From positions 558,001 to 622,000 of the forward strand of contig NZ_OY986431.1 of NCBI RefSeq assembly GCF_963920485.1: a DNA stretch of 64,000 bases, given 5' to 3'. Each line of letters starts with the position of its first letter. Positions within the stretch are counted from its first letter, which is position 1. This document shows, one piece after another, positions 1-64,000 of the stretch. A program made the position numbers and the translations under genes. This stretch comes from Cyanobium usitatum str. Tous (GTDB lineage: Bacteria; Cyanobacteriota; Cyanobacteriia; PCC-6307; Cyanobiaceae). The notes beneath the pieces were generated by a model. That model had not been told where the DNA came from, searched no databases, and saw only the letters and a list, made by a program, of their open reading frames with translations.

Positions 1-967
1 CCTTCCAGCCGGTGGCGGCGGCCTCGAGGGCTTCGGCGCTGAAGTCGAGCGGCTTGCGGTAGTGGGCTTGCAGGGTGAACAGGCGCAATGTCATCGGCGT
101 GATGCCGGAATCGAGCAGGGCCCGGATGGTGGTGAAGTTGCCCAGAGATTTGGACATCTTCTGGCCGCCCACATTGACCATGCCGTTGTGCAGCCAGTAG
201 CGGGCTAGCTCGTGACCGCTGGCCGCCTCCGACTGGGCAATTTCGTTTTCGTGGTGGGGAAAGATCAGGTCGGCGCCACCGAGGTGGATGTCGATCGTGT
301 CGCCCAGCTCCTCGCGCACCATCGCTGAGCACTCGATATGCCAGCCGGGCCGGCCTGGACCCCAGGGCGACTCCCAGCTCGGTTCACCGGGTTTGGCCCC
401 TTTCCAGAGGGCGAAGTCGAAGGGGTGCTGCTTGCGGGCCTCCTCTGCAGTCGCCACCCGGCCGGCGGCGTTGTCCTGCTGCTCGGCTAGGTCGCGGCCG
501 GAGAGCTTGCCGTAGCCGGCATGCTTCATCACGGCGAAATAGACATCGCCATCGGCGCTGTAGGCGGCTCCCTTGGCTTCCAGCTCTGTGATCAGGCTGC
601 GAATGGCGTCCAGGCTTTGGGTAGCCCTCGGCATACGGTCGGGCGGCAGGATGTTTAGGCGGGCCATGTCGGTTATGAAGGCCTCGATGTTGCGCTCGCT
701 AACCGCCTGCATCGAGCTGCCCTCCTCAGCGGCCCTGCCCAGGATCTTGTCGTCGATGTCCGTGTAGTTCTGCACGAAGGTGACCTGGTAGCCGCACCAG
801 AGCAGGTAGCGGCGCAGCACATCCCAGGCGATGTAGCTGCGGGCATGGCCCAGGTGGCAGAGGTCGTAGACCGTCACGCCGCAGCAGTAGATGCTCACCT
901 GGCCGGGCACCAGCGGCTCAAACAGTTCAATGCGGCGCGTGAGGGTGTTGGTGAGGCGCAAGGTCAT
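1..967 (-). CDS. cysS: Cysteinyl-tRNA synthetase (3' part outside window)
   Basis: Charges tRNA-Cys with cysteine in the cytoplasm. Reading leftwards from an ATG at 967, the protein begins [19 protein letters not shown] and continues with a YCCGVTVYD segment and CHLGHARS, the HIGH-type ATP-binding signature with its zinc-binding cysteine, typical of class I CysRS. The KMSKS motif appears near 140-160 as KMSKSLGN. The C-terminal part lies beyond the left edge. The gene starts 11 nt after the polA stop on the same strand, so the two are probably co-transcribed. Identification is firm from the motifs; only the end is missing. Confidence 0.95.
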
Positions 968-978
968 TGAGCTGCTGG

Positions 979-3900
979 TTACTTGGCTTCCATCCAGTTG
1001 GGGCCGACGCCCGTCTCCACCACTAGGGGTACGGTGAGGGCCACGGCTCGCTCCATGGTTTCACGCGTCAAGGTGAGCACCGCTTCGAGGGCCTCGGGGG
1101 CCGCTTCTAGCACCAGTTCGTCGTGCACTTGCAGCAAAAGTCTTGCCTGCAGGGCGGAGGCCTGCAGCTCCCGGTGCAGCTGCACCATGGCCAGCTTGAT
1201 GATGTCGGCGCTGGAGCCCTGGATCGGAGCGTTGGCCGCAGCCCGCAGCTGTTGGGCCTCCATGCCGCCGCGGCGGGCCACATCTAGGTCGATCTCCAGG
1301 GGATCCTTGCCCCGCAGCCGGCCCAGGCCATTGGGATCGAAGTGGAAGGGGCGGCGGCGGCCCAGGATCGTTTCCACGTAGCCCCGGCTCAGGGCCAGCC
1401 GCTCCTGCAGCTCCAGGAAGGCGAACACCTTCGGGTAGCGCTGCTTGTATTTGCTCAGAAACTCCTTGGCCTCGGCCTGGCTCACGCCCGTTTCCCGGGC
1501 GAAGCGCTGGGCGCCCATGCCGTAGATCACGCCGAAGTTGATCGTCTTGCCCAGGCGACGTTCATCCGGCGTCACGGTGTCCTTCTCCAGCAGCAGCCGG
1601 GCCGTGAGGGCGTGCACGTCGTCGCCAGTGCGGTAAGCCTCCACCAGCACTGGTTCGCCGCTGAGGTGGGCCAGGATGCGCAGCTCGATTTGGGAGTAGT
1701 CGGCGCTGATCAGGCTCCAGCCCTCCTGGGGCAGGAAGGCCTTGCGGATCCGCCGCGAGAACTCGGTGCGGATCGGGATGTTCTGCAGGTTGGGGTTGCT
1801 GCTGCTCAGGCGCCCGGTGGCGGTGACGGCCTGGTTGAAATCGGTGTGCACCCGGCCGGTTTCCGGCTCCATCAGGGCGGGCAGGGCATCCACGTAGGTG
1901 CTCTTGAGCTTGCTGAGGGTGCGGTGCTCCAGCACCAGGGGCACCACTGGGTGATCGGCCTCCAGCTTCTCGAGCACGGTGGCATCGGTGCTCCAGCCGG
2001 TTTTGGTCTTGCGGGATTTCTTGCGGTCCAGCCCGAGGCTGTCGAACAGCAGCTCGCCCAGCTGCTTAGGAGAAGCCAGGTTGAAGTCCACCCCGGCGGC
2101 CGCTTTGGCCTCGCCCTCGAGGCGATCCAGGGTGATTTTGAGCTCAGCGCTGAGCTCGCCCAGGTAGGCGGTGTCGATGCGGATGCCGGTGGCTTCCATC
2201 AGGGCCAGCACCGGCTCCAGGGGTAGCTCCAGTTGGTCGAGCAGCTCGGGCAGGGCATCGCCCATGGCGGTGAGCTCGCGGCGCAGCAGCTGGGCCAGGC
2301 GCCAGGTGATGTGCACATCCATGCCGCAGTACAGCGCCGCCTCGGCGATCCCCACGGACGCGAAATTGGCTCCCTTGGGCACCAGCTCGACGTAGCTGGT
2401 GGGGCTGAAGCCAAAGTTGCGCTCAGCCATGGCGTCGAGGCCATGCTTGTCGCCGGCATCGCGCAGGTAATCGGCGAGCATCGTGTCCATCACCACGCCC
2501 TCCAACGGCAGGCCGTGACGCAGCAGGATCAGCCGGTCGTATTTGGCGTTTTGCAGCGCCTTGGGGTGGGAGGCACTGGCCAGCCAGGGCGCCAGGGCGG
2601 TGAGCACTGCAGCGAGGGGCAGCTGGGGCTCCGACGGCGGGGCTTCCGTGAGCAGGTCGGGTGCCGGCTGGGCTTGGTGGCTGATCGGGATGTAGGCCAG
2701 CTCCGCAGCCCCATCCCCCCAGGCCACCCCTACCCCCACCAGCTCGGCCTGGAAGGGATTGAGGCTGGTGGTTTCAGTGTCGAGGGCCACGGGGCGGCCG
2801 GGATCGCTGCAGCTGTTGAGGTGGGTCACCAGGGCGGCGAGGGCCTCGGGGCTGCTGATCAGCCGGGGCTGGAGGGCCGGCAGCCCCTGGCTGTCCGGCT
2901 GATCGGCAGCTGTTGCACCGTTTGTTTCGCGGTCTTTCGCACCAGCGGTTGGCGCCTTTTCGGTGGCTGGGCTGGCCGCGCCGCCCGCGGGGCTGGATTC
3001 CTCCCTGGGCTCCGGCGGCACGGCTGAGAACAGCTGGGCGAAGTTGGGCACCTGTTTCACCAGGCTGTACAGCTCCAGCTCCTCCAAACTGCCGGCCAGG
3101 GCGTCGGCCTTCACAGCCCCCAGCTCCAGCCGGGGCTCGCTGGGCAGGGGAATGTCGATCAGGATCTCGGCCAGCATGCGCGAGCGGTAGGCGTTGCCTT
3201 TGTCGGCGCGCAGCTTGTCCACTAGGGCTCCCTTGAGCACGCCCTTGGGGTCTTTGGCCTTGGGGCCCGCCTGCTCCAGGGCCTCCAGCGCCGCGTAAAT
3301 GCCGTCCACATGTTCAAACTCTTTGAGGAGGTTGATGGCGGTCTTGGGGCCCACGCCCTTGACGCCCGGGATGTTGTCGGAGCTGTCGCCGGTGAGGGCC
3401 TTGAGATCCACCACCTCCTCCGGGGTGACGCCGAGCTTGGCGATCACCCCCTCGCGGCGGATCTCGCTGGGGCCGCTGTTTTTGGCGTAGGGGCCGCCGC
3501 CCATGTAGAGCACGGCGATGTCGCGCTCGTCGTCGACCAGCTGGAACAGGTCGCGGTCGCCCGAGAGGATCCGCACCCGCCAGCCGGCGTTGGCGGCCCG
3601 GTTGGCCAGGGTGCCGAGCACGTCGTCGGCCTCGAAGCCCGGTGCCATCGCCAGCGGAATGTCGAGGCTCTCGGCCAGGATCTGCTGCAGATTGGCCAGG
3701 TCGGCGAAAAAGTGCTCCGGCGCCACATCCCGGTGGGCCTTATAGGCCGCATCTGCCTCGTGGCGGAAGGTGGGCTCGGCGGTGTCGAAAGCCACCACCA
3801 GGCCGTTGGGTTTGAGCCCCTTGCAGTTGTCGAGCAGGGCCTTTAAGAAGCCGTAGGTGACGCTGGTGGGCACCCCCGCCTTGGTGCTCAACCCCCCGTC

Positions 3901-3987
3901 GCCCCCCTTGGCAAAGGCGTAAAAGCTGCGGAAGGCCAAGGAGTGGCCGTCGATCAGCAGCAGCAGGGGCTTGGTGCCAGGGGCCAC
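979..3987 (-). CDS. polA: DNA polymerase I
   Basis: Full-length 1002-residue DNA polymerase I for repair and Okazaki-fragment processing. The N-terminal ~300 residues form the 5'-3' exonuclease ([45 protein letters not shown]). A low-complexity linker near residues 325-370 is followed by a 3'-5' exonuclease domain that keeps its acidic residues ([31 protein letters not shown]), so proofreading is probably active. The polymerase domain has motif A ([12 protein letters not shown]), motif B ([16 protein letters not shown]) and motif C (QVHDELVLE). The start is a GTG at 3987. It lies directly upstream of cysS. Confidence 0.97.
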
Positions 3988-4028
3988 GTTGCTGCCAGGG
4001 GTGATGGGTCTGGTCAGCCTGCCAGAGC

Positions 4029-4421
4029 TCAGGCTTGCAGTTGGGCCATGGCGATCCGCACCACAGCCTCCGCAGTGCCCAGGGCGGTGGTGCTGTCGTT
4101 GGCATCGAAGAGATCAGCCGGTGCCTCATCGCCTTGGGGGTAGCGGCTGGCGCTGTTCATGCGCGTAAGCGCCTTGAGATGCAGCTCAGCCAGGGCAGGG
4201 AGATCTAGGCCCTGCTGTTGCAGCAGTTCCACCAGTTTCTCGAGCGAGTGGCTGTATGGCGGTGTGATTCCGGCTGCCAGCAGCAAGGCCTTGAGCGCTT
4301 TTTCGGCGGCCTGACCTGCCAGGTAGCAGGCCTGGGCATGGAACCCCTGGCCGGCCGTGAAGCGCGCTGCCTCCAGATCGTTTTGGGCCTGGCGGATCCA
4401 GGCCTCAACCCGAGGAGTCAT
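4029..4421 (-). CDS. HEPN domain protein, partner of an MNT nucleotidyltransferase
   Basis: A 130-residue helical HEPN protein. It shows the family layout: AQNDLEAARF, then QACYLAGQAAEKALKALLLA, a YSHSLEKLVELL segment, and a C-terminal SRYP element. HEPN proteins pair with minimal nucleotidyltransferases as two-component modules, often toxin-antitoxin systems in which the HEPN part is an RNase. No RX4-6H catalytic motif is visible (the nearest is R20 followed seven residues later by H28), so RNase activity is doubtful. Its ATG overlaps the stop of the upstream MNT gene by 4 nt, which indicates translational coupling. Confidence 0.82.
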   Translation of the reverse strand: MTPRVEAWIRQAQNDLEAARFTAGQGFHAQACYLAGQAAEKALKALLLAAGITPPYSHSLEKLVELLQQQGLDLPALAELHLKALTRMNSASRYPQGDEAPADLFDANDSTTALGTAEAVVRIAMAQLQA

Positions 4422-4756
4422 GGCTGATCCAGGCGCAGGGCGTCGCGGCCGATGGCCCGCCAGTAGAGATCGTCGCCCCCTTTCAGCTGCTGCCAGCGCT
4501 CCTGGCTTAGGGCCAGCACGTCGTCACCTAGGCGGGCATCCAGCAGCGCATCGGCCAGGGCATCAGCCTGTTGCTGGCTGGGGGCGATGGCCAGCAGGTC
4601 TACGTCGGAATAGGCGTCCCAGTCACCGCGCGCCAGCGAGCCGAACAGCCAAATCTCAGCGTTTGTCCAGGCGGCAGCTGTGGTGGCTGCTCCTTGTCGT
4701 AGGGCAGAGAGCCGCTCCTGGCGGCGTGAGTTGCGAATAGCGGCCAGGCTTGCCAT
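4418..4756 (-). CDS. Minimal nucleotidyltransferase (MNT), MntA-like
   Basis: A 112-residue nucleotidyltransferase-fold protein. Residues IWLFGSLARGDWDAYSDVDL match the GSX10DXD signature of MntA-type proteins, which in characterised pairs AMPylate and silence the HEPN partner. The downstream HEPN gene overlaps by 4 nt (ATGA). The pair lies between polA and a divergent DUF1643 gene only 18 nt away, so it shares a very short promoter region. The family is clear; a toxin-antitoxin role is inferred from the arrangement. Confidence 0.85.
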   Translation of the reverse strand: MASLAAIRNSRRQERLSALRQGAATTAAAWTNAEIWLFGSLARGDWDAYSDVDLLAIAPSQQQADALADALLDARLGDDVLALSQERWQQLKGGDDLYWRAIGRDALRLDQP

Positions 4757-4774
4757 GGACCTAGATTAGGAGCT

Positions 4775-5377
4775 GTGACGGATCCGGTCTTGGCGACCAC
4801 GCTGGCAGCCGCCTTCAGCCCCTGCGGCCGTTACCGCTGGTGGCTGGAGCGGCTGTGGCAGCCGGCGGCGCCGCGGCTGTTGTTCATCGGCCTCAATCCT
4901 TCGCGGGCCGATGGCCAGCGCGACGATCCCACCCTGCGGCGGTTGGTGGGCTTTGCCCAGCACTGGGGCTTCGGCAGCCTCGAGGTGCTCAACCTGTTTG
5001 CCCGCATCAGCCCATCGCCGGCGGTGCTGCGCCGCGCCACTGATCCGGTGGGTGCCGACACCGACGCCTGGATCCAGCGGCGCCTGGCGGCCCAGCCTGA
5101 GGCCACCCTCTGGCTGGGCTGGGGCAACCAGGGGTCCTGGCGGGGGCGCGATCAGGAGGTGCTGGCCTTGTTGCAGGGGCATGGTCTCTGGGCCCTGGGC
5201 CTCACCGCCGCCGGCCAGCCCCGCCATCCCCTCTATGTGGCCAGCGATGTTGCGCTGCAGCCACTTACCTGGCACAACCAACAGACCCTGGGGCATCCTG
5301 TGGGCACGTCCGTTTCGCTGCCTGGCGCGCCCCCATGTCCCGCATCCCCCGCCGCTACGCCGTTCACCTGCATATGA
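4775..5377 (+). CDS. DUF1643 domain protein
   Basis: A 200-residue protein with DUF1643 hallmarks: FSPCGRYRWWLERLW near the N-terminus, LLFIGLNPSRADGQRDDPTLRRLVGFA, then a central LEVLNLFARISPSP and WLGWGNQG. The biochemical role of DUF1643 is not established. It starts at a GTG (4775) 18 nt from the divergent MNT gene. Its last 43 nt overlap the next gene in another frame, and that gene in turn overlaps the antiporter by 4 nt, so the three look like one transcription unit. Confidence 0.8.
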   Translation: MTDPVLATTLAAAFSPCGRYRWWLERLWQPAAPRLLFIGLNPSRADGQRDDPTLRRLVGFAQHWGFGSLEVLNLFARISPSPAVLRRATDPVGADTDAWIQRRLAAQPEATLWLGWGNQGSWRGRDQEVLALLQGHGLWALGLTAAGQPRHPLYVASDVALQPLTWHNQQTLGHPVGTSVSLPGAPPCPASPAATPFTCI

Positions 5378-5577
5378 GCGGCGGCCAGACCGAAACCGTC
5401 AACTTCCCCACCCTGGAGGCGTTTCAGCAGTGGTATGGCGGGGTGCTCACCGCCTCCGCCCCAGACGCCTTCGTGAATGTGCCGATCGGCGACCTGGAGG
5501 GCGAGTACCTGGTGGTGCGGCCCAACGGCGTGATTGGCATCCATGTGGAGCCCAAGTTCAACGCCCTCGATGAATGA
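5335..5577 (+). CDS. Small conserved hypothetical protein
   Basis: An 80-residue soluble protein without signal peptide or membrane segment. It has a RYAVHLHMSGGQTETVNFPTL opening and a YLVVRPNGVIGIHVEPKF strand-rich C-terminus, which suggests a small beta-rich fold. I do not recognise a named family. The start lies inside the end of the DUF1643 gene (43 nt overlap), and its stop overlaps the ATG of the antiporter gene as ATGA. The overlaps support real expression and coupling, but give no function. Confidence 0.7.
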   Translation: MSRIPRRYAVHLHMSGGQTETVNFPTLEAFQQWYGGVLTASAPDAFVNVPIGDLEGEYLVVRPNGVIGIHVEPKFNALDE

Positions 5578-6824
5578 CGCCTGAGCGGCTGGGCCTGCTT
5601 TGGGGGGTCACGGTTTTTGCCGGGGCCACTGCTCAGGCCCTGGCCTGGCTCACCGGCTTGCCTGGGGTGGTGCTGCTGCTCAGCGCCGGTCTGGTGATCG
5701 GCCGCTCCGGTTTTGGCCTTGTAGAACCCCTCGACCTGGGTGCGGGTCTGGGCACGGTGGTGGGACTGCTGGTGAGCCTGGTGCTGTTCGACGGTGGCAT
5801 CAACCTGCGCCTGCCCTGTGATGCCACCAAGCAGGCGGTGCTGCGCATCGTGCTGGTGCGCCTGGTGCTCGGCCTCGCCGCTGGCCTGCTGGCCGCCCAC
5901 TGGCTGGCTGGGCTGAACTGGTCGCTGGCGGCGGTGTTCAGCGCCATCGTGCTGGCCACTGGCCCCACCGTGGTAACCCCGCTGGTGCGGCAGATCCGCC
6001 TGGCGCCGCCCCTGGGCGAGGTGCTGGAGGGGGAGGGCCTGATCTTGGAGCCGATTGGTGCCGTGCTGGCGCTACTGCTTTTGGAGCTGGCCCTTGGCGA
6101 CCTCCATGGCTGGCGGGAGCTGGCCCTGGGGCTGCTGCAACGGCTCGGTGGCGGTGTGGCGATCGGTGCCCTCTGCGGCTGGCTGCTGGCCGAAGCCCTG
6201 CGCCGTATCCCCGCCCAGCCGGCCGGGGCCCTGCGGCTCCAGCTCACCTTGGGCACCTTGTTTCTGATGTTTAGTGGCTGTGAGTTGCTGCTGCCCGAAT
6301 CGGGGCTGCCCGCGGCCGTGGCTGCTGGCGTTGTGGTGGGTCGCCGGCCCGATACCGATGCCGCCGAGCTCGATGAGTTGATTCGTCAGTTGGCCCAGCT
6401 GGCGATCACGATGCTTTTTCCCCTGCTGGCCGCAGATGTGAGCTGGGCCGAACTCAGCCCCTTGGGCTGGGGAGGGGTGGCCTGCGTGCTGAGTTTGATG
6501 CTGCTGGTGCGCCCCGTGGCCATCGGCCTGGCCACCTGGGGCCTGGCCTTCAGCCTGCCCCAGCGGGCCCTGATGAGCTGGCTGGCGCCCCGCGGCATCG
6601 TTACCGCTGCAGTGGCCAGTCTGTTTGCGATCCGCCTTGAGCAGGCGGGAGTGGTGGGGGCCGGCCGTCTGCAGGGGTTGGTGTTTCTGACGATCCTGCT
6701 CACCGTGGGGCTGCAGGGCCTGAGCGCCGGCCCCCTGGCCCGCTGGCTTGGCCTCTCAGAGGCAGCGGGCGATGCGGGGGAGGTCGGCGCCGCATCGGTG
6801 CAGCAGCAGCCAGGTGGCCAGTAG
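5574..6824 (+). CDS. Cation:proton antiporter, CPA1/NhaP type
   Basis: A 416-residue polytopic membrane protein with about a dozen hydrophobic segments. The segment [18 protein letters not shown] followed by [16 protein letters not shown] matches the core of cyanobacterial NhaP/NapA-type Na+/H+ antiporters, although Gly-Pro stands where many members have an Asp-Pro. [10 protein letters not shown] near residue 70 and [17 protein letters not shown] near 345 are also typical. The likely role is sodium/proton exchange and pH homeostasis. Its last 69 nt overlap the 3' end of gltX on the opposite strand. Ion specificity is not resolved. Confidence 0.88.
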
Positions 6825-8237
6825 GTCTGGGCCCTGAAGGCTGCCGAGTAGCGCTGCCCGCAGGCTTTTCATGATCACGCCCTTCTTGACGCCGGCGGCA
6901 GTTGCGGCCTCGCTAAGCAGCGCCTGGGCCTGATCGGGCTCCAGGGCCTCTGGCGGCAACTGCTCCAGTAGGGCTGCCAGGGCTGGGCGGGCACCCTCGA
7001 GTTCGAGCTGGGCGCTGGCAGCTTCGTTGAGGGCTGGAGTTGCGAAGAATGGCCGGGCCTGGTCGACACCGTCGGCCAGCAGGGTGAGGGAGGGGCCGAG
7101 CAGCTCACATAGCTGTAGCTGCCAGGCGGGGTCTGCGCTGATGCCGCTGCAATCAGCCGGCCAGCCCGCGGCGGCCCAGAGGGGCAGCAGCTGCTGCCGC
7201 AGGGCCTCGGGCCCCAGTTCGTGCAGCACCTGGCCGTTTAGCCAGTTGAGCTTGTCCCAGTCGAAGCGAGCGCCGGCGCGGTTGACCCGCTCGAAGGAAA
7301 AAGCTGCCGCTGCCTCAGCCAGGCTGAAGCGCTCGCCCATCCCCTCCGGTGGCGACCAGCCCAGCAGGGTCATGTAGTTGGCCAGGGCTTCAGCGGTGTA
7401 GCCCATCTGCCGAAAGTCGCTCACCGAGGTGACGCCGTCGCGTTTGGAGAGCTTCTTGCCCTCCTGGTTGAGGATCAAGGGGGTGTGGGCAAACACCGGG
7501 GGCTCGGCGCCAAGGGCTTGGTACAGCAGCAGCTGTTTGGCGGTGTTGGCGATGTGGTCTTCACCGCGGATCACATGGCTGATCGCCATGGCGGCATCGT
7601 CTACTACCACCACCAGGTTGTAGAGGGGGTCGCCGATCTGGTCGGCGGCGGCCCGGCGGGCGATCACCATGTCGCCACCTAGATCGGCGCCGGCCCAGCG
7701 CATTTCGCCCCGCACCAGGTCGCTCCAGGTGATCGTTGCCTCGTCGTCGATGCGGAAGCGGATGGTGGCTTGGCGCCCCTCGGCGATGAAGGCCTGTTGC
7801 TGCTCGGCGGTTAGGTCGCGGTGGCGGTTGTCGTAGCGGGGGGCCTGCTTGCTGGCTGCCTGCTGCTCCCGCATGGTGGCGAGTTCCGCCTCGCTGGCGT
7901 AGCAGCGGTAGGCGTGGCCGGATGCAAGCAGTTGCTCAATGGCGGCCCGGTGCTCGCTGATGCGAGCGCTCTGAATAACGGGTTCGCCGTCCCATTGCAG
8001 CCCCAGCCACTGCAGCCCTTCGAGAATGTTGGTGGTGTATTCGGGCTTGCTGCGCTCTTTGTCGGTGTCTTCAATGCGCAGCAAAAACTGACCGCCCAGG
8101 CGGCGGGCGTAAAGCCAGTTGAAGACCGCAGTGCGGGCCGTACCTATGTGCAGCGTGCCCGTTGGGCTCGGGGCCAGGCGAACCCGAACCGGCCGATCTG
8201 AAGAAGGTTGCCCTGCTACGGACTGCGCAGCATCCAC
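6756..8237 (-). CDS. gltX: Glutamyl-tRNA synthetase
   Basis: A 493-residue class I synthetase that charges tRNA-Glu for translation; in cyanobacteria Glu-tRNA also feeds tetrapyrrole synthesis through the C5 pathway. The HIGH motif is in [20 protein letters not shown] and the KMSKS equivalent in [31 protein letters not shown] is the usual GluRS signature. Length is normal. It lies just downstream of tRNA-Asp on the same strand. Its 3' end overlaps the convergent antiporter gene by 69 nt. Confidence 0.96.
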
Positions 8238-8263
8238 AGGGACAACTCCTAATTTAAATGGAA

Positions 8264-8337
8264 CGGGACTGACGGGATTCGAACCCGCAACTTCCGCCGT
8301 GACAGGGCGGTGCTCTAACCGGTTGAACTACAGTCCC
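8264..8337 (-). tRNA. tRNA-Asp (GTC)
   Basis: A 74-nt cloverleaf on the minus strand. The acceptor arm GGGACTG pairs with CAGTCCC, the anticodon stem CCGCC pairs with GGCGG around the loop CTGTCAC (anticodon GTC), and the T arm is GCGGG-TTCGAAT-CCCGT. The discriminator base is G and CCA is not encoded. It lies in a minus-strand run rplS - tRNA-Trp - small ORF - tRNA-Asp - gltX. Confidence 0.96.
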
Positions 8338-8465
8338 AGGCAGCTTTTTGAGCTAACTGTGTCGCAGAAGCGACTTTGAAATTATCCGTGATGGCCGGTC
8401 CGCTCGTCAACCAATTGGTTTAGGGCAGACCGGCATTGCGGATCGGCATTAAAGCCGCATGAATC

Positions 8466-8654
8466 TCAGGGTCTAAACCCTGCTGGCTCAATCAAACGAA
8501 CCTGATTGCCTCGGGCTGTGAATTCACGACCTTGGTCGCTCTGCACAACCACCCTGCCACCGGATTTCACCCGGATCACCCGAGCTCGAACCCAGCCCAG
8601 AGCGGCTGATTCGAGCACCTTGACCACATCCCCGGGTTGTAAATCCAACTCCAT
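8466..8654 (-). CDS. Small conserved SH3-like protein
   Basis: A 62-residue protein starting MELDLQPGDVVKVLES and rich in short beta strands (GWVRARVIRVKSGGRVVVQSD), which suggests an SH3/KOW-like barrel. A longer frame exists upstream but would run through tRNA-Trp, so the ATG at 8654 is preferred. It sits between tRNA-Trp and tRNA-Asp on the same strand. Size and fold recall small NDH-1 or ribosome-associated barrels, but I cannot assign a function. Confidence 0.72.
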   Translation of the reverse strand: MELDLQPGDVVKVLESAALGWVRARVIRVKSGGRVVVQSDQGREFTARGNQVRLIEPAGFRP

Positions 8655-8689
8655 GCTCAAACCAGCAAACTGCAAATTGGGGCATCGAA

Positions 8690-8762
8690 CGCGCCGTGGA
8701 GGACTTGAACCCCCGACATCAGGTTTTGGAGACCTGCGTTCTACCAACTGAACTAACGGCGC
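8690..8762 (-). tRNA. tRNA-Trp (CCA)
   Basis: A 73-nt cloverleaf on the minus strand with acceptor arm GCGCCGT/ACGGCGC, anticodon stem CAGGT/ACCTG around loop CTCCAAA (anticodon CCA), and T arm GGGGG-TTCAAGT-CCTCC with only its outer pairs forming canonically as read. The discriminator base is G. It lies between rplS and the small SH3-like gene. Confidence 0.95.
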
Positions 8763-8854
8763 ATGGCCGATGCCCCGTAATCAGGAGGCCGCGGCTAATC
8801 AGCCAGCTGTCTTGAGGGATCCCAAGACGGCAGGCTGACGTTGCGTTGGCAACC

Positions 8855-9337
8855 TCAGCGGTCGAAGCGTTGCTTGACGCGCGTGGCTTTACCCACCCGG
8901 TCGCGCAAGTAGAAGAGCTTCGCCCGACGCACCTTACCGCGGCGCTCCACATTCACGGAGGCAACTTGAGGACTGTGAAGCATGAAGACCCGCTCCACGC
9001 CAATGCCCTGGAAGATCCGGCGCACCGTGATGGTTTCGTTGAGGCCGCCATGGCGCTTAGCGATCACCACGCCCTCGTAGGGCTGCACACGCTCCTTATT
9101 GCCTTCTCGGATGAGCACACCGACCTTCACGGTGTCGCCGACATAAATGTCAGGCAGCTCGTCCTTGAGTTGCTCGGCTTCAAAGGCCCGGATCAGCTCT
9201 TGGGCGCTGAGTTTGCCGGTTCTGGCCTTCGCGGCGGCGGGTTTTTCTTGCACCGCGGTGGCCGCAGGAGCTGCGGTGCTCACAGTGGCATCTACCACCT
9301 GATCAGTCGCTTGATTTTCTGTCGACTCCGTTGCCAT
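8855..9337 (-). CDS. rplS: 50S ribosomal protein L19
   Basis: L19 sits at the 30S-50S interface. The conserved body runs from [21 protein letters not shown] through [21 protein letters not shown] and [22 protein letters not shown] to the basic tail [17 protein letters not shown]. The ATG at 9337 gives a ~50-residue Ala/Thr/Glu-rich N-terminal extension before the core, a common feature of cyanobacterial L19. A longer upstream frame has no family resemblance and was not used. The gene is divergent from map. Confidence 0.95.
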
Positions 9338-9486
9338 CTCAGCTCCGCTACGCCTGGCCAAAGATGCAGTGTACCGGCTCGTGGTGCCCCCTTTGCTATT
9401 TCGCTTTTGCCACAGCGGTCCAGTCCCATTGGTAGCTTTCAGTTCTGCCCTACATCGCTGCCGGATAGCTGCCGGTGGGTCATTGC

Positions 9487-10344
9487 ATGAATCTGTTTGC
9501 CGACCTACTGGCCAGCACCAAGGGCGCGGCGGTTGCCTCCCCCACCGTTGAAACCGGTCCACGCATCCAGAAGGGACGGCGCGGCGTTGAAATCAAGTCG
9601 GCCCGCGAGATCGACACCATGCGCAAGGCCAGCCGGATTGTGGCCACGGTGCTGCGCGAAATTCTGGAGCTGGCGGCTCCCGGCATGAGCACCGGCGACC
9701 TCGATCGCCATGCCGAGAAGCGCATCCGCGAGATGGGTGCTACCCCCAGCTTCAAGGGCTATCACGGATTCCCGGCCAGCATATGTGCCTCAATCAACAA
9801 CGAAGTGGTCCACGGCATCCCGAACAGCAAACGGGTTATTCAGGCCGGCGATCTGGTGAAGATCGACACCGGTGCCTACTTCGACGGCTATCACGGCGAC
9901 AGCTGCGTCAGCCTTTGCGTAGGTGAAGGCGCCACCGAGGAGGCCCAGACCCTCTGCCGGGTGGCCCAGGAATCGCTGATGAAGGGCCTGGCCCAGATTA
10001 AGGCGGGCAACACACTCCTCGATATCGCTGGAGCGGTCCAAGACCATGTCGAGGCCCACGGTTTTGCGGTGGTGGAGGACTACACGGGCCATGGAGTGGG
10101 CCGCAATCTGCACGAGGAGCCCTCGGTGTTCAACTTCCGCACCCGAGATCTGCCCAACATGAAGTTGCGCCCAGGCATGACCCTGGCGGTGGAGCCGATC
10201 CTCAACGCCGGCAGTAAGGCCTGCCGCACCCTCAAGGATCGCTGGACCGTGGTGACCGTTGATGGCAGCTGGTCGGCCCAGTGGGAGCACACCATCGCCG
10301 TAACCAGCGACGGTTGTGAAATTCTCACCGACCGCGATTTCTAG
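9487..10344 (+). CDS. map: Methionine aminopeptidase, type I
   Basis: Removes the initiator Met from nascent proteins. After a ~35-residue extension the catalytic domain begins at [19 protein letters not shown]. Metal-binding aspartates lie in [18 protein letters not shown], the catalytic histidine region is [12 protein letters not shown], and the glutamates fall in [10 protein letters not shown] and [10 protein letters not shown]. An alternative GTG start exists at 9475; the ATG at 9487 is preferred. Its TAG stop overlaps the stop of the convergent SDR gene by three to four bases. Confidence 0.95.
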
Positions 10345-11081
10345 GGCTGGCCTGGGCTTGGCCGCGTCAGCAGCTTGAAGTAGCCCCAACGCGCCAGGGT
10401 GCTTAGGGGCATCAACACGTAGGTGAGGGGGTTTGGGGTCACGATGATCAGGCTGAGCCCTAACCGGGCCTGGGCGAGCACCTGATTGGCCACGAATCCC
10501 GGCCCCATTACCCCGATTGGGTTGAGGCTGGAGCGGAAGGGCCCCAGCACCAGCCGGCGGATGCGCAGGGGCCCGTTGGCACCAGAGAGATCCAGGGCCC
10601 GCAGGCTCACCAAACTGCCTAGCAGCCGTTTGCTCAATTCATAGAGGGGGCTGAGGGCGGGCTGGATCTCCGCCTCCGAGGTGTTGATCCACACCTCTGG
10701 CTTGGGCCGCTCTGGGCGGGGGCTTTGTTGCACCACCTCGGCAAACAGCTCCATCAGTCGCCAGCTGCTCAGGGCATTCACCTCCAGGGCAAGCGCCGTG
10801 GCTGAGCGGCTGCGGCGCTGTAGCTGGTTGATGCCGTGGTTGAGCACCAGGATGTCTACCCGCTCCAGCAGCCCCCGCAGCTCCTGCTCCTGGCCGCATT
10901 GCCAGCAGACCTGCTCTAGGGGAATTGCTGTGCCAGCAGGATCCAGCAGCAGCAGGGGTTCGCTGCTGCTGGTGAGGGCTACCAGCGAGGCGCCCTGCTG
11001 GGCTAGTTCCTGGAGCAGGGCCCGGCCCAGGCTGCCGCTCGCACCGGTAATCGCGATCCGGCATCCATCAAAATTGGTCAT
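10341..11081 (-). CDS. Short-chain dehydrogenase/reductase family protein
   Basis: A 246-residue Rossmann-fold protein. The N-terminus [22 protein letters not shown] carries the TGASGxxG dinucleotide-binding motif, [11 protein letters not shown] is the NHG equivalent of the SDR NNAG motif, and [13 protein letters not shown] supplies a YxxSK active-site pair. Later residues are hydrophobic and may contact the membrane (WGYFKLL near the end). The substrate is unknown. It ends tail-to-tail with map and shares the interval before 11161 with the divergent small gene. Confidence 0.82.
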
Positions 11082-11160
11082 CTGCCTCGCACAAACGGCG
11101 GCTGACGCGTCAGCATGGTCGCAAATAGTTGACGGATACGCCGCCTTAATGCCCACTGGC

Positions 11161-11538
11161 ATGATCCCCGATTCTGTTGCCCCCCTAGTGCCCCTATTTG
11201 CTCCCTACTGCGGGGGGTTGGGGAGGCCTATGCCTTTGGAAGGTGCCTTGGCGATCCTGCTAGCGGGCGATTGGACAGGTAAGCGCTTGCTGCAGGGGGG
11301 GCGTAGCCACATGTTGCGGTTGAGCTGGAGTGGTGAGACGGCACCCCAGGAAATTCTCCACTGCGATTTGATTTTTCCCGATTTACCAGAGGTGCAGTAC
11401 AGCTTTGAGCTGCCCTGCTACCAGCTGGTCCAGTGGTTGATGGATCGGGAAGGGGAGCAGTTGCCTGCGAGTTTCTGGCAATGGCTGCTGCTGGGTCAGC
11501 CGCCCCTTGCTACCGAAGCAGTGGGCAGCGCCGCCTAA
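11161..11538 (+). CDS. Conserved cyanobacterial hypothetical protein
   Basis: A 125-residue soluble protein (MIPDSVAPLVPLFAPYCGGLGRP) with repeated Trp and Leu positions and a conserved-looking FELPCYQLVQWLMDREGEQLP segment. There is no signal peptide. An in-frame ATG 12 nt upstream (11149) is an alternative start. It lies 36 nt before the BioD-like/DRTGG gene on the same strand and may be co-transcribed with it. I do not recognise a domain, so no function is given. Confidence 0.7.
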   Translation: MIPDSVAPLVPLFAPYCGGLGRPMPLEGALAILLAGDWTGKRLLQGGRSHMLRLSWSGETAPQEILHCDLIFPDLPEVQYSFELPCYQLVQWLMDREGEQLPASFWQWLLLGQPPLATEAVGSAA

Positions 11539-11574
11539 ATTTCGCTTCAAGACACCCCCCAGCGAGGTTGACCG

Positions 11575-12672
11575 ATGGCCCCCACCTTGCTGATCGGCTC
11601 CTGCGAATCCTTCAGTGGTAAATCGGCGGTGGTGCTTGGCCTGGCCCGCCAGCTGGCTCGCCAGGGAGTGCCGGTGCGTTTTGGCAAGCCCCTGGCCACC
11701 AGCCTCGATAGCCCGGCGGATGCTGCCAGCCAGGCGCCTCTGCTGGATGCGGATGTGCGTTTCATCGGCGCCACCCTGGGGCTTCCGGAAGCCAATCTGA
11801 TTCCCTCGCTGCACGTGCTCGATCCGCTCACGGCAGAGCGGCGGCTACTGCAGGGTGACTTGGATCCCGGCTCGGGTTTTGAGCAGCTGCGTCAGCAGCT
11901 GGCCGCCGCCAGCGACGGGCTCACCCTGCTGGAAGCCGCCGGCAGCTTGCATGAGGGATTGCTTTACGGCCTCAGCCTGGCCCAGCTGGCCCGGGGCTTG
12001 GGGGCATCGGTGTTGCTGGTGCATCCCTGGATCGATAGCTGCAGCATCGACCCGCTCCTGGCGGCTAAGGCTGAGTTGGGTGAGCATCTGGCGGGGGTGG
12101 TGCTCAATGCCGTCAAGCCGGGGCTTGTGGCCCAGCTAAGCGCCGAGGTAGTACCTGCCTTGGAGCGACTTGGTTTGCCCGTGCTTGGCGTCATGCCCCA
12201 AAGCCCGCTGCTGCGCAGTGTCACGGTGGAGGAGCTGGCCCTGCGGCTCGGTGCCCAGGTGCTGTGCTGCCCGGAACGGCTCGATCTCCTGGTGGAAACC
12301 CTCTCGATTGGCGCCATGAACGTCAACTCGGCAATGGAGTTTTTCCGGCGCCGCCGCAACATGGCTGTGGTGACTGGCGCTGATCGCACTGATATTCAGC
12401 TGGCAGCCCTGGAGGCCTCAACCCAGTGCCTGATTCTCACGGGCGCTGGAGACCCGCTGCCCCAGCTGCTCAACCGGGCCGAGGAGCTCGAAGTGCCCCT
12501 GCTCAAGGTGGAGCACGACACCCTCACTACGGTGGAAGTGATTGAGCAGGCCTTTGGTCATGTGCGTCTGCACGAAGTGGTGAAGGCAAGCTTTGCCTTC
12601 CGGCTGGTGGAAGAGCATTGCAATTTCGAGCGCCTGTTTGCTCGGTTGCAGTTGCCCGCGTTAATGAAATAA
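11575..12672 (+). CDS. BioD-like P-loop / DRTGG-domain protein (phosphotransacetylase-family N-terminus)
   Basis: A 365-residue protein with two parts. Residues 1 to ~215 resemble the P-loop dethiobiotin-synthetase-like fold found at the N-terminus of large phosphotransacetylases (LLIGSCESFSGKSAVVLGLARQL as a modified Walker A; GVVLNAVKP; VLGVMPQSPLLRSVTVEELA). Residues ~220 to 330 resemble a DRTGG domain (RRRRNMAVVTGADRTDIQLAALE; CLILTGAGDPLPQLLNRAEE). No acetyltransferase domain follows, so it is probably a regulatory or nucleotide-sensing protein. The ligand is unknown. Confidence 0.82.
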   Translation: MAPTLLIGSCESFSGKSAVVLGLARQLARQGVPVRFGKPLATSLDSPADAASQAPLLDADVRFIGATLGLPEANLIPSLHVLDPLTAERRLLQGDLDPGSGFEQLRQQLAAASDGLTLLEAAGSLHEGLLYGLSLAQLARGLGASVLLVHPWIDSCSIDPLLAAKAELGEHLAGVVLNAVKPGLVAQLSAEVVPALERLGLPVLGVMPQSPLLRSVTVEELALRLGAQVLCCPERLDLLVETLSIGAMNVNSAMEFFRRRRNMAVVTGADRTDIQLAALEASTQCLILTGAGDPLPQLLNRAEELEVPLLKVEHDTLTTVEVIEQAFGHVRLHEVVKASFAFRLVEEHCNFERLFARLQLPALMK

Positions 12673-12708
12673 CGCTGCTAGTTTCAAAGGACTGGCAGCT
12701 GGCTACTG

Positions 12709-13221
12709 GTGTCGCGGTCCCTTGATCTTCCGTCGATTGATCGTATCGACACCCTGGCCCAGGAACTGGCGATGCTCCAGGACCGCAGCAAGCGTCGAAT
12801 TGCAATTTTGGGTAGTCGCCATGTGCCCGTGGTTTCGATCCATCTGGTCGAATTAGTGGCCCGCTCCCTGGCCCAGGAGGGTCACAATCTGATCACCTCT
12901 GGATCCCAGGGCGTTAACGCGGCGGTGATTCGCAGCGTGCTGGAGATTGATCCGGCCAGGCTCACCGTGCTTTTGCCCCAGAGCCTTGATCGCCAACCCG
13001 GAGAGTCTCGCGATCAATTGGAGCGGGTGCTGCATCTGGTGGAGAAGCCAGAGCACGATGATCTGCCCCTGCCGATGGCAAGCAGCCTCTGCAACCAAGA
13101 CATCATCAGTCGTTGCGATCAGCTGATTTGTTACGCCTTCCACGACAGTGAAACCCTGCTAGCCAGCTGCCGGGTCGCGGAGGACATGGGCAAGGTTGTC
13201 AGCGTGATGTTCTTTGACTGA
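12709..13221 (+). CDS. DprA/LOG-like nucleotide-binding protein (cyanobacterial 'DNA recombination-mediator protein A' family)
   Basis: A 170-residue Rossmann-like protein starting at GTG 12709. Features are RRIAILGSRHVPVVSIHLVE, LITSGSQGVNAAVIRSV (a GSxxG loop) and LICYAFHDSETLLASCRVAEDMGKVV, which resemble the SMF/DprA and LOG superfamily. The name used for this family in cyanobacteria implies recombination mediation, but a lone Rossmann domain without the DprA winged helix could equally bind or hydrolyse a nucleotide. It ends in an inverted repeat that includes its own stop codon. Confidence 0.72.
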   Translation: MSRSLDLPSIDRIDTLAQELAMLQDRSKRRIAILGSRHVPVVSIHLVELVARSLAQEGHNLITSGSQGVNAAVIRSVLEIDPARLTVLLPQSLDRQPGESRDQLERVLHLVEKPEHDDLPLPMASSLCNQDIISRCDQLICYAFHDSETLLASCRVAEDMGKVVSVMFFD

Positions 13222-13245
13222 ACTTCTCAGCTGAGAAGCTCAGTC
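13216..13245. terminator. Bidirectional terminator-like inverted repeat
   Basis: A 30-bp inverted repeat with one mismatched pair: GACTGA-A-CTTCTCAG then CTGAGAAG-C-TCAGTC, centred at 13230/13231. The left arm includes the TGA stop of the plus-strand gene. The right arm ends 8 nt before the stop of the convergent minus-strand gene. Position between convergent genes fits a shared terminator, although no strong T-run follows on either side. Confidence 0.6.
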
Positions 13246-13252
13246 GGGCTAT

Positions 13253-13933
13253 TCAGGGACTGCCGAAGGCCACCTGGCAGGCCGCATTGAGCAACTGGGC
13301 TTCGGCAGCGATCGTGGGGGCGTAGCCGTTCAGCTCGCCATCGGCGCAGTCTGCATCCATGCTGTAGCTGCGGCCGTCACGGTCGACCACGAAGGTCACC
13401 ACGTGGTCGTTCGGTGCCTTCAGGGATCCGTAATCCAGCTGGTAAGTGCTGTTCGGCACCACGATCGTGGTTTGCTTCGCGTCGATGGCGGAGCTCACCG
13501 CTGCGTTGATCGTGGCGGCGGTGGCCAGGCCGGTGATGCCCCAGGCCGTGGTCCTGGGTCCCCACCATCCCCAGGAGGGAGCTCCCCCGTACCAGCCCCG
13601 TCCGTACCAGCCGTGCTTCCAGGGCCGGTGCCGCTGCCAGTCGTGGCGTGCCCAGCCGGGATGCTGCCGGCGATAGTCCACCGGACGGTTCCAGTGGTTG
13701 TGCTGCTCGTTGGGATTCCAGCGGCTGCTGTGCCAGCGGTTGGAATCGCGCTTCCAGTAATCCGGGTTCTTGGTGCCATGGTTGCTGGCCCCGTGGGACG
13801 GATTGGCCGCCGCGGAGAGCGTCAGCAGGGGCGTTGTGGCCAATGCCAGCAAGGCTGTTGTTGTGACCAGGGCCATGCCGCTGCTCCTCCAGCGCCCTGA
13901 AGTCCTTCCGCTCCGTCCAACCCCTCGGCTCAT
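13253..13933 (-). CDS. Secreted Trp/Gly/His-rich protein, paralogue of the protein at 53472-54413
   Basis: A 226-residue exported protein. A basic N-terminus (MSRGVGRSGRTSGRWR) precedes a hydrophobic signal segment ending near LSAAA. The middle (residues ~50-110) is rich in Trp, His, Arg and Asn. A WGWWGPRTTAWG patch leads into a hydrophobic stretch GLATAATINAAV and a C-terminal domain with TIVVPNSTYQLDYG and two cysteines in DADCADGELNG and LLNAACQVAFGSP. The same C-terminal architecture recurs at 53.5 kb. The MSR start was chosen because the paralogue begins MSRAL. Function unknown. Confidence 0.8.
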   Translation of the reverse strand: MSRGVGRSGRTSGRWRSSGMALVTTTALLALATTPLLTLSAAANPSHGASNHGTKNPDYWKRDSNRWHSSRWNPNEQHNHWNRPVDYRRQHPGWARHDWQRHRPWKHGWYGRGWYGGAPSWGWWGPRTTAWGITGLATAATINAAVSSAIDAKQTTIVVPNSTYQLDYGSLKAPNDHVVTFVVDRDGRSYSMDADCADGELNGYAPTIAAEAQLLNAACQVAFGSP

Positions 13934-13983
13934 CGGTGGTGGCTGCAATCCAGCACCCGGTTTAGGTCAGGGGCCTGCCGTTG

Positions 13984-14406
13984 TCATCCGATCAGGGCCC
14001 GCAGCCCCTCCACGTAGAGGACGCCTGTGCAGGTGAGGCCCCCGGCCCAGCACAGTCCCCGCAGGGGTGGAACGTTGCCCACGTAGGCACTGATGTAGGC
14101 GAGACGCAGGGCCGGGTGAATCCAGGCGGCGGCTATGGCGATCGGGCTGGTCACCCCCGCCAGTAAGCACAGCAGGGCTGCCGGGGCATGCAGGGTGAAG
14201 GCTTCAAAGCAGTTTTGGTGGGCCCAGGCGGCCCGCTTGCCCCAGGCCGGCAGGCGATCAAACATTGCCCTGGGGGCGGCCAGATCGGGCATCTGGAAAT
14301 TGGCCTGGGAGCGGGCGGCGCCCAGGGGCACGATGCTGAACACCACCACGCCAGCTGCCAGTAGCAACGACCAGGCGAAAGGGGCGAGTTGGGGAGAGAT
14401 GGGCAT
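13984..14406 (-). CDS. MAPEG family membrane protein
   Basis: A 140-residue membrane protein with four predicted hydrophobic helices. The central WAHQNCFEAFTLHAPAALLC is the conserved N-x-x-E-x-F motif of MAPEG proteins (relatives of microsomal glutathione S-transferases), followed by IHPALRLAYISAYVGNVPPLRGLCW. The enzymatic activity of bacterial members is mostly unknown; glutathione-dependent membrane chemistry is possible. It lies 24 nt downstream of the glutaminase gene on the same strand. Confidence 0.85.
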   Translation of the reverse strand: MPISPQLAPFAWSLLLAAGVVVFSIVPLGAARSQANFQMPDLAAPRAMFDRLPAWGKRAAWAHQNCFEAFTLHAPAALLCLLAGVTSPIAIAAAWIHPALRLAYISAYVGNVPPLRGLCWAGGLTCTGVLYVEGLRALIG

Positions 14407-14430
14407 GGCCGCTGCACGCTGCGGTTCAGC

Positions 14431-16155
14431 CTAGGTTTCGCCCCGGTGGTGGGCACGCTCAAAGGCGTTGATTTCGAGCTGCACAACCCCTTCGTTGATT
14501 CCCAGCGCCCTGGCGATGGCGTGCAGTTGCTCCTGCTCTTGCGCTTCGATCATTCCATCGGCGCAGGCCACTTGAAAGGACGTTTCAAGGATGATCAGGC
14601 GGGCTTTGTCGTCAATGTGGTTGCGCTGCTCGGACAGTTCTGCGATCAAGCGCTCGAAGGGGGAGGTGGTGTGGGCGTGGGCGGGCTGCGGATCCGGGAG
14701 GCTGCGGGCCTTGGCTAGTGCTTCGAAGGCGCCGGGCTCGGCAGGGGTTTCCATCAGCTCTTGATAGATCCTTTCCATCACAGCCAGCTCGGAGGCCTCC
14801 AGCTCCCCATCGGCGAGGCTGATGTCCACGATGCAGTGAAGGATCAGATCCCGCACAAGCAGCGCTTTGGTGTCGCCATACAAGATTCCCCAGCGCAGAT
14901 CGGAGAGGTCCTGGTGCTTGCGTTGGCGGGAAGCTCGCGGGTCGCGCTTGCCGCCGGAGTGGCCTCCCGAGAGGTTGTCGTACATGTGCAGGTGGAAGCG
15001 CTCCCCCAGTTCCTTGCAGAGGGCAATGCCCCGCACTGAATTGCCGTAGGAATCGAGCCGTGGTGAGAAGGTGGCCAGGCCGAGCAGGTTGGGAGCCACC
15101 ACCAGGACCGATCCAGCCACCCCCGATTTGGCCGGCAGCCCCACCTCCAGAGTGAACACGCCGGCGTTGTCGTACAGGCCCGAGGTCTGCATGATCGCCA
15201 GGGTGCGCTTCACGATCTCAGTGGAGAGCACCTGGCGTCCCGTGATCGGGCAGACGCCCCCATTGGCCAGGGTGGCGGCTGCCACCGACAGCATCCGGGC
15301 GGTCATCTCGATGCTGCAACAGGAGAAGTAGACATCCAGCATCTTCTGGAGATCCACGCCCCGGGGCAGGCCGATGCCGCCCTGCAGCAGATAGGCGATG
15401 GCGAAGTTCGTATTGGCCGTGGCCCGCTCCGATTCCATCGTGATTTCGCTGAAGCGCACTGGTCCACAGTGGCCGCACAGCTCAGCCCACAACTCCATCA
15501 GCTGGCCTGTGATCTCCCTGGCATCGCTCTCGGGAAACCCGGAGGTCACCAGGCCGGCCATCATGATCGCGCCGGCATTCACGTTCGGGTTAAAGGGCCT
15601 TCGGTCAGCCAGCAGGCTGAGGTCATTGAAGGGAAGGCCGGAGGGTTCAACCCCCACGTGCCGGTGGGTGAACTCGGGGCCTTCCCGGCTAAGGGCGTAG
15701 GCGTAGGTGATCGGTTTCGATACCGACTGGATCGAGTGGTGCACATCCACATCGCCGAGGGCCAGGCGCTGTCCATCTACAGAACAGATCGCTACACCCC
15801 AGAGCTCGGGGTCTGCATCCCTCAGGATTGGAATGTAATCGGCGTTGGCGCCACCGCGGTTGGCTGACACCCGGTGGAAGAGGTAGTCAATGTCCTGGAG
15901 GAAGTCCTGCCATTCCGGAATAACCAGATGCTGGTGGAGTGCGCGCGACACCATCAGCAGCTCGGGACCCACCAGGGCGGAGAAGGCCTCGAGGCTCAGG
16001 GGGCCATCGCCGAGCCTGTTGAGCTGTTGAAAGGTTTGCGCTAGCCGGCCGTCGTCGGCCTGCAAGCCACTGGCCAGCAGGTGATGGCGCAGGCTGGCGG
16101 TGGATACGGCGCCGTCGCGTGCGGCCCTCGCGTAGAGCGCTTGCATGCGGTCCAT
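14431..16155 (-). CDS. glsA: Glutaminase with C-terminal TerB-like domain
   Basis: Hydrolyses glutamine to glutamate and ammonia. The 574-residue protein is much longer than the ~310-residue core enzyme. Residues ~1-75 resemble an EF-hand-like helical extension (LGDGPLSLEAFSALVG). The glutaminase domain spans ~80-395 with the SxxK pair at S144-K147 (HSIQSVSKPITY), plus NPNVNAGAIMMAGL and ESERATANTNFAIAYLL. Residues ~430-565 contain two acidic repeats (ADGELEASELAVM, ADGMIEAQEQEQL) typical of TerB-like domains. It is divergent from the YajQ gene. Confidence 0.9.
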   Translation of the reverse strand: MDRMQALYARAARDGAVSTASLRHHLLASGLQADDGRLAQTFQQLNRLGDGPLSLEAFSALVGPELLMVSRALHQHLVIPEWQDFLQDIDYLFHRVSANRGGANADYIPILRDADPELWGVAICSVDGQRLALGDVDVHHSIQSVSKPITYAYALSREGPEFTHRHVGVEPSGLPFNDLSLLADRRPFNPNVNAGAIMMAGLVTSGFPESDAREITGQLMELWAELCGHCGPVRFSEITMESERATANTNFAIAYLLQGGIGLPRGVDLQKMLDVYFSCCSIEMTARMLSVAAATLANGGVCPITGRQVLSTEIVKRTLAIMQTSGLYDNAGVFTLEVGLPAKSGVAGSVLVVAPNLLGLATFSPRLDSYGNSVRGIALCKELGERFHLHMYDNLSGGHSGGKRDPRASRQRKHQDLSDLRWGILYGDTKALLVRDLILHCIVDISLADGELEASELAVMERIYQELMETPAEPGAFEALAKARSLPDPQPAHAHTTSPFERLIAELSEQRNHIDDKARLIILETSFQVACADGMIEAQEQEQLHAIARALGINEGVVQLEINAFERAHHRGET

Positions 16156-16356
16156 GGAGCACTCGCGGCTTTTCGGCCACAGTGATCACCCTCCCCCATG
16201 GCAACAGGTAGCGGTTGCTACCAAGCCAGGGTGCTCGGGGCTTGTGCTTCGAATTGCCGGCGGTGCTGGCCGAGCCTGCTGGCCAGGGGAGTGCCGAGTC
16301 GGAGGTTCTTTTCTAGGCTCCTGAAACGATTGTGCTGATTCTCAGCTCCCGTTCCG

Positions 16357-16848
16357 ATGGCCGACACCTATTCCTTCGATGTGGTGAGCGATTTCGATCG
16401 CCAGGAGCTCGTCAACACCATCGATCAGGTGCGCCGCGACGTGGGCACCCGCTACGACCTCAAGGATTCCAACACCGAAATCGAGGTGGAGGAGACGAGC
16501 CTCACCATCACCACCGCCAGCGACATGACCCTCCAGGCCGTGGAGGACGTGTTGCGCCAGAAGGCAACCAAGCGCAACCTCTCGCTGAAGATTTTTGACT
16601 TTCAGAGCCCCGAACCCGTGGGGGGTAACCGGGTCAAGCAGGTGGTGAAACTGCGCAAAGGGTTGAGCTCTGAGCTGGCCAAGCAGCTCAGCAAAACCGT
16701 GCGCGACGAGCTCAAGAAGGTGACCGTTTCGATCCAGGGCGAAAGCCTTCGGATCACCGGCAAAAACAAGGACGACCTTCAGCAGGCGATCAACCTGCTC
16801 AAGGCCCAGGACGTGGAAGTGCCTTTGCAGTTTGAGAACTACCGCTGA
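16357..16848 (+). CDS. YajQ family nucleotide-binding protein
   Basis: A 163-residue YajQ/UPF0234 protein. The family signature is clear: MADTYSFDVVSDFDRQELVNTIDQ, then VGTRYDLKDSNTEIE, a central KIFDFQSPEPVGGNRVKQVVKLRKG, and a C-terminal VTVSIQGESLRITGKNKDDLQ. Members have two ferredoxin-like halves; some bind cyclic di-GMP and act as regulators. It ends 4 nt before the GTG proposed for the 5-oxoprolinase gene, so read-through is likely. Confidence 0.92.
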   Translation: MADTYSFDVVSDFDRQELVNTIDQVRRDVGTRYDLKDSNTEIEVEETSLTITTASDMTLQAVEDVLRQKATKRNLSLKIFDFQSPEPVGGNRVKQVVKLRKGLSSELAKQLSKTVRDELKKVTVSIQGESLRITGKNKDDLQQAINLLKAQDVEVPLQFENYR

Positions 16849-16852
16849 GCCG

Positions 16853-19800
16853 GTGCAGCCGGTCTGTTCTGCCCCTGGTTGGCGGTTCTGGGTTGATCGG
16901 GGTGGCACCTTCACAGACGTGGTGGGCTGCAGCCCCGCCGGCGAGCTGCTGGTGCGCAAGGTGCTTTCGGTGCAGCCGGAGTGCCCGGGGGACCCGGCCG
17001 TGCGGGCGATAGCTGCCCTGCTGAGCCGGGAGCCCGGCGTTTTGGCCGGCAGCCCCCTGCCGCTGGGATTGGTACGGGAGGTGAGGCTCGGTACCACCGT
17101 GGCCACCAATGCCTTGCTCGAGCAGCGCGGCGCCGGGGTGGTGCTGCTGATCAACCGCGGCTTTGCCGACCTGCTCAGGATCGGCGACCTGCACCGCCCC
17201 GACCTCTTTGCCCTCGCCATTCAGCGGCCCAGCCCCTTGCGGGTGCGGGTTCTGGAGGTGGAGGGGCGCCTGGATGCGCAGGGATTCGAGCTTGCACCGC
17301 TCCAGTGGGGAGAGGATTTGCAGCAGCAGCTGCTGCAAGCCCAGGCCGACGGCTACAGCAGTTGCGCGGTGGCCCTGCTGCACAGCACCCGCAATTCCAG
17401 CCAGGAGCTGCAGCTGGAGCAGTGGCTCGCACCCCTGGGCTTCGAGGCCGTGGTGCTCTCCCATCGGCTCAGCAGCCAGCCCCGGCTGGTGCCGCGCGGC
17501 CAGACCGCCCTGGTGGAGGCGGCGGTGGCGCCGGTGCTGGGCCGCTACCTGCGCCAGGTGCAGCGGGCCTTGGGACCAGCAACCCGGCTGCGGGTGATGC
17601 GATCCAGTGGGGCTCTGGCAGCGCCTGAGCTGCTGCTGGCCAAAGACACGATCCTCTCGGGGCCGGCCGGAGGCATGGTGGGCGCCGTGGCAGTGGGCAG
17701 GAGGGCCCTTGCTGCCGCTGGGCTGCCGCCGCAGCCGATCGTTGGTTTCGACATGGGTGGCACCTCCACCGATGTGTTCCATTTCGATGATCGCTGCCTT
17801 TCAAACGCAGGCGGTGATCTGGCCTGGGAGCGCAGCCCTGCCACCGAGATCGCTGGGCTGGAGTTGAAAGCTCCGATGTTGCCGATTCACACCGTGGCTG
17901 CTGGCGGCGGCTCGGTGCTGCGCTTTGACGGCAGGCGGCTGCAGGTTGGGCCTGTTTCTGCAGGAGCTGATCCCGGTCCGGCGGCTTACCGCCGCGGCGG
18001 GCCGCTCACCATCACCGATGCCAACGTGCTGCTGGGCCGTCTGCCGCTTGCCGCCCTGCCAGCGGTGTTTGGCCCCAAGGGTGACCAACCCGCTGATGGG
18101 GAAGCGGTGCGGCGAGGGTTTGCGGAGCTGGCGCTTGAGATGGCCGAGGTGGCACCCGGGATCAGTCCGGAGCGGCTGGCGGCAGGGGCCCTGCAGATCG
18201 CCATTGAAACGATGGCGGAAGCCCTGCGCCGCATCTCGATCCAACGCGGCCACGACCTGCGCGAGGCCCTGTTGGTGAGCTACGGCGGGGCTGGCGGTCA
18301 GCATGCCTGCCGCCTGGCCGAGGTGCTGGCTGTGACGCGGGTGTTGCTCCACCCCTTGGCAGGGGTGCTTTCCGCCTATGGCCTCGGCATGGCCGAGCAG
18401 AGGCTGCTGCTGGAGTGCTCGCCGCGGTTGCCGCTGCGCCCCGACAGCCTGCCCCTGCTACGTCAGCGCTGCGCCGAGCTGGAGCAGCAGGGACTCGCCG
18501 ACCTGCGCCGGCTGGGGGATTTGGCCGAGGGGGCCACTGGCCGGATTGGGGTGCAGCTGGAGCTGCGGGCCGCCGGCAGTGAGCGGGGTCTGGAGGTGGC
18601 GTGGTTGCCAGACGAGCAAGGGGTGGAAGACCTGCAGCGAGCTTTTAGCGCCGCCCATCTGCAGCGCTTCGGCTATCGCCCGGTGGGCGAAGACTGGATC
18701 GTGGAGCGCCTGCTGGTGGAACTGGCTCCCCCGGCGCTGGTTGCAGAGCAGGTAGTGGTTCGAGGACAGGCTGTTGCTGCAGCCCCGCTTGCCCCAACCA
18801 CTCCTCTGTGGCTGGGCGAGGCGTCTGGCTGGCGGCCGGTGCCGCTGTGGCAGCGCTCCCAGCTGCAGCCCCAGCAAAGGCTCGCGGGGCCAGCCCTGAT
18901 TGTCGATGCGACCAGCACCACCGTGTTGGAGCCTGGCTGGCAAGCCCTGGTGCTAGCCGATGGAGCCCTGCTGTTGGAGCGGGAAGGCGCGGCGGCGGCC
19001 AGCAGCGGGGTTAGCCAGGCTGGTGATCAGGCTGTTGAACTTGTGGAGCAGGGGCCCGATCCCACCCTGCTTGAGCTTTACAACCACCGCTTTGCCGCCA
19101 TCGCCGAGCAGATGGGCGGGCGGCTGCAGCAGAGCGCCCGCTCGGTGAACATCCGCGAGCGGCTCGATTTCTCCTGCGCCCTCTTCGATGCTGCGGGTCA
19201 GCTGGTAGCCAATGCCCCCCATATCCCGGTGCACCTCGGTTCGATGGGCGACAGCGTGGTCAGCCTGCTTGCGGCCATCGCCCGGGGCGAGCGTCCCCCA
19301 TTGGCTTCTGGCGATGTGGTGCTCTCAAACAATCCCTACAACGGCGGCACCCATCTTCCAGACATCACCGCCATCACGCCGGTTTTTGTCCCTGGCTTGG
19401 GCGACTCCCAGGCTGGGGTCCCTTTGTTTTTTGTGGCCTGCCGCGGCCACCACGCCGATGTGGGCGGCATCACCCCTGGCTCGATGCCGGCCTTCAGTCG
19501 CAGCATTGACGATGAGGGCCTGCTACTCGACAACGTGCCCTTTTTGAGCAATGGCAACTTTGATGAGTCGCTGTGGCGGCAGCGATTAGCTGCCGGTAGC
19601 CATCCCGTGCGCAACCCCGACCAGTTGCTTGCCGATCTGCAGGCCCAGGCGGCGGCTAATCGGCTGGGTGTTCAGGAGCTGGGGCGCTTGATTGAGCGCC
19701 ATGGCCTCGAAGAGGTGCGGGCCTACATGGCCCACGGGCAAGCCCACGCTGCCGAGGCGGTGGGTCGGGCGCTGGCGCACCTCAGCAGCGGGTCTGCCCG

Positions 19801-20635
19801 GGTGGAGCTCGACCACGGCGCCTTCATCCAGGTGGCTGTTCGCATCGACGCTGAGGCTCGCCGGGTTCAGGTTGATTTCAGCGGCACCTCGCCCCAGCAC
19901 AGCGGCAATCTAAACGCCCCCTTAGCCGTAACCAAGGCGGTGGTGCTCTACGTGTTTCGCTGCTTGGTAGGTGAACAGATCCCCCTCAATGCCGGCTGCT
20001 TCGAGCCGATCGAGCTGATCGTGCCGCCGGGCTCCCTGCTGCATCCCAATCCACCAGCGGCGGTGGTTGCCGGCAATGTGGAAATCTCCCAAGCGGCAGC
20101 CAACGCTCTGTTTGCGGCGCTGGGGGTGCAAGCCGCCGCCCAGGGCACGATGAACAACCTCAGCTTTGGCAATGGCCAATGCCAGTACTACGAAACGATC
20201 GGTGGGGGCAGCGGCGCCGGCATCCGCCCCGGTGGTGCCGGCTTTGACGGGGCGGCCGCTGTGCAGAGCCACATGACCAACTCCCGTATCACCGACCCGG
20301 AAATTTTGGAAACGCGCTTTCCGGTGCGGCTGGAGCGCTTTGGGATCCGGGCCGGATCGGGCGGGGATGGGCAGTTTCGTGGCGGCGATGGGGCGGTGCG
20401 GCAGTTGCGTTTTTTGGCCCCGATGACCGTTGCCCTGATCTCCGGTGCGCGGCGGGTGGCTCCGGCGGGGTTGGCCGGCGGGCTGCCGGGCGCCTGCGGC
20501 CGCAACACCTGGATTGGGGTTGATGGCACGAGCCGGCAGCTTGACGGCTGCTGCGAGCTGGAGCTCCAGCCAGGTGTTGCCCTCTGTATTGAGACCCCCG
20601 GCGGTGGGGGCTACGGCGCCCCCAGCAGGCCATGA
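16853..20635 (+). CDS. ATP-dependent 5-oxoprolinase (HyuA-HyuB fusion)
   Basis: Opens 5-oxoproline to glutamate using ATP. It is a fused protein of about 1260 residues with an HyuA-type N-terminal half ([64 protein letters not shown]) and an HyuB-type C-terminal half ([65 protein letters not shown]). The GTG at 16853 was chosen; a TTG at 16832 overlapping the YajQ gene is the alternative. Overlap with ggt by 4 nt suggests joint use of gamma-glutamyl compounds. Confidence 0.9.
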   Translation: [1260 protein letters not shown]

Positions 20636-22434
20636 GCCCTGTTGTTGTTAATTGGCCTGCGCTAGCGCTGGCGACGCTGCTGGCCTCACCAGCCCAGGCA
20701 GAGGTGCTGCAGGAGCGCAGCCAGCGCTTCCACCCCCAGTGGTCTGCCGCCGGCATGGTGGCCAGCCAGGAGCGCTGGGCATCGCTAGCGGGCGCTGAGA
20801 TCCTGGCCCGTGGCGGCAATGCGGTGGATGCGGCGGTGGCCACGGCCTTTGCCCTGGCGGTCACCCTGCCCCAGGCGGGCAACCTCGGCGGCGGTGGTTT
20901 TTTGGTGCTGTGGCTGCCCGGGCCATCACCGGCTGCGGGCCGGGGCTGCCCCACCGCCCCGGAGCTGCGGCTTGGCCGCGGCACGGCGGTGGCCGTGAAC
21001 TTTCGCGAGACGGCGCCCCTGGCAGCCACCGCTGGGATATTCCTCGGCCCCGAAGGCGAGGTGGATCGTCAGCGGGCCACCCGCAGCCTGTTGAGTGTGG
21101 CCGTGCCTGGCAGCCCAGCCGGTCTGTTGCTGAGCCAGCGCTGCTATGGCCGGCTCTCTCGGGCCGCCGTGATGGCGCCGGCGATCCGCCTGGCCAGCCG
21201 CGGTTTTCCTGTGGGCAAGGAACTGGCCGATTCCCTGCGCCAGGCCACACCCCTGCTGCAGTCGGACCCCACCTCCAGCCAGCTGTTTCTTAAGCGACCC
21301 CTGCGACCTGCCCAGCTGTGGCGCCAGCCCCTGCTTGCCGCCAGCCTGCGGCGCATCGCCGACCAGGGCGAGACGGGCTTCTACGAGGGCCCGATTGCTG
21401 ACGCATTGGTGACCTTGATGCGCCAACGGGGCGGCTTGATTCGCCATGCCGACCTCAAGGGCTACCGGGCCCAGCTGGTGCGCCCCCTGCAGGCGAGGTT
21501 CCGCAACCATCCGGTGCTCACCATGCCGCCCCCCAGTGGTGGCGGGGTCACCCTGGTGCAGCTGCTCCAGGTGCTCGAGCCCATGCCCCTGGCCGAGCTG
21601 GGTCTCAACAGTGCCGCCAGCCTGCACCGGATGGTGGAGGCGATGAACCTCGCCTATCGCGATCGCAACCACTGGCTAGGCGATCCCGACCAGGTGGCGA
21701 TGCCGTTGGAGCGCTTGCTGAGCGCGGCCCATGCGCAGCGGTTGCGGGCCCAGATCAGGCTGGAGCGCCATCGCCCCTCCAGCGAGCTAGCGGCCCAGGG
21801 CTTCCAGGTTGGCGGCACCAACACCACCCACCTTTCAGTGGCCGACCCTCAGGGCGGGCTGGTGGCCCTCACCACCACCCTCAACTTCGCCTACGGCAGT
21901 GGCATCAGCGTTCCTGGTGCCGGTTTCCTGCTCAACAACGAAATGGACGACTTCACCGCCAAGCCCGGTGTGGCCAATGCCTATGGCCTGGTGCAGGGCA
22001 GCGCTAACGCCATCGCCCCGGGCAAGCGTCCCCTGAGCTCGATGACGCCCACCTTGGTGTTTCGCCCCGATGGCCGGCCCTGGCTGGCTACCGGCAGCCC
22101 TGGCGGCAGCCGCATCATCACAACGGTGTTGCAGGTGCTGCTCAACCGCCTGGTGCACGGGTTGAATTTGGCCTCAGCCGTGGCCAGCCCCCGCATCCAC
22201 TCCCAGCTCTGGCCCGATCAGATCAGCGTGGAGCAGGGGCTAAGCCCTGACACCGTGGGGTTACTGGAGGCGAAAGGCCACCGAGTAGTTGTTACGGCCG
22301 CCATGGGATCGGCAAACAGCGTTGAGGTGTTGCCGGAGGGCGGCAGCTTGGGGGTGGCCGATCCCCGCCGCCTCGATGCGGCGGCCATTGGCGAGCTGCC
22401 GCTCAACTGGCCGGCTGGCTTGGTGGGGCCGTGA
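20632..22434 (+). CDS. ggt: Gamma-glutamyltranspeptidase, exported
   Basis: Cleaves or transfers the gamma-glutamyl group of glutathione and related peptides, in the periplasm. A short signal segment (WPALALATLLASPAQA) is followed by the GGT fold: GGNAVDAAVATAFALAV, the LGGGGF loop and MPPPSGGGVTL. The autoprocessing threonine is about T398 in GGTNTTHLSVADPQGG. SSMTPTLVF and TGSPGGSRIITTVLQVL mark the small subunit. Its ATG overlaps the 5-oxoprolinase stop by 4 nt, so the pair could carry out the last steps of glutathione salvage. Confidence 0.93.
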   Translation: MSPVVVNWPALALATLLASPAQAEVLQERSQRFHPQWSAAGMVASQERWASLAGAEILARGGNAVDAAVATAFALAVTLPQAGNLGGGGFLVLWLPGPSPAAGRGCPTAPELRLGRGTAVAVNFRETAPLAATAGIFLGPEGEVDRQRATRSLLSVAVPGSPAGLLLSQRCYGRLSRAAVMAPAIRLASRGFPVGKELADSLRQATPLLQSDPTSSQLFLKRPLRPAQLWRQPLLAASLRRIADQGETGFYEGPIADALVTLMRQRGGLIRHADLKGYRAQLVRPLQARFRNHPVLTMPPPSGGGVTLVQLLQVLEPMPLAELGLNSAASLHRMVEAMNLAYRDRNHWLGDPDQVAMPLERLLSAAHAQRLRAQIRLERHRPSSELAAQGFQVGGTNTTHLSVADPQGGLVALTTTLNFAYGSGISVPGAGFLLNNEMDDFTAKPGVANAYGLVQGSANAIAPGKRPLSSMTPTLVFRPDGRPWLATGSPGGSRIITTVLQVLLNRLVHGLNLASAVASPRIHSQLWPDQISVEQGLSPDTVGLLEAKGHRVVVTAAMGSANSVEVLPEGGSLGVADPRRLDAAAIGELPLNWPAGLVGP

Positions 22435-22520
22435 GCAGGTTGATGGCGGAAAACGCCATGCCAATGCCAAACAACATGCCGATCGCCCAGATGCTGTCGG
22501 AGGGCCACTCGGCAATCAGC
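22403..22520 (-). pseudogene. C-terminal remnant resembling an HdeD-family membrane protein
   Basis: On the minus strand, in the short gap after livF and overlapping the end of ggt, the frame reads LIAEWPSDSIWAIGMLFGIG followed by MAFSAINLLTAPPSQPAS and a stop. The pattern WP-x-x-S-x-W-x-I-G-x-L-x-G-I resembles the last helix of HdeD-type membrane proteins. Upstream the frame closes at a stop within about 10 codons and offers no good start. It looks like a leftover fragment, not an intact gene; resemblance is by eye only. Confidence 0.4.
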
Positions 22521-22541
22521 CCCTGCTCAGTTCGCCAATAG

Positions 22542-23270
22542 TCAGTTCGCCCCTAGATAGGAAGCCTGGAGGCTGTCGTCGGCCAGGAGTTGTTCGGCGC
22601 TGCCGCCGGTGCTGATGCTGCCCGCCTCCAAAACCAGGCCCCGATCGGCAATGGTCAGGGCGGCCTGGGCGTTTTGCTCTACAAGCAAAATGGTGAGCCC
22701 ATCTCGGTGCAGCTGGGCTAGGGCGGCCATCACCTCGGCTACAAGCCGGGGCGCTAATCCCAGACTCGGCTCATCCAGCATCAACAGGCTGGGCCTGGCC
22801 ATCAGGGAGCGGCTGATGGCCAGCATCTGCTGCTCGCCGCCGGAAAGGGAGCCGGCCAGCTGGCTGCGGCGCTCGGCCAGGCGGGGAAATAGGGCGTAGC
22901 AGCGCTCCAGATCTCTGGCGATTGCGGCTTTGTCCCGGCGCAACCAGGCGCCCAGGGCCAGGTTGTCGGCTACCGACTGGCGGCTGAGCACCCGGCGACC
23001 TTCCGGGCAGTGGCTGATGCCCAACTTCACGGTGCGCTCGGTGCGCAGGCGATTGATCAAGCCGCCATGCCAGAGGATCTCGCCGCCGGCGGGGTGAATC
23101 AGGCCGGAGATGGCCCGCAGGGTGGTGCTTTTACCGGCGCCATTGGCCCCCAGCAGGGTCACCAGCTCGCCGGCTTGCACCGTCAGATTGATGCCATGCA
23201 GAGCCGTGATGCTGCCGTAGCGCACCACCAGGTTGCGAAGCTCGAGCAGGGGCGCTTGGGGTCCGTTCAT
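22542..23270 (-). CDS. livF: Amino-acid ABC transporter ATPase, LivF type
   Basis: ATP-binding subunit of a branched-chain/neutral amino-acid importer. The 242-residue protein has Walker A GANGAGKS, signature SLSGGEQQMLAISRSL, Walker B LLMLDEPSLGLAP and H-loop region LLVEQNAQAAL. The phrase LDEPSLGLAP and the short length are characteristic of LivF over LivG. The ATG at 23270 overlaps the livG stop by 4 nt. It is the last gene of the transporter operon. Confidence 0.92.
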   Translation of the reverse strand: MNGPQAPLLELRNLVVRYGSITALHGINLTVQAGELVTLLGANGAGKSTTLRAISGLIHPAGGEILWHGGLINRLRTERTVKLGISHCPEGRRVLSRQSVADNLALGAWLRRDKAAIARDLERCYALFPRLAERRSQLAGSLSGGEQQMLAISRSLMARPSLLMLDEPSLGLAPRLVAEVMAALAQLHRDGLTILLVEQNAQAALTIADRGLVLEAGSISTGGSAEQLLADDSLQASYLGAN

Positions 23271-24031
23271 GCGCCACCGCCCAGATAGGCCTCGATCACG
23301 GCCGGATCGCGCCGCACCTGCTCGGGGCTGCCCAGGGCGATGCGTTGGCCGAAGTTGAGGACTGCCAGCCGGTCGCAAAGGCCCAACATCAAGGGCACAT
23401 GGTGCTCAATGATCAGCACCGTCAGCTTGAACTGGTCCCGGATGCTCCGGATCAGCTCCCGCAGCTCATCTTTCTCTGAGGGGTTCATGCCAGCGGCCGG
23501 CTCATCGAGCAGTAGCAGCTGGGGACGGCTGGCCAGGGCCCGGGCCATCTCCAGGCGGCGCCGGTCTCCATAGGAAAGGCTGGCCGCGTTTTGGTGGGCA
23601 GCGGCTTCCAGCTGGAATAGGGCAAGCAGCTCTAGAGCCTGTTGATGCAGCTGGGCTTCGCGGCGGCGAAAGGACTGGGTTTGCAGCAGGGCCGCTAGGG
23701 GCGGCTGACGGCCGTGCTGATGCAGGCCCACGAGCACATTTTCAAGGCAGCTCATGCTGCTGAACAAGCGCAGATTTTGGAAGTTGCGCGCGATGCCGAG
23801 ACGGGCAATGCGGTGGTTGCTGAGGCCAGCAAGGCTTGCCCCCCGCCAGCTCACGCGGCCGCTGCTGGCAGCGGTGAGGCCAGAGATCACGTTGAACAGG
23901 GTGGTCTTGCCGGCACCATTGGGGCCAAGTAGGCCAAAAATCTCGCCCTGCTGCACCTCTAAATCGACACCCTGCAAGGCTTGCAGGCCACCGAAGCGCA
24001 CCCCCACATTCTCCACCTGAAGCAGGCTCAT
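23267..24031 (-). CDS. livG: Amino-acid ABC transporter ATPase, LivG type
   Basis: Second ATP-binding subunit, 254 residues. It has Walker A GPNGAGKTTLFNVISGL, the LivG-specific FQNLRLFSSMSCLENVLVGLHQH, signature SLSYGDRRRLEMARALA, Walker B LLLLDEPAAGMNPSE and IIEHHVPLMLGLCDRL. The stop overlaps the livF start and its own start overlaps the livM stop, both by 4 nt, so the four inner genes are tightly coupled. Confidence 0.92.
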   Translation of the reverse strand: MSLLQVENVGVRFGGLQALQGVDLEVQQGEIFGLLGPNGAGKTTLFNVISGLTAASSGRVSWRGASLAGLSNHRIARLGIARNFQNLRLFSSMSCLENVLVGLHQHGRQPPLAALLQTQSFRRREAQLHQQALELLALFQLEAAAHQNAASLSYGDRRRLEMARALASRPQLLLLDEPAAGMNPSEKDELRELIRSIRDQFKLTVLIIEHHVPLMLGLCDRLAVLNFGQRIALGSPEQVRRDPAVIEAYLGGGA

Positions 24032-24945
24032 GGCTTTCCACCCTGCGCTGCTGGGGTGGGGGTGCGCCGCATTATTCGCTTGAGTGTCTTAAACAGCTCC
24101 GGGGTAATCACTCCTTGGGGAAAGAACAGGGGACCGACCAGAATCACGGCGCCAAAGACAATCAAGCGCAGGTCGCCGACCGGGCGCAGCAGTTCTGGTA
24201 AGGCGGTGAGCAGCAGGCCACCAAATACCGGACCCAGCCAGGTGCGCGAGCCGCCGAACACCACGAACGCCAGGGTGGTGATGCTTGCGTCGAAGTTGCC
24301 CAGCTTGGCGTTCCAGGAGTTGAGGAAGTGGGCTGCCACAACACCTGTGATCCCCGCCACTAGGGCGCTGAGTACAAAGGCAAGCAGCTTGCTGTCGGCG
24401 GTGTTGATGCCCTGGCTGGCGGCGGCTAGTTCGTCGTCGCGGATGGCGGCCATGGCCCGTCCGGGCCGAGTCTTTTCGAGCCGGTCGCATAGCCAGCAGA
24501 TCAGCGCCAACAGCGCCAGGGTGAAGGCGGCGTAGCCAGCGGCGCTATCAAATGGCTGGGGGATGCCGAAAATGCCCAGGGCTCCGCCGGTGAACTCCAG
24601 GTTGAGGGTGACAACCCGCAGGATTTCGACCAGGGCGATCGTGGCGATGGCTAGGTAGATGCCCCGCAGCCGCAGCACCACTCGACCCAGGCCCAGGGCC
24701 AGCACGCCGGTGAGCAGGCCTGCTAGCGCCATCTCTAGCAAAACTGAAGTGATCGGGTAGGTGCTGCCGCTGCCGGCTAGGGCGGGCAGCCGCGTAGAGA
24801 GCAGGGCTGCCACCGTGCCGCCAATGGCGAAGAAGCCCGGGGTGGCGAGGGAGAGCTGGCCGCAGCGCAGGGGCAGGTACACCGATAGGCCCAGCAGGGC
24901 CCCAAGCAGCATTTGTTCGAGCAGGCCGGCATCCATGCTGATCAC
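24028..24945 (-). CDS. livM: Amino-acid ABC transporter permease, LivM type
   Basis: A 305-residue inner-membrane permease with eight or more hydrophobic segments. LSLATPGFFAIGGTVAALL and LRLRGIYLAIATIALVEILRVV are the LivM signatures. RDDELAAASQGINTADSKLLAFVLSALVAGITG is the cytoplasmic coupling region. The start is taken as GTG at 24945, which overlaps the livH stop as GTGA; an in-frame ATG nine bases downstream (24936) is possible. Confidence 0.92.
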   Translation of the reverse strand: MISMDAGLLEQMLLGALLGLSVYLPLRCGQLSLATPGFFAIGGTVAALLSTRLPALAGSGSTYPITSVLLEMALAGLLTGVLALGLGRVVLRLRGIYLAIATIALVEILRVVTLNLEFTGGALGIFGIPQPFDSAAGYAAFTLALLALICWLCDRLEKTRPGRAMAAIRDDELAAASQGINTADSKLLAFVLSALVAGITGVVAAHFLNSWNAKLGNFDASITTLAFVVFGGSRTWLGPVFGGLLLTALPELLRPVGDLRLIVFGAVILVGPLFFPQGVITPELFKTLKRIMRRTPTPAAQGGKP

Positions 24946-25874
24946 ACCTTGTTGGGCTGGGGGCGGCCCAGCAGACCCTGGGGCCTGATCAACAGCACCA
25001 GGAACAGGAAGCCAAAGGAGACTGCATCTTTGTAGCCCGATAGGTCGGAGGGCACGCAGGCCTCGGCCAGTCCGATGATCAAGCCTCCCAGCACGGCGCC
25101 AGGCACGCTGCCGAGCCCGCCAAGCACCAGCACTCCCAGCCCCTTGAGCCCGTAGCCAATGCCGAAGTAAGGCCCGGCGATGCTGACGCTCAACCCCACC
25201 AGTCCGCCGGCCATACCGGCCAGGAAGCCACTGATGCCGAAGGAGATCTGGATCATACGGCTGCTGTTGATGCCAAGCAGCTGGGCGGTCACCGGGTCTT
25301 CGGAAACGGCCTGCAGTGCCTTGCCGCTGCGGCTGCCGTCTATCCAGATCGAAAGGGCTGCCAGCAGCAGGCCGGCTATGGCCAGCAGGATCACCTGCAC
25401 GGTGCGCACCTTGGCACCGGCGATGCTCAGCGCAGCTGGCAGGGAGCCAAGGGTGCCCACCGGGATCGAATAACTCTCGGCTCCCACCAGCAGCTGGATC
25501 AGGTTCACCAAAATCACCCCGGCGCCCAGGCTGGTGATCAGGGCCAGCAGGGGATCGGAGCCTCGATCGCGCAGGGGGCGAAAGGCGATGCGCTCCACCA
25601 CCAGGGCCACGGCGGCGGCAGCCACGCCCGCCAGTGGTAGGGCCAGCCAGAAGGGCAGGGCAAAGGGGAGCTGCAGGCCGGCCAGCAAACCATTGGCACC
25701 CACCGCGCCTCCAATCAGCAGATAGGTGAAGTAACCACCCAGGGTGAAGATCGCCCCGTGAGCGAAGTTGATCACCCCCAGCACTGAAAACACCAAGGTG
25801 TAGCCAAGGGCAAACAGGGCGTAAACAGCTCCTACCGAGAGCCCGTTGAACAGCAGTTGCAGCAGGCCTTCCAT
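24942..25874 (-). CDS. livH: Amino-acid ABC transporter permease, LivH type
   Basis: A 310-residue inner-membrane permease. It shows NGLSVGAVYALFALGYTLVFSVLGVINFAHGAIFTLGGYF at the N-terminus (the LivH hallmark) and EDPVTAQLLGINSSRMIQISFGISG in the cytoplasmic coupling loop, followed by GVLVLGGLGSVPGAVLGGLIIG. It follows the binding-protein gene by 9 nt and overlaps livM by 4 nt. Confidence 0.93.
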   Translation of the reverse strand: MEGLLQLLFNGLSVGAVYALFALGYTLVFSVLGVINFAHGAIFTLGGYFTYLLIGGAVGANGLLAGLQLPFALPFWLALPLAGVAAAAVALVVERIAFRPLRDRGSDPLLALITSLGAGVILVNLIQLLVGAESYSIPVGTLGSLPAALSIAGAKVRTVQVILLAIAGLLLAALSIWIDGSRSGKALQAVSEDPVTAQLLGINSSRMIQISFGISGFLAGMAGGLVGLSVSIAGPYFGIGYGLKGLGVLVLGGLGSVPGAVLGGLIIGLAEACVPSDLSGYKDAVSFGFLFLVLLIRPQGLLGRPQPNKV

Positions 25875-25883
25875 GCCGCTCCC

Positions 25884-27095
25884 CTAGGGCAGCAGGCTAA
25901 AGCGACCGCTTTTGCCCCCAGCATTCATGCGCACCTGGGCGACGAAGAAGTTTTTCTGAATCACCTCGCCCTCGGGGGTGAAGCGGATTTCTCCAAGGGG
26001 TGTTTGGTAGGTGCCGCCGAGGATTTCAGCCATCAAGGCCCGGCGGGCCTTGCTGACGCTGAGGCCCTTGAGCGGTCGGCTGCGATCGAGGCGAGCGAGC
26101 GCTTCGCCGATCACCTGCATGGCGGTGTAGGCCTGGGCGGTGAGCTGGGGTGGGATCGGGCTGACCTTGGGATTGCGGGCCTGGGCTGCAGCGAAGGCGG
26201 CAGTAAAGCGCTGGTTGGCGGGCGTGGCCAGCTCCGGGCTGTAGGCCTGAGCGATCAAGATGCCGTCGCAATACTTCTGGCAGATCGGGTAGATGTTTGG
26301 CGTGTTCATGCCATTGCCCACCACGATCGCGCCGCGGTAGCCGAGCTCCCGCAACTGGCGGATCAGGTTGCCGCCATCCATGGCCTGCAGCGACAGCACC
26401 ACCAGATCGGGCTTCTGATTGAGGGCGGCGGTGATCTGGCTCTGGAAGTCCTGGTCGTTGAGCTGGGTGCGTTGCACCGTGACTGGCTTGAGGCCTTTGG
26501 CTGTGAGGGCCTGCTGGAAGATCACCGTCTCGGCGGTGCTGTACGCGTCGTCTTGGGCGTAAAACACCGCTGCCCGGCGGATGCCCGGGTTGAGTTGCAG
26601 GGCCTTGGCAATCGAGAGCGGCGCGATCACCGAGCTTTGGGCTGATACCCGGCTAATGAAATAGCCGATCTCCGGAATGCCGGTGGCGGTATTAGAAGGA
26701 GCCACCAAGGGCACGCCCCGGCGCTGGGCGATAGGACCGGCAGAAAATGATTGCTGGGAGAGGGTGGGGCCGATCAGGGCAAGTATGCCCCGGTTGATCT
26801 GCAAGGAGACGGCAGCGTTGGCACTGGGCTCGGCGCTGCCCCCGTCTTCGATGCTCAGGGCGAGGGGTTTGCCATTAACTCCGCCGGCGCCATTGAGGGT
26901 TGCAAGGGCGAGCTCGATGCCGATTTTTTGGTCCTGGCCGTAAACGTTGGCATTGCCGGTGAGGGCCAAAACTGCCCCAACGGGAACGCCCTTGCTGAGA
27001 TTGACCGGACCTTGATCGTCTGAGCCCTGGCAGGCGCTGAGTGCCGCTGCAGCAGAGAGCAGGGCGGCCAGGCTGGAGGCAAGACGAAGCTTCAT
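25884..27095 (-). CDS. Amino-acid ABC transporter substrate-binding lipoprotein (NatB/LivK-like)
   Basis: A 403-residue periplasmic binding lipoprotein. The signal MKLRLASSLAALLSAAAALSAC ends in a lipobox (LSAC). GVPVGAVLALTGNANVYGQDQKIGIELALATLN is the family's opening domain, with GPTLSQQSFSAGPIAQRRGVPLVAPSNT for ligand contact. The ATG at 27095, 11 nt after hemL, is preferred over an upstream in-frame ATG inside hemL. By similarity to cyanobacterial NatABCDE it may carry neutral amino acids; the exact ligand is unproven. Confidence 0.88.
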   Translation of the reverse strand: MKLRLASSLAALLSAAAALSACQGSDDQGPVNLSKGVPVGAVLALTGNANVYGQDQKIGIELALATLNGAGGVNGKPLALSIEDGGSAEPSANAAVSLQINRGILALIGPTLSQQSFSAGPIAQRRGVPLVAPSNTATGIPEIGYFISRVSAQSSVIAPLSIAKALQLNPGIRRAAVFYAQDDAYSTAETVIFQQALTAKGLKPVTVQRTQLNDQDFQSQITAALNQKPDLVVLSLQAMDGGNLIRQLRELGYRGAIVVGNGMNTPNIYPICQKYCDGILIAQAYSPELATPANQRFTAAFAAAQARNPKVSPIPPQLTAQAYTAMQVIGEALARLDRSRPLKGLSVSKARRALMAEILGGTYQTPLGEIRFTPEGEVIQKNFFVAQVRMNAGGKSGRFSLLP

Positions 27096-27106
27096 GGGGG
27101 CTGGGC

Positions 27107-28447
<1,341 letters not shown>

Positions 28448-28522
28448 AGAGAAACAAAACCGTCAACCATCCTGACCCAAAACAGGCCCGTAGTGCTTTT
28501 TCGGTAAGTTGGGGCTCTTGCG

Positions 28523-30004
28523 ATGGGTCATCTGGGCATCAATTGGCCAGAGATGGAGCGGCGATTACGCCAGTTCCTGCCACCCCGCGCCGTCGTTTCG
28601 GCGCGCCAGGAGCTGCTGGCCTACGACTGCGATGGCCTCACCCTGAGCCGGCACCAACCGCCCCTGGTGGTGCTGCCTGAGACGACGGCCCAGGTGGCTG
28701 CCGCGGTAAAGCTCTGCCACCAGCAGGGGGTGCCGTTTGTGGCCCGGGGTAGCGGCACCGGCCTCTCAGGCGGCGCCGTAGCCGAGATCGAGTCCCTGGT
28801 GATAGCCACCAGCCGCATGCGCCAGGTGCTGGCCATAGATCTGGAAAACCAGCGCATCACGGTGCAGCCCGGTGTGATCAACAGCTGGGTGACGCGGGCG
28901 GTGGCCGGCGATGGCTTCTATTACGCCCCAGACCCTTCCAGCCAGGTGGCCTGCAGCATCGGCGGCAACGTGGCCGAAAATTCCGGTGGCGTGCACTGCC
29001 TCAAGTACGGCGTCACCAGCAACCACGTGCTGGGCCTGGAGGTGGTGCTGCCAGATGGCAGCGTTACCACCTTGGGCAGCGAGCTCGACGAAACCCCCGA
29101 ACTCGATCTGCGGGGCACCTTCATCGGCAGTGAGGGCACTTTGGGTATCGCTACGGCGATCACCCTGAGGCTGCTGCGGGCGCCCCAGAGCGTGGCCGTG
29201 CTGCTAGCCGACTTCACCAGCATGGAAGCGGCCGGCGAGGCGGTGCGTCAGGTGACTGCCGCCGGGATGCTGCCTGCTGGCATGGAAATGATGGATCGCC
29301 TCACGATCGAGGCGGTGAATGACTACTTCGGCGCTGATGAATATCCCTGCGATGCGGCGGCGCTGCTGTTGATCGAGCTGGACGGGCAGGAGCGGGAGGT
29401 GGTCGCGGCGGTGCAGCTCGCCACCCAGCTCTGCTCCCAGGCGGGGGCCCGCACCGTGCGCCAGGCCACCGATGCGCAGGAGCGGGCGCTGCTTTGGAAG
29501 GGTCGTAAGTCGGCGATCTCCGCTCTGGGCAGGCGCTTCCCCAGCTACTACCTCCAGGACGGCGTCGTGCCCCGCAGTGCCCTGCCGCGGGTGCTGGCGG
29601 CCATTGAGCAGCTCAGCGCCAGCTACGGCTTGCCGGTGGCCAATGTTTTTCATGCCGGCGACGGCAACCTGCACCCCCTGATCCTTTATTCGGCCAAAGA
29701 GCCTGGCATCGAGGAGCGGGTGAAGGCCCTGGGCGCCGACATTTTGCGGCTGTGTGTGGATGAGGGGGGCAGCATCAGCGGTGAGCACGGGGTGGGTAGC
29801 GATAAGCGCTGCTACCTCGACTGGATGTATAGCCCCGATGACCTGGCCACGATGCAGCTGGTGCGCCGGGCCTTCGATCCGTTGAATATTGCTAATCCCG
29901 GCAAGATCTTCCCCACCCCAACTAGTTGCGGCGAATCGGCCCGCAGGGTGGCGGTGCTGCAGGCCCAGGGCCAGGCGCTGCCCGACGAAGCGGTGGTGTT
30001 TTAA
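28523..30004 (+). CDS. glcD: Glycolate oxidase subunit GlcD (FAD-linked)
   Basis: A 493-residue FAD-binding oxidoreductase oxidising glycolate to glyoxylate in photorespiration. The FAD-binding PCMH region includes VPFVARGSGTGLSGGAV and ACSIGGNVAENSGGVHCLKYG, then EGTLGIATAITLRLL. The C-terminal part has NVFHAGDGNLHPLILY and GGSISGEHGVGSDKR, the GlcD signatures. The glcE and glcF partners are not in the window. It is divergent from hemL, with a 75-bp gap, and its stop lies 6 nt before the xth stop on the other strand. Confidence 0.92.
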   Translation: MGHLGINWPEMERRLRQFLPPRAVVSARQELLAYDCDGLTLSRHQPPLVVLPETTAQVAAAVKLCHQQGVPFVARGSGTGLSGGAVAEIESLVIATSRMRQVLAIDLENQRITVQPGVINSWVTRAVAGDGFYYAPDPSSQVACSIGGNVAENSGGVHCLKYGVTSNHVLGLEVVLPDGSVTTLGSELDETPELDLRGTFIGSEGTLGIATAITLRLLRAPQSVAVLLADFTSMEAAGEAVRQVTAAGMLPAGMEMMDRLTIEAVNDYFGADEYPCDAAALLLIELDGQEREVVAAVQLATQLCSQAGARTVRQATDAQERALLWKGRKSAISALGRRFPSYYLQDGVVPRSALPRVLAAIEQLSASYGLPVANVFHAGDGNLHPLILYSAKEPGIEERVKALGADILRLCVDEGGSISGEHGVGSDKRCYLDWMYSPDDLATMQLVRRAFDPLNIANPGKIFPTPTSCGESARRVAVLQAQGQALPDEAVVF

Positions 30005-30010
30005 CCGGGC

Positions 30011-30829
30011 TTAGTTCCAGTCGTCGGTTTCAGGCGGCCACACCAGATTCACCACCACCGGGGCGTGGTCGCTGGGCTGCTCATGGCCGCGGGTGGCCTT
30101 GTGGATCACGCAGCTGGTGGCGCAGGCGAGCAGTTGTTCGCAGAGGTAGATGTGGTCGATACGCCAGCCCCGGTCCCGGTCCCAGGCGCCGGTGCGGTAG
30201 TCCCACCAGCTCCAGTGCCCGGCCTCAGGCTCGAACACCCGAAACACGTCTGTGAGCCGCTCGCCCAGCAGCTGCTGTAGGGCTGAGCGCTCCGCCTCGC
30301 TAGCCATGATGCCGCCGCTGAGTCGCTCCGGATCGTGGATGTCGCGGGGCTCGGGGCCGATGTTGAAGTCGCCCACCATGCAGAGGGGGTCTCCCTGGCT
30401 CTCTTGCTCCTCTAGGTAGCGCCGCAGGCAGGCCAACCACTTAAGCTTGTAGGCGTACTTTTCGCTCTTGAGCGAGCTGCCGTTGGGCACGTAGAGATTC
30501 AGCACCCGGATGCCGTCGATCAGGGCGCTGATCACCCGTTTCTGCTCACTCAGGCCAGGCGATTCCGGGTCGTGGGGCAGCAGGGCCCCAAAGCCGATCT
30601 GCACGTCCTCGAGGGGTAGCAGGCTGAGGATGGCGACGCCGTTGTAGGCCTTCTGGCCGCTGATGGCCACCGCATAGCCCAGGGCCTCAAAGGCTTCACG
30701 CGGAAAAAGCTCATCGGTCACCTTGGTTTCCTGCAGGCACAGCACCTCCGGGCGTTCCTGTTGCAGCCAGGCCAGCACCTGCTCGAGGCGGGTGCGCACC
30801 GAGTTGACGTTCCAGGTGGCGATCTTCAT
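30011..30829 (-). CDS. xth: Exodeoxyribonuclease III (AP endonuclease family)
   Basis: A 272-residue base-excision-repair nuclease. MKIATWNVNSVRTRL supplies the first metal-binding site, LCLQETKVTDELFP the catalytic Glu, VGDFNIGPEPRDIHDP the Asp/Asn pair, WWDYRTGAWDRDRGWRIDHIYL the recognition loop, and PSDHAPVVVNL the C-terminal DH motif. The ATG at 30829 gives the normal family start; longer upstream extensions were not used. Confidence 0.95.
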   Translation of the reverse strand: MKIATWNVNSVRTRLEQVLAWLQQERPEVLCLQETKVTDELFPREAFEALGYAVAISGQKAYNGVAILSLLPLEDVQIGFGALLPHDPESPGLSEQKRVISALIDGIRVLNLYVPNGSSLKSEKYAYKLKWLACLRRYLEEQESQGDPLCMVGDFNIGPEPRDIHDPERLSGGIMASEAERSALQQLLGERLTDVFRVFEPEAGHWSWWDYRTGAWDRDRGWRIDHIYLCEQLLACATSCVIHKATRGHEQPSDHAPVVVNLVWPPETDDWN

Positions 30830-30917
30830 AGGTAGGGGGTCAGCAGGGAGGCGGCCGAAACCCACCCTGGGGAACGCACCTAGGATGGGACTTCGAGAGC
30901 ATCGGAGTGCATAACCC

Positions 30918-31298
30918 ATGGCTGCTGATAGTTCGCCGCTTCCTCGCCCACGCCCTATGAAGGCCCTGGGCTACTTCGGCGCAACGCTTGCTTTGGCCGC
31001 AGGGGTTGCATCTGTAGCTGGAGTTGGAGCGGCCCGGGCCCAGGAGAGGGGCTACGGCCAAACGATCAGCAGCCCGCAGCAGGAGCGGGAGCTCGATTAC
31101 GGCACCGGCACCAATCGAGGTGGATCGGTGCTCGATTCCGCCAATCCGATCGACTTGATGAACAAGCTGCGCAAGGCCACCGCCATGGACGACGCCACTC
31201 CCCCTGGCGATGCGGTGGACGCGGCCCTCAGGGATTTCCACTCTCCGCCTGCGGCGCCGGCGTCGGCTTCCCCGGCGGTAATGGTGAAGGGGCCCTGA
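30918..31298 (+). CDS. Small exported protein of unknown function
   Basis: A 126-residue protein with a hydrophobic export segment (MKALGYFGATLALAAGVASVAGVGAARAQ) and a mature part containing GYGQTISSPQQERELDYGTGTNRGGSVLDSANP. GGAG ten bases before the ATG at 30918 supports that start; an in-frame ATG at 30957 would give a more standard signal peptide. Its last 71 nt overlap the 3' end of the convergent TPR-like gene. No domain recognised. Confidence 0.7.
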   Translation: MAADSSPLPRPRPMKALGYFGATLALAAGVASVAGVGAARAQERGYGQTISSPQQERELDYGTGTNRGGSVLDSANPIDLMNKLRKATAMDDATPPGDAVDAALRDFHSPPAAPASASPAVMVKGP

Positions 31299-32067
31299 GC
31301 GGCGCCAACCCCCAGGCGGCGGCCACCTGATCCAGGCGCGGGTCGCTTGGGCCAGGTTTACGGGCGCGGGCTAGAGCCAGCGACTCCTGGGCTCCTTTGA
31401 TGTCACCGCGCTCCTGCTGCAGCATCGCCCGCGCCAGCAGGGGGCGTTGGTCGGTGGGGAATTCTGCGGCCAATTTGAGCAGCCGCGACTCGGCCTGGCC
31501 CGGCTGACCTCGCTTTTGCAGCAGGTTGGCAAGCAGCAGGCCGATTGGCAGGGCCTCCGGCTTCAGCTGGGGTTTGCTAGCCCTTTGCAGCGCCGCCTCC
31601 AGCTGGCTCTGGGCCAGGGCTCCACGCCCCATTTCCAGTTGCAGCAGGGCCATCAGCTGCAGGCCCTCGATCTGGTCGGGCCGCAGGTTGAGCAGTTGGC
31701 GCACCTCCCGCTCAGCGCCGCTGCGGTCCTGCTGGTCGCGGCGCAGCTCGGCTAGCAGCAGCCGCAGCGACCACTGTTGGGGTTGCTGGTCGGCCAGGCG
31801 TTCCAGCAGCGCTGTGGCCTCCGCTTTGCGGTCCAGAGCTACCAGTAGCTCCAGCAGCCGCTGCTGTTCGGCCTGGCTGGCCTCGCCCTGGTTGAGCCGC
31901 TGCTGCAGGGAGGAGGCCTGACGCTCCAGGGCCGTGCGGGAGGGATCGGATCCAGCCGAACCGCCCTGCAGCTGTCCCAGCCACCAGCCAGCACCGATGC
32001 ACAGCGCTCCAGCCCCCGCAATGGCGAGCCCAGTCCAGATCCCGGAACGGTTGGGAGCGGCGGGCAT
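31228..32067 (-). CDS. Membrane-anchored TPR-like protein
   Basis: A 279-residue protein with one N-terminal membrane anchor (IWTGLAIAGAGALCIGAGWWLG), a coiled-coil-like stretch (LERQASSLQQRLNQGEASQAEQQRLL) and a set of helical repeats spaced like TPRs (LLVALDRKAEATALLERLADQQP, LLLAELRRDQQDRSGAEREVRQLL, RPLLARAMLQQERGDIKGAQESL). A proline-rich tail follows. TPR scaffolds mediate protein interactions; the partner is unknown. The ATG at 32067 is chosen because the longer frame loses all family character. Confidence 0.75.
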   Translation of the reverse strand: MPAAPNRSGIWTGLAIAGAGALCIGAGWWLGQLQGGSAGSDPSRTALERQASSLQQRLNQGEASQAEQQRLLELLVALDRKAEATALLERLADQQPQQWSLRLLLAELRRDQQDRSGAEREVRQLLNLRPDQIEGLQLMALLQLEMGRGALAQSQLEAALQRASKPQLKPEALPIGLLLANLLQKRGQPGQAESRLLKLAAEFPTDQRPLLARAMLQQERGDIKGAQESLALARARKPGPSDPRLDQVAAAWGLAPLRAPSPLPPGKPTPAPQAESGNP

Positions 32068-32139
32068 TGGCAGGCGGCCTGCGGTGGGTTGCCAGTCTGC
32101 CCTTTGTCCCCCGGCCTGGGGGCACTTAAAGTTCAGCCC

Positions 32140-32817
32140 ATGCGCCAACACCCGATTTCTCCGGTAACCGAACCCACGCAATACCGGGCCATTGGCGTGG
32201 TGCGAGGCGTTTATGTACCCACCGATGCCGAGCAGCTCACCCGGGGGGTGATCCGCACGGCTGATGGCACCGAGCTGGAGGCCGTGGTGCTGGGCCGGCT
32301 GCTCACCTTGATGCGCCGCCACCTCAGCCTCGAAGAGCCCCATCTCTGGGTGGTTTACCCCCGCTCGCGGGAGGAGGAGGGCTTGCACCTGCAGATGGTG
32401 GGTGTGTGGGAGCCCAGCACCCTGGCCGCGGGCGAGGAAGCTGAATCCCCTGCTGCCGATAGCCCTGCTGCCGATAGCCCAGTAGACGCCCTGCCCGAGG
32501 GCGACGACTACTTCTCGGTGCGCGGTGAATTGATTTACACCCGCCCTGAAACCGGCGATCTGGTGGTGAAGGTGCGGGTGATGCCCCGCCCGGATGGCAG
32601 CCGGCCCGTGCCCTTCAAGCTGCAGCTCAAGGGTGATGTGCCCCTCGAGCATTTGCGCCACTTCGTGGCGCTCAACCTGCGCCGCCAGGCCCAGCAGCTG
32701 CAGCTGGAGAGCTTTGAAGTGATCGGTCCGGTGGCCCAGCGGGGAAACCGTGGCGGCAAAGGGCGCCGCGATGGTGCCGCAAGCAAGGGCGGTAAGGGCG
32801 GCCCGCGCCGGCCATGA
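32140..32817 (+). CDS. Conserved cyanobacterial hypothetical protein
   Basis: A 225-residue soluble protein. The N-terminal part (YRAIGVVRGVYVPTDAEQLTRGVI) and a second region (SVRGELIYTRPETGDLVVKVRVMPRPDG) look like related beta-rich modules separated by an acidic linker holding a short direct repeat (SPAADSPAADSP). The tail is very basic and glycine-rich (RGNRGGKGRRDGAASKGGKGG), which suggests nucleic-acid or ribosome contact. It overlaps the next gene by 4 nt. I do not recognise a named family. Confidence 0.75.
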   Translation: MRQHPISPVTEPTQYRAIGVVRGVYVPTDAEQLTRGVIRTADGTELEAVVLGRLLTLMRRHLSLEEPHLWVVYPRSREEEGLHLQMVGVWEPSTLAAGEEAESPAADSPAADSPVDALPEGDDYFSVRGELIYTRPETGDLVVKVRVMPRPDGSRPVPFKLQLKGDVPLEHLRHFVALNLRRQAQQLQLESFEVIGPVAQRGNRGGKGRRDGAASKGGKGGPRRP

Positions 32818-33458
32818 CCCAACCCCTGGCGGCTGGCCTGGCCGTGGGCTTGATCAGCCTGGCGGCGATTCTTGGCCCCGCCCTTGGCCTATCGCCCTGG
32901 ATTGTGACCCTGATAGCGGGCCTGGGCTTGGGCGGCCTCACCCTGGACGCGGCCCGCTTCGGTGGCCGCGGCGGCCATGTGCTGGCCGAAGCCCTGCCCG
33001 GTGGCCGCGCCCGCCTGCGGCGGATTGCGATTCATGAGGCGGGTCACCTGTTGGTGGCCCGTAAAGAGGAGATGGCGGTGCGCCAGGTGCTGGTGGGTTC
33101 CCTGGCCTGCCTGCGGGCCGGCCTCAACACCAGCGGCAGCACCGAACTCGAGCCACCGGCCCATGCCAAGTTGCCGGCCGAGGAGCTGCGGCGCTGGAGC
33201 AGGGTGCTGCAGGCGGGCATGGTGGCCGAGCAGCTGATCTACGGCCAGAGCGTCGGCGGCAACGACGACCGGGCCCTGCTGGGGCGGCTCTGGGGCCTGT
33301 CTGGCCAAGACGTTGACACCGCCCAACGGGAACAGCGCCGGGCCCGCCGCGAGGTGGAGGCCCAGTTGCGCGCCAGCGAGCAGCAATTGCAGAGCGAGGC
33401 CGATGCCCTGCTGGCCCTGGCGCCAAGGCTGGGACGCCCCCTGGCTGGGGAGGCCTGA
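32814..33458 (+). CDS. Small membrane M41-like (FtsH protease-like) HEAGH protein
   Basis: A 214-residue protein. Two hydrophobic segments at residues ~5-45 are followed by IAIHEAGHLLVARKEEMAV (HEAGH at 74-78), the zinc-protease motif of FtsH M41 peptidases. GMVAEQLIYGQSVGGNDDRALL matches the region carrying the third zinc ligand in FtsH (AEELxFG...GxxxDL). No AAA ATPase domain is present, so it is a stand-alone peptidase-like protein. The C-terminus is a charged helix. Coupled to the gene before it (ATGA). Confidence 0.82.
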   Translation: MTQPLAAGLAVGLISLAAILGPALGLSPWIVTLIAGLGLGGLTLDAARFGGRGGHVLAEALPGGRARLRRIAIHEAGHLLVARKEEMAVRQVLVGSLACLRAGLNTSGSTELEPPAHAKLPAEELRRWSRVLQAGMVAEQLIYGQSVGGNDDRALLGRLWGLSGQDVDTAQREQRRARREVEAQLRASEQQLQSEADALLALAPRLGRPLAGEA

Positions 33459-33462
33459 GGCG

Positions 33463-34689
33463 GTGCTGGCGCTGCTGGATGCGCCCACGGGCTTAGCCGG
33501 CAACATGCTTTTGGCAGCCCTGCTGGATCTGGGGCTACCGCAGGCGGAGATCGATGGCCCCCTGGCCGCCCTCGGCCTAGGCGGGACCTACCGCTTGGAG
33601 CTGCAAGAGCGCCGCAGCGGCGGCCTGCGCGGTCTGCATTTGGAGGTGCTGAGCCTGGAGCGCCAGCCAGCCCATCGGCTCTGGGGCGATCTGCGGAGCC
33701 AGTTACAGACGGCCCCCTGGCCCGAGCCCTTGCGGCAGCGGGTGCTGGAGGTCTTTGGCCTGCTGGCGGCGGCGGAGGCGGCGGTGCACGGCCACAGCCC
33801 CGAGCAGGTGCACTTCCACGAGGTGGGCGCCCTCGATGCCCTGGTGGATGTGGTGGGGGTGTGCGCCGGGCTGCTGCACTTCGGGGTGGAGCAGCTGGTG
33901 TGCAGCCCGCCGCCGGCGGGTCATGGCCTGGTGGCCACGGCCCACGGCACCCTGCCCCTGCCGGCGCCTGCCGTATTGGAGCTGGCCCGCTTGCGGGCGA
34001 TTCCCCTGGCTTCAGCCGAAGGCTTCCCCCCGGGCGAACTCACCACCCCCACGGGTCTGGCCTTAGCGGCCTGCTGGGCGACGCGCTTTGGTCATCCCCC
34101 CACCCACGTGCCTAAGCGGGTGGGCGTGGGGCTGGGCTCGCGCAGCCTGGATCGCCCCAACCTGCTGCGGCTCACCCTGGCCGATGGCGGCGGCTCCGAT
34201 CCTGCCCAGCTCGAAACGGTGCATCTAGAAACCGTGCTGGTGCAGCAGGCCCAGATCGATGACGCCACGGCGGAGGATCTGGCTTTCCTGGCTGAGGAAC
34301 TGCGCCAGGCCGGGGCCCTGGAGGTGTTCAGCCAGGCGATCGCCATGAAGAAAGGGCGCACCGCCCAGCTGCTTTCGGCCCTTGTCGCCCCCGAGCAGGC
34401 CGAGAGCTTGCGCCGGGTGTGGTGGCGGCACAGCAGCACCTTGGGGTTGCGCGAACACCCCCAGACCCGCTGGGTGCTGCCGCGCCGCAGCCTGGAGCTG
34501 GCCACGCCCCTGGGGCCGGTGCGGCTCAAGCAGGCCCAGCTGCCCGATGGCCGTTGGCGCAGCAAGCCAGAACACGACGACCTGGCAGCTCTTGCGCGCC
34601 AGCACACACTGGGGATCGATCAGGTGCGCTTGGTTGTGCAGCAGGCCCTCGAGGCCCTGCCCGACGCCAACTTGCCCAACCAGCCCTAA
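33463..34689 (+). CDS. larC: Nickel-pincer cofactor biosynthesis protein LarC
   Basis: A 408-residue LarC/DUF111 protein. DAPTGLAGNMLLAALLDLG stands where most LarC proteins have D-x-x-x-G-I-S-G-D-M, and later VHFHEVGALDALVDVVG, PAPAVLELARLRAIPL and ELTTPTGLALAA follow the family. LarC is a CTP-dependent nickel insertase for the pincer nucleotide cofactor of lactate racemase-type enzymes. It starts at GTG 33463, four bases after the protease-like gene. No larA, larB or larE is seen in the window. The whole protein is in one frame, unlike split larC1/C2. Confidence 0.85.
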   Translation: MLALLDAPTGLAGNMLLAALLDLGLPQAEIDGPLAALGLGGTYRLELQERRSGGLRGLHLEVLSLERQPAHRLWGDLRSQLQTAPWPEPLRQRVLEVFGLLAAAEAAVHGHSPEQVHFHEVGALDALVDVVGVCAGLLHFGVEQLVCSPPPAGHGLVATAHGTLPLPAPAVLELARLRAIPLASAEGFPPGELTTPTGLALAACWATRFGHPPTHVPKRVGVGLGSRSLDRPNLLRLTLADGGGSDPAQLETVHLETVLVQQAQIDDATAEDLAFLAEELRQAGALEVFSQAIAMKKGRTAQLLSALVAPEQAESLRRVWWRHSSTLGLREHPQTRWVLPRRSLELATPLGPVRLKQAQLPDGRWRSKPEHDDLAALARQHTLGIDQVRLVVQQALEALPDANLPNQP

Positions 34690-34691
34690 TC

Positions 34692-35675
34692 ATGCCGCCT
34701 TTTGCCCAAGCCCTGCTTCAGCGCTGCCGCCGCGGGCTGCTTCGTTTGGCCGCCTGGTGGGAGGGCTTGCCGCCCCTGCCCGGCGGCCTGAAGCTGTGGA
34801 TCAGCCTGCTGAGTTTTGGTTTTCTGCTGGCGGCCCTAGTGGGCCACGGGCGCCAGCTGCTGCAGCTCAGCCTCGATCGTCAGGGCTGGCTGTGGCTGCT
34901 GCTGGGGGTGGGGGTGAGTTTGCTGAGCCTGGTGGCCAACGGTCTTGCCTTCGGCGTGGTGCTGCGCTGGCTCGGGCTGCGCCCCCGCTGGGGCGAACTG
35001 GTGCGGGCCTACCTCGACACCAATCTGCGCAAATTCCTGCCCGGGGGCATCTGGCACCTCAGCAGTCGCGTGCAGCTGTTGCGCAGCCCTGAGGCCCCCT
35101 TGGCGGCCCCGGCCCCGGGCGCTCTGGCCCTGGTGGCGGTGCTGCTGGACCCCTTGGTAGCGGCGGTGGCGGCCCTGGCCCTGGTGTCTGCGGGCGGCTG
35201 GCAACAGGGCCTGGCCTTGTTGGGGTTGGTGCCCTTGGTCTTGCTCTGGCCCCGCTGGCTCAACCCCCTGCTAAGTCGCCTGGAGCGCCGCAAGCTCTCG
35301 GCGCCAGGCATGGACATCGAGGCGGCCGCCACTGCGCCGATTCGCTCCTATCCCTGGCCGCCGCTGCTGGTGCAGTTTGGATTTGTGCTGCTGCGCTTTG
35401 GCGGCTTTGCCTGCTGCGTTCAGGCCTTCGATCTTTCTTTCAGCCTCAGCTGGGCTAGCTGGCTGGCGGGCTTCGCCCTGGCCTGGACGGCTGGCCTGGT
35501 GGTGCCCGGCGCCCCCGGCGGCCTGGGGGTGTTCGAGGCGGTGCTGCTGCTGCGGATGGGCGTCGCCATTCCGGAGGCGCCGCTGCTGGCGATTGCGATC
35601 AGCTACCGCCTGGTGGTGACGCTGGCCGATCTGCTGGCGGCGCTCATGGCCCGGCTGGATCGGGCTCGCTCTTAG
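34692..35675 (+). CDS. UPF0104 / LPG-synthase transmembrane-region family protein
   Basis: A 327-residue polytopic membrane protein with about eight helices. LISLLSFGFLLAALVGHGRQLL, RAYLDTNLRKFLPGGIWHLSSRVQLL and the late GLVVPGAPGGLGVFEAVLLLRMG are typical of the lysylphosphatidylglycerol synthetase/AglD-like membrane family (UPF0104). The PGGxGxFE motif is highly conserved. Members flip or transfer lipid-linked groups; the substrate here is unknown. It begins two bases after the larC stop. Confidence 0.85.
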   Translation: MPPFAQALLQRCRRGLLRLAAWWEGLPPLPGGLKLWISLLSFGFLLAALVGHGRQLLQLSLDRQGWLWLLLGVGVSLLSLVANGLAFGVVLRWLGLRPRWGELVRAYLDTNLRKFLPGGIWHLSSRVQLLRSPEAPLAAPAPGALALVAVLLDPLVAAVAALALVSAGGWQQGLALLGLVPLVLLWPRWLNPLLSRLERRKLSAPGMDIEAAATAPIRSYPWPPLLVQFGFVLLRFGGFACCVQAFDLSFSLSWASWLAGFALAWTAGLVVPGAPGGLGVFEAVLLLRMGVAIPEAPLLAIAISYRLVVTLADLLAALMARLDRARS

Positions 35676-35799
35676 CCCGCTATTTCTGGTTATAAAATAT
35701 AAAGTTGTTCGGTCAATGTAATTTAATATTATAATTTTAAGGCATTAATCTTGGGAATTGCAGCGTCACCATGTCTTCTTCCCCTATCAGGCTGCGGCC
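35676..35799. other. AT-rich intergenic segment
   Basis: About 120 bp of strikingly AT-rich DNA (TATAAAATATAAAG, TTTAATATTATAATTTTAAGG) between two plus-strand genes in an otherwise GC-rich region. No coding frame is evident. It is the natural promoter region for the small DUF3955-like gene that follows, but a promoter cannot be pinned down by eye. Confidence 0.5.
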
Positions 35800-36024
35800 A
35801 TGAGAAGAGATCTATCCCCCGCCCAACGTCTAATGCCCTCGTCTGCTGGCTTAGCGGCCGGCTCGGTGGCTTGTCTGCTCGCCTTCCAAATGATCGGCTC
35901 CCGGGTGGATTCCAAGGGCGTTCTGCGCGAACCGTTTGGCCTGCTGCCCATCAGCGCCCTACTCCTCCTCGGGAGCGGAATTGCGCTCACAGGCGCCTGG
36001 GCAGCACGGGGACGAAAGCCCTGA
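35800..36024 (+). CDS. Small two-helix membrane protein, DUF3955-like
   Basis: A 74-residue protein with two hydrophobic helices joined by IGSRVDSKGVLREPFGLLPISALLLLGSG, which follows the D-x-x-G-x-L-x-E-P-F-x-L-x-P-I pattern of DUF3955 proteins. A longer start at 35758 is possible, but the ATG at 35800 gives a compact basic N-terminus (MRRDLSPAQRL). Function is not known for the family. It is preceded by the AT-rich spacer. Confidence 0.65.
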   Translation: MRRDLSPAQRLMPSSAGLAAGSVACLLAFQMIGSRVDSKGVLREPFGLLPISALLLLGSGIALTGAWAARGRKP

Positions 36025-36087
36025 AGCGGGCTTCGTGCCTCTGGGTCTGCTTGCGTGTTTCGCCCTGGGACCAGAGCGGATTGGCTA

Positions 36088-37230
36088 TTACGGCCAGCGC
36101 CAGGCAGCGCGATCCAGCGCCGATTGACCCGGCAGCAGTGTGGCACCCTGATCGCGCTCCAGTTGCAGTACGCGGCAGCCCGACGGTTTCTGCAGGGTGG
36201 TGATCAGCGCCTCGGCGTGGGCGATCACCCACACCTGGGTTCGCTGCGCAACCGCATCGATCAACCGCGCCAGGGCCGGCAGGAGATCGGGATGCAGGCT
36301 GTTTTCCGGCTCGTTGAGCACCAGCAGCGGCGGTAGCCGCGGGCTGAACAGCGCTGCCGCCAGCAGCAGGTAGCGCAGGGTGCCATCAGAGAGTTCCGCT
36401 GCATCAAGCGGGCGCAGCAGGCCTGGTTGGTGCAGCTGCAGGCGAAAGCTTGGCTGGCTGGTGTCCACCGCCAGGCGACACCCCGGGAAGGCATCGCCGA
36501 TGGCGGCCTGCAGCCCCTCACCATCTCCGATCTCGACAATCGTTTGCACCGCTGCCGCCAGATCGCCGCCATCGGCGGCCAGCGACGGCGTGCGTGTGGA
36601 GATGCGCGCGAGCCGGGCCGGCGCCAGGCGATCGGTGCGAAAGCTGTCGTAAAAGCGCCAGCTCAGGATCGTGCGCCGCAGCTGAAACACCTCCGGCGCC
36701 TCGAGCGGATCGGAGACAGCCGTGAACAGGCTTTCGTGCGGTGCCACCTCCAGGGCTAGGGGGCTGTGGCGGTCACCGCAGCGTTCCACTACGGCGCCGC
36801 TGCGCTGCACCAACAGGCTGCGCGGGTGAAAGGCCCCGCCAGCCCAGATCCATTCCCGTTTGATCTCTGGATCGAGCAGGAAGGCGCTGGTCTGATCGTC
36901 CGCGCGGTAGCCCAGTTCGATTGCGTATGACAACGTCTCCCCCGCGAAGCCGAGCCGCAGCCTGCTTCCCTGGCTGCCCCGCTCCGGGCCAGCCCAAAGC
37001 ACCGCAGGCAATCCCCCTTCTGCGGCCAGGGTGGCTACCAGATCGCCGCGGGCGGCGGCGGCCACCAACCCCAGGGCTCGGTAGAGGTTGCTCTTGCCAC
37101 AGCCGTTGGCGCCGCTCACAACTGTGAGCGGGCCGAGGGGCAGCATTAGCTGCTGCAAGGAGCGGTAACCCGCAACACCCAAATGACTCAGGGTTTCTCC
37201 GTGGACGGATCGGGCCACGCGGCAGGGCAT
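36088..37230 (-). CDS. AAA ATPase of the RecF/AAA_15-21 type
   Basis: A ~380-residue ABC-like ATPase. LSHLGVAGYRSLQQLMLPLGPLTVVSGANGCGKSNLYRAL gives the N-terminal strand and Walker A, LRPLDAAELSDGTLRYLLLAAAL the signature region, LLVLNEPENSLHPDLLPALARL the Walker B and D-loop, and WVIAHAEALITTL the switch histidine. Walker B has LVLNEPENS, an Asn where Asp is usual, as in many family members. The start at 37230 avoids overlap with the divergent gene. No nuclease or toxin partner is adjacent, so its role is open. Confidence 0.8.
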   Translation of the reverse strand: MPCRVARSVHGETLSHLGVAGYRSLQQLMLPLGPLTVVSGANGCGKSNLYRALGLVAAAARGDLVATLAAEGGLPAVLWAGPERGSQGSRLRLGFAGETLSYAIELGYRADDQTSAFLLDPEIKREWIWAGGAFHPRSLLVQRSGAVVERCGDRHSPLALEVAPHESLFTAVSDPLEAPEVFQLRRTILSWRFYDSFRTDRLAPARLARISTRTPSLAADGGDLAAAVQTIVEIGDGEGLQAAIGDAFPGCRLAVDTSQPSFRLQLHQPGLLRPLDAAELSDGTLRYLLLAAALFSPRLPPLLVLNEPENSLHPDLLPALARLIDAVAQRTQVWVIAHAEALITTLQKPSGCRVLQLERDQGATLLPGQSALDRAAWRWP

Positions 37231-37254
37231 CGAGGGTGGCATCAGCATGGGGCG

Positions 37255-37653
37255 ATGGCCCATCGACGTCTATCCCTGCGCTGGCTGGTGTTGCAGCTGG
37301 GTCTTGGCCTGGCCTGGATCGGGCTGCTGGCCAGTCGTGCATCGGGCCCGGTGGGTACCGGGCTCACGCCAGCTCAGGTGGGGCAGATGCTCCTGCTGGC
37401 GGGCTGGCTGCCAAGCGTGGCCCTGGCGGTGTGGCAGATGGGGCACCGCAGTTGGCGCGCCCTGATCGCCAGCGATGTGCTGGGCGCTGGCCTGTTGGTG
37501 CTGCTGGCCTGCACCGCCTACCTGCCGCTGTTTTTCTTCAACGTTGTGTGGTTCTTGCCCCTGGCCCTGCTGCCGCGTGGCGTGATCAGCGAGTTGTTGG
37601 TTAGGGGGCTGAGGGCTGTATTTCAGTTTTGCCAGATCGCCATCAAAGGATGA
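37255..37653 (+). CDS. Hypothetical membrane protein
   Basis: A 132-residue protein with three hydrophobic segments (LVLQLGLGLAWIGLLAS, MLLLAGWLPSVALAVWQM, VLGAGLLVLLACTAYLPLFFF) and a basic N-terminus (MAHRRLSLRW). The ATG at 37255 is used. It is divergent from the AAA ATPase gene with only ~24 bp between starts. No domain is recognised. Confidence 0.6.
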   Translation: MAHRRLSLRWLVLQLGLGLAWIGLLASRASGPVGTGLTPAQVGQMLLLAGWLPSVALAVWQMGHRSWRALIASDVLGAGLLVLLACTAYLPLFFFNVVWFLPLALLPRGVISELLVRGLRAVFQFCQIAIKG

Positions 37654-37704
37654 GCGCAAGCACTGCTGCTCTCCTGGCGGGCCAGGTCTCCCCGAACGGC
37701 CTTG

Positions 37705-37794
37705 TTACGGGCGTAGCTGCTCCAGCAGAAGCTGGGTGAACGCCAGCGCAAAGCGGTGCCTCAAGAGGCTGTAGCCCGTTCCGGGGTGGTTCAT
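37705..37794 (-). other. Tiny ORF in a gene-poor gap, possible remnant
   Basis: The 155-bp gap between the membrane protein gene and the secreted-protein gene holds a 29-codon minus-strand frame (MNHPGTGYSLLRHRFALAFTQLLLEQLRP). It could be a fragment of a larger gene or chance. No ribosome-binding site was found and no family was recognised. Confidence 0.2.
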
Positions 37795-37808
37795 GGGAGG
37801 TCGTGGAT

Positions 37809-38312
37809 TCACGAGCCGGTGGGCAGCTGGCTGATGCGCGGGCACCAGTCACGCGCCACGGCTAGGGCCACGGGGTCGTTGAGCACGGGCTGCCAGCCGC
37901 GCTGGTAGTTGCCGGGCAGGCGCACGTCGCCGATGCGATCAAACGTTTGGTCGCGGCAGTCGAGTTGGTAGTTGAAGTAATGGCGCAGCGACCCGGCGGG
38001 GGTGCCACCGGTGAGGCTTGGGCCGACGTAGCCCTCGCGCCAGCAGCGGTTCCCATCGCAGCGGATCGTGCCGGGGTTGCCGGCATTGAGCTGGGCCGGC
38101 ACCGCTGGCCACTCGATCACGCTGTGGACGGTGAAGCCGAGGTAGCGCCCCCAGCTGCCACGCAGATTGAGCTGTCGCAGGGTTGCGGTGTCGTAGCTGT
38201 AGGGGCTCGGAACCGGCACCACCACCACATCGGCCAACGCGGCTGCCGGCCAGCCGAAGGCGGCCAGCAGCAGGGCTAGTGGTCTGATCCGGCGTTTACT
38301 TGAAGAGTGCAT
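37809..38312 (-). CDS. Secreted cysteine-containing protein of unknown function
   Basis: A 167-residue exported protein. The signal peptide MHSSSKRRIRPLALLLAAFGWPAAALA is well formed. The mature part has GTIRCDGNRCWREGYVGPSLTGG, NYQLDCRDQTFDRIGD and VARDWCPRISQLP, with four cysteines that could form two disulfides. The ATG at 38312 lies 17 nt inside the end of the upstream gene, so the two are an overlapping operon. I do not recognise the family. Confidence 0.75.
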   Translation of the reverse strand: MHSSSKRRIRPLALLLAAFGWPAAALADVVVVPVPSPYSYDTATLRQLNLRGSWGRYLGFTVHSVIEWPAVPAQLNAGNPGTIRCDGNRCWREGYVGPSLTGGTPAGSLRHYFNYQLDCRDQTFDRIGDVRLPGNYQRGWQPVLNDPVALAVARDWCPRISQLPTGS

Positions 38313-38985
38313 TAAGCAGATTGCCGATGGCGCTGCCAACGGCGGCATTGCGGTTGGAAGACTCCTGAGTGGCGACGAGTTTGTAGTCGCCGAAGCGGAA
38401 AATACCGGTGTTGCCGTGGTCGATAAAGGTCACCGGCCAAATGCCGCCAGAGCCATCACGAATTTCGTACTGACTACCGTTCTGTCGAAATACATATTGA
38501 CTGCCGTTCTGTAGTTGCACTTCGTAGCGGTTTTGGTCGCCCTTGCGCACCTGCTTGAGTGTGCAAGTGCCGTCGAAAATGCGCTGGCCGCTGCGGCTCA
38601 GGCTGCAGAGCCCAGCGCTACTGACCTTTTGCGGCTGTAAGGCCTGCCCATTGGCACTGTTGCTGCCGAAGAGTTGCTGGGTCAGCCCGGGTGCCACCTT
38701 TGTTGCGCTCCAGCCATCATTCCAACAAGTTCGCCTGGGCACGCTGCAGGCCTGGCCTGTGCTCAGTCGGAAATCGCGACTGTTGGTTTGGTTGAGGTTG
38801 GCAGTGAGGTTGTTAGCAGCTCCTTGGCCGTACACATCAGCCGTGATGCCAATTGAGGGGCCGTAGCTGTCGTAGCAAGTGCTGCCAACTGAATCACACA
38901 CCACGCCCTGGCGTGGGTAGCTGAGACCAGCGGGTTGGGCCAGGGCTGCGCTGCTCATAACAAGCGGCAGTGCTGCGCTCAGCAT
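38296..38985 (-). CDS. YcgJ-like secreted protein
   Basis: A 229-residue exported protein. After a signal segment (LSAALPLVMSSAALA) the mature N-terminus has VVCDSVGSTCYDSYGPSIGITADVYG and a second repeat TGQACSVPRRTCWNDGW with VAPGLTQQLFGS, resembling E. coli YcgJ-type cysteine-paired modules. The C-terminal half (LCSLSRSGQRIFDGTCTLKQ; YEVQLQNGSQYVF) is beta-rich. The in-frame upstream codons read IYLPLNLKKSTL before the ATG, which would complete a classic signal peptide, so the true start may be a rare codon upstream (see findings). Function unknown. Confidence 0.72.
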   Translation of the reverse strand: MLSAALPLVMSSAALAQPAGLSYPRQGVVCDSVGSTCYDSYGPSIGITADVYGQGAANNLTANLNQTNSRDFRLSTGQACSVPRRTCWNDGWSATKVAPGLTQQLFGSNSANGQALQPQKVSSAGLCSLSRSGQRIFDGTCTLKQVRKGDQNRYEVQLQNGSQYVFRQNGSQYEIRDGSGGIWPVTFIDHGNTGIFRFGDYKLVATQESSNRNAAVGSAIGNLLNALFK

Positions 38986-39059
38986 GAGAGTGGATTTTTT
39001 TAAGTTGAGAGGCAGGTAGATTTAAATTCAGGTTACAACGAATACAACTTGTGCTCTGT

Positions 39060-39124
39060 CTCGGGGTGGGTCTTTCGCTGAGACTGCCGGCTGGTTCGCC
39101 AGAATTATTCAACTCCTGGAATCT
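39060..39124 (+). promoter_or_regulatory. Duplicated leader, copy A
   Basis: A ~65-bp stretch directly before the ATG at 39125. It matches 41556-41619 at roughly four positions in five, with shared blocks GGTCTTT, GCTGAGA, TGCCGG, CAGAATTAT and ACTCCTGGA. Its placement against the start codon suggests a 5' leader or promoter element copied with an upstream region. Confidence 0.6.
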
Positions 39125-39481
39125 ATGATGACTTCTTCAAGCAAAGCAAGGCGCCTGCTGGTTGCGGCAGCAGCCTGCCTCACCGCGGTGGTGGTCATGC
39201 CGCTCCAGGCTCGGGCGGAGCCACCGCAGGCTCTGGCGATTCTGCTTAAGCAGCTCCAGGCCAAGCCCATGGGCCTGTACGACGGCGTTCGCTTTTTCCG
39301 CGTGGCCCAGCCTGGCGGCGGCTCGCTCACGCTCACTGTGAGCTGTGAACGTGAGCAATGGCGCGTGCAGAACAGCGACAGTGCCCAAGGTCGCCCCAGC
39401 TTTTACGACGCGCCGTTCCTCTCCGCCAAGGGTGTTGCCCGCACCTGGGTGTGCATGGCCCCAGCTCGGGTGCTCGAGTGA
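39125..39481 (+). CDS. Small secreted protein of unknown function
   Basis: A 118-residue exported protein: signal peptide MMTSSSKARRLLVAAAACLTAVVVMPLQARA, then a mature domain with AILLKQLQAKPMGLYDGVRFFRVAQPGGGSLTLTVSCE and a second cysteine in RTWVCMAPARVLE, able to form one disulfide. It is preceded by copy A of the duplicated leader. Nothing recognisable in known families. Confidence 0.72.
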   Translation: MMTSSSKARRLLVAAAACLTAVVVMPLQARAEPPQALAILLKQLQAKPMGLYDGVRFFRVAQPGGGSLTLTVSCEREQWRVQNSDSAQGRPSFYDAPFLSAKGVARTWVCMAPARVLE

Positions 39482-39592
39482 GAGGTCTGAGTCGTTAATC
39501 CCTGAGATTGAGCTGGGTTTCCCTGGCTCAGTTGACGGACGAGAGCCCACTGGAGGAGTTGTCTGCCGAGCGCTGTTGGATATAACGATCCA

Positions 39593-41299
39593 TCAGCTGG
39601 TCATGGCTTCAGCTTGAGCCAGGGGCAACGCTTCACGCTCCATCCTCGCCACGATCTGAGTGAGTAAGGCAAGTTCGGCGGCCCACTGAGCACCGGTTCG
39701 GGTGATCAGCAGCACGCTTAGTTCAACAGCCAGAGGGGTGATCCGCCTGACCCCACGGATCAGCGGTGGTTCCAGCAGAAGATCTTTCCATTCCGGCTTG
39801 GCGGCAAACAGCACACACTCTTCTGCAAGCACGCTCAGCACGCGCTCAAGCTGAGGACTCCTCGGTGGGAGGGGAACCATGAGCTCCACACCAGAGCGAA
39901 TCCGGGTGTGATTGACCACCTGTTCACAGCGGCTGTTGGGGATCACCACCACACGCTGATCCACGGCACGCAGCGCGGTGGTGAGGATGCCAACGTCTTC
40001 TACGGTTCCCTCGAGGGCATCCACCTGTACCCAGTCACCAACGGCGTAGTGGTCTTCAATGAGCACAACGACTCCTGCTGCAAAATCCCGCAGCAGTCCC
40101 TGAAACACCAGGGCTAGGGCACCGAGGACTGCACCTCCAGCCAGCCACGACGCCACCGGCGTGGTGGCGAGTCCGGGGATTCCGCTGATCACCAGCGCCA
40201 GCAGCACCACCACACCTCCCATGCTGAGCAGGCGCTGTCCGGCCTGCAGCAAGTTGAGATAACGCTGCTGACGCCGCGCTTGCAGTTCAGCTGGCACATT
40301 GGGGCTGCTGCGCCATTGCCGTAACAACAGACGGAGCAGCAGGCGCAACGCCAGCACCACAGCGGCTACAGCGGCTGCTTTGGTGAGGATGTCGAGCGGT
40401 TGCAGCAGCAGCCCAAGCGCCAGCGGGATGCGGCCTGGAATTGCCGCCACGGCAAACCCCACCATGGCTAGCCCTTGTAGTAGCACCAGCACAAAGCTGA
40501 TCCGGCTCGCCGCAAGCAGCCAAGCCGTGAACTGCTGAGCACGTGGGTCGCGTTGCGGTTGTGGCGTCCGCCGTTCGCTCAACTGGCGGCGTAAGCGGTT
40601 CCACAGCTGCAGGGTGAGCGCCGTGGTGAGGAGCAGCAACAGCTCAACAGCCACAGTTACGCGGATCCGCAGACCAAGCTGATCGGGCTGCATCGTGCGC
40701 CTGGCATGGCGAAGCCGCCGTTGCAGCAGCGATTGCCACTGATTGGCCAGCTGCTTGGGCGTGAGGCCATGCAGTTGGCCATCCGCCGCGGTCACCGTGA
40801 GCAGCGGCAACGGAACGGCGCGCCCAGGCAGGCGGGCTTGCAGCAAAACACTGCCCGCAGGACCGGTGACGCGCTCCACCACCAACTGGTCTGCGGAACC
40901 GTGCACGGCCCAGGGATCACCGCTGCAGAGCTGCTGCTCTCGTGGGCCGCCCAGCACCAGGCGTTCCAGGATGGTTTCCGAGAGCTGTTCAGCCTGCGTG
41001 CAAAGGCTCTGGTTGGCATAGAGCAAGTTCAGGTTGCCCTCAATCACCTCGGCGCGGCGCTGGGCACTCACCACCGATCCGCTGCTCGGCAGTTCGGGGG
41101 AAGCCACCACTAGGGCAGGAACGCCGAGGATGCGCACCGGCGCCACTTCAAAGCTGCCCGTGTGTTGCGAACTCACTTCGCCAATGCAGTTCGGCGCTGT
41201 TGACACCTCGTTGGCCAACAATGGTGTGCTGAAGAGCACTGTGGTTAGGAGGGCTGCTACTGCCAGTAGAGAGCGAATCGATCTGCGAATCCGGTTCAT
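39593..41299 (-). CDS. MscS-family mechanosensitive ion channel with periplasmic N-terminal domain
   Basis: A 568-residue channel. A signal peptide (SLLAVAALLTTVLFSTPLLANE) and a ~190-residue periplasmic domain with several cysteines precede helices at ~205-380. The pore and beta-domain follow: AGGAVLGALALVFQGLLRDFAAGVVVLIEDHYAVGDWV is the MscS TM3 and beta entry, then EGTVEDVGILTTALRAVDQRVVVIPNS. Relief of hypo-osmotic stress is the usual role. A second channel, MscL, lies at 52.0 kb. It is flanked by small secreted-protein genes. Confidence 0.9.
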   Translation of the reverse strand: MNRIRRSIRSLLAVAALLTTVLFSTPLLANEVSTAPNCIGEVSSQHTGSFEVAPVRILGVPALVVASPELPSSGSVVSAQRRAEVIEGNLNLLYANQSLCTQAEQLSETILERLVLGGPREQQLCSGDPWAVHGSADQLVVERVTGPAGSVLLQARLPGRAVPLPLLTVTAADGQLHGLTPKQLANQWQSLLQRRLRHARRTMQPDQLGLRIRVTVAVELLLLLTTALTLQLWNRLRRQLSERRTPQPQRDPRAQQFTAWLLAASRISFVLVLLQGLAMVGFAVAAIPGRIPLALGLLLQPLDILTKAAAVAAVVLALRLLLRLLLRQWRSSPNVPAELQARRQQRYLNLLQAGQRLLSMGGVVVLLALVISGIPGLATTPVASWLAGGAVLGALALVFQGLLRDFAAGVVVLIEDHYAVGDWVQVDALEGTVEDVGILTTALRAVDQRVVVIPNSRCEQVVNHTRIRSGVELMVPLPPRSPQLERVLSVLAEECVLFAAKPEWKDLLLEPPLIRGVRRITPLAVELSVLLITRTGAQWAAELALLTQIVARMEREALPLAQAEAMTS

Positions 41300-41810
41300 C
41301 TCAGTGAAGCTTGGTGAGCTTTGGGGTGGTGTCGATCACACGTGGACTTGCTTCTTTGATCGAGAGACAGATTAATGGCTGGGGATATTCGGCGTAGATC
41401 GGGTGATTGGCGAGGTTTAGTATTATCACGAAGGGCAGCGGCATGAGGGAGTCGACAAGGAGCAGGGGGAAGGGAGGAGGGCAGAGCGGATGTCACACAA
41501 TGGGCATGTGAGATCCTCTGCCCAAGTCCTAAGAAACATGGCGGGGCTGCCCTTTCTCAGGGTAGGTCTTTGCTGAGATTGCCGGTCGTTCGTCAGAATT
41601 ATGTCTACTCCTGGACTCTGAGATCCAAATCCTTTAAGGGGTCATGAATAACAACCCCGGCTCTGACAATGCAATGAGAACGCAGGTTTGTGGATGGCGG
41701 CCATGCTGTCCTCATGGTGCTGCGCTTTCTGTGAGCAATTGCAACATCTTGCTGGCCAATTAAAAGTCGGCTAGTTACCTTTGTAAGGTTGCTCATTTCA
41801 AATTCAAATC
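41300..41810. other. Intergenic region with a leader copy and no intact gene
   Basis: 511 bp between mscS (divergent) and the secreted-protein gene at 41811. It holds the second copy of the duplicated leader (41556-41619). The sequence where a start codon would be expected after the copy reads GAGATC in place of ATGATG, and no long frame follows. The rest is mixed composition with no tRNA or clear hairpin that I could find. Confidence 0.5.
41556..41619 (+). repeat. Duplicated leader, copy B (orphan)
   Basis: A 64-bp copy of the leader at 39060-39124, in the same orientation. Alignment needs a single one-base gap near the TCTTT block. It is followed by no gene at the matching position; the nearest coding start is the secreted protein about 190 bp further on. 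Confidence 0.6.
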
Positions 41811-42155
41811 ATGAAGGTATCCTCGGCTTTGGCTAGCGCCTGCATGGCAGCGCTGGTTGGTTTGGCGGGCTCTACGGCCGCTCTGGCCGACGATGATGCA
41901 AAGATCGAAGCGCGCATCGGCACCTGGGGCAGGGCCTGCAAGAACGAAGTGGCCGTGAAATACCCCAAATCAAATATGTCTGAAATCAGCGTTGAAGTGG
42001 GTGCCACCCTCAAGCAAAGCATCGATGCCGGTGAAACAACCCTGAAAGACATCAAAAAGAATGGTCTTAGCTTCAACTGGCAGTTCAAGAAACACACCGG
42101 ATACTGCAACACCGATGGCAATGGCAATGTCACGGAGTTCGTGAAGTTTCAGTGA
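41811..42155 (+). CDS. Small secreted protein of unknown function
   Basis: A 114-residue exported protein: signal peptide MKVSSALASACMAALVGLAGSTAALA, then a Lys/Asp-rich mature domain with WGRACKNEVAVKYPKSNMSEISVEVG and KKHTGYCNTDGNGNVTEFVKFQ, carrying two cysteines. Not related by eye to the 39125 protein. The upstream orphan leader copy may once have served a gene here. No function assigned. Confidence 0.7.
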   Translation: MKVSSALASACMAALVGLAGSTAALADDDAKIEARIGTWGRACKNEVAVKYPKSNMSEISVEVGATLKQSIDAGETTLKDIKKNGLSFNWQFKKHTGYCNTDGNGNVTEFVKFQ

Positions 42156-42199
42156 TGAATGGAGTCTCTAGGGGTTCGAGCCTCTGGAGATCAGCCCTC

Positions 42200-42310
42200 C
42201 AGCTTGCCAAGCTCACGCCTTGCTGAGCCAGAGCATTCAGCAGGTCGTTGAGAGGGTTGCCAATCGCTGCATTGCTGACGCTGTTTGGCTGCCATGCTCC
42301 ATATTGGAAA
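42200..42310 (-). pseudogene. Possible C-terminal remnant related to the YcgJ-like protein
   Basis: On the minus strand the frame reads LFQYGAWQPNSVSNAAIGNP followed by LNDLLNAL, resembling the end of the 38296-38985 protein (FRFGDYKLVATQE then NRNAAVGSAIGNLLNALFK). There is no start and the match is short, so this is a weak call. It lies immediately downstream of the decayed response regulator on the same strand. Confidence 0.25.
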
Positions 42311-42377
42311 AGTGAGGGCAGCGAGGCACTTCGCCGCGACTGGTGGCGAGTAACGCCTCCACTCCGAGGCGGTCGGC

Positions 42378-42769
42378 CTAGATCCCGCCTCCCACCACGG
42401 GGCGAATGGCGTCCACCATGGCCCCCTGCGCCAGATGGCTTTTCACCACCACGCCATTGTTTGCAGGATCAACAGCGTGCGCAGGTCAGGGCAGAGCCCA
42501 TGGGCTTGCTTCACCAGTTCGAGGCCGCTGCCGGTTTCCAGGTGCTCAGTCACGAAAAGGAAGCCCGGCTGATGGCGTGCGATCAGCTCAAGAGCCTCAG
42601 CTTCAGTGGTCACCGCACCCACCACCGAGGCGGGCTCAGGCGCTGCGCACACGAAGAGCGAAAGCAAGGCCCTGCTCCCGAAGCAGGCCACCGTGCTACT
42701 GGCCCCCATGAGGTTCAGCACCTGCTCGCGACTGGCCGCAAGCTGGGGGATCCGGGGTGTGATGTCCAT
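42378..42769 (-). pseudogene. Decayed NarL/LuxR-type response regulator
   Basis: From ATG 42769 the frame gives MDITPRIPQLAASREQVLNL and EALELIARHQPGFLFVTEHL and ELVKQAHGLCPDLRTLLILQ, which is receiver-domain sequence, then stops within six codons. Shifting by one base restores NGVVVKSHLAQGAMVDAIRP and VVGGGI, the expected continuation, before a TAG where response regulators usually have a Tyr. Beyond that the linker-like ADRLGVEALLATSRGEVPR can still be read but no HTH follows. A frameshift, a stop and loss of the DNA-binding domain make it a pseudogene. Confidence 0.75.
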
Positions 42770-42805
42770 CCTCCGGATTGTGCTCATAGTCGTTGTCTTC
42801 GGCAA

Positions 42806-43141
42806 TCAAGGCGATCACCTGGCCTGTAGATCTCTGGCCCCATCCCTAGTCATTGCTTAGGTGGCTGCATCGCGAGCGAGAGAGACAAGGCGCCAACGCT
42901 CCCTTCGCCAGGGCGTAGCCAATCGGGATCAGGGCAAAGGGTTAATGCAGGACACCATCAGGCCCGTGGACGACCCGATGGCATGGAAGGAAACGCTGCA
43001 GGTGAGTGCAACGCCGAGCAAGAGCAATGAGGCCCACTGGCAGGGATCGAGAGGGATTCGCATGCTGGTTGGATCACTACCACCAGTAGATATTTAGATC
43101 AACTCGTCTGCATCCCCCGCTTGGGGGAAGGAGGTGGCTGC
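42806..43141. other. Gap with a 44-codon hydrophobic frame, no intact gene
   Basis: 336 bp between the decayed regulator and the MCE fragment. A minus-strand frame at 42929-43063 starts MRIPLDPCQWASLLLLGVAL and stops after 44 codons; it looks like the N-terminal membrane segment of a lost gene. No RNA gene or repeat was found in the rest. Confidence 0.4.
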
Positions 43142-43870
43142 CTAAGGCTTGGGTTGTTCAGTTGGTGAGATTGCTGGTGGCTGGGCGGAGCTGCTGCCGC
43201 TGCCGGCTCCGATTCCGGTGAGTCCGACCAGCCCTTCCAGCAGACGCCGGCTCAGCGTGCTCACCCGCTGCAGTTCCTCGAGGGTGCTGATCAGGGCCGG
43301 CCTGCTGCCAGCGAGGAGGCGTTGGGCCTCGGTGGCGGTTTGGGCCGCGCTGGAGCCGGTGCGTTCCATCTGTTGGAGCGTGTGGCGTAGCTGCGGTGCG
43401 GTGGAGGCGGCTTCGCGATCCAACGTGTTGGCTAGTCGGCCGGCATCCTGCAGCGTGCGACGCATGTCTCCCATCACACGAGGGATGTCACCGGCGGTGA
43501 GTTCAGCGGTGTTGCGCAGGGTGGCCTGCAGCAGCAGCTGGGTCTGCGCCAGCTGATTGATCACGCTGCTGATCGCGATGGGCTCTTCGTAGGGCAGGCT
43601 GTGCTTGCCGGCTTTGGCCCGCTTGGATGGGCCTTGGGGGTCGGGGCTGATCACCACAAATTGATCGCCCACGAAGCCTTCTTGACCTTGGCTGGCCACA
43701 CTTCGGGGCCCGATCAGATCGGCGTAGCGCTCGGCTATCTGAAGTTCCACCCTCACGCTGGCGTCGGGTTGGAGTGCCAGCGCTTTCACCTTGCCCACCG
43801 GCAATCCGGAGATGCGCACCTCAATGAGAGCGCCTTGCTGGCGTCCCTGGTGACCCATGAGGCGGGCTTT
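43142..43870 (-). pseudogene. N-terminally truncated MCE/MlaD-family lipid-transport protein
   Basis: MCE-domain proteins bind phospholipids and normally start with a membrane helix. Here family sequence begins abruptly at GALIEVRISGLPVGKVKALAL, continues with VRVELQIAERYADLIGP and EGFVGDQFVVIS, and keeps the long helical tail (SVINQLAQTQLLLQATLRNTAEL; LLAGSRPALISTLEELQRV). The helix and the first half of the MCE fold are missing. The residues before GALIEV (MIRRQGGIGAHKARLMGHQG) do not fit the family. No mlaE or mlaF genes are adjacent. Confidence 0.7.
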
Positions 43871-44128
43871 GTGAGCGCCAATCCCACCCTGGCGCCGGAT
43901 CAATCCAGCCTGAACAGCCCTTCGGCGGCCTATCTGCTGGCTTCAGAACTCAAGCGTGGCAGTGCCTGCAGCGCCGATTTCTCCCTGGTGGACCATTTCG
44001 CCCTGGCCCCCTTGCCGTTGTCGGAGGTGCGGCAGCAGTTCAACGTCGGCCGGCCACTCCAGCCCAGCCCCGTGGATCACCTGTTCTGGGACTGCTGGCG
44101 GGTTTCGCGCGGCGATTCCCCGAAGTAA
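43856..44128 (+). pseudogene. C-terminal fragment of an unrecognised protein
   Basis: A plus-strand frame reads EAGFVSANPTLAPDQSSLNS, AAYLLASELKRGSACSADFS, LVDHFALAPLPLSEVRQQF and VDHLFWDCWRVSRGDSPK to a stop at 44128. Its composition looks like real protein, while the minus strand here has no credible frame. No start is visible because the frame enters from the antisense of the MCE fragment. It appears to be the 3' end of a gene joined at about 43860. Its end overlaps the AraC gene by ~50 nt. Confidence 0.4.
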
Positions 44129-45030
44129 CGGCGGTAATCAGCGGCCGTGGCTCCGCAGGCCAGCAAGCCGGCGCGCACCATCAGCTCGGCGGTGGAGTGC
44201 TGGCGCTGCTCGGGATCGAGCAACAGCTGGCGCAGGTGCCGCAGGCGCAGTCGCTTGAGTTCCGCCATGGGCGAGTGGCCCCGATCCTCCAGGAAGGCGT
44301 ATTGCAGCGTTCGCGTCGACACGCCCATCGCCGTGGCGATTCGGCGGATGTCGATGGCCTCGTGCAGGTGCAGGCCCATCCATTGGCTGGCCTGCTCCAC
44401 ATAGGCCCGTCGCCGCACCGTGGTGATGCGCTCCCGGGGCTGGCCCTGCAGGAGGGCGGTTTGGAGTTCCCAGCTCTGGAGCGCATCCAGCAGCGCCAGG
44501 GCGGCATGCTCCGCCCCGGCACGGCCGATGGCCACGGCCTCGGCAAAGCCCAGGGCGGCCTTCACCAGGAATCGGTTGTGACGTCCGGCCCCGATTCGGG
44601 CGGGTGCGTTGGAGTGGAGCTGATCGGGGGGCAGCACGATCGAGAGCCCTTCCAGCCGCAGGCTCGTGATGCCTTCCAGCCGATCGCCCGGCCGCATCAG
44701 CAGGGCTTCGCCGGGCTCGGCCGTTTCCCAGTGGCCGTTGATTCGTTCCTGGCTCCAGCCCTGGAGAGGCAACCACAGCACCGCCTTCTTCGCGTCCTGG
44801 ATGCGTTGCAGCTCCATCTGTCCCTGCCCCTGCAGGTGCAGCAGTTGGAGGGGGCCCGCCTGGCCGATGGCCAGACGGGTGCGGAAGCTGCTCGAGGGGG
44901 AGCGGAGGGTGGTGCGATGGTCCCCGAGGGTGCCTTCAATCACCAGCCGCCACTGGTCGAAGTCGTGGCTGTCGAGCACCGGGGTGAGGGCCGGTCCCGA
45001 AAACAGCGCTGGCAACAACGCGTCTTTCAT
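44077..45030 (-). CDS. AraC-family transcriptional regulator
   Basis: A 317-residue regulator. The N-terminal ~190 residues form a sensor domain without an obvious cupin signature. The C-terminal DNA-binding domain has two HTH units: HEAIDIRRIATAMGVSTRTLQYAFLEDRGHSPMAELKRLRLRHLRQLL, and GLLACGATAADYRRYFGESPRETRQQ. The ATG at 45030 overlaps the arsM stop as TGATG, so it is translated from the arsM message. The effector is unknown; arsenic or its methylated forms are the obvious candidate from context. Confidence 0.85.
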   Translation of the reverse strand: MKDALLPALFSGPALTPVLDSHDFDQWRLVIEGTLGDHRTTLRSPSSSFRTRLAIGQAGPLQLLHLQGQGQMELQRIQDAKKAVLWLPLQGWSQERINGHWETAEPGEALLMRPGDRLEGITSLRLEGLSIVLPPDQLHSNAPARIGAGRHNRFLVKAALGFAEAVAIGRAGAEHAALALLDALQSWELQTALLQGQPRERITTVRRRAYVEQASQWMGLHLHEAIDIRRIATAMGVSTRTLQYAFLEDRGHSPMAELKRLRLRHLRQLLLDPEQRQHSTAELMVRAGLLACGATAADYRRYFGESPRETRQQSQNR

Positions 45031-46082
45031 CAGCAACAGCTGGCGTTGTCCGGGGCTTCACCGGCGCTCACGCCCGTGAAGGGCAGGCTGCTGCCGCAGC
45101 CGGGGAAAAGGCCGTAGTGGCGGCTGAAGTCGCCGATGAACGTGAAATGGGGCGCCAACCGGGTGGCCTGCAGCATCCGGAACGTGTTGCCGCACACCGG
45201 AAACACCCGGCCGGTTTCGATGGCGTGGTGGCCATCGAGGTCGAAGCGGTGGGGGTGGTGGGGGATCGTGCCGCGGTAGATCACGGCCTGGCCATGGTCT
45301 TCGCAGGCATCTTCCAGTTCGGCGATCTGGAACAGGCGGTAGGTGGCGGAATAGAAGCGGGCCTCGCCCACCAGGGGCGCCAGGGCTGGTTCGGTGATCC
45401 TGAGCTCGCGGTCGCTCACCAGCCGTGGGTCGGGGAAGCCGGCGCCCTTGGCGAGGCGCAGAAAGTCGTTCCAGTAGAGCGCTCCGCCCAGGCACTCGCC
45501 GTAGAGCACCGGATCGCGCCGCACCGCGTCCGGCAGGCGCCGATCCACGTACACATCCGAGAAGTACAGCTCCCCGCCGGGCTTGAGCAGCCGTTTCACC
45601 CCCCGCAGCACCGCCGCCTTGTCGGTGGAGAGGTTGAGCACGCAATTGCTCACGATCACGTCGAAGCTGCCCGGCTCCAGGGGCAGCGCCTCGAGCGCTT
45701 CGATCGTGCCCTCCAGAAACGACACGTTGGCGTAGCCGAACTGTTCGGCATGGAAGGCCAGGTGCTCGCGGGCCACGGCCAGCTGCTCCGCCGTCATGTC
45801 GACGCCCACCACCGAACCGCTGGGCCCTACCAGCTGGGCCAGGGCGTAGACGTCCCGGCCCGTGCCGCAGCCCAGATCGAGGATGCGGCAGCCCTCCAGC
45901 AGGGGCGGGCACACCAGGCCGCAGCCGTAGTAGCGCGCCAGCACATCGGGGTGGATCCGGGCCAGCAGCGGCCGCAGCCAGTCCGGCACCGCGTCGGCAT
46001 CGCAGCAGGCGCTGGTTTTGAGGTCGGCCGTGCCGGTGAGCTCCTGGCCGTAATAGGCCTGAACGGCGGCTTGGGTGGGCAT
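45030..46082 (-). CDS. arsM: Arsenite S-adenosylmethionine methyltransferase (ArsM-like)
   Basis: A 350-residue class I methyltransferase. SAM-binding motif I is ILDLGCGTGRDVYALAQLVG, with VVGVDMTAEQLAVAREHL after it. Conserved cysteines that in ArsM bind As(III) are present: C54 (YYGCGL), C147 (SNCVLNLS) and C197 (YGECLGG), plus the N-terminal CC at 26-27 and a C-terminal CC pair. The role is stepwise methylation of arsenite. It forms an operon with the AraC regulator (1-nt overlap). No arsR, arsB or arsC is visible nearby. Confidence 0.88.
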   Translation of the reverse strand: MPTQAAVQAYYGQELTGTADLKTSACCDADAVPDWLRPLLARIHPDVLARYYGCGLVCPPLLEGCRILDLGCGTGRDVYALAQLVGPSGSVVGVDMTAEQLAVAREHLAFHAEQFGYANVSFLEGTIEALEALPLEPGSFDVIVSNCVLNLSTDKAAVLRGVKRLLKPGGELYFSDVYVDRRLPDAVRRDPVLYGECLGGALYWNDFLRLAKGAGFPDPRLVSDRELRITEPALAPLVGEARFYSATYRLFQIAELEDACEDHGQAVIYRGTIPHHPHRFDLDGHHAIETGRVFPVCGNTFRMLQATRLAPHFTFIGDFSRHYGLFPGCGSSLPFTGVSAGEAPDNASCC

Positions 46083-46109
46083 GGCGGCGCGCGGCCTGGC
46101 GAGATGGGT

Positions 46110-47018
46110 TCAGTTTGCCTCTCTCAGATGCTCGGCCAGGGCGGCCACCAGCCGTTGGCGGGCTTGGCGGGAGGCCCAGCCGATGTGGGGCGTCAGGATC
46201 AGGTTTGGCACCTTTTTAAGGGACTCCAACTCTGCGCCTGGGGGCTCCTTTTCAAGTACGTCGAGGGCGGCTCCGGCCAATGCCCCTCGCTTGAGAGCAT
46301 CCAATAGGGCCGGCAGCTCGATCAGGCCGCCCCGGCCCAGATTCACCAGCACGGCCGCCGGCTTCAACCAGCTCAGCCGCTCGGCGTTGATCAGGCCCCG
46401 GGTTGCCGGGGTGAGCGGCGCATGCAGGCTCAGCACATCTGCCTGGCGTAGGGCGGCTTCGAGTTCGCCGGCACTGCTGCGGCTGGTGATCAGGCGCACC
46501 TCCATCCCAAAGGCTTCCGCCACGGCCGCCACGCCTCGGCCGATGGTGCCGGCTCCCAGCACGGTGAGGGTGCGGCCGGCTAGTTCATTAAATTCCGGCT
46601 CCACCAGGGAAAAAACTTGGCTGCGTTGCCAGTCGCCCTGCAGCACCTGGCGCCGCCGGGTTTGCAGATCGCAGACCAGCTCGAGGATCAACGCCCAGGT
46701 CACCTGCACCACCGAGGCGGTGCTGTAGCGACCGGCATTGCGCACGGCGATGCCGAGCTCGCTGCAGGCCTGGCCATCGATCTGGTCGGTGCCGGTGCTA
46801 GCTGCGCAGATCAGCCGCAGCTGGGGCAGTTGCCGCAGCAGCTCCCCATCCAGCTGGATCTTGTTGGTGATTGCGATCGCGGCCCCCTGCAGCCGCTCCA
46901 GGCGGAGCTCCGGCGGGGTGCTTGGCCAGCAGATCAGCTCGGCATGACGCTCCAGGGGGGCCAGGTCTACCGGGCCCAGGCTGAGGGCATCGAGGAAGAC
47001 GGCTCGGGGTTTGCTCAT
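46110..47018 (-). CDS. D-2-hydroxyacid dehydrogenase family protein
   Basis: A 302-residue NAD(P)-dependent dehydrogenase. The catalytic-domain part has ICAASTGTDQIDGQACSELGIAVRNAG, the Rossmann motif is LTVLGAGTIGRGVAAVAEAFG, and the active-site residues lie in LVNLGRGGLIELPALLDAL (Arg), DVLEKEPP (Glu) and NLILTPHIGWAS (His). Substrates in this family include glycerate, phosphoglycerate and hydroxypyruvate; none can be chosen here. It is divergent from the Fur-family gene, with the tandem repeat between. Confidence 0.88.
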   Translation of the reverse strand: MSKPRAVFLDALSLGPVDLAPLERHAELICWPSTPPELRLERLQGAAIAITNKIQLDGELLRQLPQLRLICAASTGTDQIDGQACSELGIAVRNAGRYSTASVVQVTWALILELVCDLQTRRRQVLQGDWQRSQVFSLVEPEFNELAGRTLTVLGAGTIGRGVAAVAEAFGMEVRLITSRSSAGELEAALRQADVLSLHAPLTPATRGLINAERLSWLKPAAVLVNLGRGGLIELPALLDALKRGALAGAALDVLEKEPPGAELESLKKVPNLILTPHIGWASRQARQRLVAALAEHLREAN

Positions 47019-47026
47019 GGCACCTC

Positions 47027-47063
47027 TTCGCAACTGCATCTATTATTCGCAACTGCATCTATT
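47027..47063. promoter_or_regulatory. Tandem 18-bp repeat in the shared promoter of the Fur-family gene and the dehydrogenase
   Basis: TTCGCAACTGCATCTATT occurs twice, at 47027-47044 and 47046-47063, separated by one base (19-bp period). It lies between the dehydrogenase ATG (47018) and the Fur-family GTG (47087), so a bound repressor could control both. The TTCGCA part recalls the TTGCGA-type palindrome at 55110. A Fur-family operator is an inference. Confidence 0.55.
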
Positions 47064-47086
47064 GTTGAGAAGCCTGGGAACACGCT

Positions 47087-47575
47087 GTGACCGCCCGACT
47101 CAGCCCTGGAGCCCAGCCCCCGCCCGCAACCCTTCCCGCTGGTGGAGATGGCCTGCGCTCCAGCCTGCACGATCGCGGCCAGAGGCTGACGCCCCAGCGC
47201 CAGCGGGTGCTGGCCCTGTTTGAGCGCATTGGTGAAGGCAGCCACCTGGGCGCTGAAGAGGTGCACCAGCGCCTGCTGCGCAGCGAGGAGCGGGTGTCGC
47301 TCGCCACCGTGTATCGCACCCTGCGGCTGTTGAGCTCCATGGGGCTGCTGCAGGAGCTGGAGCTACCCGAGGGTGGTCGCCGCTTTGAGCTGGCAAGTGA
47401 TGCCCACCGCGACCATCACCATTTGGTGTGTGTGCGCTGCGGCCGCACTGAGGAATTTGAAAATTCTGCTGTGCTCCAGGCTGGCGAGCGGGCCGCTGCT
47501 GGTTATGGCTTTCGCTTGCTTGAGTGCGTGCTCAACGTGCGAGCCCTCTGCCCCAGCTGTGCGGCGGCTGAGTAG
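47087..47575 (+). CDS. Fur-family metalloregulator
   Basis: A 162-residue ferric-uptake-regulator family protein starting at GTG. The winged helix has RGQRLTPQRQRVLALFERI, GAEEVHQRLLRSEERVSLATVYRTLRLLSSMGLL; the sensor domain has HRDHHHLVCVRCGRTEEFEN with a CxxC and a second CPSC at the C-terminus (structural zinc). Iron (Fur), zinc (Zur) and peroxide (PerR) subtypes cannot be told apart with confidence; the HHHLVC segment is closest to Fur. A tandem repeat lies in its promoter. Confidence 0.88.
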   Translation: MTARLSPGAQPPPATLPAGGDGLRSSLHDRGQRLTPQRQRVLALFERIGEGSHLGAEEVHQRLLRSEERVSLATVYRTLRLLSSMGLLQELELPEGGRRFELASDAHRDHHHLVCVRCGRTEEFENSAVLQAGERAAAGYGFRLLECVLNVRALCPSCAAAE

Positions 47576-47703
47576 TTCCCAAAAACATCGCAAGGCAACC
47601 CCTAAACGCAGCCTTTTGCAAAAGCGTCAGTGCAGCTGACGGCATCGGCAGTGCTCCTTAGCTTTTGGAAAGCGAATTCACCCATGCTTGCCAGCTGCCT
47701 TCG

Positions 47704-48099
47704 ATGCCTAGCTCCGAACCCAGCTTGTTAGTTGTTTTTGACCAGGGACTGGCCACCCTGGCCATGGCCCTGCGCAGCGTGCTTGAGGCCTTCTCGCTCG
47801 CCACGGTGCTGCTCGGTTTGTTGATTACCCTGCGAAAAGCCTGGCAGGGCTGGCGTGCCCGGCGGCGCGGCCCCAGTGGTTTTCAGGCGGTGAGGCTCAC
47901 CTTCGGCAGCTGGTTGGCGATGGCCCTGGAGTTTCAGCTTGGGGCAGACATCGTTGCCACCTCCACTTCCCCTACCGGTGCCCATCTGGTGCAATTGGGC
48001 GTGGTGGCCGTGATCCGCACCTTGCTCAATGTGTTTTTGGCCCGTGATTTGGAGGCTGAAGCATCCCATCGATCCCCGAGCCCGGAGGGGCGCCCATGA
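47704..48099 (+). CDS. DUF1622 family membrane protein
   Basis: A 131-residue protein with about three membrane helices. LVVFDQGLATLAMALRSVLEAFSLATVLLGLLITL and VRLTFGSWLAMALEFQLGADIVATSTSPT follow the DUF1622 pattern, including the FGxWLAxxLEFxLxADI motif. The ATG at 47704 is used. It overlaps the DUF202 gene by 4 nt. Function is unknown; pairing of two small membrane proteins suggests one complex. Confidence 0.82.
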   Translation: MPSSEPSLLVVFDQGLATLAMALRSVLEAFSLATVLLGLLITLRKAWQGWRARRRGPSGFQAVRLTFGSWLAMALEFQLGADIVATSTSPTGAHLVQLGVVAVIRTLLNVFLARDLEAEASHRSPSPEGRP

Positions 48100-48476
48100 A
48101 TCTCACCAACGAACTGGCCAAGCAGCGCAACCGGGATGCGGCCGAACGCACCCTGATGGCCTGGATCCGCACCTGTCTCTCCTTGATTAGTTTTGGCTTC
48201 GGCTTAGACAAGATCGTTGAAGCAATTGATCGCAGCGGCGGCGGCCAAGGTGCCCAAGTCGAGTGGGGGGTGCAGTTGGTGGCTGCGGCCTTCACCATCA
48301 CGGGGATTCTCGCCATGGCGGGAGCCACGGTCCAATACCGCCGCGAGCTGCGCCGTCTCCAACTAGACGACTACATCTACCGAGATAAGCCCCACATAGC
48401 TGCTGCTACAGCTGTGATGCTCACTTTGATCGGCGTGCTGGCACTGGGGCTGATTGCTGCCCGCGCCGGCAGCTAG
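48096..48476 (+). CDS. DUF202 (YidH-like) membrane protein
   Basis: A 126-residue protein with three helices. The N-terminal ELAKQRNRDAAERTLMAWIRTCLSLISFGFGLDKI is the DUF202 signature (ERTxLAWxRTxLSL). The tail carries LTLIGVLALGLIAARAGS. It is coupled to the DUF1622 gene by ATGA overlap. No experimentally known role is assigned here. Confidence 0.85.
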   Translation: MNLTNELAKQRNRDAAERTLMAWIRTCLSLISFGFGLDKIVEAIDRSGGGQGAQVEWGVQLVAAAFTITGILAMAGATVQYRRELRRLQLDDYIYRDKPHIAAATAVMLTLIGVLALGLIAARAGS

Positions 48477-48526
48477 GCCCCTGCCACCTGGCTCTTTTTT
48501 GATCTGCTGTTCAGCGTCTTGCTCCG

Positions 48527-49387
48527 ATGGATCAATCCCCGCCCCTGCTGGTTTCTGCAACCCTGTTCGCGATCATGTTTGCCCTGGGGGTGGGCTTGCC
48601 CCTCGATGGCTTAAGTCGCTGGCAGCAGCACCGGGGGCTGCTGTTGCGTGGTCTCATCGGCACCTGCCTGCTCGTGCCAGTGGCAGCCGCGCTGTTGCTG
48701 TTGTTGCCATCAACCATGGCCCTCTCCCAGCCGGCTCGATTTTCCATCGCCCTGATGGCTGTTTGCCCCAGTGCCCCCCTGCTGATGCGCAAGGCGGGCA
48801 AGCAGGGGGGAGATCGCATCCTGGCCGCCCTACTCCAGGTGGCCGCAGCCCTGGCGGCGATCATCACCATTCCCCTGCTGGCGAGCGGCTTCACCCGTAT
48901 CTTTGGAGTCGAGGGCTGGCAGGTTCAGTCGCACCACGTAGCTGCGCAGGTGGCTCTGGTTCAGCTGCTGCCCCTGTTGTTGGGTTTGTCATTGAGGCGC
49001 TTAGCGCCCAAGTGGGCAAGCCGAATGGAGAATCCTCTCGATCGCCTCGCTAATGGGTTGCTGCTGCTGCTCGTATTGGCGGTGCTGTGGAAAACGGCGC
49101 CGCTTTTGGTTGCCTATGTAGGCGCAAATTTGATAGCCCTGCCGGTGATGGCGGCTCTGGTGTTGATCAGCCTGGCTTTGGGATATGGCATGACAAACCG
49201 GGATCCCTGCCTGGGGGTCACCTTGGCATTAGTAACATCAATGCGAAACCCAGGCCTTGCCTTGTTGCTGGCCGGCATTTATGCCCCGGAAGTGCCAGCC
49301 GTCAAACTTGGCATTCTGGTGTATCTATTGATGACTGTGCTGCTATCGATTCCATTTTTGAGGTGGCAGCGGCGTCTTCAGGGCTGA
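48527..49387 (+). CDS. Bile-acid:sodium symporter (SBF/BASS) family transporter
   Basis: A 286-residue membrane protein with about nine helices. FAIMFALGVGLPLDGLSRWQQH, ALMAVCPSAPLLMRKAGKQGGDR and SMRNPGLALLLAGIYAPE match the SBF/BASS fold, whose members import bile acids, pyruvate, 2-oxoacids or export metalloids. The nearby arsM makes arsenite export imaginable, but the sequence is not of clear Acr3 type. It begins 50 nt after the DUF202 gene. Confidence 0.78.
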   Translation: MDQSPPLLVSATLFAIMFALGVGLPLDGLSRWQQHRGLLLRGLIGTCLLVPVAAALLLLLPSTMALSQPARFSIALMAVCPSAPLLMRKAGKQGGDRILAALLQVAAALAAIITIPLLASGFTRIFGVEGWQVQSHHVAAQVALVQLLPLLLGLSLRRLAPKWASRMENPLDRLANGLLLLLVLAVLWKTAPLLVAYVGANLIALPVMAALVLISLALGYGMTNRDPCLGVTLALVTSMRNPGLALLLAGIYAPEVPAVKLGILVYLLMTVLLSIPFLRWQRRLQG

Positions 49388-49436
49388 AATATGTTGGATG
49401 CAATTGAGCTGGAAGATTCGCTCCTAGCATTCATTC

Positions 49437-49471
49437 TTTGCATTTGCGCCAATATTTGCATTTGCGCAAAT
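49437..49471. promoter_or_regulatory. Tandem repeat with 12-bp palindrome upstream of the sulfatase operon
   Basis: TTTGCATTTGCGC occurs at 49437-49449 and 49455-49467 (18-bp period). The second copy contributes to a perfect palindrome ATTTGCGCAAAT at 49460-49471. It lies ~105 bp before the sulfatase ATG in a 188-bp gap, which is right for an operator. The binding protein is unknown. Confidence 0.5.
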
Positions 49472-49575
49472 AAATTCTGGCCTTAATATTTGGGTGTGAA
49501 GAAGTGCATAGCTTCCTTGCGATGTGCTGTCAGCATTCCATCCTTTGAGCAGGCGTATTCGTCTCTTTCCTTCCC

Positions 49576-51078
49576 ATGCCAAACGGAAAACCCAACGTTC
49601 TCATCCTCTGGGGTGACGACATCGGCCAAAGCAATCTGAGTTGCTACAGCGATGGCTTGATGGGCTATCAGACCCCCAACATTGACCGCGTAGCCAAGGA
49701 GGGTGGTCGCTTCATCCATTACTACGCCGAACAGAGCTGCACCGCTGGTCGTGCGGCGTTCATCTCCGGCCAGAGCGTCTTCCGCACCGGTCTTAGCAAG
49801 GTGGGGCTGCCTGGCGCCGAAGCTGGCTTTAAAGCGGAAGATCCCACCATTGCTGAACTGCTCAAGCCCCAGGGTTATCGCACCGGCCAGTTTGGCAAAA
49901 ACCACTTCGGCGATCGCGATGAGCATCTGCCGACCATGCACGGTTTTGACGAGTTTTTTGGCAACCTCTATCACCTCAACGCCGAGGAGGAGCCGGAGCT
50001 GCGCGACTATCCCACGCCTGAAGATTTCCCGAACTTCAAGGAGCGCTTCGGTCCCCGCGGTGTGTTGCATTGCTGGGCAAATGGTGACGGCAGCCAACGG
50101 ATTGAAAACACCGGCCCCCTAACCCGTAAGCGGATGGAGACGGCCGATGATGAATTCATGGCTGAGGCAAAGCGTTTCATTAGCGATGCCGTTGCATCTG
50201 GTGAACCCTTCTTCGTCTGGTTCAACACCACCCACATGCACTTCCGCACCTATGCGCGTCCCCAGGATGTGGGCCGCAGCGGTCGCTGGCAGTCGGAGTA
50301 TCACGACGTGATGATCTATCACGACGAGTGCATTGGTGAAATGCTCAACCTGCTCGACGAGTTGGGTGTCACCGATGACACCATCGTGATGTATGGCACC
50401 GACAACGGTCCCCACATGAACAGCTGGCCTGATGCCGGCATGACACCCTTCCGCAGCGAGAAGAACACCAATTGGGAAGGGGCTTATCGGGTGCCGGCCC
50501 TAGTGCGCTGGCCGGGGCATATCGCTCCTGGCACCATCTTCTCGGGTATCTGTAGCCACCTCGACTGGCTGCCCACCATCCTGGCGGCGGCCGGTGAGCC
50601 TGAGATCAAGGAGAAGCTCAAGGCGGGCTATCAGGTGGGCAATAAGACCTTCAAGGTGCACCTTGATGGTTACAACATGCTCGATTATTGGACTGGCCAG
50701 GCTGATAAGAGTCCCCGGGTTGAGTTCTTCTACTTCTCCGACGACGGTGACTTTACCGGCCTGCGTTACGACAACTGGAAGTTTGTGTTCATGGAGCAGC
50801 GCTCCCAGGGCACCTGCCAGATCTGGGCCGAACCGTTTACGGCTTTGCGGGTACCCAAGATCTTCAACCTGCTCACCGACCCCTATGAGCGCGCTGATGT
50901 GACCTCAAACACCTATTGGGACTGGATGTTTGATCACATTTTCCTGCTGGTACCAGCCCAGACCTACGTGGCCCAGTTCCTCGCTACCTTCGCCGAATAC
51001 CCACCCCGCCAAAAGGCTGCCAGCTTCTCGCTGCAGCAGGTGATGGAGAAGATGGTGAACACTGTCGGCGGCCCCTGA
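49576..51078 (+). CDS. Arylsulfatase (cysteine-type, FGly-dependent)
   Basis: A 500-residue type I sulfatase that hydrolyses sulfate esters. The modification motif is C55-T-A-G-R (SCTAGRAAFISGQ), where Cys becomes formylglycine. Metal-binding Asp residues lie at LWGDDIG (14-15) and MYGTDNGPH. No signal peptide is present (MPNGKPNVLILWGDD), so the enzyme is probably cytoplasmic, which suits modification by the adjacent FGE. The natural substrate is not known. Confidence 0.92.
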   Translation: MPNGKPNVLILWGDDIGQSNLSCYSDGLMGYQTPNIDRVAKEGGRFIHYYAEQSCTAGRAAFISGQSVFRTGLSKVGLPGAEAGFKAEDPTIAELLKPQGYRTGQFGKNHFGDRDEHLPTMHGFDEFFGNLYHLNAEEEPELRDYPTPEDFPNFKERFGPRGVLHCWANGDGSQRIENTGPLTRKRMETADDEFMAEAKRFISDAVASGEPFFVWFNTTHMHFRTYARPQDVGRSGRWQSEYHDVMIYHDECIGEMLNLLDELGVTDDTIVMYGTDNGPHMNSWPDAGMTPFRSEKNTNWEGAYRVPALVRWPGHIAPGTIFSGICSHLDWLPTILAAAGEPEIKEKLKAGYQVGNKTFKVHLDGYNMLDYWTGQADKSPRVEFFYFSDDGDFTGLRYDNWKFVFMEQRSQGTCQIWAEPFTALRVPKIFNLLTDPYERADVTSNTYWDWMFDHIFLLVPAQTYVAQFLATFAEYPPRQKAASFSLQQVMEKMVNTVGGP

Positions 51079-51088
51079 TCCTGCCGCC

Positions 51089-52060
51089 ATGTCAGCCGGC
51101 ACCGCCCGATCCCCCGGTCGTCCCCCATTCCCCGGAATGGTGTGGATACCGGCGGGCGGCTTCCGGATGGGGTCAGACCACCACTACCCCGAGGAGGCTC
51201 CGGCCCATGAAGTTGAGGTAGAGGGCTTCTGGATCGATCGCACGCCCGTCACTAACGCCCAGTTTCGGAGCTTTGTGAAAGCCACCGGCTACCGCACGCT
51301 GGCGGAGCAGCCAGCAAATCCCGCTCACTATCCCGGCGCCAATCAGGAACGATTGGCGCCTGCATCAATAGTTTTTGTGCCGCCCCCGGGGCCGCTGGGG
51401 CCTGGCAGTCACTACCGCTGGTGGCAATATCTCGCCGGAGCAAATTGGCGTCATCCGGAGGGGCCGGGCAGCTCGATTAAGCGCCGCGAGCAGCATCCGG
51501 TGGTCCATGTCGCTTGGGAGGACGTTTTGGCCTACGCCAGCTGGTGCGGCAAGCAGTTGCCTACGGAGGAGGAATGGGAGCGGGCAGCTTGGGGCGGCCT
51601 GTGCAATGCCGAGTTTGCCTGGGGTGAAGAGCTCTATCCCGGTGGGGTGCCCCTAGCTAATACCTTTCAGGGTGATTTCCCCCACTACAACAGCCGCTTA
51701 GATGGCTACGAGCGCACCTCCCCCGTAGGCGCTTTCCCTGCCAACGGCTATGGGTTGGTCGACATGATTGGCAATGTGTGGGAGTGGACCGCTAGCTGGT
51801 ACGGCCCGCACCAGCAGAGCACGGGAGGCTGTTGCGCCGAAGCTGCTGCCCAAGCCCAAGCGCGAGAAGCAAGCATTGATCGCAACTCGCAGCACGGCGA
51901 GCAACCACGTAAAGCGGTTAAAGGTGGTTCTTATTTATGTGCACCTAGCTATTGCCGCCGCTACCGCCCCGCAGCCCGCATGGCCCAGGGGCTTGATACC
52001 TCCACGGGCCATATGGGTTTTCGCTGTGTGGTGAGGCCCTCAGAGCTGGCGACGCTCTAA
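51089..52060 (+). CDS. Formylglycine-generating enzyme (SUMF1 family)
   Basis: A 323-residue enzyme that oxidises the sulfatase cysteine to formylglycine. PGMVWIPAGGFRMGSDHHYPEEAP opens the fold. The active-site pair is C284 and C289 in KGGSYLCAPSYCRRYRP, matching the essential cysteine pair of known aerobic FGEs. MIGNVWEWTASWYG is also typical. It starts 10 nt after the sulfatase gene, so the two form an operon. Its last 21 nt overlap mscL on the other strand. Confidence 0.93.
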   Translation: MSAGTARSPGRPPFPGMVWIPAGGFRMGSDHHYPEEAPAHEVEVEGFWIDRTPVTNAQFRSFVKATGYRTLAEQPANPAHYPGANQERLAPASIVFVPPPGPLGPGSHYRWWQYLAGANWRHPEGPGSSIKRREQHPVVHVAWEDVLAYASWCGKQLPTEEEWERAAWGGLCNAEFAWGEELYPGGVPLANTFQGDFPHYNSRLDGYERTSPVGAFPANGYGLVDMIGNVWEWTASWYGPHQQSTGGCCAEAAAQAQAREASIDRNSQHGEQPRKAVKGGSYLCAPSYCRRYRPAARMAQGLDTSTGHMGFRCVVRPSELATL

Positions 52061-52420
52061 AGCTTCTGCCAGGCGGGTGGCGGCAGCAGCAAGTTGAGCC
52101 TGGGGATCGGGTGCTGCTGAGATCGGTCGTTCGCCACGCTTCATGGCTTCAATGCCGCGCACGATCAGGAACACCACGAAGGCGATCACGATGAAATTGA
52201 TCAGCGCCACGAGCACAGCTCCTGCTGGCCAAGCGCTGATAGCCGACACATTGGCAGCTTTCAGTGCAGGAGCGAGTAGTGAGGTCATCACAAGGCTGAC
52301 TACCGCATCAACTACCTTGCCAAATGCTCCGCCGATAACCACGGCAATAGCGAGGTCGACGACATTGCCTTTGCCGACAAATGCCTTGAAGTCTGAGAGA
52401 AAAGTGCTGCGACGTTTCAT
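52040..52420 (-). CDS. mscL: Large-conductance mechanosensitive channel
   Basis: A 126-residue MscL that opens under hypo-osmotic shock. FLSDFKAFVGKGNVVDLAIAVVIGGAFGKVVDAVVSLVMTSLLAPAL contains the gating helix and IALAVVIG-type pore constriction. A second helix LVALINFIVIAFVVFLIVRGIEAM and a basic/helical C-terminus complete it. It is convergent with the FGE gene, with a 21-nt 3' overlap. Confidence 0.95.
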   Translation of the reverse strand: MKRRSTFLSDFKAFVGKGNVVDLAIAVVIGGAFGKVVDAVVSLVMTSLLAPALKAANVSAISAWPAGAVLVALINFIVIAFVVFLIVRGIEAMKRGERPISAAPDPQAQLAAAATRLAEALERRQL

Positions 52421-52426
52421 TTTTGG

Positions 52427-53356
52427 TTAGAAGAAGAACTTGAGGCCAATTTCAAAGCCGTTCCGATAGCTGCTGTAGCCACTGTCGGGGGTGTCGCCAG
52501 TATTGTAGTTGATCCCCGAATAGCGCCAGGAAATATTTAGGTCAGTGTTGTTACCGACTGCATAGCCAAGGCCAACTTGGGCGTTTCCGGAAAGATCTTC
52601 TGATCCACTGAGCCCAAAGCCACCGATGTCGGCACGGGCAAATGCCCGTAAGCGAGGAGACATGAAAATCGTAGCCTGGGTTCCCAAAAGAGGTTGAACC
52701 CAGGTGCGTCCAAAAGAACCTTCGCGTTCAAAACTGATCCGACCTCCACTGCCTTGAATCTGGGCTGCCACATCCAATTGGGCATCAATTACCCGTATGC
52801 CGGCGTAGGGGATTAGGCTGAATTGCCCAGGTTTGCCCACCGCAGCTTCTCGATCCCCAAAGCGATAGCGCAGGGCAAGGTCGTAAATCCCCTGAGAGGC
52901 GGTGACTTCAGCACTGCCCGTAAAGATTCCTCGCTCGCCTGTTTTCGATCCGTATTGCCCCAGTTTAACGTAATCCAGATCGACTAAAATACCTAGTCGA
53001 TCCTTTTCGATGCTGCCGCGCAGGGTGGTTGCCCACTTCAGTTTGGAAAGAACTTCACCGAGATTCAGATCGGTGTCGGTACTGAAGTTTCTTGTTCCAT
53101 TTGTGACTGTTGTTGTCCCGGTGCTACGCACTGGAGCAAAGCCATATAACTCAATTGTGCCTGCCCAAGGAGAGACAGCCGCTGACTGGGGTGTGGAGAC
53201 AGTGGGAGTCTCTTCGCTAGGGGGATCACCAGCAGCGGGATCAGACTGCTGCGCGCGCAGTTCACTAGTGAGGCCGCCGCCCAGGCTGAGCCCTAAAAAG
53301 ATTGTAATTGCTCTGGCCTGCTGCCTGGCTTGATTGCCAAGAAGTTGCTTCATCAT
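52427..53356 (-). CDS. Outer-membrane beta-barrel protein
   Basis: A 309-residue exported protein. A signal segment (AITIFLGLSLGGGLTSELRA) precedes an acidic Pro/Thr-rich linker, then alternating polar/aromatic strands to a terminal FEIGLKFFF, the aromatic end of outer-membrane barrels. LYGFAPVRSTGTTTV, WKYSGIN-like and YRFGDREAA segments look like barrel strands. Start at MMKQLLG (53356); an upstream in-frame extension is unlikely. The barrel family cannot be named with confidence; OmpW/omp25-like is a possibility. Confidence 0.7.
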   Translation of the reverse strand: MMKQLLGNQARQQARAITIFLGLSLGGGLTSELRAQQSDPAAGDPPSEETPTVSTPQSAAVSPWAGTIELYGFAPVRSTGTTTVTNGTRNFSTDTDLNLGEVLSKLKWATTLRGSIEKDRLGILVDLDYVKLGQYGSKTGERGIFTGSAEVTASQGIYDLALRYRFGDREAAVGKPGQFSLIPYAGIRVIDAQLDVAAQIQGSGGRISFEREGSFGRTWVQPLLGTQATIFMSPRLRAFARADIGGFGLSGSEDLSGNAQVGLGYAVGNNTDLNISWRYSGINYNTGDTPDSGYSSYRNGFEIGLKFFF

Positions 53357-53471
53357 CTCGGCTAATACATGGAAGAAGGAACGATGGCGTGCATTTTTGC
53401 CATCAATTTTTGCAATCAAAAAAGTTGGATCTGTCGGCCTAGCAGCGACAGATCCATGGGCTGTTAGCCAG

Positions 53472-54413
53472 TTAAACCGATCCGTATGCCACTTGGCAGG
53501 CGGCATTGAGGAGTTCGGCTTCTTCGGCGTTGCTGGGCTCTTGACCGTTGATTGTGCCCTGGTTGCAATTGGCGGTTAGCTGGTAGTTGTTGCCATTGGC
53601 CTGCGTCACGAAACTCACTGAATTGCTACCGGATGGTTGGACCGTTCCGTATAGCAACTGGTAGTTAGTGTTGGGCACCACAATGTAGGTGGTGTTACTG
53701 CTTACAGCATTATTAACAGAGTCGTTAATGATTGCCGCGGTGGCGAGAGTTGCCACGCCCCAGGCTGCTGCCCGGGTGCCCCACCATCCCCAAGTTGGGG
53801 TTGACCAGCCGCCATACCAGCCGTAGTTCCAAGGGCGTGCCACACCCCATCCGGGCCTTGCCCAGCCTGGGCGTACATTGACATTGTTGATATTGACGCT
53901 TCGGTTCCAGTTGCGATTAATATCGCGATTTATATTCCGATTCACGTCACGATTTACATCGCGGTTTACGTCACGATTGATATTTCTATTGCCGTCTCGA
54001 TTCAGGTCGCGATTGCTATCACGGGTGGCGATTCGCTCACCGCCTTGGCCTGCGCCTGTTAATTGACGAGTGCCAGCTGCTGGACGGTTAGTCGTCTTTG
54101 CCCGGTTTAGGGAAGGCCCACCTGCCCCGCCAGCTCCCGAACCAACCCTGGCATTGTTGCTCCAGCCACCGGTGGGCCGGCTTGAGCCGCGGTTGAGGCC
54201 AGCACCGGCATTGCTGAAACCGCTGTTGCCACCGGCGCGCCTGGCACTGCCACCACCGCCACCACGGGCAAGCAGCTGGGCTGTGCCGTTATCCGGTATG
54301 GGGTTATTCGCCATGGGGTGATCAATGGCAAACGCCGTGCCGAGCGGCAGGGCCAACACTCCCGCTAGCGCCAGTCCCAGGCAACGCCACGGGGTTTTTA
54401 GTGCACGGCTCAT
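53472..54413 (-). CDS. Secreted RDxN-repeat protein, paralogue of 13253-13933
   Basis: A 313-residue exported protein. Signal peptide MSRALKTPWRCLGLALAGVLALPLGTAFA, a Gly/Arg/Asn-rich region, then ten tandem RDxN-type tetrapeptides at residues 131-170. A Trp/Gly-rich patch (RPGWARPGWGVARPWNYGWYGG, WGWWGTRAAAWG) leads into LATAAIINDSVNNAV, then TYIVVPNTNYQLLYG and a two-cysteine C-terminus (ANCNQGTINGQEP; LLNAACQVAYGSV), as in the 13.3-kb paralogue. Its ATG overlaps the stop of the upstream gene by 4 nt. Function unknown. Confidence 0.82.
   Translation of the reverse strand: MSRALKTPWRCLGLALAGVLALPLGTAFAIDHPMANNPIPDNGTAQLLARGGGGGSARRAGGNSGFSNAGAGLNRGSSRPTGGWSNNARVGSGAGGAGGPSLNRAKTTNRPAAGTRQLTGAGQGGERIATRDSNRDLNRDGNRNINRDVNRDVNRDVNRNINRDINRNWNRSVNINNVNVRPGWARPGWGVARPWNYGWYGGWSTPTWGWWGTRAAAWGVATLATAAIINDSVNNAVSSNTTYIVVPNTNYQLLYGTVQPSGSNSVSFVTQANGNNYQLTANCNQGTINGQEPSNAEEAELLNAACQVAYGSV
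53904..54023 (-). repeat. Ten tandem 12-bp units encoding RDxN
   Basis: Codons for residues 131-170 form ten consecutive 12-nt units encoding R-D/N-x-N (x = S, L, G, I, V, V, V, I, I, W). Wobble positions vary from unit to unit, so the repeat is old enough to have diverged, or is kept by protein-level selection. Confidence 0.85.
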
Positions 54414-54904
54414 TTGCCGACCCCCTTGCAGCCGTCGTCGTAGCAGGTGAGATCTATGCGGCCATCAGCGCCGAACTGCACCTTGATCAGGTCGCGGCCT
54501 GCCGTTGCATCAGGACGATCCTCTTTGACACTGTTGAGGTAATTGGGGTTGATCACGCACAGGTCTCGGCCGTTGAAGCAGATCGTGTTCGTAGAGAAGC
54601 GGGCTGCTGCTGAGTCGAGGTTTTTCCAGCTCTTCTTGTTTTCCACCCAAAGGCTCATGCGCACTGGGCTATCGGTGACCCGAATAGTTTCAACTTTTTT
54701 GCCGATGCTGTGCCGGTAGAGGGTTGCATTGCCCTTGTTCACAGCTTCCACCACGCAGGCCTGGGGTTCACCGCCTTTGATTCGGCACGTGGTGTCGAGC
54801 TTGTAGAGGGTTTCTGCTTGGGCTGTGGCTGGAGCTGCCGCCAGCAGGCTCGCGGCAGCGGCCAGCAAGCCGATGCGGCTGCACAAGGGGTTGCGGTTCA
54901 ACAT
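54410..54904 (-). CDS. Secreted cysteine-containing protein of unknown function
   Basis: A 164-residue exported protein: signal peptide MLNRNPLCSRIGLLAAAASLLAAAPATAQA, then LYKLDTTCRIKGGEPQACVVEAVNKGNATLY and later TICFNGRDLCVINPNYLNS and DLTCYDDGCKGVGK. Six cysteines in the mature part can form three disulfides. It overlaps the RDxN-repeat gene by 4 nt (ATGA), so the two are co-translated. No family recognised. Confidence 0.75.
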   Translation of the reverse strand: MLNRNPLCSRIGLLAAAASLLAAAPATAQAETLYKLDTTCRIKGGEPQACVVEAVNKGNATLYRHSIGKKVETIRVTDSPVRMSLWVENKKSWKNLDSAAARFSTNTICFNGRDLCVINPNYLNSVKEDRPDATAGRDLIKVQFGADGRIDLTCYDDGCKGVGK

Positions 54905-55109
54905 GAAGGGCGAATCCCCAACGTCGGTGTGAAGCAATTCCAGGTTGCCTAAGGCTGAGGATTTTGGCTGCAACTTGTAGTCCACAGCTACAAAGGCTGA
55001 CTTTGCGTGAGCCAGGGGATGCAATTGGTGAAAAAGTAGACAAAAAGCCCGCTTGCAATTGCTAGTTGTTATTGAGAATCGCTTGCAAAAGGCGGCGTTC
55101 TTGTTTAGG

Positions 55110-55126
55110 TTGCGAGTCATTCGCAA
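55110..55126. promoter_or_regulatory. Palindromic operator before the Crp-family gene
   Basis: TTGCGA-GTCAT-TCGCAA is a perfect 6+6 inverted repeat, 20 bp before the Crp-family ATG (55146). Read as TGCGAGT-C-ATTCGCA it fits the 7-1-7 geometry of Fur-family sites with one mismatch. Upstream at 55050 and 55080 the 9-mer CGCTTGCAA is repeated 30 bp apart. Confidence 0.6.
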
Positions 55127-55145
55127 TAAGCCCTCCGCTGCGGCT

Positions 55146-55742
55146 ATGAGTTTTCGCTTCCTGCCCGCCGATTCCCTTGCCGCCGTGCGCATGCCGGTTG
55201 GGCAAACCGTGCTGCTTAACCCCTCTCTGCGCCCCTCAGGGAGCTGCATTGAGGTGCTTGATGGTGTGGCCCGCGTCTTTTGCCCCTGCGAGGAAACCGA
55301 GGGGATGACCCTGGCTTTTCTGCAGGCGGGGGATCAGCTCTGTACCGAGCGCCTATGCAGTGAGGGTGTATGCGTCGAGGCGCTCACCCCTTTGAGTTTC
55401 CGTAGTGACGCCATACCCCGGCAGGGGGAAGGCTTTGATGCCGTCAATGAATGGACCTTGCAGCTGCTGCGCATCCGTCACTTAGGCAGCGCTGACCAGC
55501 GCCTGCACGCATTGTTTGGTCTGCTGGTGCGCCGTCTCGGTCGTCGCTGCGGTAGCTGGTGCGATCTGCCGTTTCGTCTCACCCATGAACGGATCGGTGA
55601 ATTGATCGGTACCACCCGGGTTACCACCACGCGGCTGATTTCACGGATTCGCCAGGCCCAACTGCTCGAGGCCCCCGCTGGTGAGGCCGGCATGCGCCTG
55701 GCGCCGGAATTAGTTGAATCCGCCCCTTTGGCTGCCGCCTGA
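55146..55742 (+). CDS. Crp/Fnr-family transcriptional regulator (IdiB-like by context)
   Basis: A 198-residue regulator. The N-terminal domain is a shortened cNMP-like sensor (SGSCIEVLDGVARVFCPCEETEG). The C-terminal HTH is LPFRLTHERIGELIGTTRVTTTRLISRIRQAQ, with the R..T.TR recognition helix of the family. No cyclic-nucleotide binding motif is evident. It lies next to futB/futA; in Synechococcus, IdiB is a Crp-family activator of the iron-deficiency gene idiA (futA-like), so that role is suggested but unproven. Confidence 0.82.
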   Translation: MSFRFLPADSLAAVRMPVGQTVLLNPSLRPSGSCIEVLDGVARVFCPCEETEGMTLAFLQAGDQLCTERLCSEGVCVEALTPLSFRSDAIPRQGEGFDAVNEWTLQLLRIRHLGSADQRLHALFGLLVRRLGRRCGSWCDLPFRLTHERIGELIGTTRVTTTRLISRIRQAQLLEAPAGEAGMRLAPELVESAPLAAA

Positions 55743-55775
55743 TTGGGGGGCTGATCGGTGCCTGATCGGCTGCGC

Positions 55776-57326
55776 TTAGTCGCGCTGCTCCAGGGTGGGC
55801 ACTAGGGCAAATGCCGCTAGCAAGCCAAACGCCATGATCATGACGGCTGGTGCCATTGCGGCACCCACCCTTTCGTCACTGGCGTATTGGAATACACGCA
55901 CCGCCAGGGTGTCGAAATCGAAGGGCCGCAGGGCCAGGGTGATTGGCAGTTCTTTCACCACATCCACAAACACCAGCAGGGATCCCACCAGCAGCGGCCC
56001 CCGCAGCAGGGGCAGGTGAATCCGCCGCAACACCGCCAGCCAGTCGCAGCCCAGGCTGGTCGCCGTTTCGTCGATGCTGGGGGGTATGCGCTCAAGCGCA
56101 GCATCAAGCCCCTGTTTTGAGACGGCGATGAAGCGGTCGCCGTAGCCCCAGAGCAGCAGCAGGACTGGGCTGAAGCCAAGGGGGCCGCCCAGAACGATCA
56201 GCCCGAGGGCCAGCACACTGCCGGGAATGGCGTATCCCAAGCCGGCGATAAAGCTGAGCTGTTGCACTAGCGGCTGGGGGCTCCAGCGCCGGCAGATGGC
56301 CAGCAGCAGCGAACCCAGGCAGGTAACCGCAGTGGCAATCAAGGCCAAGCCGAGGCTGCGGCCTGCAAGCTGGCCCAGTTCTGCGATCGATTCGCTCTGC
56401 AGCCCTTGCCAGCCCTGCTGAATCCAGAGGGCTGGAATGGCCACAGCGATAAGGGGTGGCAGCACACAGAACAACTGGGCTAGTGCGGCGCGCCAGCCCG
56501 CGAGATGCCAAACGTGGGAGCTGCCCGTTCCGCCTTCAAGGTTCCAGCGCCGACTGCGTTGACGCAATTGACGTTCGCTGGCGATCAACACCGCCACGAT
56601 CCCTAGTGCCACCAGTGACAGCAGCGCCGCACCCTGGGGATCGCCATCCACCTGCCAGCGATCGAGGATGCCGGCAGAGAGGCTGGGCACTCCAAGCAGG
56701 CGCACTGCGCCGAGATCGTTCACCACCTCCATGGCGCTGAGGGCAATGCCGGCGCCGATCGAGGGCAGGGCAATTGGTAGGGCGACGCGAAAAAAACTTC
56801 TCCAGGGGCCCACGCCAAGGCTGCGGCTGGCCTCCAGTAGCCGCCTGCCACTGACAGAGAAGCTCTCGGTGCTCAGCAGAAATACGTAGCTGTAGTTAGC
56901 CAGGGTGAGCAGCACAATGGCCCAGCCCAGGCCATGGATGCGCAGGCCCCGGTGGCTGCCCCAGTCGATCAGGCTGGCGGCCAGAAGGTAGGCAGGGAAG
57001 GCCATTGGCACTAGTTGGGCGATGCGCAGCCAGCGCCGGCCTGGGAAGCGGCAAACCGCGGTGAGCCAGCCGATGGCAGTTCCCACCACGGCACCTAAGA
57101 GCCCTTCCCCTACAACCAGCAGCAAGGTGCCCCGAACCTGTCTGAGCCCGTCAAATCCCAGCTCCAGCCTGCTTTCGCCCCTGTTGATCAACACGTCCTT
57201 CAACAGGGTGAGCAGGGGCAATAGGGCGAGCCCACTTGCCAAAATCACAACCAGTAAGAGCCAGCTCCGGCTGCTGGAGCGGCCCGGTCCCTGCGCGGGG
57301 GCGCCTTGGATCGTGGAGGGCGTCAA
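55776..57326 (-). CDS. futB: Ferric iron ABC transporter permease
   Basis: A 516-residue permease with about twelve helices in two related halves, each with the binding-protein-dependent coupling loop (EASRSLGVGPWRSFFRVALPIALPSIGAG; ETATSLGCDWLAVLRRIHLPLLRGPLLVG). It imports Fe(III) with FutA. The apparent start is TTG at 57326, 15 nt after the futA stop; no ATG lies nearby upstream in frame. The ATPase subunit is not visible in the window. Confidence 0.9.
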   Translation of the reverse strand: MTPSTIQGAPAQGPGRSSSRSWLLLVVILASGLALLPLLTLLKDVLINRGESRLELGFDGLRQVRGTLLLVVGEGLLGAVVGTAIGWLTAVCRFPGRRWLRIAQLVPMAFPAYLLAASLIDWGSHRGLRIHGLGWAIVLLTLANYSYVFLLSTESFSVSGRRLLEASRSLGVGPWRSFFRVALPIALPSIGAGIALSAMEVVNDLGAVRLLGVPSLSAGILDRWQVDGDPQGAALLSLVALGIVAVLIASERQLRQRSRRWNLEGGTGSSHVWHLAGWRAALAQLFCVLPPLIAVAIPALWIQQGWQGLQSESIAELGQLAGRSLGLALIATAVTCLGSLLLAICRRWSPQPLVQQLSFIAGLGYAIPGSVLALGLIVLGGPLGFSPVLLLLWGYGDRFIAVSKQGLDAALERIPPSIDETATSLGCDWLAVLRRIHLPLLRGPLLVGSLLVFVDVVKELPITLALRPFDFDTLAVRVFQYASDERVGAAMAPAVMIMAFGLLAAFALVPTLEQRD

Positions 57327-57341
57327 CGCGATGCCAAGTCG

Positions 57342-58406
57342 TTACTCCCAGCCAGCCTGCGTCATCAGTTGCACCGCTTCGCGGTTGCGGCGGCCCAGCT
57401 GCTCCATGGAGACCGGTGAGGCCTTAAAAGTGCCGAATGCCTTCAGGGTCGGGTTGTTCCCCCAGCCCTTGAGTGGGTATTCGTTGTTGGCGGCGGCGTA
57501 GCCCTCTCCTGATTGGGGTGAAACCAGGAACTCGAGCAGACGTTGCGCACCCTCTGGGTTGCGGGAGCTGCGTGTGACGCCACCGGCCGAAATATTGACG
57601 TGCGTGGGGTTGGGCCACACAACTTTCAGCTTCGAAGCGGTGCTGCGCTCAGTGCTGTTCTTGTCTTGCAGCATGCGCGCTAGGTAGTACTGATTGGCCA
57701 CAGCAGCGCCGCACTGTCCCTGTCCCACGGCCCGCAGCATGGGGGTGTCGGAGGTAAAGAAGGGCCGTTTGGTGTTGGCGAGCATGCCCTGCAGCCATTG
57801 CTGGGTGGCAGGTTTGCCGCGCCGCACCAGCTCATCGGCCGTGAGCGACTGGTTGTAGACGCTGGCGCGGTTGCGTAGGCAGAGCTTGCCTTTGAGCTCC
57901 GGACGGCCGAGGTCGGCGTAGCTGCGGATCAGGCCGGGCTTCACGATTGCTGGGTTGACCATTACGGGGCGGGCCCGGCGGGTCAAGGCAAACCAATGCC
58001 CCTTGGGGTCCCGCAGATTGGCCGGCACGTCCTTGTTGAGTTCAGCGGAGCGAATCGACCTAAACAGATTGGCCTCCTGGGCTCGATAAATCCGGGCCGC
58101 ATCCACCAATACCAGCAGGTCGGCTTTGCTGTTGTTGCCTTCGCTCTTGAGGCGCTGGATCAGCTCGTCATCTTTTCCCTCCAGCAGGTTCACCTTGATG
58201 CCGGTGCGTCTGGTGAACTCGCTGTAGAGCTGTTTATCAGTGTTGTAGTGCCTTCCGGAATAGACATTCACTTCCTGGGGGCGGTTATGGGCCATGCCCG
58301 CTACCTCGATGGCACCAGCAAGGGTGGTAACTGCTAGGGCAGAAAAGCCAAGGGATAGGCCCCAGGGGCGGGAACGTTGGCAGCTAGTGCTGGGTGGGTG
58401 AGTCAA
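57342..58406 (-). CDS. futA: Ferric iron-binding periplasmic protein (FutA/IdiA)
   Basis: A 354-residue exported binding protein. After the signal region the mature part has NVYSGRHYNTDKQLYSEFTRRTGIKVNLLEGKDDELIQRLKSEG, the FutA/IdiA signature, with iron-coordinating Tyr residues in YSGRHYNTD and in NQYYLARML. LCLRNRASVYNQSLTADEL and GEGYAAANNEYPLKGW are conserved too. It leads the operon with futB. An Asp/His iron-site difference cannot be judged by eye. Confidence 0.93.
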   Translation of the reverse strand: MTHPPSTSCQRSRPWGLSLGFSALAVTTLAGAIEVAGMAHNRPQEVNVYSGRHYNTDKQLYSEFTRRTGIKVNLLEGKDDELIQRLKSEGNNSKADLLVLVDAARIYRAQEANLFRSIRSAELNKDVPANLRDPKGHWFALTRRARPVMVNPAIVKPGLIRSYADLGRPELKGKLCLRNRASVYNQSLTADELVRRGKPATQQWLQGMLANTKRPFFTSDTPMLRAVGQGQCGAAVANQYYLARMLQDKNSTERSTASKLKVVWPNPTHVNISAGGVTRSSRNPEGAQRLLEFLVSPQSGEGYAAANNEYPLKGWGNNPTLKAFGTFKASPVSMEQLGRRNREAVQLMTQAGWE

Positions 58407-58527
58407 GTTGGAAATGGATTTGGCTTCGACAATGCCCTCAGGCTAAGAACGCTCACGCCTGCCCCCTGTGATCAATGCAAGCCTTGGACGTAACTATTGC
58501 TACGCCCAAGGTGGATTTGCTTCTAGA

Positions 58528-60099
58528 TCAGAAGCGGAACTGGGTTAGAATCACTCCACCCCAAAGATCTTTGTCATTGACCTGGTTTGAACTGTTGGTG
58601 ATGTAGAAGAGCCCTGGAGTGATTGAGATGTTGTCAGTTACCTGGAACTTGTAGAAGAGCTCAAGCGAGAGAGGATCATCTATGCCGCCTCCAGCGCTGG
58701 GGTTTTGCCCAATTGCCACACCGGCGATGTTGCCCTTAACGAAGGCGTCATCCCACTGCAAGCCGACGTACCAGGACTGGGAATCGGCGGCTCCAGCTAC
58801 GCCCCCTGAAATATCAGTGAAGCCATAACCAGCGCTGATCGAGGGGATGATGCCGCTGTCAAGGGGCTGCCAGTAGCCAGCTACGGAGAAGCTGTTGGAG
58901 CTCTGGCCAGAGCTCAGGTTGCTGTTTGCTGTGCCGTTGGCATTGATTGTGCGGGTACCGGTGGTGCCGTTGCGGTAGGCGATGGCTGCTCCCCAGTTGG
59001 GGGCCTTGTAGCCGATCTGAGCCGTGGTGTTGAGGCTGCCATCGCTGTCGAAGATGCCCTCGTTGGAAATCTCACCATCCTGGGCGATGTAGTTGAGCGA
59101 GGCGTTCCAGAAGCCCTGCCCTTTTGCCACCTGTTGCTTCCAAACAGCGCCAAATCCCTGGCCGGTCACTTTGTTGTATGCACCAGGGGTGCCAGCCACG
59201 GCGAAGAAGTCGAGCAGCTGGGAGCGGTAGGCAGTGGGAATAAAGGCGAGAATTTCAGTGTTGCGCACCAGGGCACCGGCGGTAAGCGTGAATTGCTTGC
59301 CTACCGGGAACTGGTAATAGAGGCGATCGATCGACACCGTATCGAGGCCACCAGCACCTGATGCTCCCGCATTAGTGCTGGAGGCTTTATCCAACTTGAA
59401 CAGGCTGTCTCCAGCGTTGAAGGGACTGAAGGCCGTGAAGTTACCCGAGCGCAGGCGGGTTTTGAGCAGGTCCTTGCCGGTGAAGCTGGTATCCAGATTC
59501 AGGCGCAGGTCGTAATTGAAGGTGGTGCGATCTTGCCTGCCACTGGCGTCAGAGTTGTAGTCGGGAACGCCACCCAGGATGAAGTTCACCTCGCCTTTGA
59601 GCTTGGTGGTGGTGGAAAACTGCTGGGCTTCCAGGCTGCCCACCTTGGCCTCAAGTCCGTCGACGCGGCCCTTCAGCACAGCTAGTTCCTTCTTGAATTC
59701 ATCCATCAACCTCTGCAGCTCGTCGGTCACTTCGGTGACACGGTCGAGGCAGGCATTCAAAAGGGCCGCCGCCTCGTAGCGGGTCATGGCCTGGCCACCC
59801 TTGTAGGTGCCGTTGGGATAGCCGGCCACGCAGCCGTATTTCTCCACCAGATTGGTCAGTGCTTGGTAAGCCCAGTCGGTGGGTCTTACGTCGGAAAACT
59901 GGTTGACGCTGGTGACCTGGTTGCGGGAGCGCCAAGCCTTGAGCTCATCAATTTCTTGTTGCTCCATGTAGTCATTGATTGCCTCTCTGCCATTCAGCGA
60001 CGAGATTTCATTGGCAACGGCGCTACCTGGGGCGGCCAAGCTTGGTAAAAGTGCGCCAAAAATGGCAGGCGCAAGCAATAGGCGATGGAACTGATTCAT
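58528..60099 (-). CDS. SOM-type outer-membrane porin (SLH + OprB), copy 1
   Basis: A 523-residue cyanobacterial porin. Signal peptide ends near GSAVA. The SLH domain (ISSLNGREAINDYM; FSDVRPTDWAYQALTNLVEKYGCVAGYPNGTYKGGQAMTRYEAAALLNACLDR) tethers it to peptidoglycan. A coiled coil (VTDELQRLMDEFKKELAVLKGRVDGLEAKVGSLEAQQ) precedes the barrel, which ends LTQFRF. Porins of this type pass small solutes and ions. It lies downstream of the GTGA-N6-TCAC site. The upstream in-frame extension to MCPQW was rejected. Confidence 0.93.
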   Translation of the reverse strand: MNQFHRLLLAPAIFGALLPSLAAPGSAVANEISSLNGREAINDYMEQQEIDELKAWRSRNQVTSVNQFSDVRPTDWAYQALTNLVEKYGCVAGYPNGTYKGGQAMTRYEAAALLNACLDRVTEVTDELQRLMDEFKKELAVLKGRVDGLEAKVGSLEAQQFSTTTKLKGEVNFILGGVPDYNSDASGRQDRTTFNYDLRLNLDTSFTGKDLLKTRLRSGNFTAFSPFNAGDSLFKLDKASSTNAGASGAGGLDTVSIDRLYYQFPVGKQFTLTAGALVRNTEILAFIPTAYRSQLLDFFAVAGTPGAYNKVTGQGFGAVWKQQVAKGQGFWNASLNYIAQDGEISNEGIFDSDGSLNTTAQIGYKAPNWGAAIAYRNGTTGTRTINANGTANSNLSSGQSSNSFSVAGYWQPLDSGIIPSISAGYGFTDISGGVAGAADSQSWYVGLQWDDAFVKGNIAGVAIGQNPSAGGGIDDPLSLELFYKFQVTDNISITPGLFYITNSSNQVNDKDLWGGVILTQFRF

Positions 60100-60203
60100 G
60101 GACTCCTCACAACAGAAGTTGGTTGATGACCACTGGGGACACAACTAGCCATACTTCTATTGGATTTAGCCGATGGGCGTGCAGACTATTGATTCAAAGT
60201 GAT

Positions 60204-60217
60204 GTGATCAATATCAC
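60204..60217. promoter_or_regulatory. CRP-like palindrome before porin 1
   Basis: GTGATCAATATCAC is a perfect inverted repeat (GTGAT-CAAT-ATCAC), matching the GTGA-N6-TCAC core of Crp-family sites. It lies ~105 bp before the porin 1 ATG (minus strand) and overlaps the stop codon of the small membrane-protein gene. The Crp-family regulator at 55.1 kb is a candidate binder. Confidence 0.6.
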
Positions 60218-60357
60218 CGGTTTTGCCTGACTCGCACAGGGACCAGCACGGGTTGCATCAGGCCGCCACCACCGTTGTCATCATCGGAATCGGTGGCGAG
60301 CCAAAAAGCCAAGCCAAACAAGGCGACAACGCCAGAGAAAAGGATCAGCTCGGTCAT
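60214..60357 (-). CDS. Very small single-helix membrane protein
   Basis: A 47-residue protein: one N-terminal helix (MTELILFSGVVALFGLAFWLA), then an acidic loop TDSDDDNGGGG and a basic tail VRVRQNR. The ATG at 60357 is used; upstream frame extension lacks character. It lies between porin 1 and hupE. The function is unknown; acidic DSDDD could bind cations but this is speculative. Confidence 0.55.
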   Translation of the reverse strand: MTELILFSGVVALFGLAFWLATDSDDDNGGGGLMQPVLVPVRVRQNR

Positions 60358-60436
60358 GGCGTTTGATTTCGCTTTGCTAAGCGTAGCTAGCTCAGCGAGG
60401 TGTTTGTGTAACAAAAGCGTCCGCTTGGGACGGTTC

Positions 60437-61012
60437 TCACGCCAACTGCGCAAGCGCTAGCAGTGCTCCGGCGATGCTGAGGGCACCTGCTAGGCGCAGT
60501 CCCCAGCTGGGGGCCAGCTGGCGGATCACGGCGAAACTCGCACCCACCACGGCCGCTGAGCAGAGGCCTGCCCCCAGCCACCAGCCCAGCAGATCTGCGC
60601 TGCTGCCTGTGGCCTCCTGGCCATGCAGCATGGCGTGAATAGCCACTCCACTTGCCAGCACAACGGCCAGCAGCTGGCCCTGGCGAGCAGCCAGCGCTAG
60701 GCCAAGACCAGACACCATCAAGGCTGCTAACACCTCGGCGCCTGGCATGTTGCCCCCTAGGGCCCCATACAAGCTGCCAGCAATGGCAGCGGCTAGGGCC
60801 ACCAGCAATAGCGATGGGCCTGCCAGGGCGGCAGCGCCGCCAACGCCCAGCAGCAACAGCAAGTGGTCTAACCCAAGCAGCGGGTGGCTTGCTCCTGCGG
60901 CAAAGCCCGCGCTTGCCAGGCCATGGGCACCGGCTGGCAGGGTCGCCAACAGGCTGAGGGCCAGGCCAGCGGCGGCGGCCGGGGCCAGTTTGCGCAGGTT
61001 GGTGGACATCAT
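60437..61012 (-). CDS. hupE: HupE/UreJ family metal permease
   Basis: A 191-residue membrane protein with about six helices. AHGLASAGFAAGASHPLLGLDHLLLLLGVG carries the HPLxGxDHLLxxxxVG motif of HupE/UreJ, and IHAMLHGQEA the second His motif. Members import nickel or cobalt, and in cyanobacteria are usually linked to cobalamin or nickel use. The partner CobW-family GTPase gene lies directly upstream on the same strand. Start at 61012 or 61009 (double ATG). Confidence 0.85.
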   Translation of the reverse strand: MMSTNLRKLAPAAAAGLALSLLATLPAGAHGLASAGFAAGASHPLLGLDHLLLLLGVGGAAALAGPSLLLVALAAAIAGSLYGALGGNMPGAEVLAALMVSGLGLALAARQGQLLAVVLASGVAIHAMLHGQEATGSSADLLGWWLGAGLCSAAVVGASFAVIRQLAPSWGLRLAGALSIAGALLALAQLA

Positions 61013-61046
61013 GAAATTGGCTGGATCCTCTGAGTCAGTATCCCGT

Positions 61047-62147
61047 TCAAGCGAAGCCCTTGCCGGAATCTTTGGCAACGCACACCTGCAGTTGCTTGCG
61101 CAACTGGGCGTGGTCGAGATTTTTACCGATCAGCACGATCTGGTTCTTGCGTCCTGAGCCCTCTGGCCAGTCGGAATCGTCGATCGAGAAGCGCTTGCCA
61201 GCCAGGTGGAACACATGGCGGCGCTCACTTTCGTTGAACCAGAGGATCCCCTTGGCCCGAAACACCTCGGCTGGCAGCTGGTTGTCGAGAAAGTTCTGAA
61301 ATTTGCGCAGGGCGAAAGGCCCCTCGGACGCAAACGACAACGAGGTGAATCCCTCGATGGCGGCGTGGTCGGGGTGATCGGCGTGCTCGTGCTTGTGATG
61401 ATCGTGGTTGTGGTGCTGGTGGTGGTCGTGGTGCTCGTGTTCGCAGTGGCCGTGATCGTGGTCGCAGGAGCTGTGGTCTGGCTCGGCGCTGAGCTGCTGC
61501 TGGGCAACGATTTTGTCGCTTTCGAACAGCCCCACGCTGAGTAGTAGGGGCAGGGGCACTTCGCCCTTCACCGAGCGCAGGATGCGGGCATCGGTCTTGA
61601 TCTCGCGCAACTGGGCCTCCAGGGCAGCCAGCCGCTCCTCAGCTACCAGGTCGCATTTGTTTAGTAACAGCATGTCGCTGTAAACGATCTGGGCCCGGGC
61701 CACCTCGCCCTCCAGCAGCTCGTCGCTGAAGTTCTCGGCATCTACCAAGGTGATGATCGAATCGAGCCTGGTGGCATCTCGCAGGTCGCTGCCGAGGAAG
61801 GTCATGGCCACCGGCAGGGGGTCGGCCAGGCCGGTGGTCTCCACCACCAGATAGTCCACCGGATCGGGGCGCTCCAGGATGCGGTACACCGCCTCGAGCA
61901 GTTCACCGTTGATTGAGCAGCAGATGCAGCCGTTGCTCAGCTCCACCATGTCTTCGCCGGTGGCAACAATCAGGTCGTTGTCGATGCCGATTTCACCGAA
62001 TTCGTTGACCAGCACGGCGGTTTTGACCCCCTGCTGATTGCTGAGAATGTGGTTGAGCAGGGTGGTCTTACCAGCCCCCAGAAAGCCGGTGAGGATTGTC
62101 ACGGGCAGGCCCGTGGTGGTGGCACTGGCGGTCATGGAATGGGGCAT
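61047..62147 (-). CDS. CobW/COG0523-family GTPase with histidine-rich loop
   Basis: A 366-residue G3E GTPase, probably a metallochaperone. Walker A is GFLGAGKTTLL, the metal site is the C74-x-C76-C77 motif (CICCSING), NKCD gives guanine specificity, and ETTGLADP is also typical. A histidine-rich loop at ~224-262 (HDHGHCEHEHHDHHQHHNHD) marks zinc- or nickel-handling members. It shares an operon with hupE and stands in an island of metal genes. Zinc, cobalt or nickel cannot be separated. Confidence 0.88.
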   Translation of the reverse strand: MPHSMTASATTTGLPVTILTGFLGAGKTTLLNHILSNQQGVKTAVLVNEFGEIGIDNDLIVATGEDMVELSNGCICCSINGELLEAVYRILERPDPVDYLVVETTGLADPLPVAMTFLGSDLRDATRLDSIITLVDAENFSDELLEGEVARAQIVYSDMLLLNKCDLVAEERLAALEAQLREIKTDARILRSVKGEVPLPLLLSVGLFESDKIVAQQQLSAEPDHSSCDHDHGHCEHEHHDHHQHHNHDHHKHEHADHPDHAAIEGFTSLSFASEGPFALRKFQNFLDNQLPAEVFRAKGILWFNESERRHVFHLAGKRFSIDDSDWPEGSGRKNQIVLIGKNLDHAQLRKQLQVCVAKDSGKGFA

Positions 62148-62211
62148 GGCTTGGCTGTGAAGACCCTAGGAACCCTTTGCAGCAATCCATTGGGGCAGGG
62201 GTTAGCTCGAC

Positions 62212-63765
62212 TCAAAACTGGAAGCTGGTTTTGATCAGGGCACCGAATTGGTTGGCCCCATCCCCATTCCCCCCAGGATTGTTGAGCACGAAGATCGCCG
62301 GGGTCACGGAGATGGCATCGCTGACCTGCCACTGATACCACCACTCCCAAGCCCACACGCCGGATTCGCTGGCCGCCCCATTGCGGGTGGCGGTGGCAAA
62401 GGCGGGTTGGCCCACTCCCATGCCAAAGCTGTTGCCCTCCGCCAGCACATCGCTCCATTGCAGGCCCACCATCCACGACTGGCTGGTGCGCAGGTCTGAG
62501 CCGGAGCTGCCGTTGACGCCGTAACCAGCGCTGATCGAGGGGATCCAGCCGCTCTCGGCCGGCTGCCAGAAGCCGCTGATGCCAAAGGCATTGGTTTTGA
62601 CGCCGTTCTCCTCGATCTCGGTGGTGATGAAGGGGGTGGCGCCGGGCACACCCACACCGGCCTCGACATAGGAATAGAGCGCGGCGATGCCCCAGTTCTC
62701 CTGGCCGTAGCCCAGCTGCACGGTGCTGGTGCCGGCTGAGCTGCTGCTGAATAGGCCCTGGGAGGAATCGGCACCATTGCCTGCCACGTAGTTAGCGCTC
62801 ACGCTCCAGCCGTTCTGTTGCCACCAGAGGCCCAGGCCTGGGCCGAGGTTTTTGTTGTAGGCCAGCGGTGCACCATTGAGGGTGAGCGCGTTGAGGATGG
62901 TGTCGCCTGGATAGGCGCTGGGCCAGAGGGCGAGCATGTCTTCCTGGCCCACGCGGCCGCCGAGGGTGGCCGTGAACTGGCCACCGATCGGAGACTGCCC
63001 AAGCGGGAACTGATAAAAGATCTTGTCGATACCCACCACATCGGGGCCACCCTCTTCCTGGAAGGCGATCTCCAGGGTGGAGAGGCCGCCGCCGAAGGCA
63101 TTGCGATCGCCATCGAAGTTGCCGGCCCTCAGCACGGTGCGCAGCAGATCCTTGCCGCTGAAGCTGGTATCGAGGTTGAGCTGCAGGTCGTAGTTGAACG
63201 TGACCTGCTCACCGGCGGGATTGTTGCTCACCCCACCCACCACGAAGCTGGCCAGGCCGGAGAGCTTGGTGGTGGTGGAGAACTGCTGGGCTTCCAGCTT
63301 GCCCACCTTGTTCTCCAGGCCAGTGACGCGGCCGGTGAGGGCTGCGAGCTCAGTCTTGAACTCATCCATCAGGCGCTGCAGTTCGTCGGTCACTTCGGTG
63401 ACACGGTCGAGACAGGTGTTGAGCAGGGCAGCCGCCTCAAAGCGGGTCATGGCCTGGCCGCCTTTGTAGCTGCCGTTGGGGTAGCCGGCGACGCAGCCGT
63501 ATTTCTCCACCAGGTTGGTCAGCGCTTGATAAGCCCAGTCGGTGGGCTGAACGTCGGAAAACTGGGAGACGCTGGTGACTTGGTTCTTGGCTTCCCAAGC
63601 ACGGAAGCGATCAACGTCTTGCTGTTGCATGTAGTCGTTGATGGCGGCAGCGCCATTCAGCGACGAGATTTCATTGGCAGCTGCGGTGACCGGTGCCAGT
63701 ACTCCAGCAGCAGTTGCTGCAAGCAGCAGGGTTGGGCGAATTTTCAAGGCTGCGAAGCGTGGCAC
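62212..63765 (-). CDS. SOM-type outer-membrane porin (SLH + OprB), copy 2
   Basis: A 517-residue paralogue of the porin at 58.5 kb. The SLH and coiled-coil parts are almost the same (FSDVQPTDWAYQALTNLVEKYGCVAGYPNGSYKGGQAMTRFEAAALLNTCLDR), while the barrel differs (WWQQNGWSVSANYVAGNG; ends IKTSFQF). The DNA of the SLH/coiled-coil part is also highly similar between the two genes. A Fur-like site lies 20 bp before its start, so it may be iron-regulated. Confidence 0.93.
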   Translation of the reverse strand: MPRFAALKIRPTLLLAATAAGVLAPVTAAANEISSLNGAAAINDYMQQQDVDRFRAWEAKNQVTSVSQFSDVQPTDWAYQALTNLVEKYGCVAGYPNGSYKGGQAMTRFEAAALLNTCLDRVTEVTDELQRLMDEFKTELAALTGRVTGLENKVGKLEAQQFSTTTKLSGLASFVVGGVSNNPAGEQVTFNYDLQLNLDTSFSGKDLLRTVLRAGNFDGDRNAFGGGLSTLEIAFQEEGGPDVVGIDKIFYQFPLGQSPIGGQFTATLGGRVGQEDMLALWPSAYPGDTILNALTLNGAPLAYNKNLGPGLGLWWQQNGWSVSANYVAGNGADSSQGLFSSSSAGTSTVQLGYGQENWGIAALYSYVEAGVGVPGATPFITTEIEENGVKTNAFGISGFWQPAESGWIPSISAGYGVNGSSGSDLRTSQSWMVGLQWSDVLAEGNSFGMGVGQPAFATATRNGAASESGVWAWEWWYQWQVSDAISVTPAIFVLNNPGGNGDGANQFGALIKTSFQF

Positions 63766-63784
63766 GGAGCCAGTCTATAGCAAG

Positions 63785-63803
63785 AATGAGAACGATTCTC
63801 GTT
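63785..63803. promoter_or_regulatory. Fur-box-like palindrome before porin 2
   Basis: AATGAGAACGATTCTCGTT: perfect arms GAGAA/TTCTC around CGA, plus outer AA/TT. It resembles a Fur-box of the TGAGAATNATTCTCA kind and sits 20 bp from the porin 2 ATG, where a bound repressor would block initiation. Confidence 0.7.
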
Positions 63804-63821
63804 GCTTTTACTGACTGGGCG

Positions 63822-64000
63822 TCAGCGGATGGCCTGCCAGCGCTGGCTCAGGGCCTGCTGGCCGGATGGGTCGCAGCGACCGCCCAGGCCGTTGACGATC
63901 AGGCAGGTGTTGGCGGCGAGGGTGGCCACCAGGTTGCCGTTGCCATCGGGTTCCGCTGCCAGACCGTCGGCCACCAGTGGTGCGGCGGCGATGGGCACAC
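63822..64000 (-). CDS. C-terminal part of an unidentified protein (5' part beyond the window)
   Basis: The minus-strand frame reads VPIAAAPLVADGLAAEPDGN, then LVATLAANTCLIVNGLGG and RCDPSGQQALSQRWQAIR to a TGA at 63822. Two cysteines are 14 residues apart. It looks coding from composition and codon use, but only 58 residues are visible and I recognise no family. Confidence 0.55.
   Translation of the reverse strand, partial: VPIAAAPLVADGLAAEPDGNGNLVATLAANTCLIVNGLGGRCDPSGQQALSQRWQAIR

Follow-up and report, generated by a model that had tools for sequence, protein, structure and literature searches.

Haemophilus influenzae protein E (Pfam Adhesin_E, PF16747), a pathogen's adhesin, is a described protein that the family reported here may resemble in the shape of its C-terminal head. 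As far as the accessible text of two reports describes it, protein E is built of six antiparallel strands and a helix, and a disulphide bond (Cys99-Cys148) joins the end of strand 4 to the main C-terminal helix (PMC6652776, PMC7857515). No part of the picocyanobacterial proteome is less understood than the exported proteins, of which 54% are hypothetical according to the accessible text of a marine-strain survey (PMC4949707). We analyzed a window of 64,000 nucleotides from the genome of Cyanobium usitatum str. Tous, in which we identified one such family, predicted to be exported, and we offer for it a fold hypothesis with a testable disulphide. Should this fold be correct, relatives of a head described in a pathogen's adhesin would occur in free-living cyanobacteria.

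The window contains two members of the family, P1 and P2, with the following features.

13253-13933, minus strand: family member 1 (P1), 226 residues, reading frame confirmed
13256-13666, minus strand: conserved C-terminal region of P1 (Trp/Gly patch, hydrophobic segment and head)
53472-54413, minus strand: family member 2 (P2), 313 residues, reading frame confirmed
54327-54413, minus strand: probable Sec signal peptide of P2, residues 1-29, ending ...GTAFA/ID (by eye and hydropathy)
53880-54266, minus strand: low-complexity basic middle of P2, Gly/Arg/Asn-rich, with NRDVNRD repeats
53475-53879, minus strand: conserved C-terminal region of P2, 135 residues modelled
53565-53567, minus strand: codon of invariant Cys283 (model residue 105), just past the last strand
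53496-53498, minus strand: codon of invariant Cys306 (model residue 128), in the C-terminal helix

BLASTP aligned P1 and P2 with 80 of 167 residues identical (48%, E 6e-49), which confirms the relationship proposed for the two proteins in an earlier sequence-only reading of the window. The block common to both consists of the Trp/Gly patch, a hydrophobic stretch, the motif IVVPN..YQL.YG and two cysteines. P1 is composed of an export-like N terminus, a His/Trp-rich basic middle, the Trp/Gly patch, the hydrophobic segment and the two-cysteine head. The alignment begins about 30 residues ahead of the Trp/Gly patch, inside an Asn/Arg- or His/Trp-rich stretch, so the two middles are not wholly unrelated there, contrary to the earlier statement that they differ completely. 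The earlier reading gave a two-Cys end; one of the two cysteines lies in the last helix (NAAC), and the other follows the last strand (A-D/N-C), 23 residues earlier. The common MSR start was a coincidence, because close relatives of P2 begin with MNSALK or MTSAQD (L007, L008).

When the complete genome (2.66 Mb) was searched with the domain common to P1 and P2, it proved to encode four family members (P1, P2 and proteins of 321 and 213 residues), twice the number first proposed. All four have an N terminus that by eye looks like an export signal, a low-complexity middle, the Trp/Gly patch, a moderately hydrophobic stretch and the C-terminal two-cysteine head. A fifth match (E 0.127, 30% identity over 43 residues) was judged to be due to chance. 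P1 and P2 matched no Pfam, NCBIfam or defence model, in agreement with the suggestion of an undescribed family. The Pfam- and PHROG-type matches of other members were below cut-off and outside the conserved region. A KKKGYEKG charged repeat in the third member (L003, 862-1827) resembles the FliH and Yae1 profiles below cut-off; its FliH, Yae1 and PHROG matches fall in this repeat and were rejected, as was a weak RNase_Y_N match located in the repeat of one other member. The gene upstream of P1 belongs to the MAPEG family (13984-14406), and P1 has no partner gene of the kind described below for P2. At 14431-16155 of the window, a single frame encodes, in this order, an EF-hand region, a glutaminase and a TerB region, all above the Pfam cut-off.

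Members of this unclassified family are carried by the Synechococcus-Cyanobium group of small cyanobacteria. We searched samples drawn from the phylum (386, 291 and 244 genomes). Among the 386 genomes, initial matches were found in 20; the weak matches in two of these (G117 and G271) were in large proteins, which we take from their look to be glycoside-hydrolase-like, and were set aside as unrelated chance matches. The remaining 18 genomes carry 36 family genes, up to five per genome; the 36 include one, in G272, whose match is partial and whose frame is short. Seventeen of these genomes belong to the same family as the window, and one, with two genes, to another family of the class. A profile search and a structure prediction, both of which the sequence-only reading had proposed, were performed; the former recovered the same 18 genomes plus seven weak ones. 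Six of the weak matches were read, and were exported proteins resembling DUF6515 (PF20125) or containing a cyanobacterial secreted domain that we call CNY, plus one fitting neither. The best 80 of 152 matching loci, hereafter the named loci, are biased towards P2-like members and carry the names Synechococcus, Cyanobium, Vulcanococcus, Aphanothece, unspecified cyanobacterial, one 'Microcystis elabens' and one 'Bifidobacterium' MAG. One pattern scan of viral contigs revealed no relative of the family. The literature searched, in which subscription titles are thinly covered, contained no description of the family by title or abstract start, and no experiment on the location or binding of the family or of its partner. 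A tree of 33 hand-chosen sequences had several nodes with support of 41-72, and no conclusion rests on it.

The same architecture was conserved among the relatives. The stop codon follows the profile match after 0-3 residues in 79 of the 80 named loci, and after 26 residues in the other one. Tandem members occur in L030 (two frames) and in G320 (contig 25:65994-67359), and of the two in L030, one is extended by about 60 residues at its C terminus. Whether the middle is always of low complexity had been raised as a check, and it was so in the 78 named loci that could be scored (L049 and L077 were unscored): the middle is 121-211 residues long, net positive and free of cysteine, with a median of 74% and a minimum of 46% of G/R/N/S/A/P. 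Over the 80 named domains, the hydrophobic stretch has a best 19-residue hydropathy of 1.0-1.6, below the values of the signal peptides of P1 and P2 (1.7 and 2.1, respectively). Both head cysteines were invariant in 82 of 82 alignment rows, and the mean column identity of the conserved region was 71% in this P2-biased set. These data support the view of a modular family, predicted to be exported from the look of its N termini, in which the C-terminal domain is fixed and the low-complexity middle varies.

The AlphaFold model of the P2 head had a modest pLDDT of 70.5, with model residues 1-29 below 50. It contains helices at 32-39, 48-60 and 118-132 and strands at 74-83, 87-94 and 97-104. Foldseek gave nothing at E<=0.001. 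When the head was realigned to 999 chains preselected by Foldseek, protein E of Haemophilus filled the four top places (Z 6.6, 6.5, 5.5 and 4.8; rmsd 2.8-3.6 A, 75 residues aligned, from a modest model and with a non-significant Foldseek result), and the next entry was unrelated (Z 3.3). The best Z is below 8, and top Z values of 7-8 are typical of models that have no clear match when these are compared with a larger set of chains. Adhesin_E (PF16747) had been written down as a hypothesis before the fold results, prompted by weak profile relatives elsewhere in the phylum. In the model, the head cysteines (residues 105 and 128) lie at a strand end and in the C-terminal helix, where they are placed for a predicted tether of the protein E type.

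The head may thus share the protein E fold, a hypothesis with some support from the model that stops short of Adhesin_E membership. What suggests the likeness to protein E is that one protein fills all the top rows and that the cysteines are similarly placed. Both proteins are exported or predicted to be so, and both combine an antiparallel sheet with a C-terminal helix; in each, a strand end carries one cysteine and the helix the other, as modelled for the head and as given for protein E in the accessible text of the two reports. On the same basis, the head differs in having three strands of three or more residues instead of six. Its cysteines are 23 residues apart, compared with 49 in protein E. 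By eye, P1 and P2 lack a lipobox, and their signal peptides have no cysteine at the end, whereas protein E is lipid-anchored. The family also differs from protein E in its long basic stalk, its Trp/Gly segment and the pairing of about half of its members with a partner.

We consider it unlikely, though well worth weighing, that the likeness arose by chance and that the head is a small alpha/beta fold common only to the CNY domain. The Z below 8 and the non-significant Foldseek result are in line with this explanation; all four top entries being one protein, well above the next at 3.3, and a hypothesis written before the fold results argue against it, as does the similar placement of the cysteines. 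Profile comparisons bear on both sides. PF16747 had no match in P1, P2, the other two members or the genome at E<=1, and a direct comparison of the head with an Adhesin_E profile made from 22 hand-chosen loci of 30 fetched gave a probability of 0.45-0.64, within the shuffle range (0.58 in the shuffle-controlled comparison, in which shuffles reached up to 10). Adhesin_E exceeded the cut-off in 26 of 291 phylum genomes, with no match listed in the family of the window. The head is related to CNY at a profile probability of 91 (best of 100 column shuffles, 11), the two having in common the pattern SI...V.F......ANC.G....P.S.A...L...VC, and when 104 head sequences were searched with the CNY profile, heads were recovered (best E 3e-8). 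CNY differs in lacking the stalk and the Trp/Gly segment (14 frames aligned) and in having a longer loop between the cysteines.

The probability between CNY and Adhesin_E was 0.9 with 3 rows and 25 with 15 rows, and removal of gap-rich columns raised it to 43, whereas 100 shuffles did not exceed 14. Of the six CNY proteins that were scanned, one matched PF16747 at E 0.011, below cut-off; the other five showed no match, which is in line with a chance likeness. CNY is therefore at most weakly related to Adhesin_E by these profiles, a link that nevertheless speaks against chance, and the path from the head to Adhesin_E via CNY is indirect. Because the head may share the protein E fold and is profile-related to CNY, the earlier proposal of a novel C-terminal domain probably does not hold. 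The CNY domain (L170-L178, L188, L192) occurs alone, doubled or with an SH3-like tail (below cut-off), and has no Pfam family above cut-off. Exported DUF6515 proteins (L126, L128) match the family weakly over the Trp/Gly and hydrophobic segment and have similar repeats before it, but their C-terminal domain differs from the head, suggesting possible module swapping. DUF6515 had no match in P1 or P2, and none in the genome at E<=0.1.

A gene that we designated UP precedes P2. The sequence-only reading described P2 itself and did not mention this partner.

54410-54904, minus strand: partner gene UP, 164 residues, probable start 54904, directly upstream of P2

UP consists of an export-like N terminus and an all-beta domain of about 135 residues with six invariant cysteines, and its stop codon overlaps the start codon of P2 by four bases (ATGA). 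In the 386 phylum genomes, 17 UP genes were found in 15 genomes, and only upstream of family domains; computed from coordinates, all 17 are on the same strand as the domain match and 426-690 bases upstream of it. UP precedes the family gene in 79 of the 80 named loci, and the remaining one (L077) is truncated by the end of the contig, 127 bases ahead of the domain. With the start codon placed as close as possible to the UP stop, the two genes overlap in 75 of these 79 loci (4 nt in 67 loci, 1 nt in the other 8); three have a gap, and L049 has no start codon in range. By gene linkage, UP is a candidate dedicated partner for about half of the family members. The other 19 of the 36 family genes found among the 386 genomes, P1 included, have no detected UP (a very diverged UP could escape), indicating that UP is not always needed. 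Since about half of the members are tied to one specific partner, a single gene pair would be enough for a test of function.

The six UP cysteines were invariant in 78 of 78 rows (the window and 77 of the 79 loci; the partial L081 and L088 were left out). The UP model had a pLDDT of 92.9 and was mostly beta. A fold search yielded a flat list (best Z 5.7) with no clearly similar solved structure. Against PDB sequences, the head had no match and UP matched only at E>=0.7. A Hydrophobin_2 match (E 0.0078, below cut-off) spans the signal peptide of UP and was set aside. A promoter scan near the UP-P2 pair found none, and the terminator scan was at chance level.

We then compared the divergence of UP with that of the head. 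Their distances were correlated (r 0.75 over 77 loci; highest of 500 permutations, 0.20); the permutations leave shared ancestry in, and joint inheritance would also give such a correlation. Nine genomes containing two or three pairs were chosen by hand on the basis of their record titles. In 17 of 17 testable pairs of these genomes, UP and head were both nearer to a pair of another genome than to the sister pair, and in 9 of 18 they had one and the same nearest locus. Some genomes carry several diverged pairs, and the two genes overlap and both look exported, as would be seen for a secreted effector with an immunity partner used against neighbouring cells. We regard this explanation as very improbable: the conserved region varies little, as its column identity in the P2-biased set indicates, many members have no detected UP, the defence library matched neither P1 nor P2 and gave only E 0.036 for UP, and there was no toxin-like Pfam match.

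The UP-P2 pair is most likely an envelope or surface binding pair, whose location, contact and ligand we infer. We tentatively favour, above each alternative, the interpretation that the 53.5-kb locus encodes a two-protein envelope unit of UP and a stalked P2 with a protein E-like head acting as a binding module. UP and P2 would be translated successively from the overlapping genes, and both are predicted to be exported. The disordered, positively charged stalk of P2 would hold or span anionic envelope or exopolysaccharide material, and the Trp/Gly-rich segment and moderately hydrophobic helix would probably lie at a membrane or wall interface. As in protein E of Haemophilus, the head would be a short antiparallel sheet to which a single disulphide pins the C-terminal helix. 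The head would serve as the binding module, with UP as its dedicated partner (a lid, co-receptor or assembly factor). P1 and the two further genome members have the same architecture without UP. Of this account, the family itself, the overlap of the genes, their linkage and the invariance of the cysteines are established; export, the likeness in fold and the disulphide are predictions.

The low-complexity basic middle, the invariant cysteines of both proteins and the members without detected UP would also fit a purely structural periplasmic or wall protein, with a stalk that binds peptidoglycan or polysaccharide, a head that is no more than a stable cap, and UP aiding the folding of the head. 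This is possible and, in our estimate, clearly the less probable account; UP is a compact all-beta domain in the model, and the joint divergence of UP and head is not expected of a general helper. A stronger form of the binding-pair interpretation is doubtful at present, namely a new exported two-protein surface unit of free-living picocyanobacteria with a protein E-like head, a basic stalk and a co-translated, specifically matched six-cysteine partner of new fold, in which diverged pairs would be parallel receptors that differ in specificity. Their targets would be matrix, particles, grazers or neighbouring cells.

The genes downstream of P2 were also compared among the loci.

52427-53506, minus strand: outer-membrane beta-barrel-like gene (PF13505 below cut-off), probable start near 53356, downstream of P2
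49576-51078, plus strand: sulfatase gene (PF00884, E 1.7e-46), convergent with the UP-P2 pair
51089-52060, plus strand: FGE-sulfatase gene (PF03781, formylglycine-generating-enzyme-like, E 3.7e-81), convergent with the UP-P2 pair

In 14 of the 80 named loci, a barrel homologue on the same strand starts at most 2 kb further downstream; the count is 15 with the borderline L037, in which the match begins 31 bases before the domain end. Sulfatase and/or FGE genes are found in 30 of the 80, both in 24: 16 are convergent downstream, 11 co-directional upstream, 2 have the sulfatase alone upstream, and 1 (L108) is a weak match of 31%. These neighbours are hints of an envelope or sulfated-polymer setting. 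On this count the UP-P2 pair might itself be part of a sulfate-ester metabolism locus with the sulfatase and FGE, which we consider improbable; neither gene is in the flanks, in some cases short, of the other 50 loci, the two main layouts could result from a single local inversion, and related genomes are not independent. Among the 27 named loci with a sulfatase match, sulfatase identity was 79-99% in 26. By eye, the window sulfatase (beside FGE, 49576-52060) has no obvious signal peptide. One record, L093, is titled as a Bifidobacterium breve MAG and holds a cyanobacterial locus with the sulfatase; it is probably mislabelled or contaminated.
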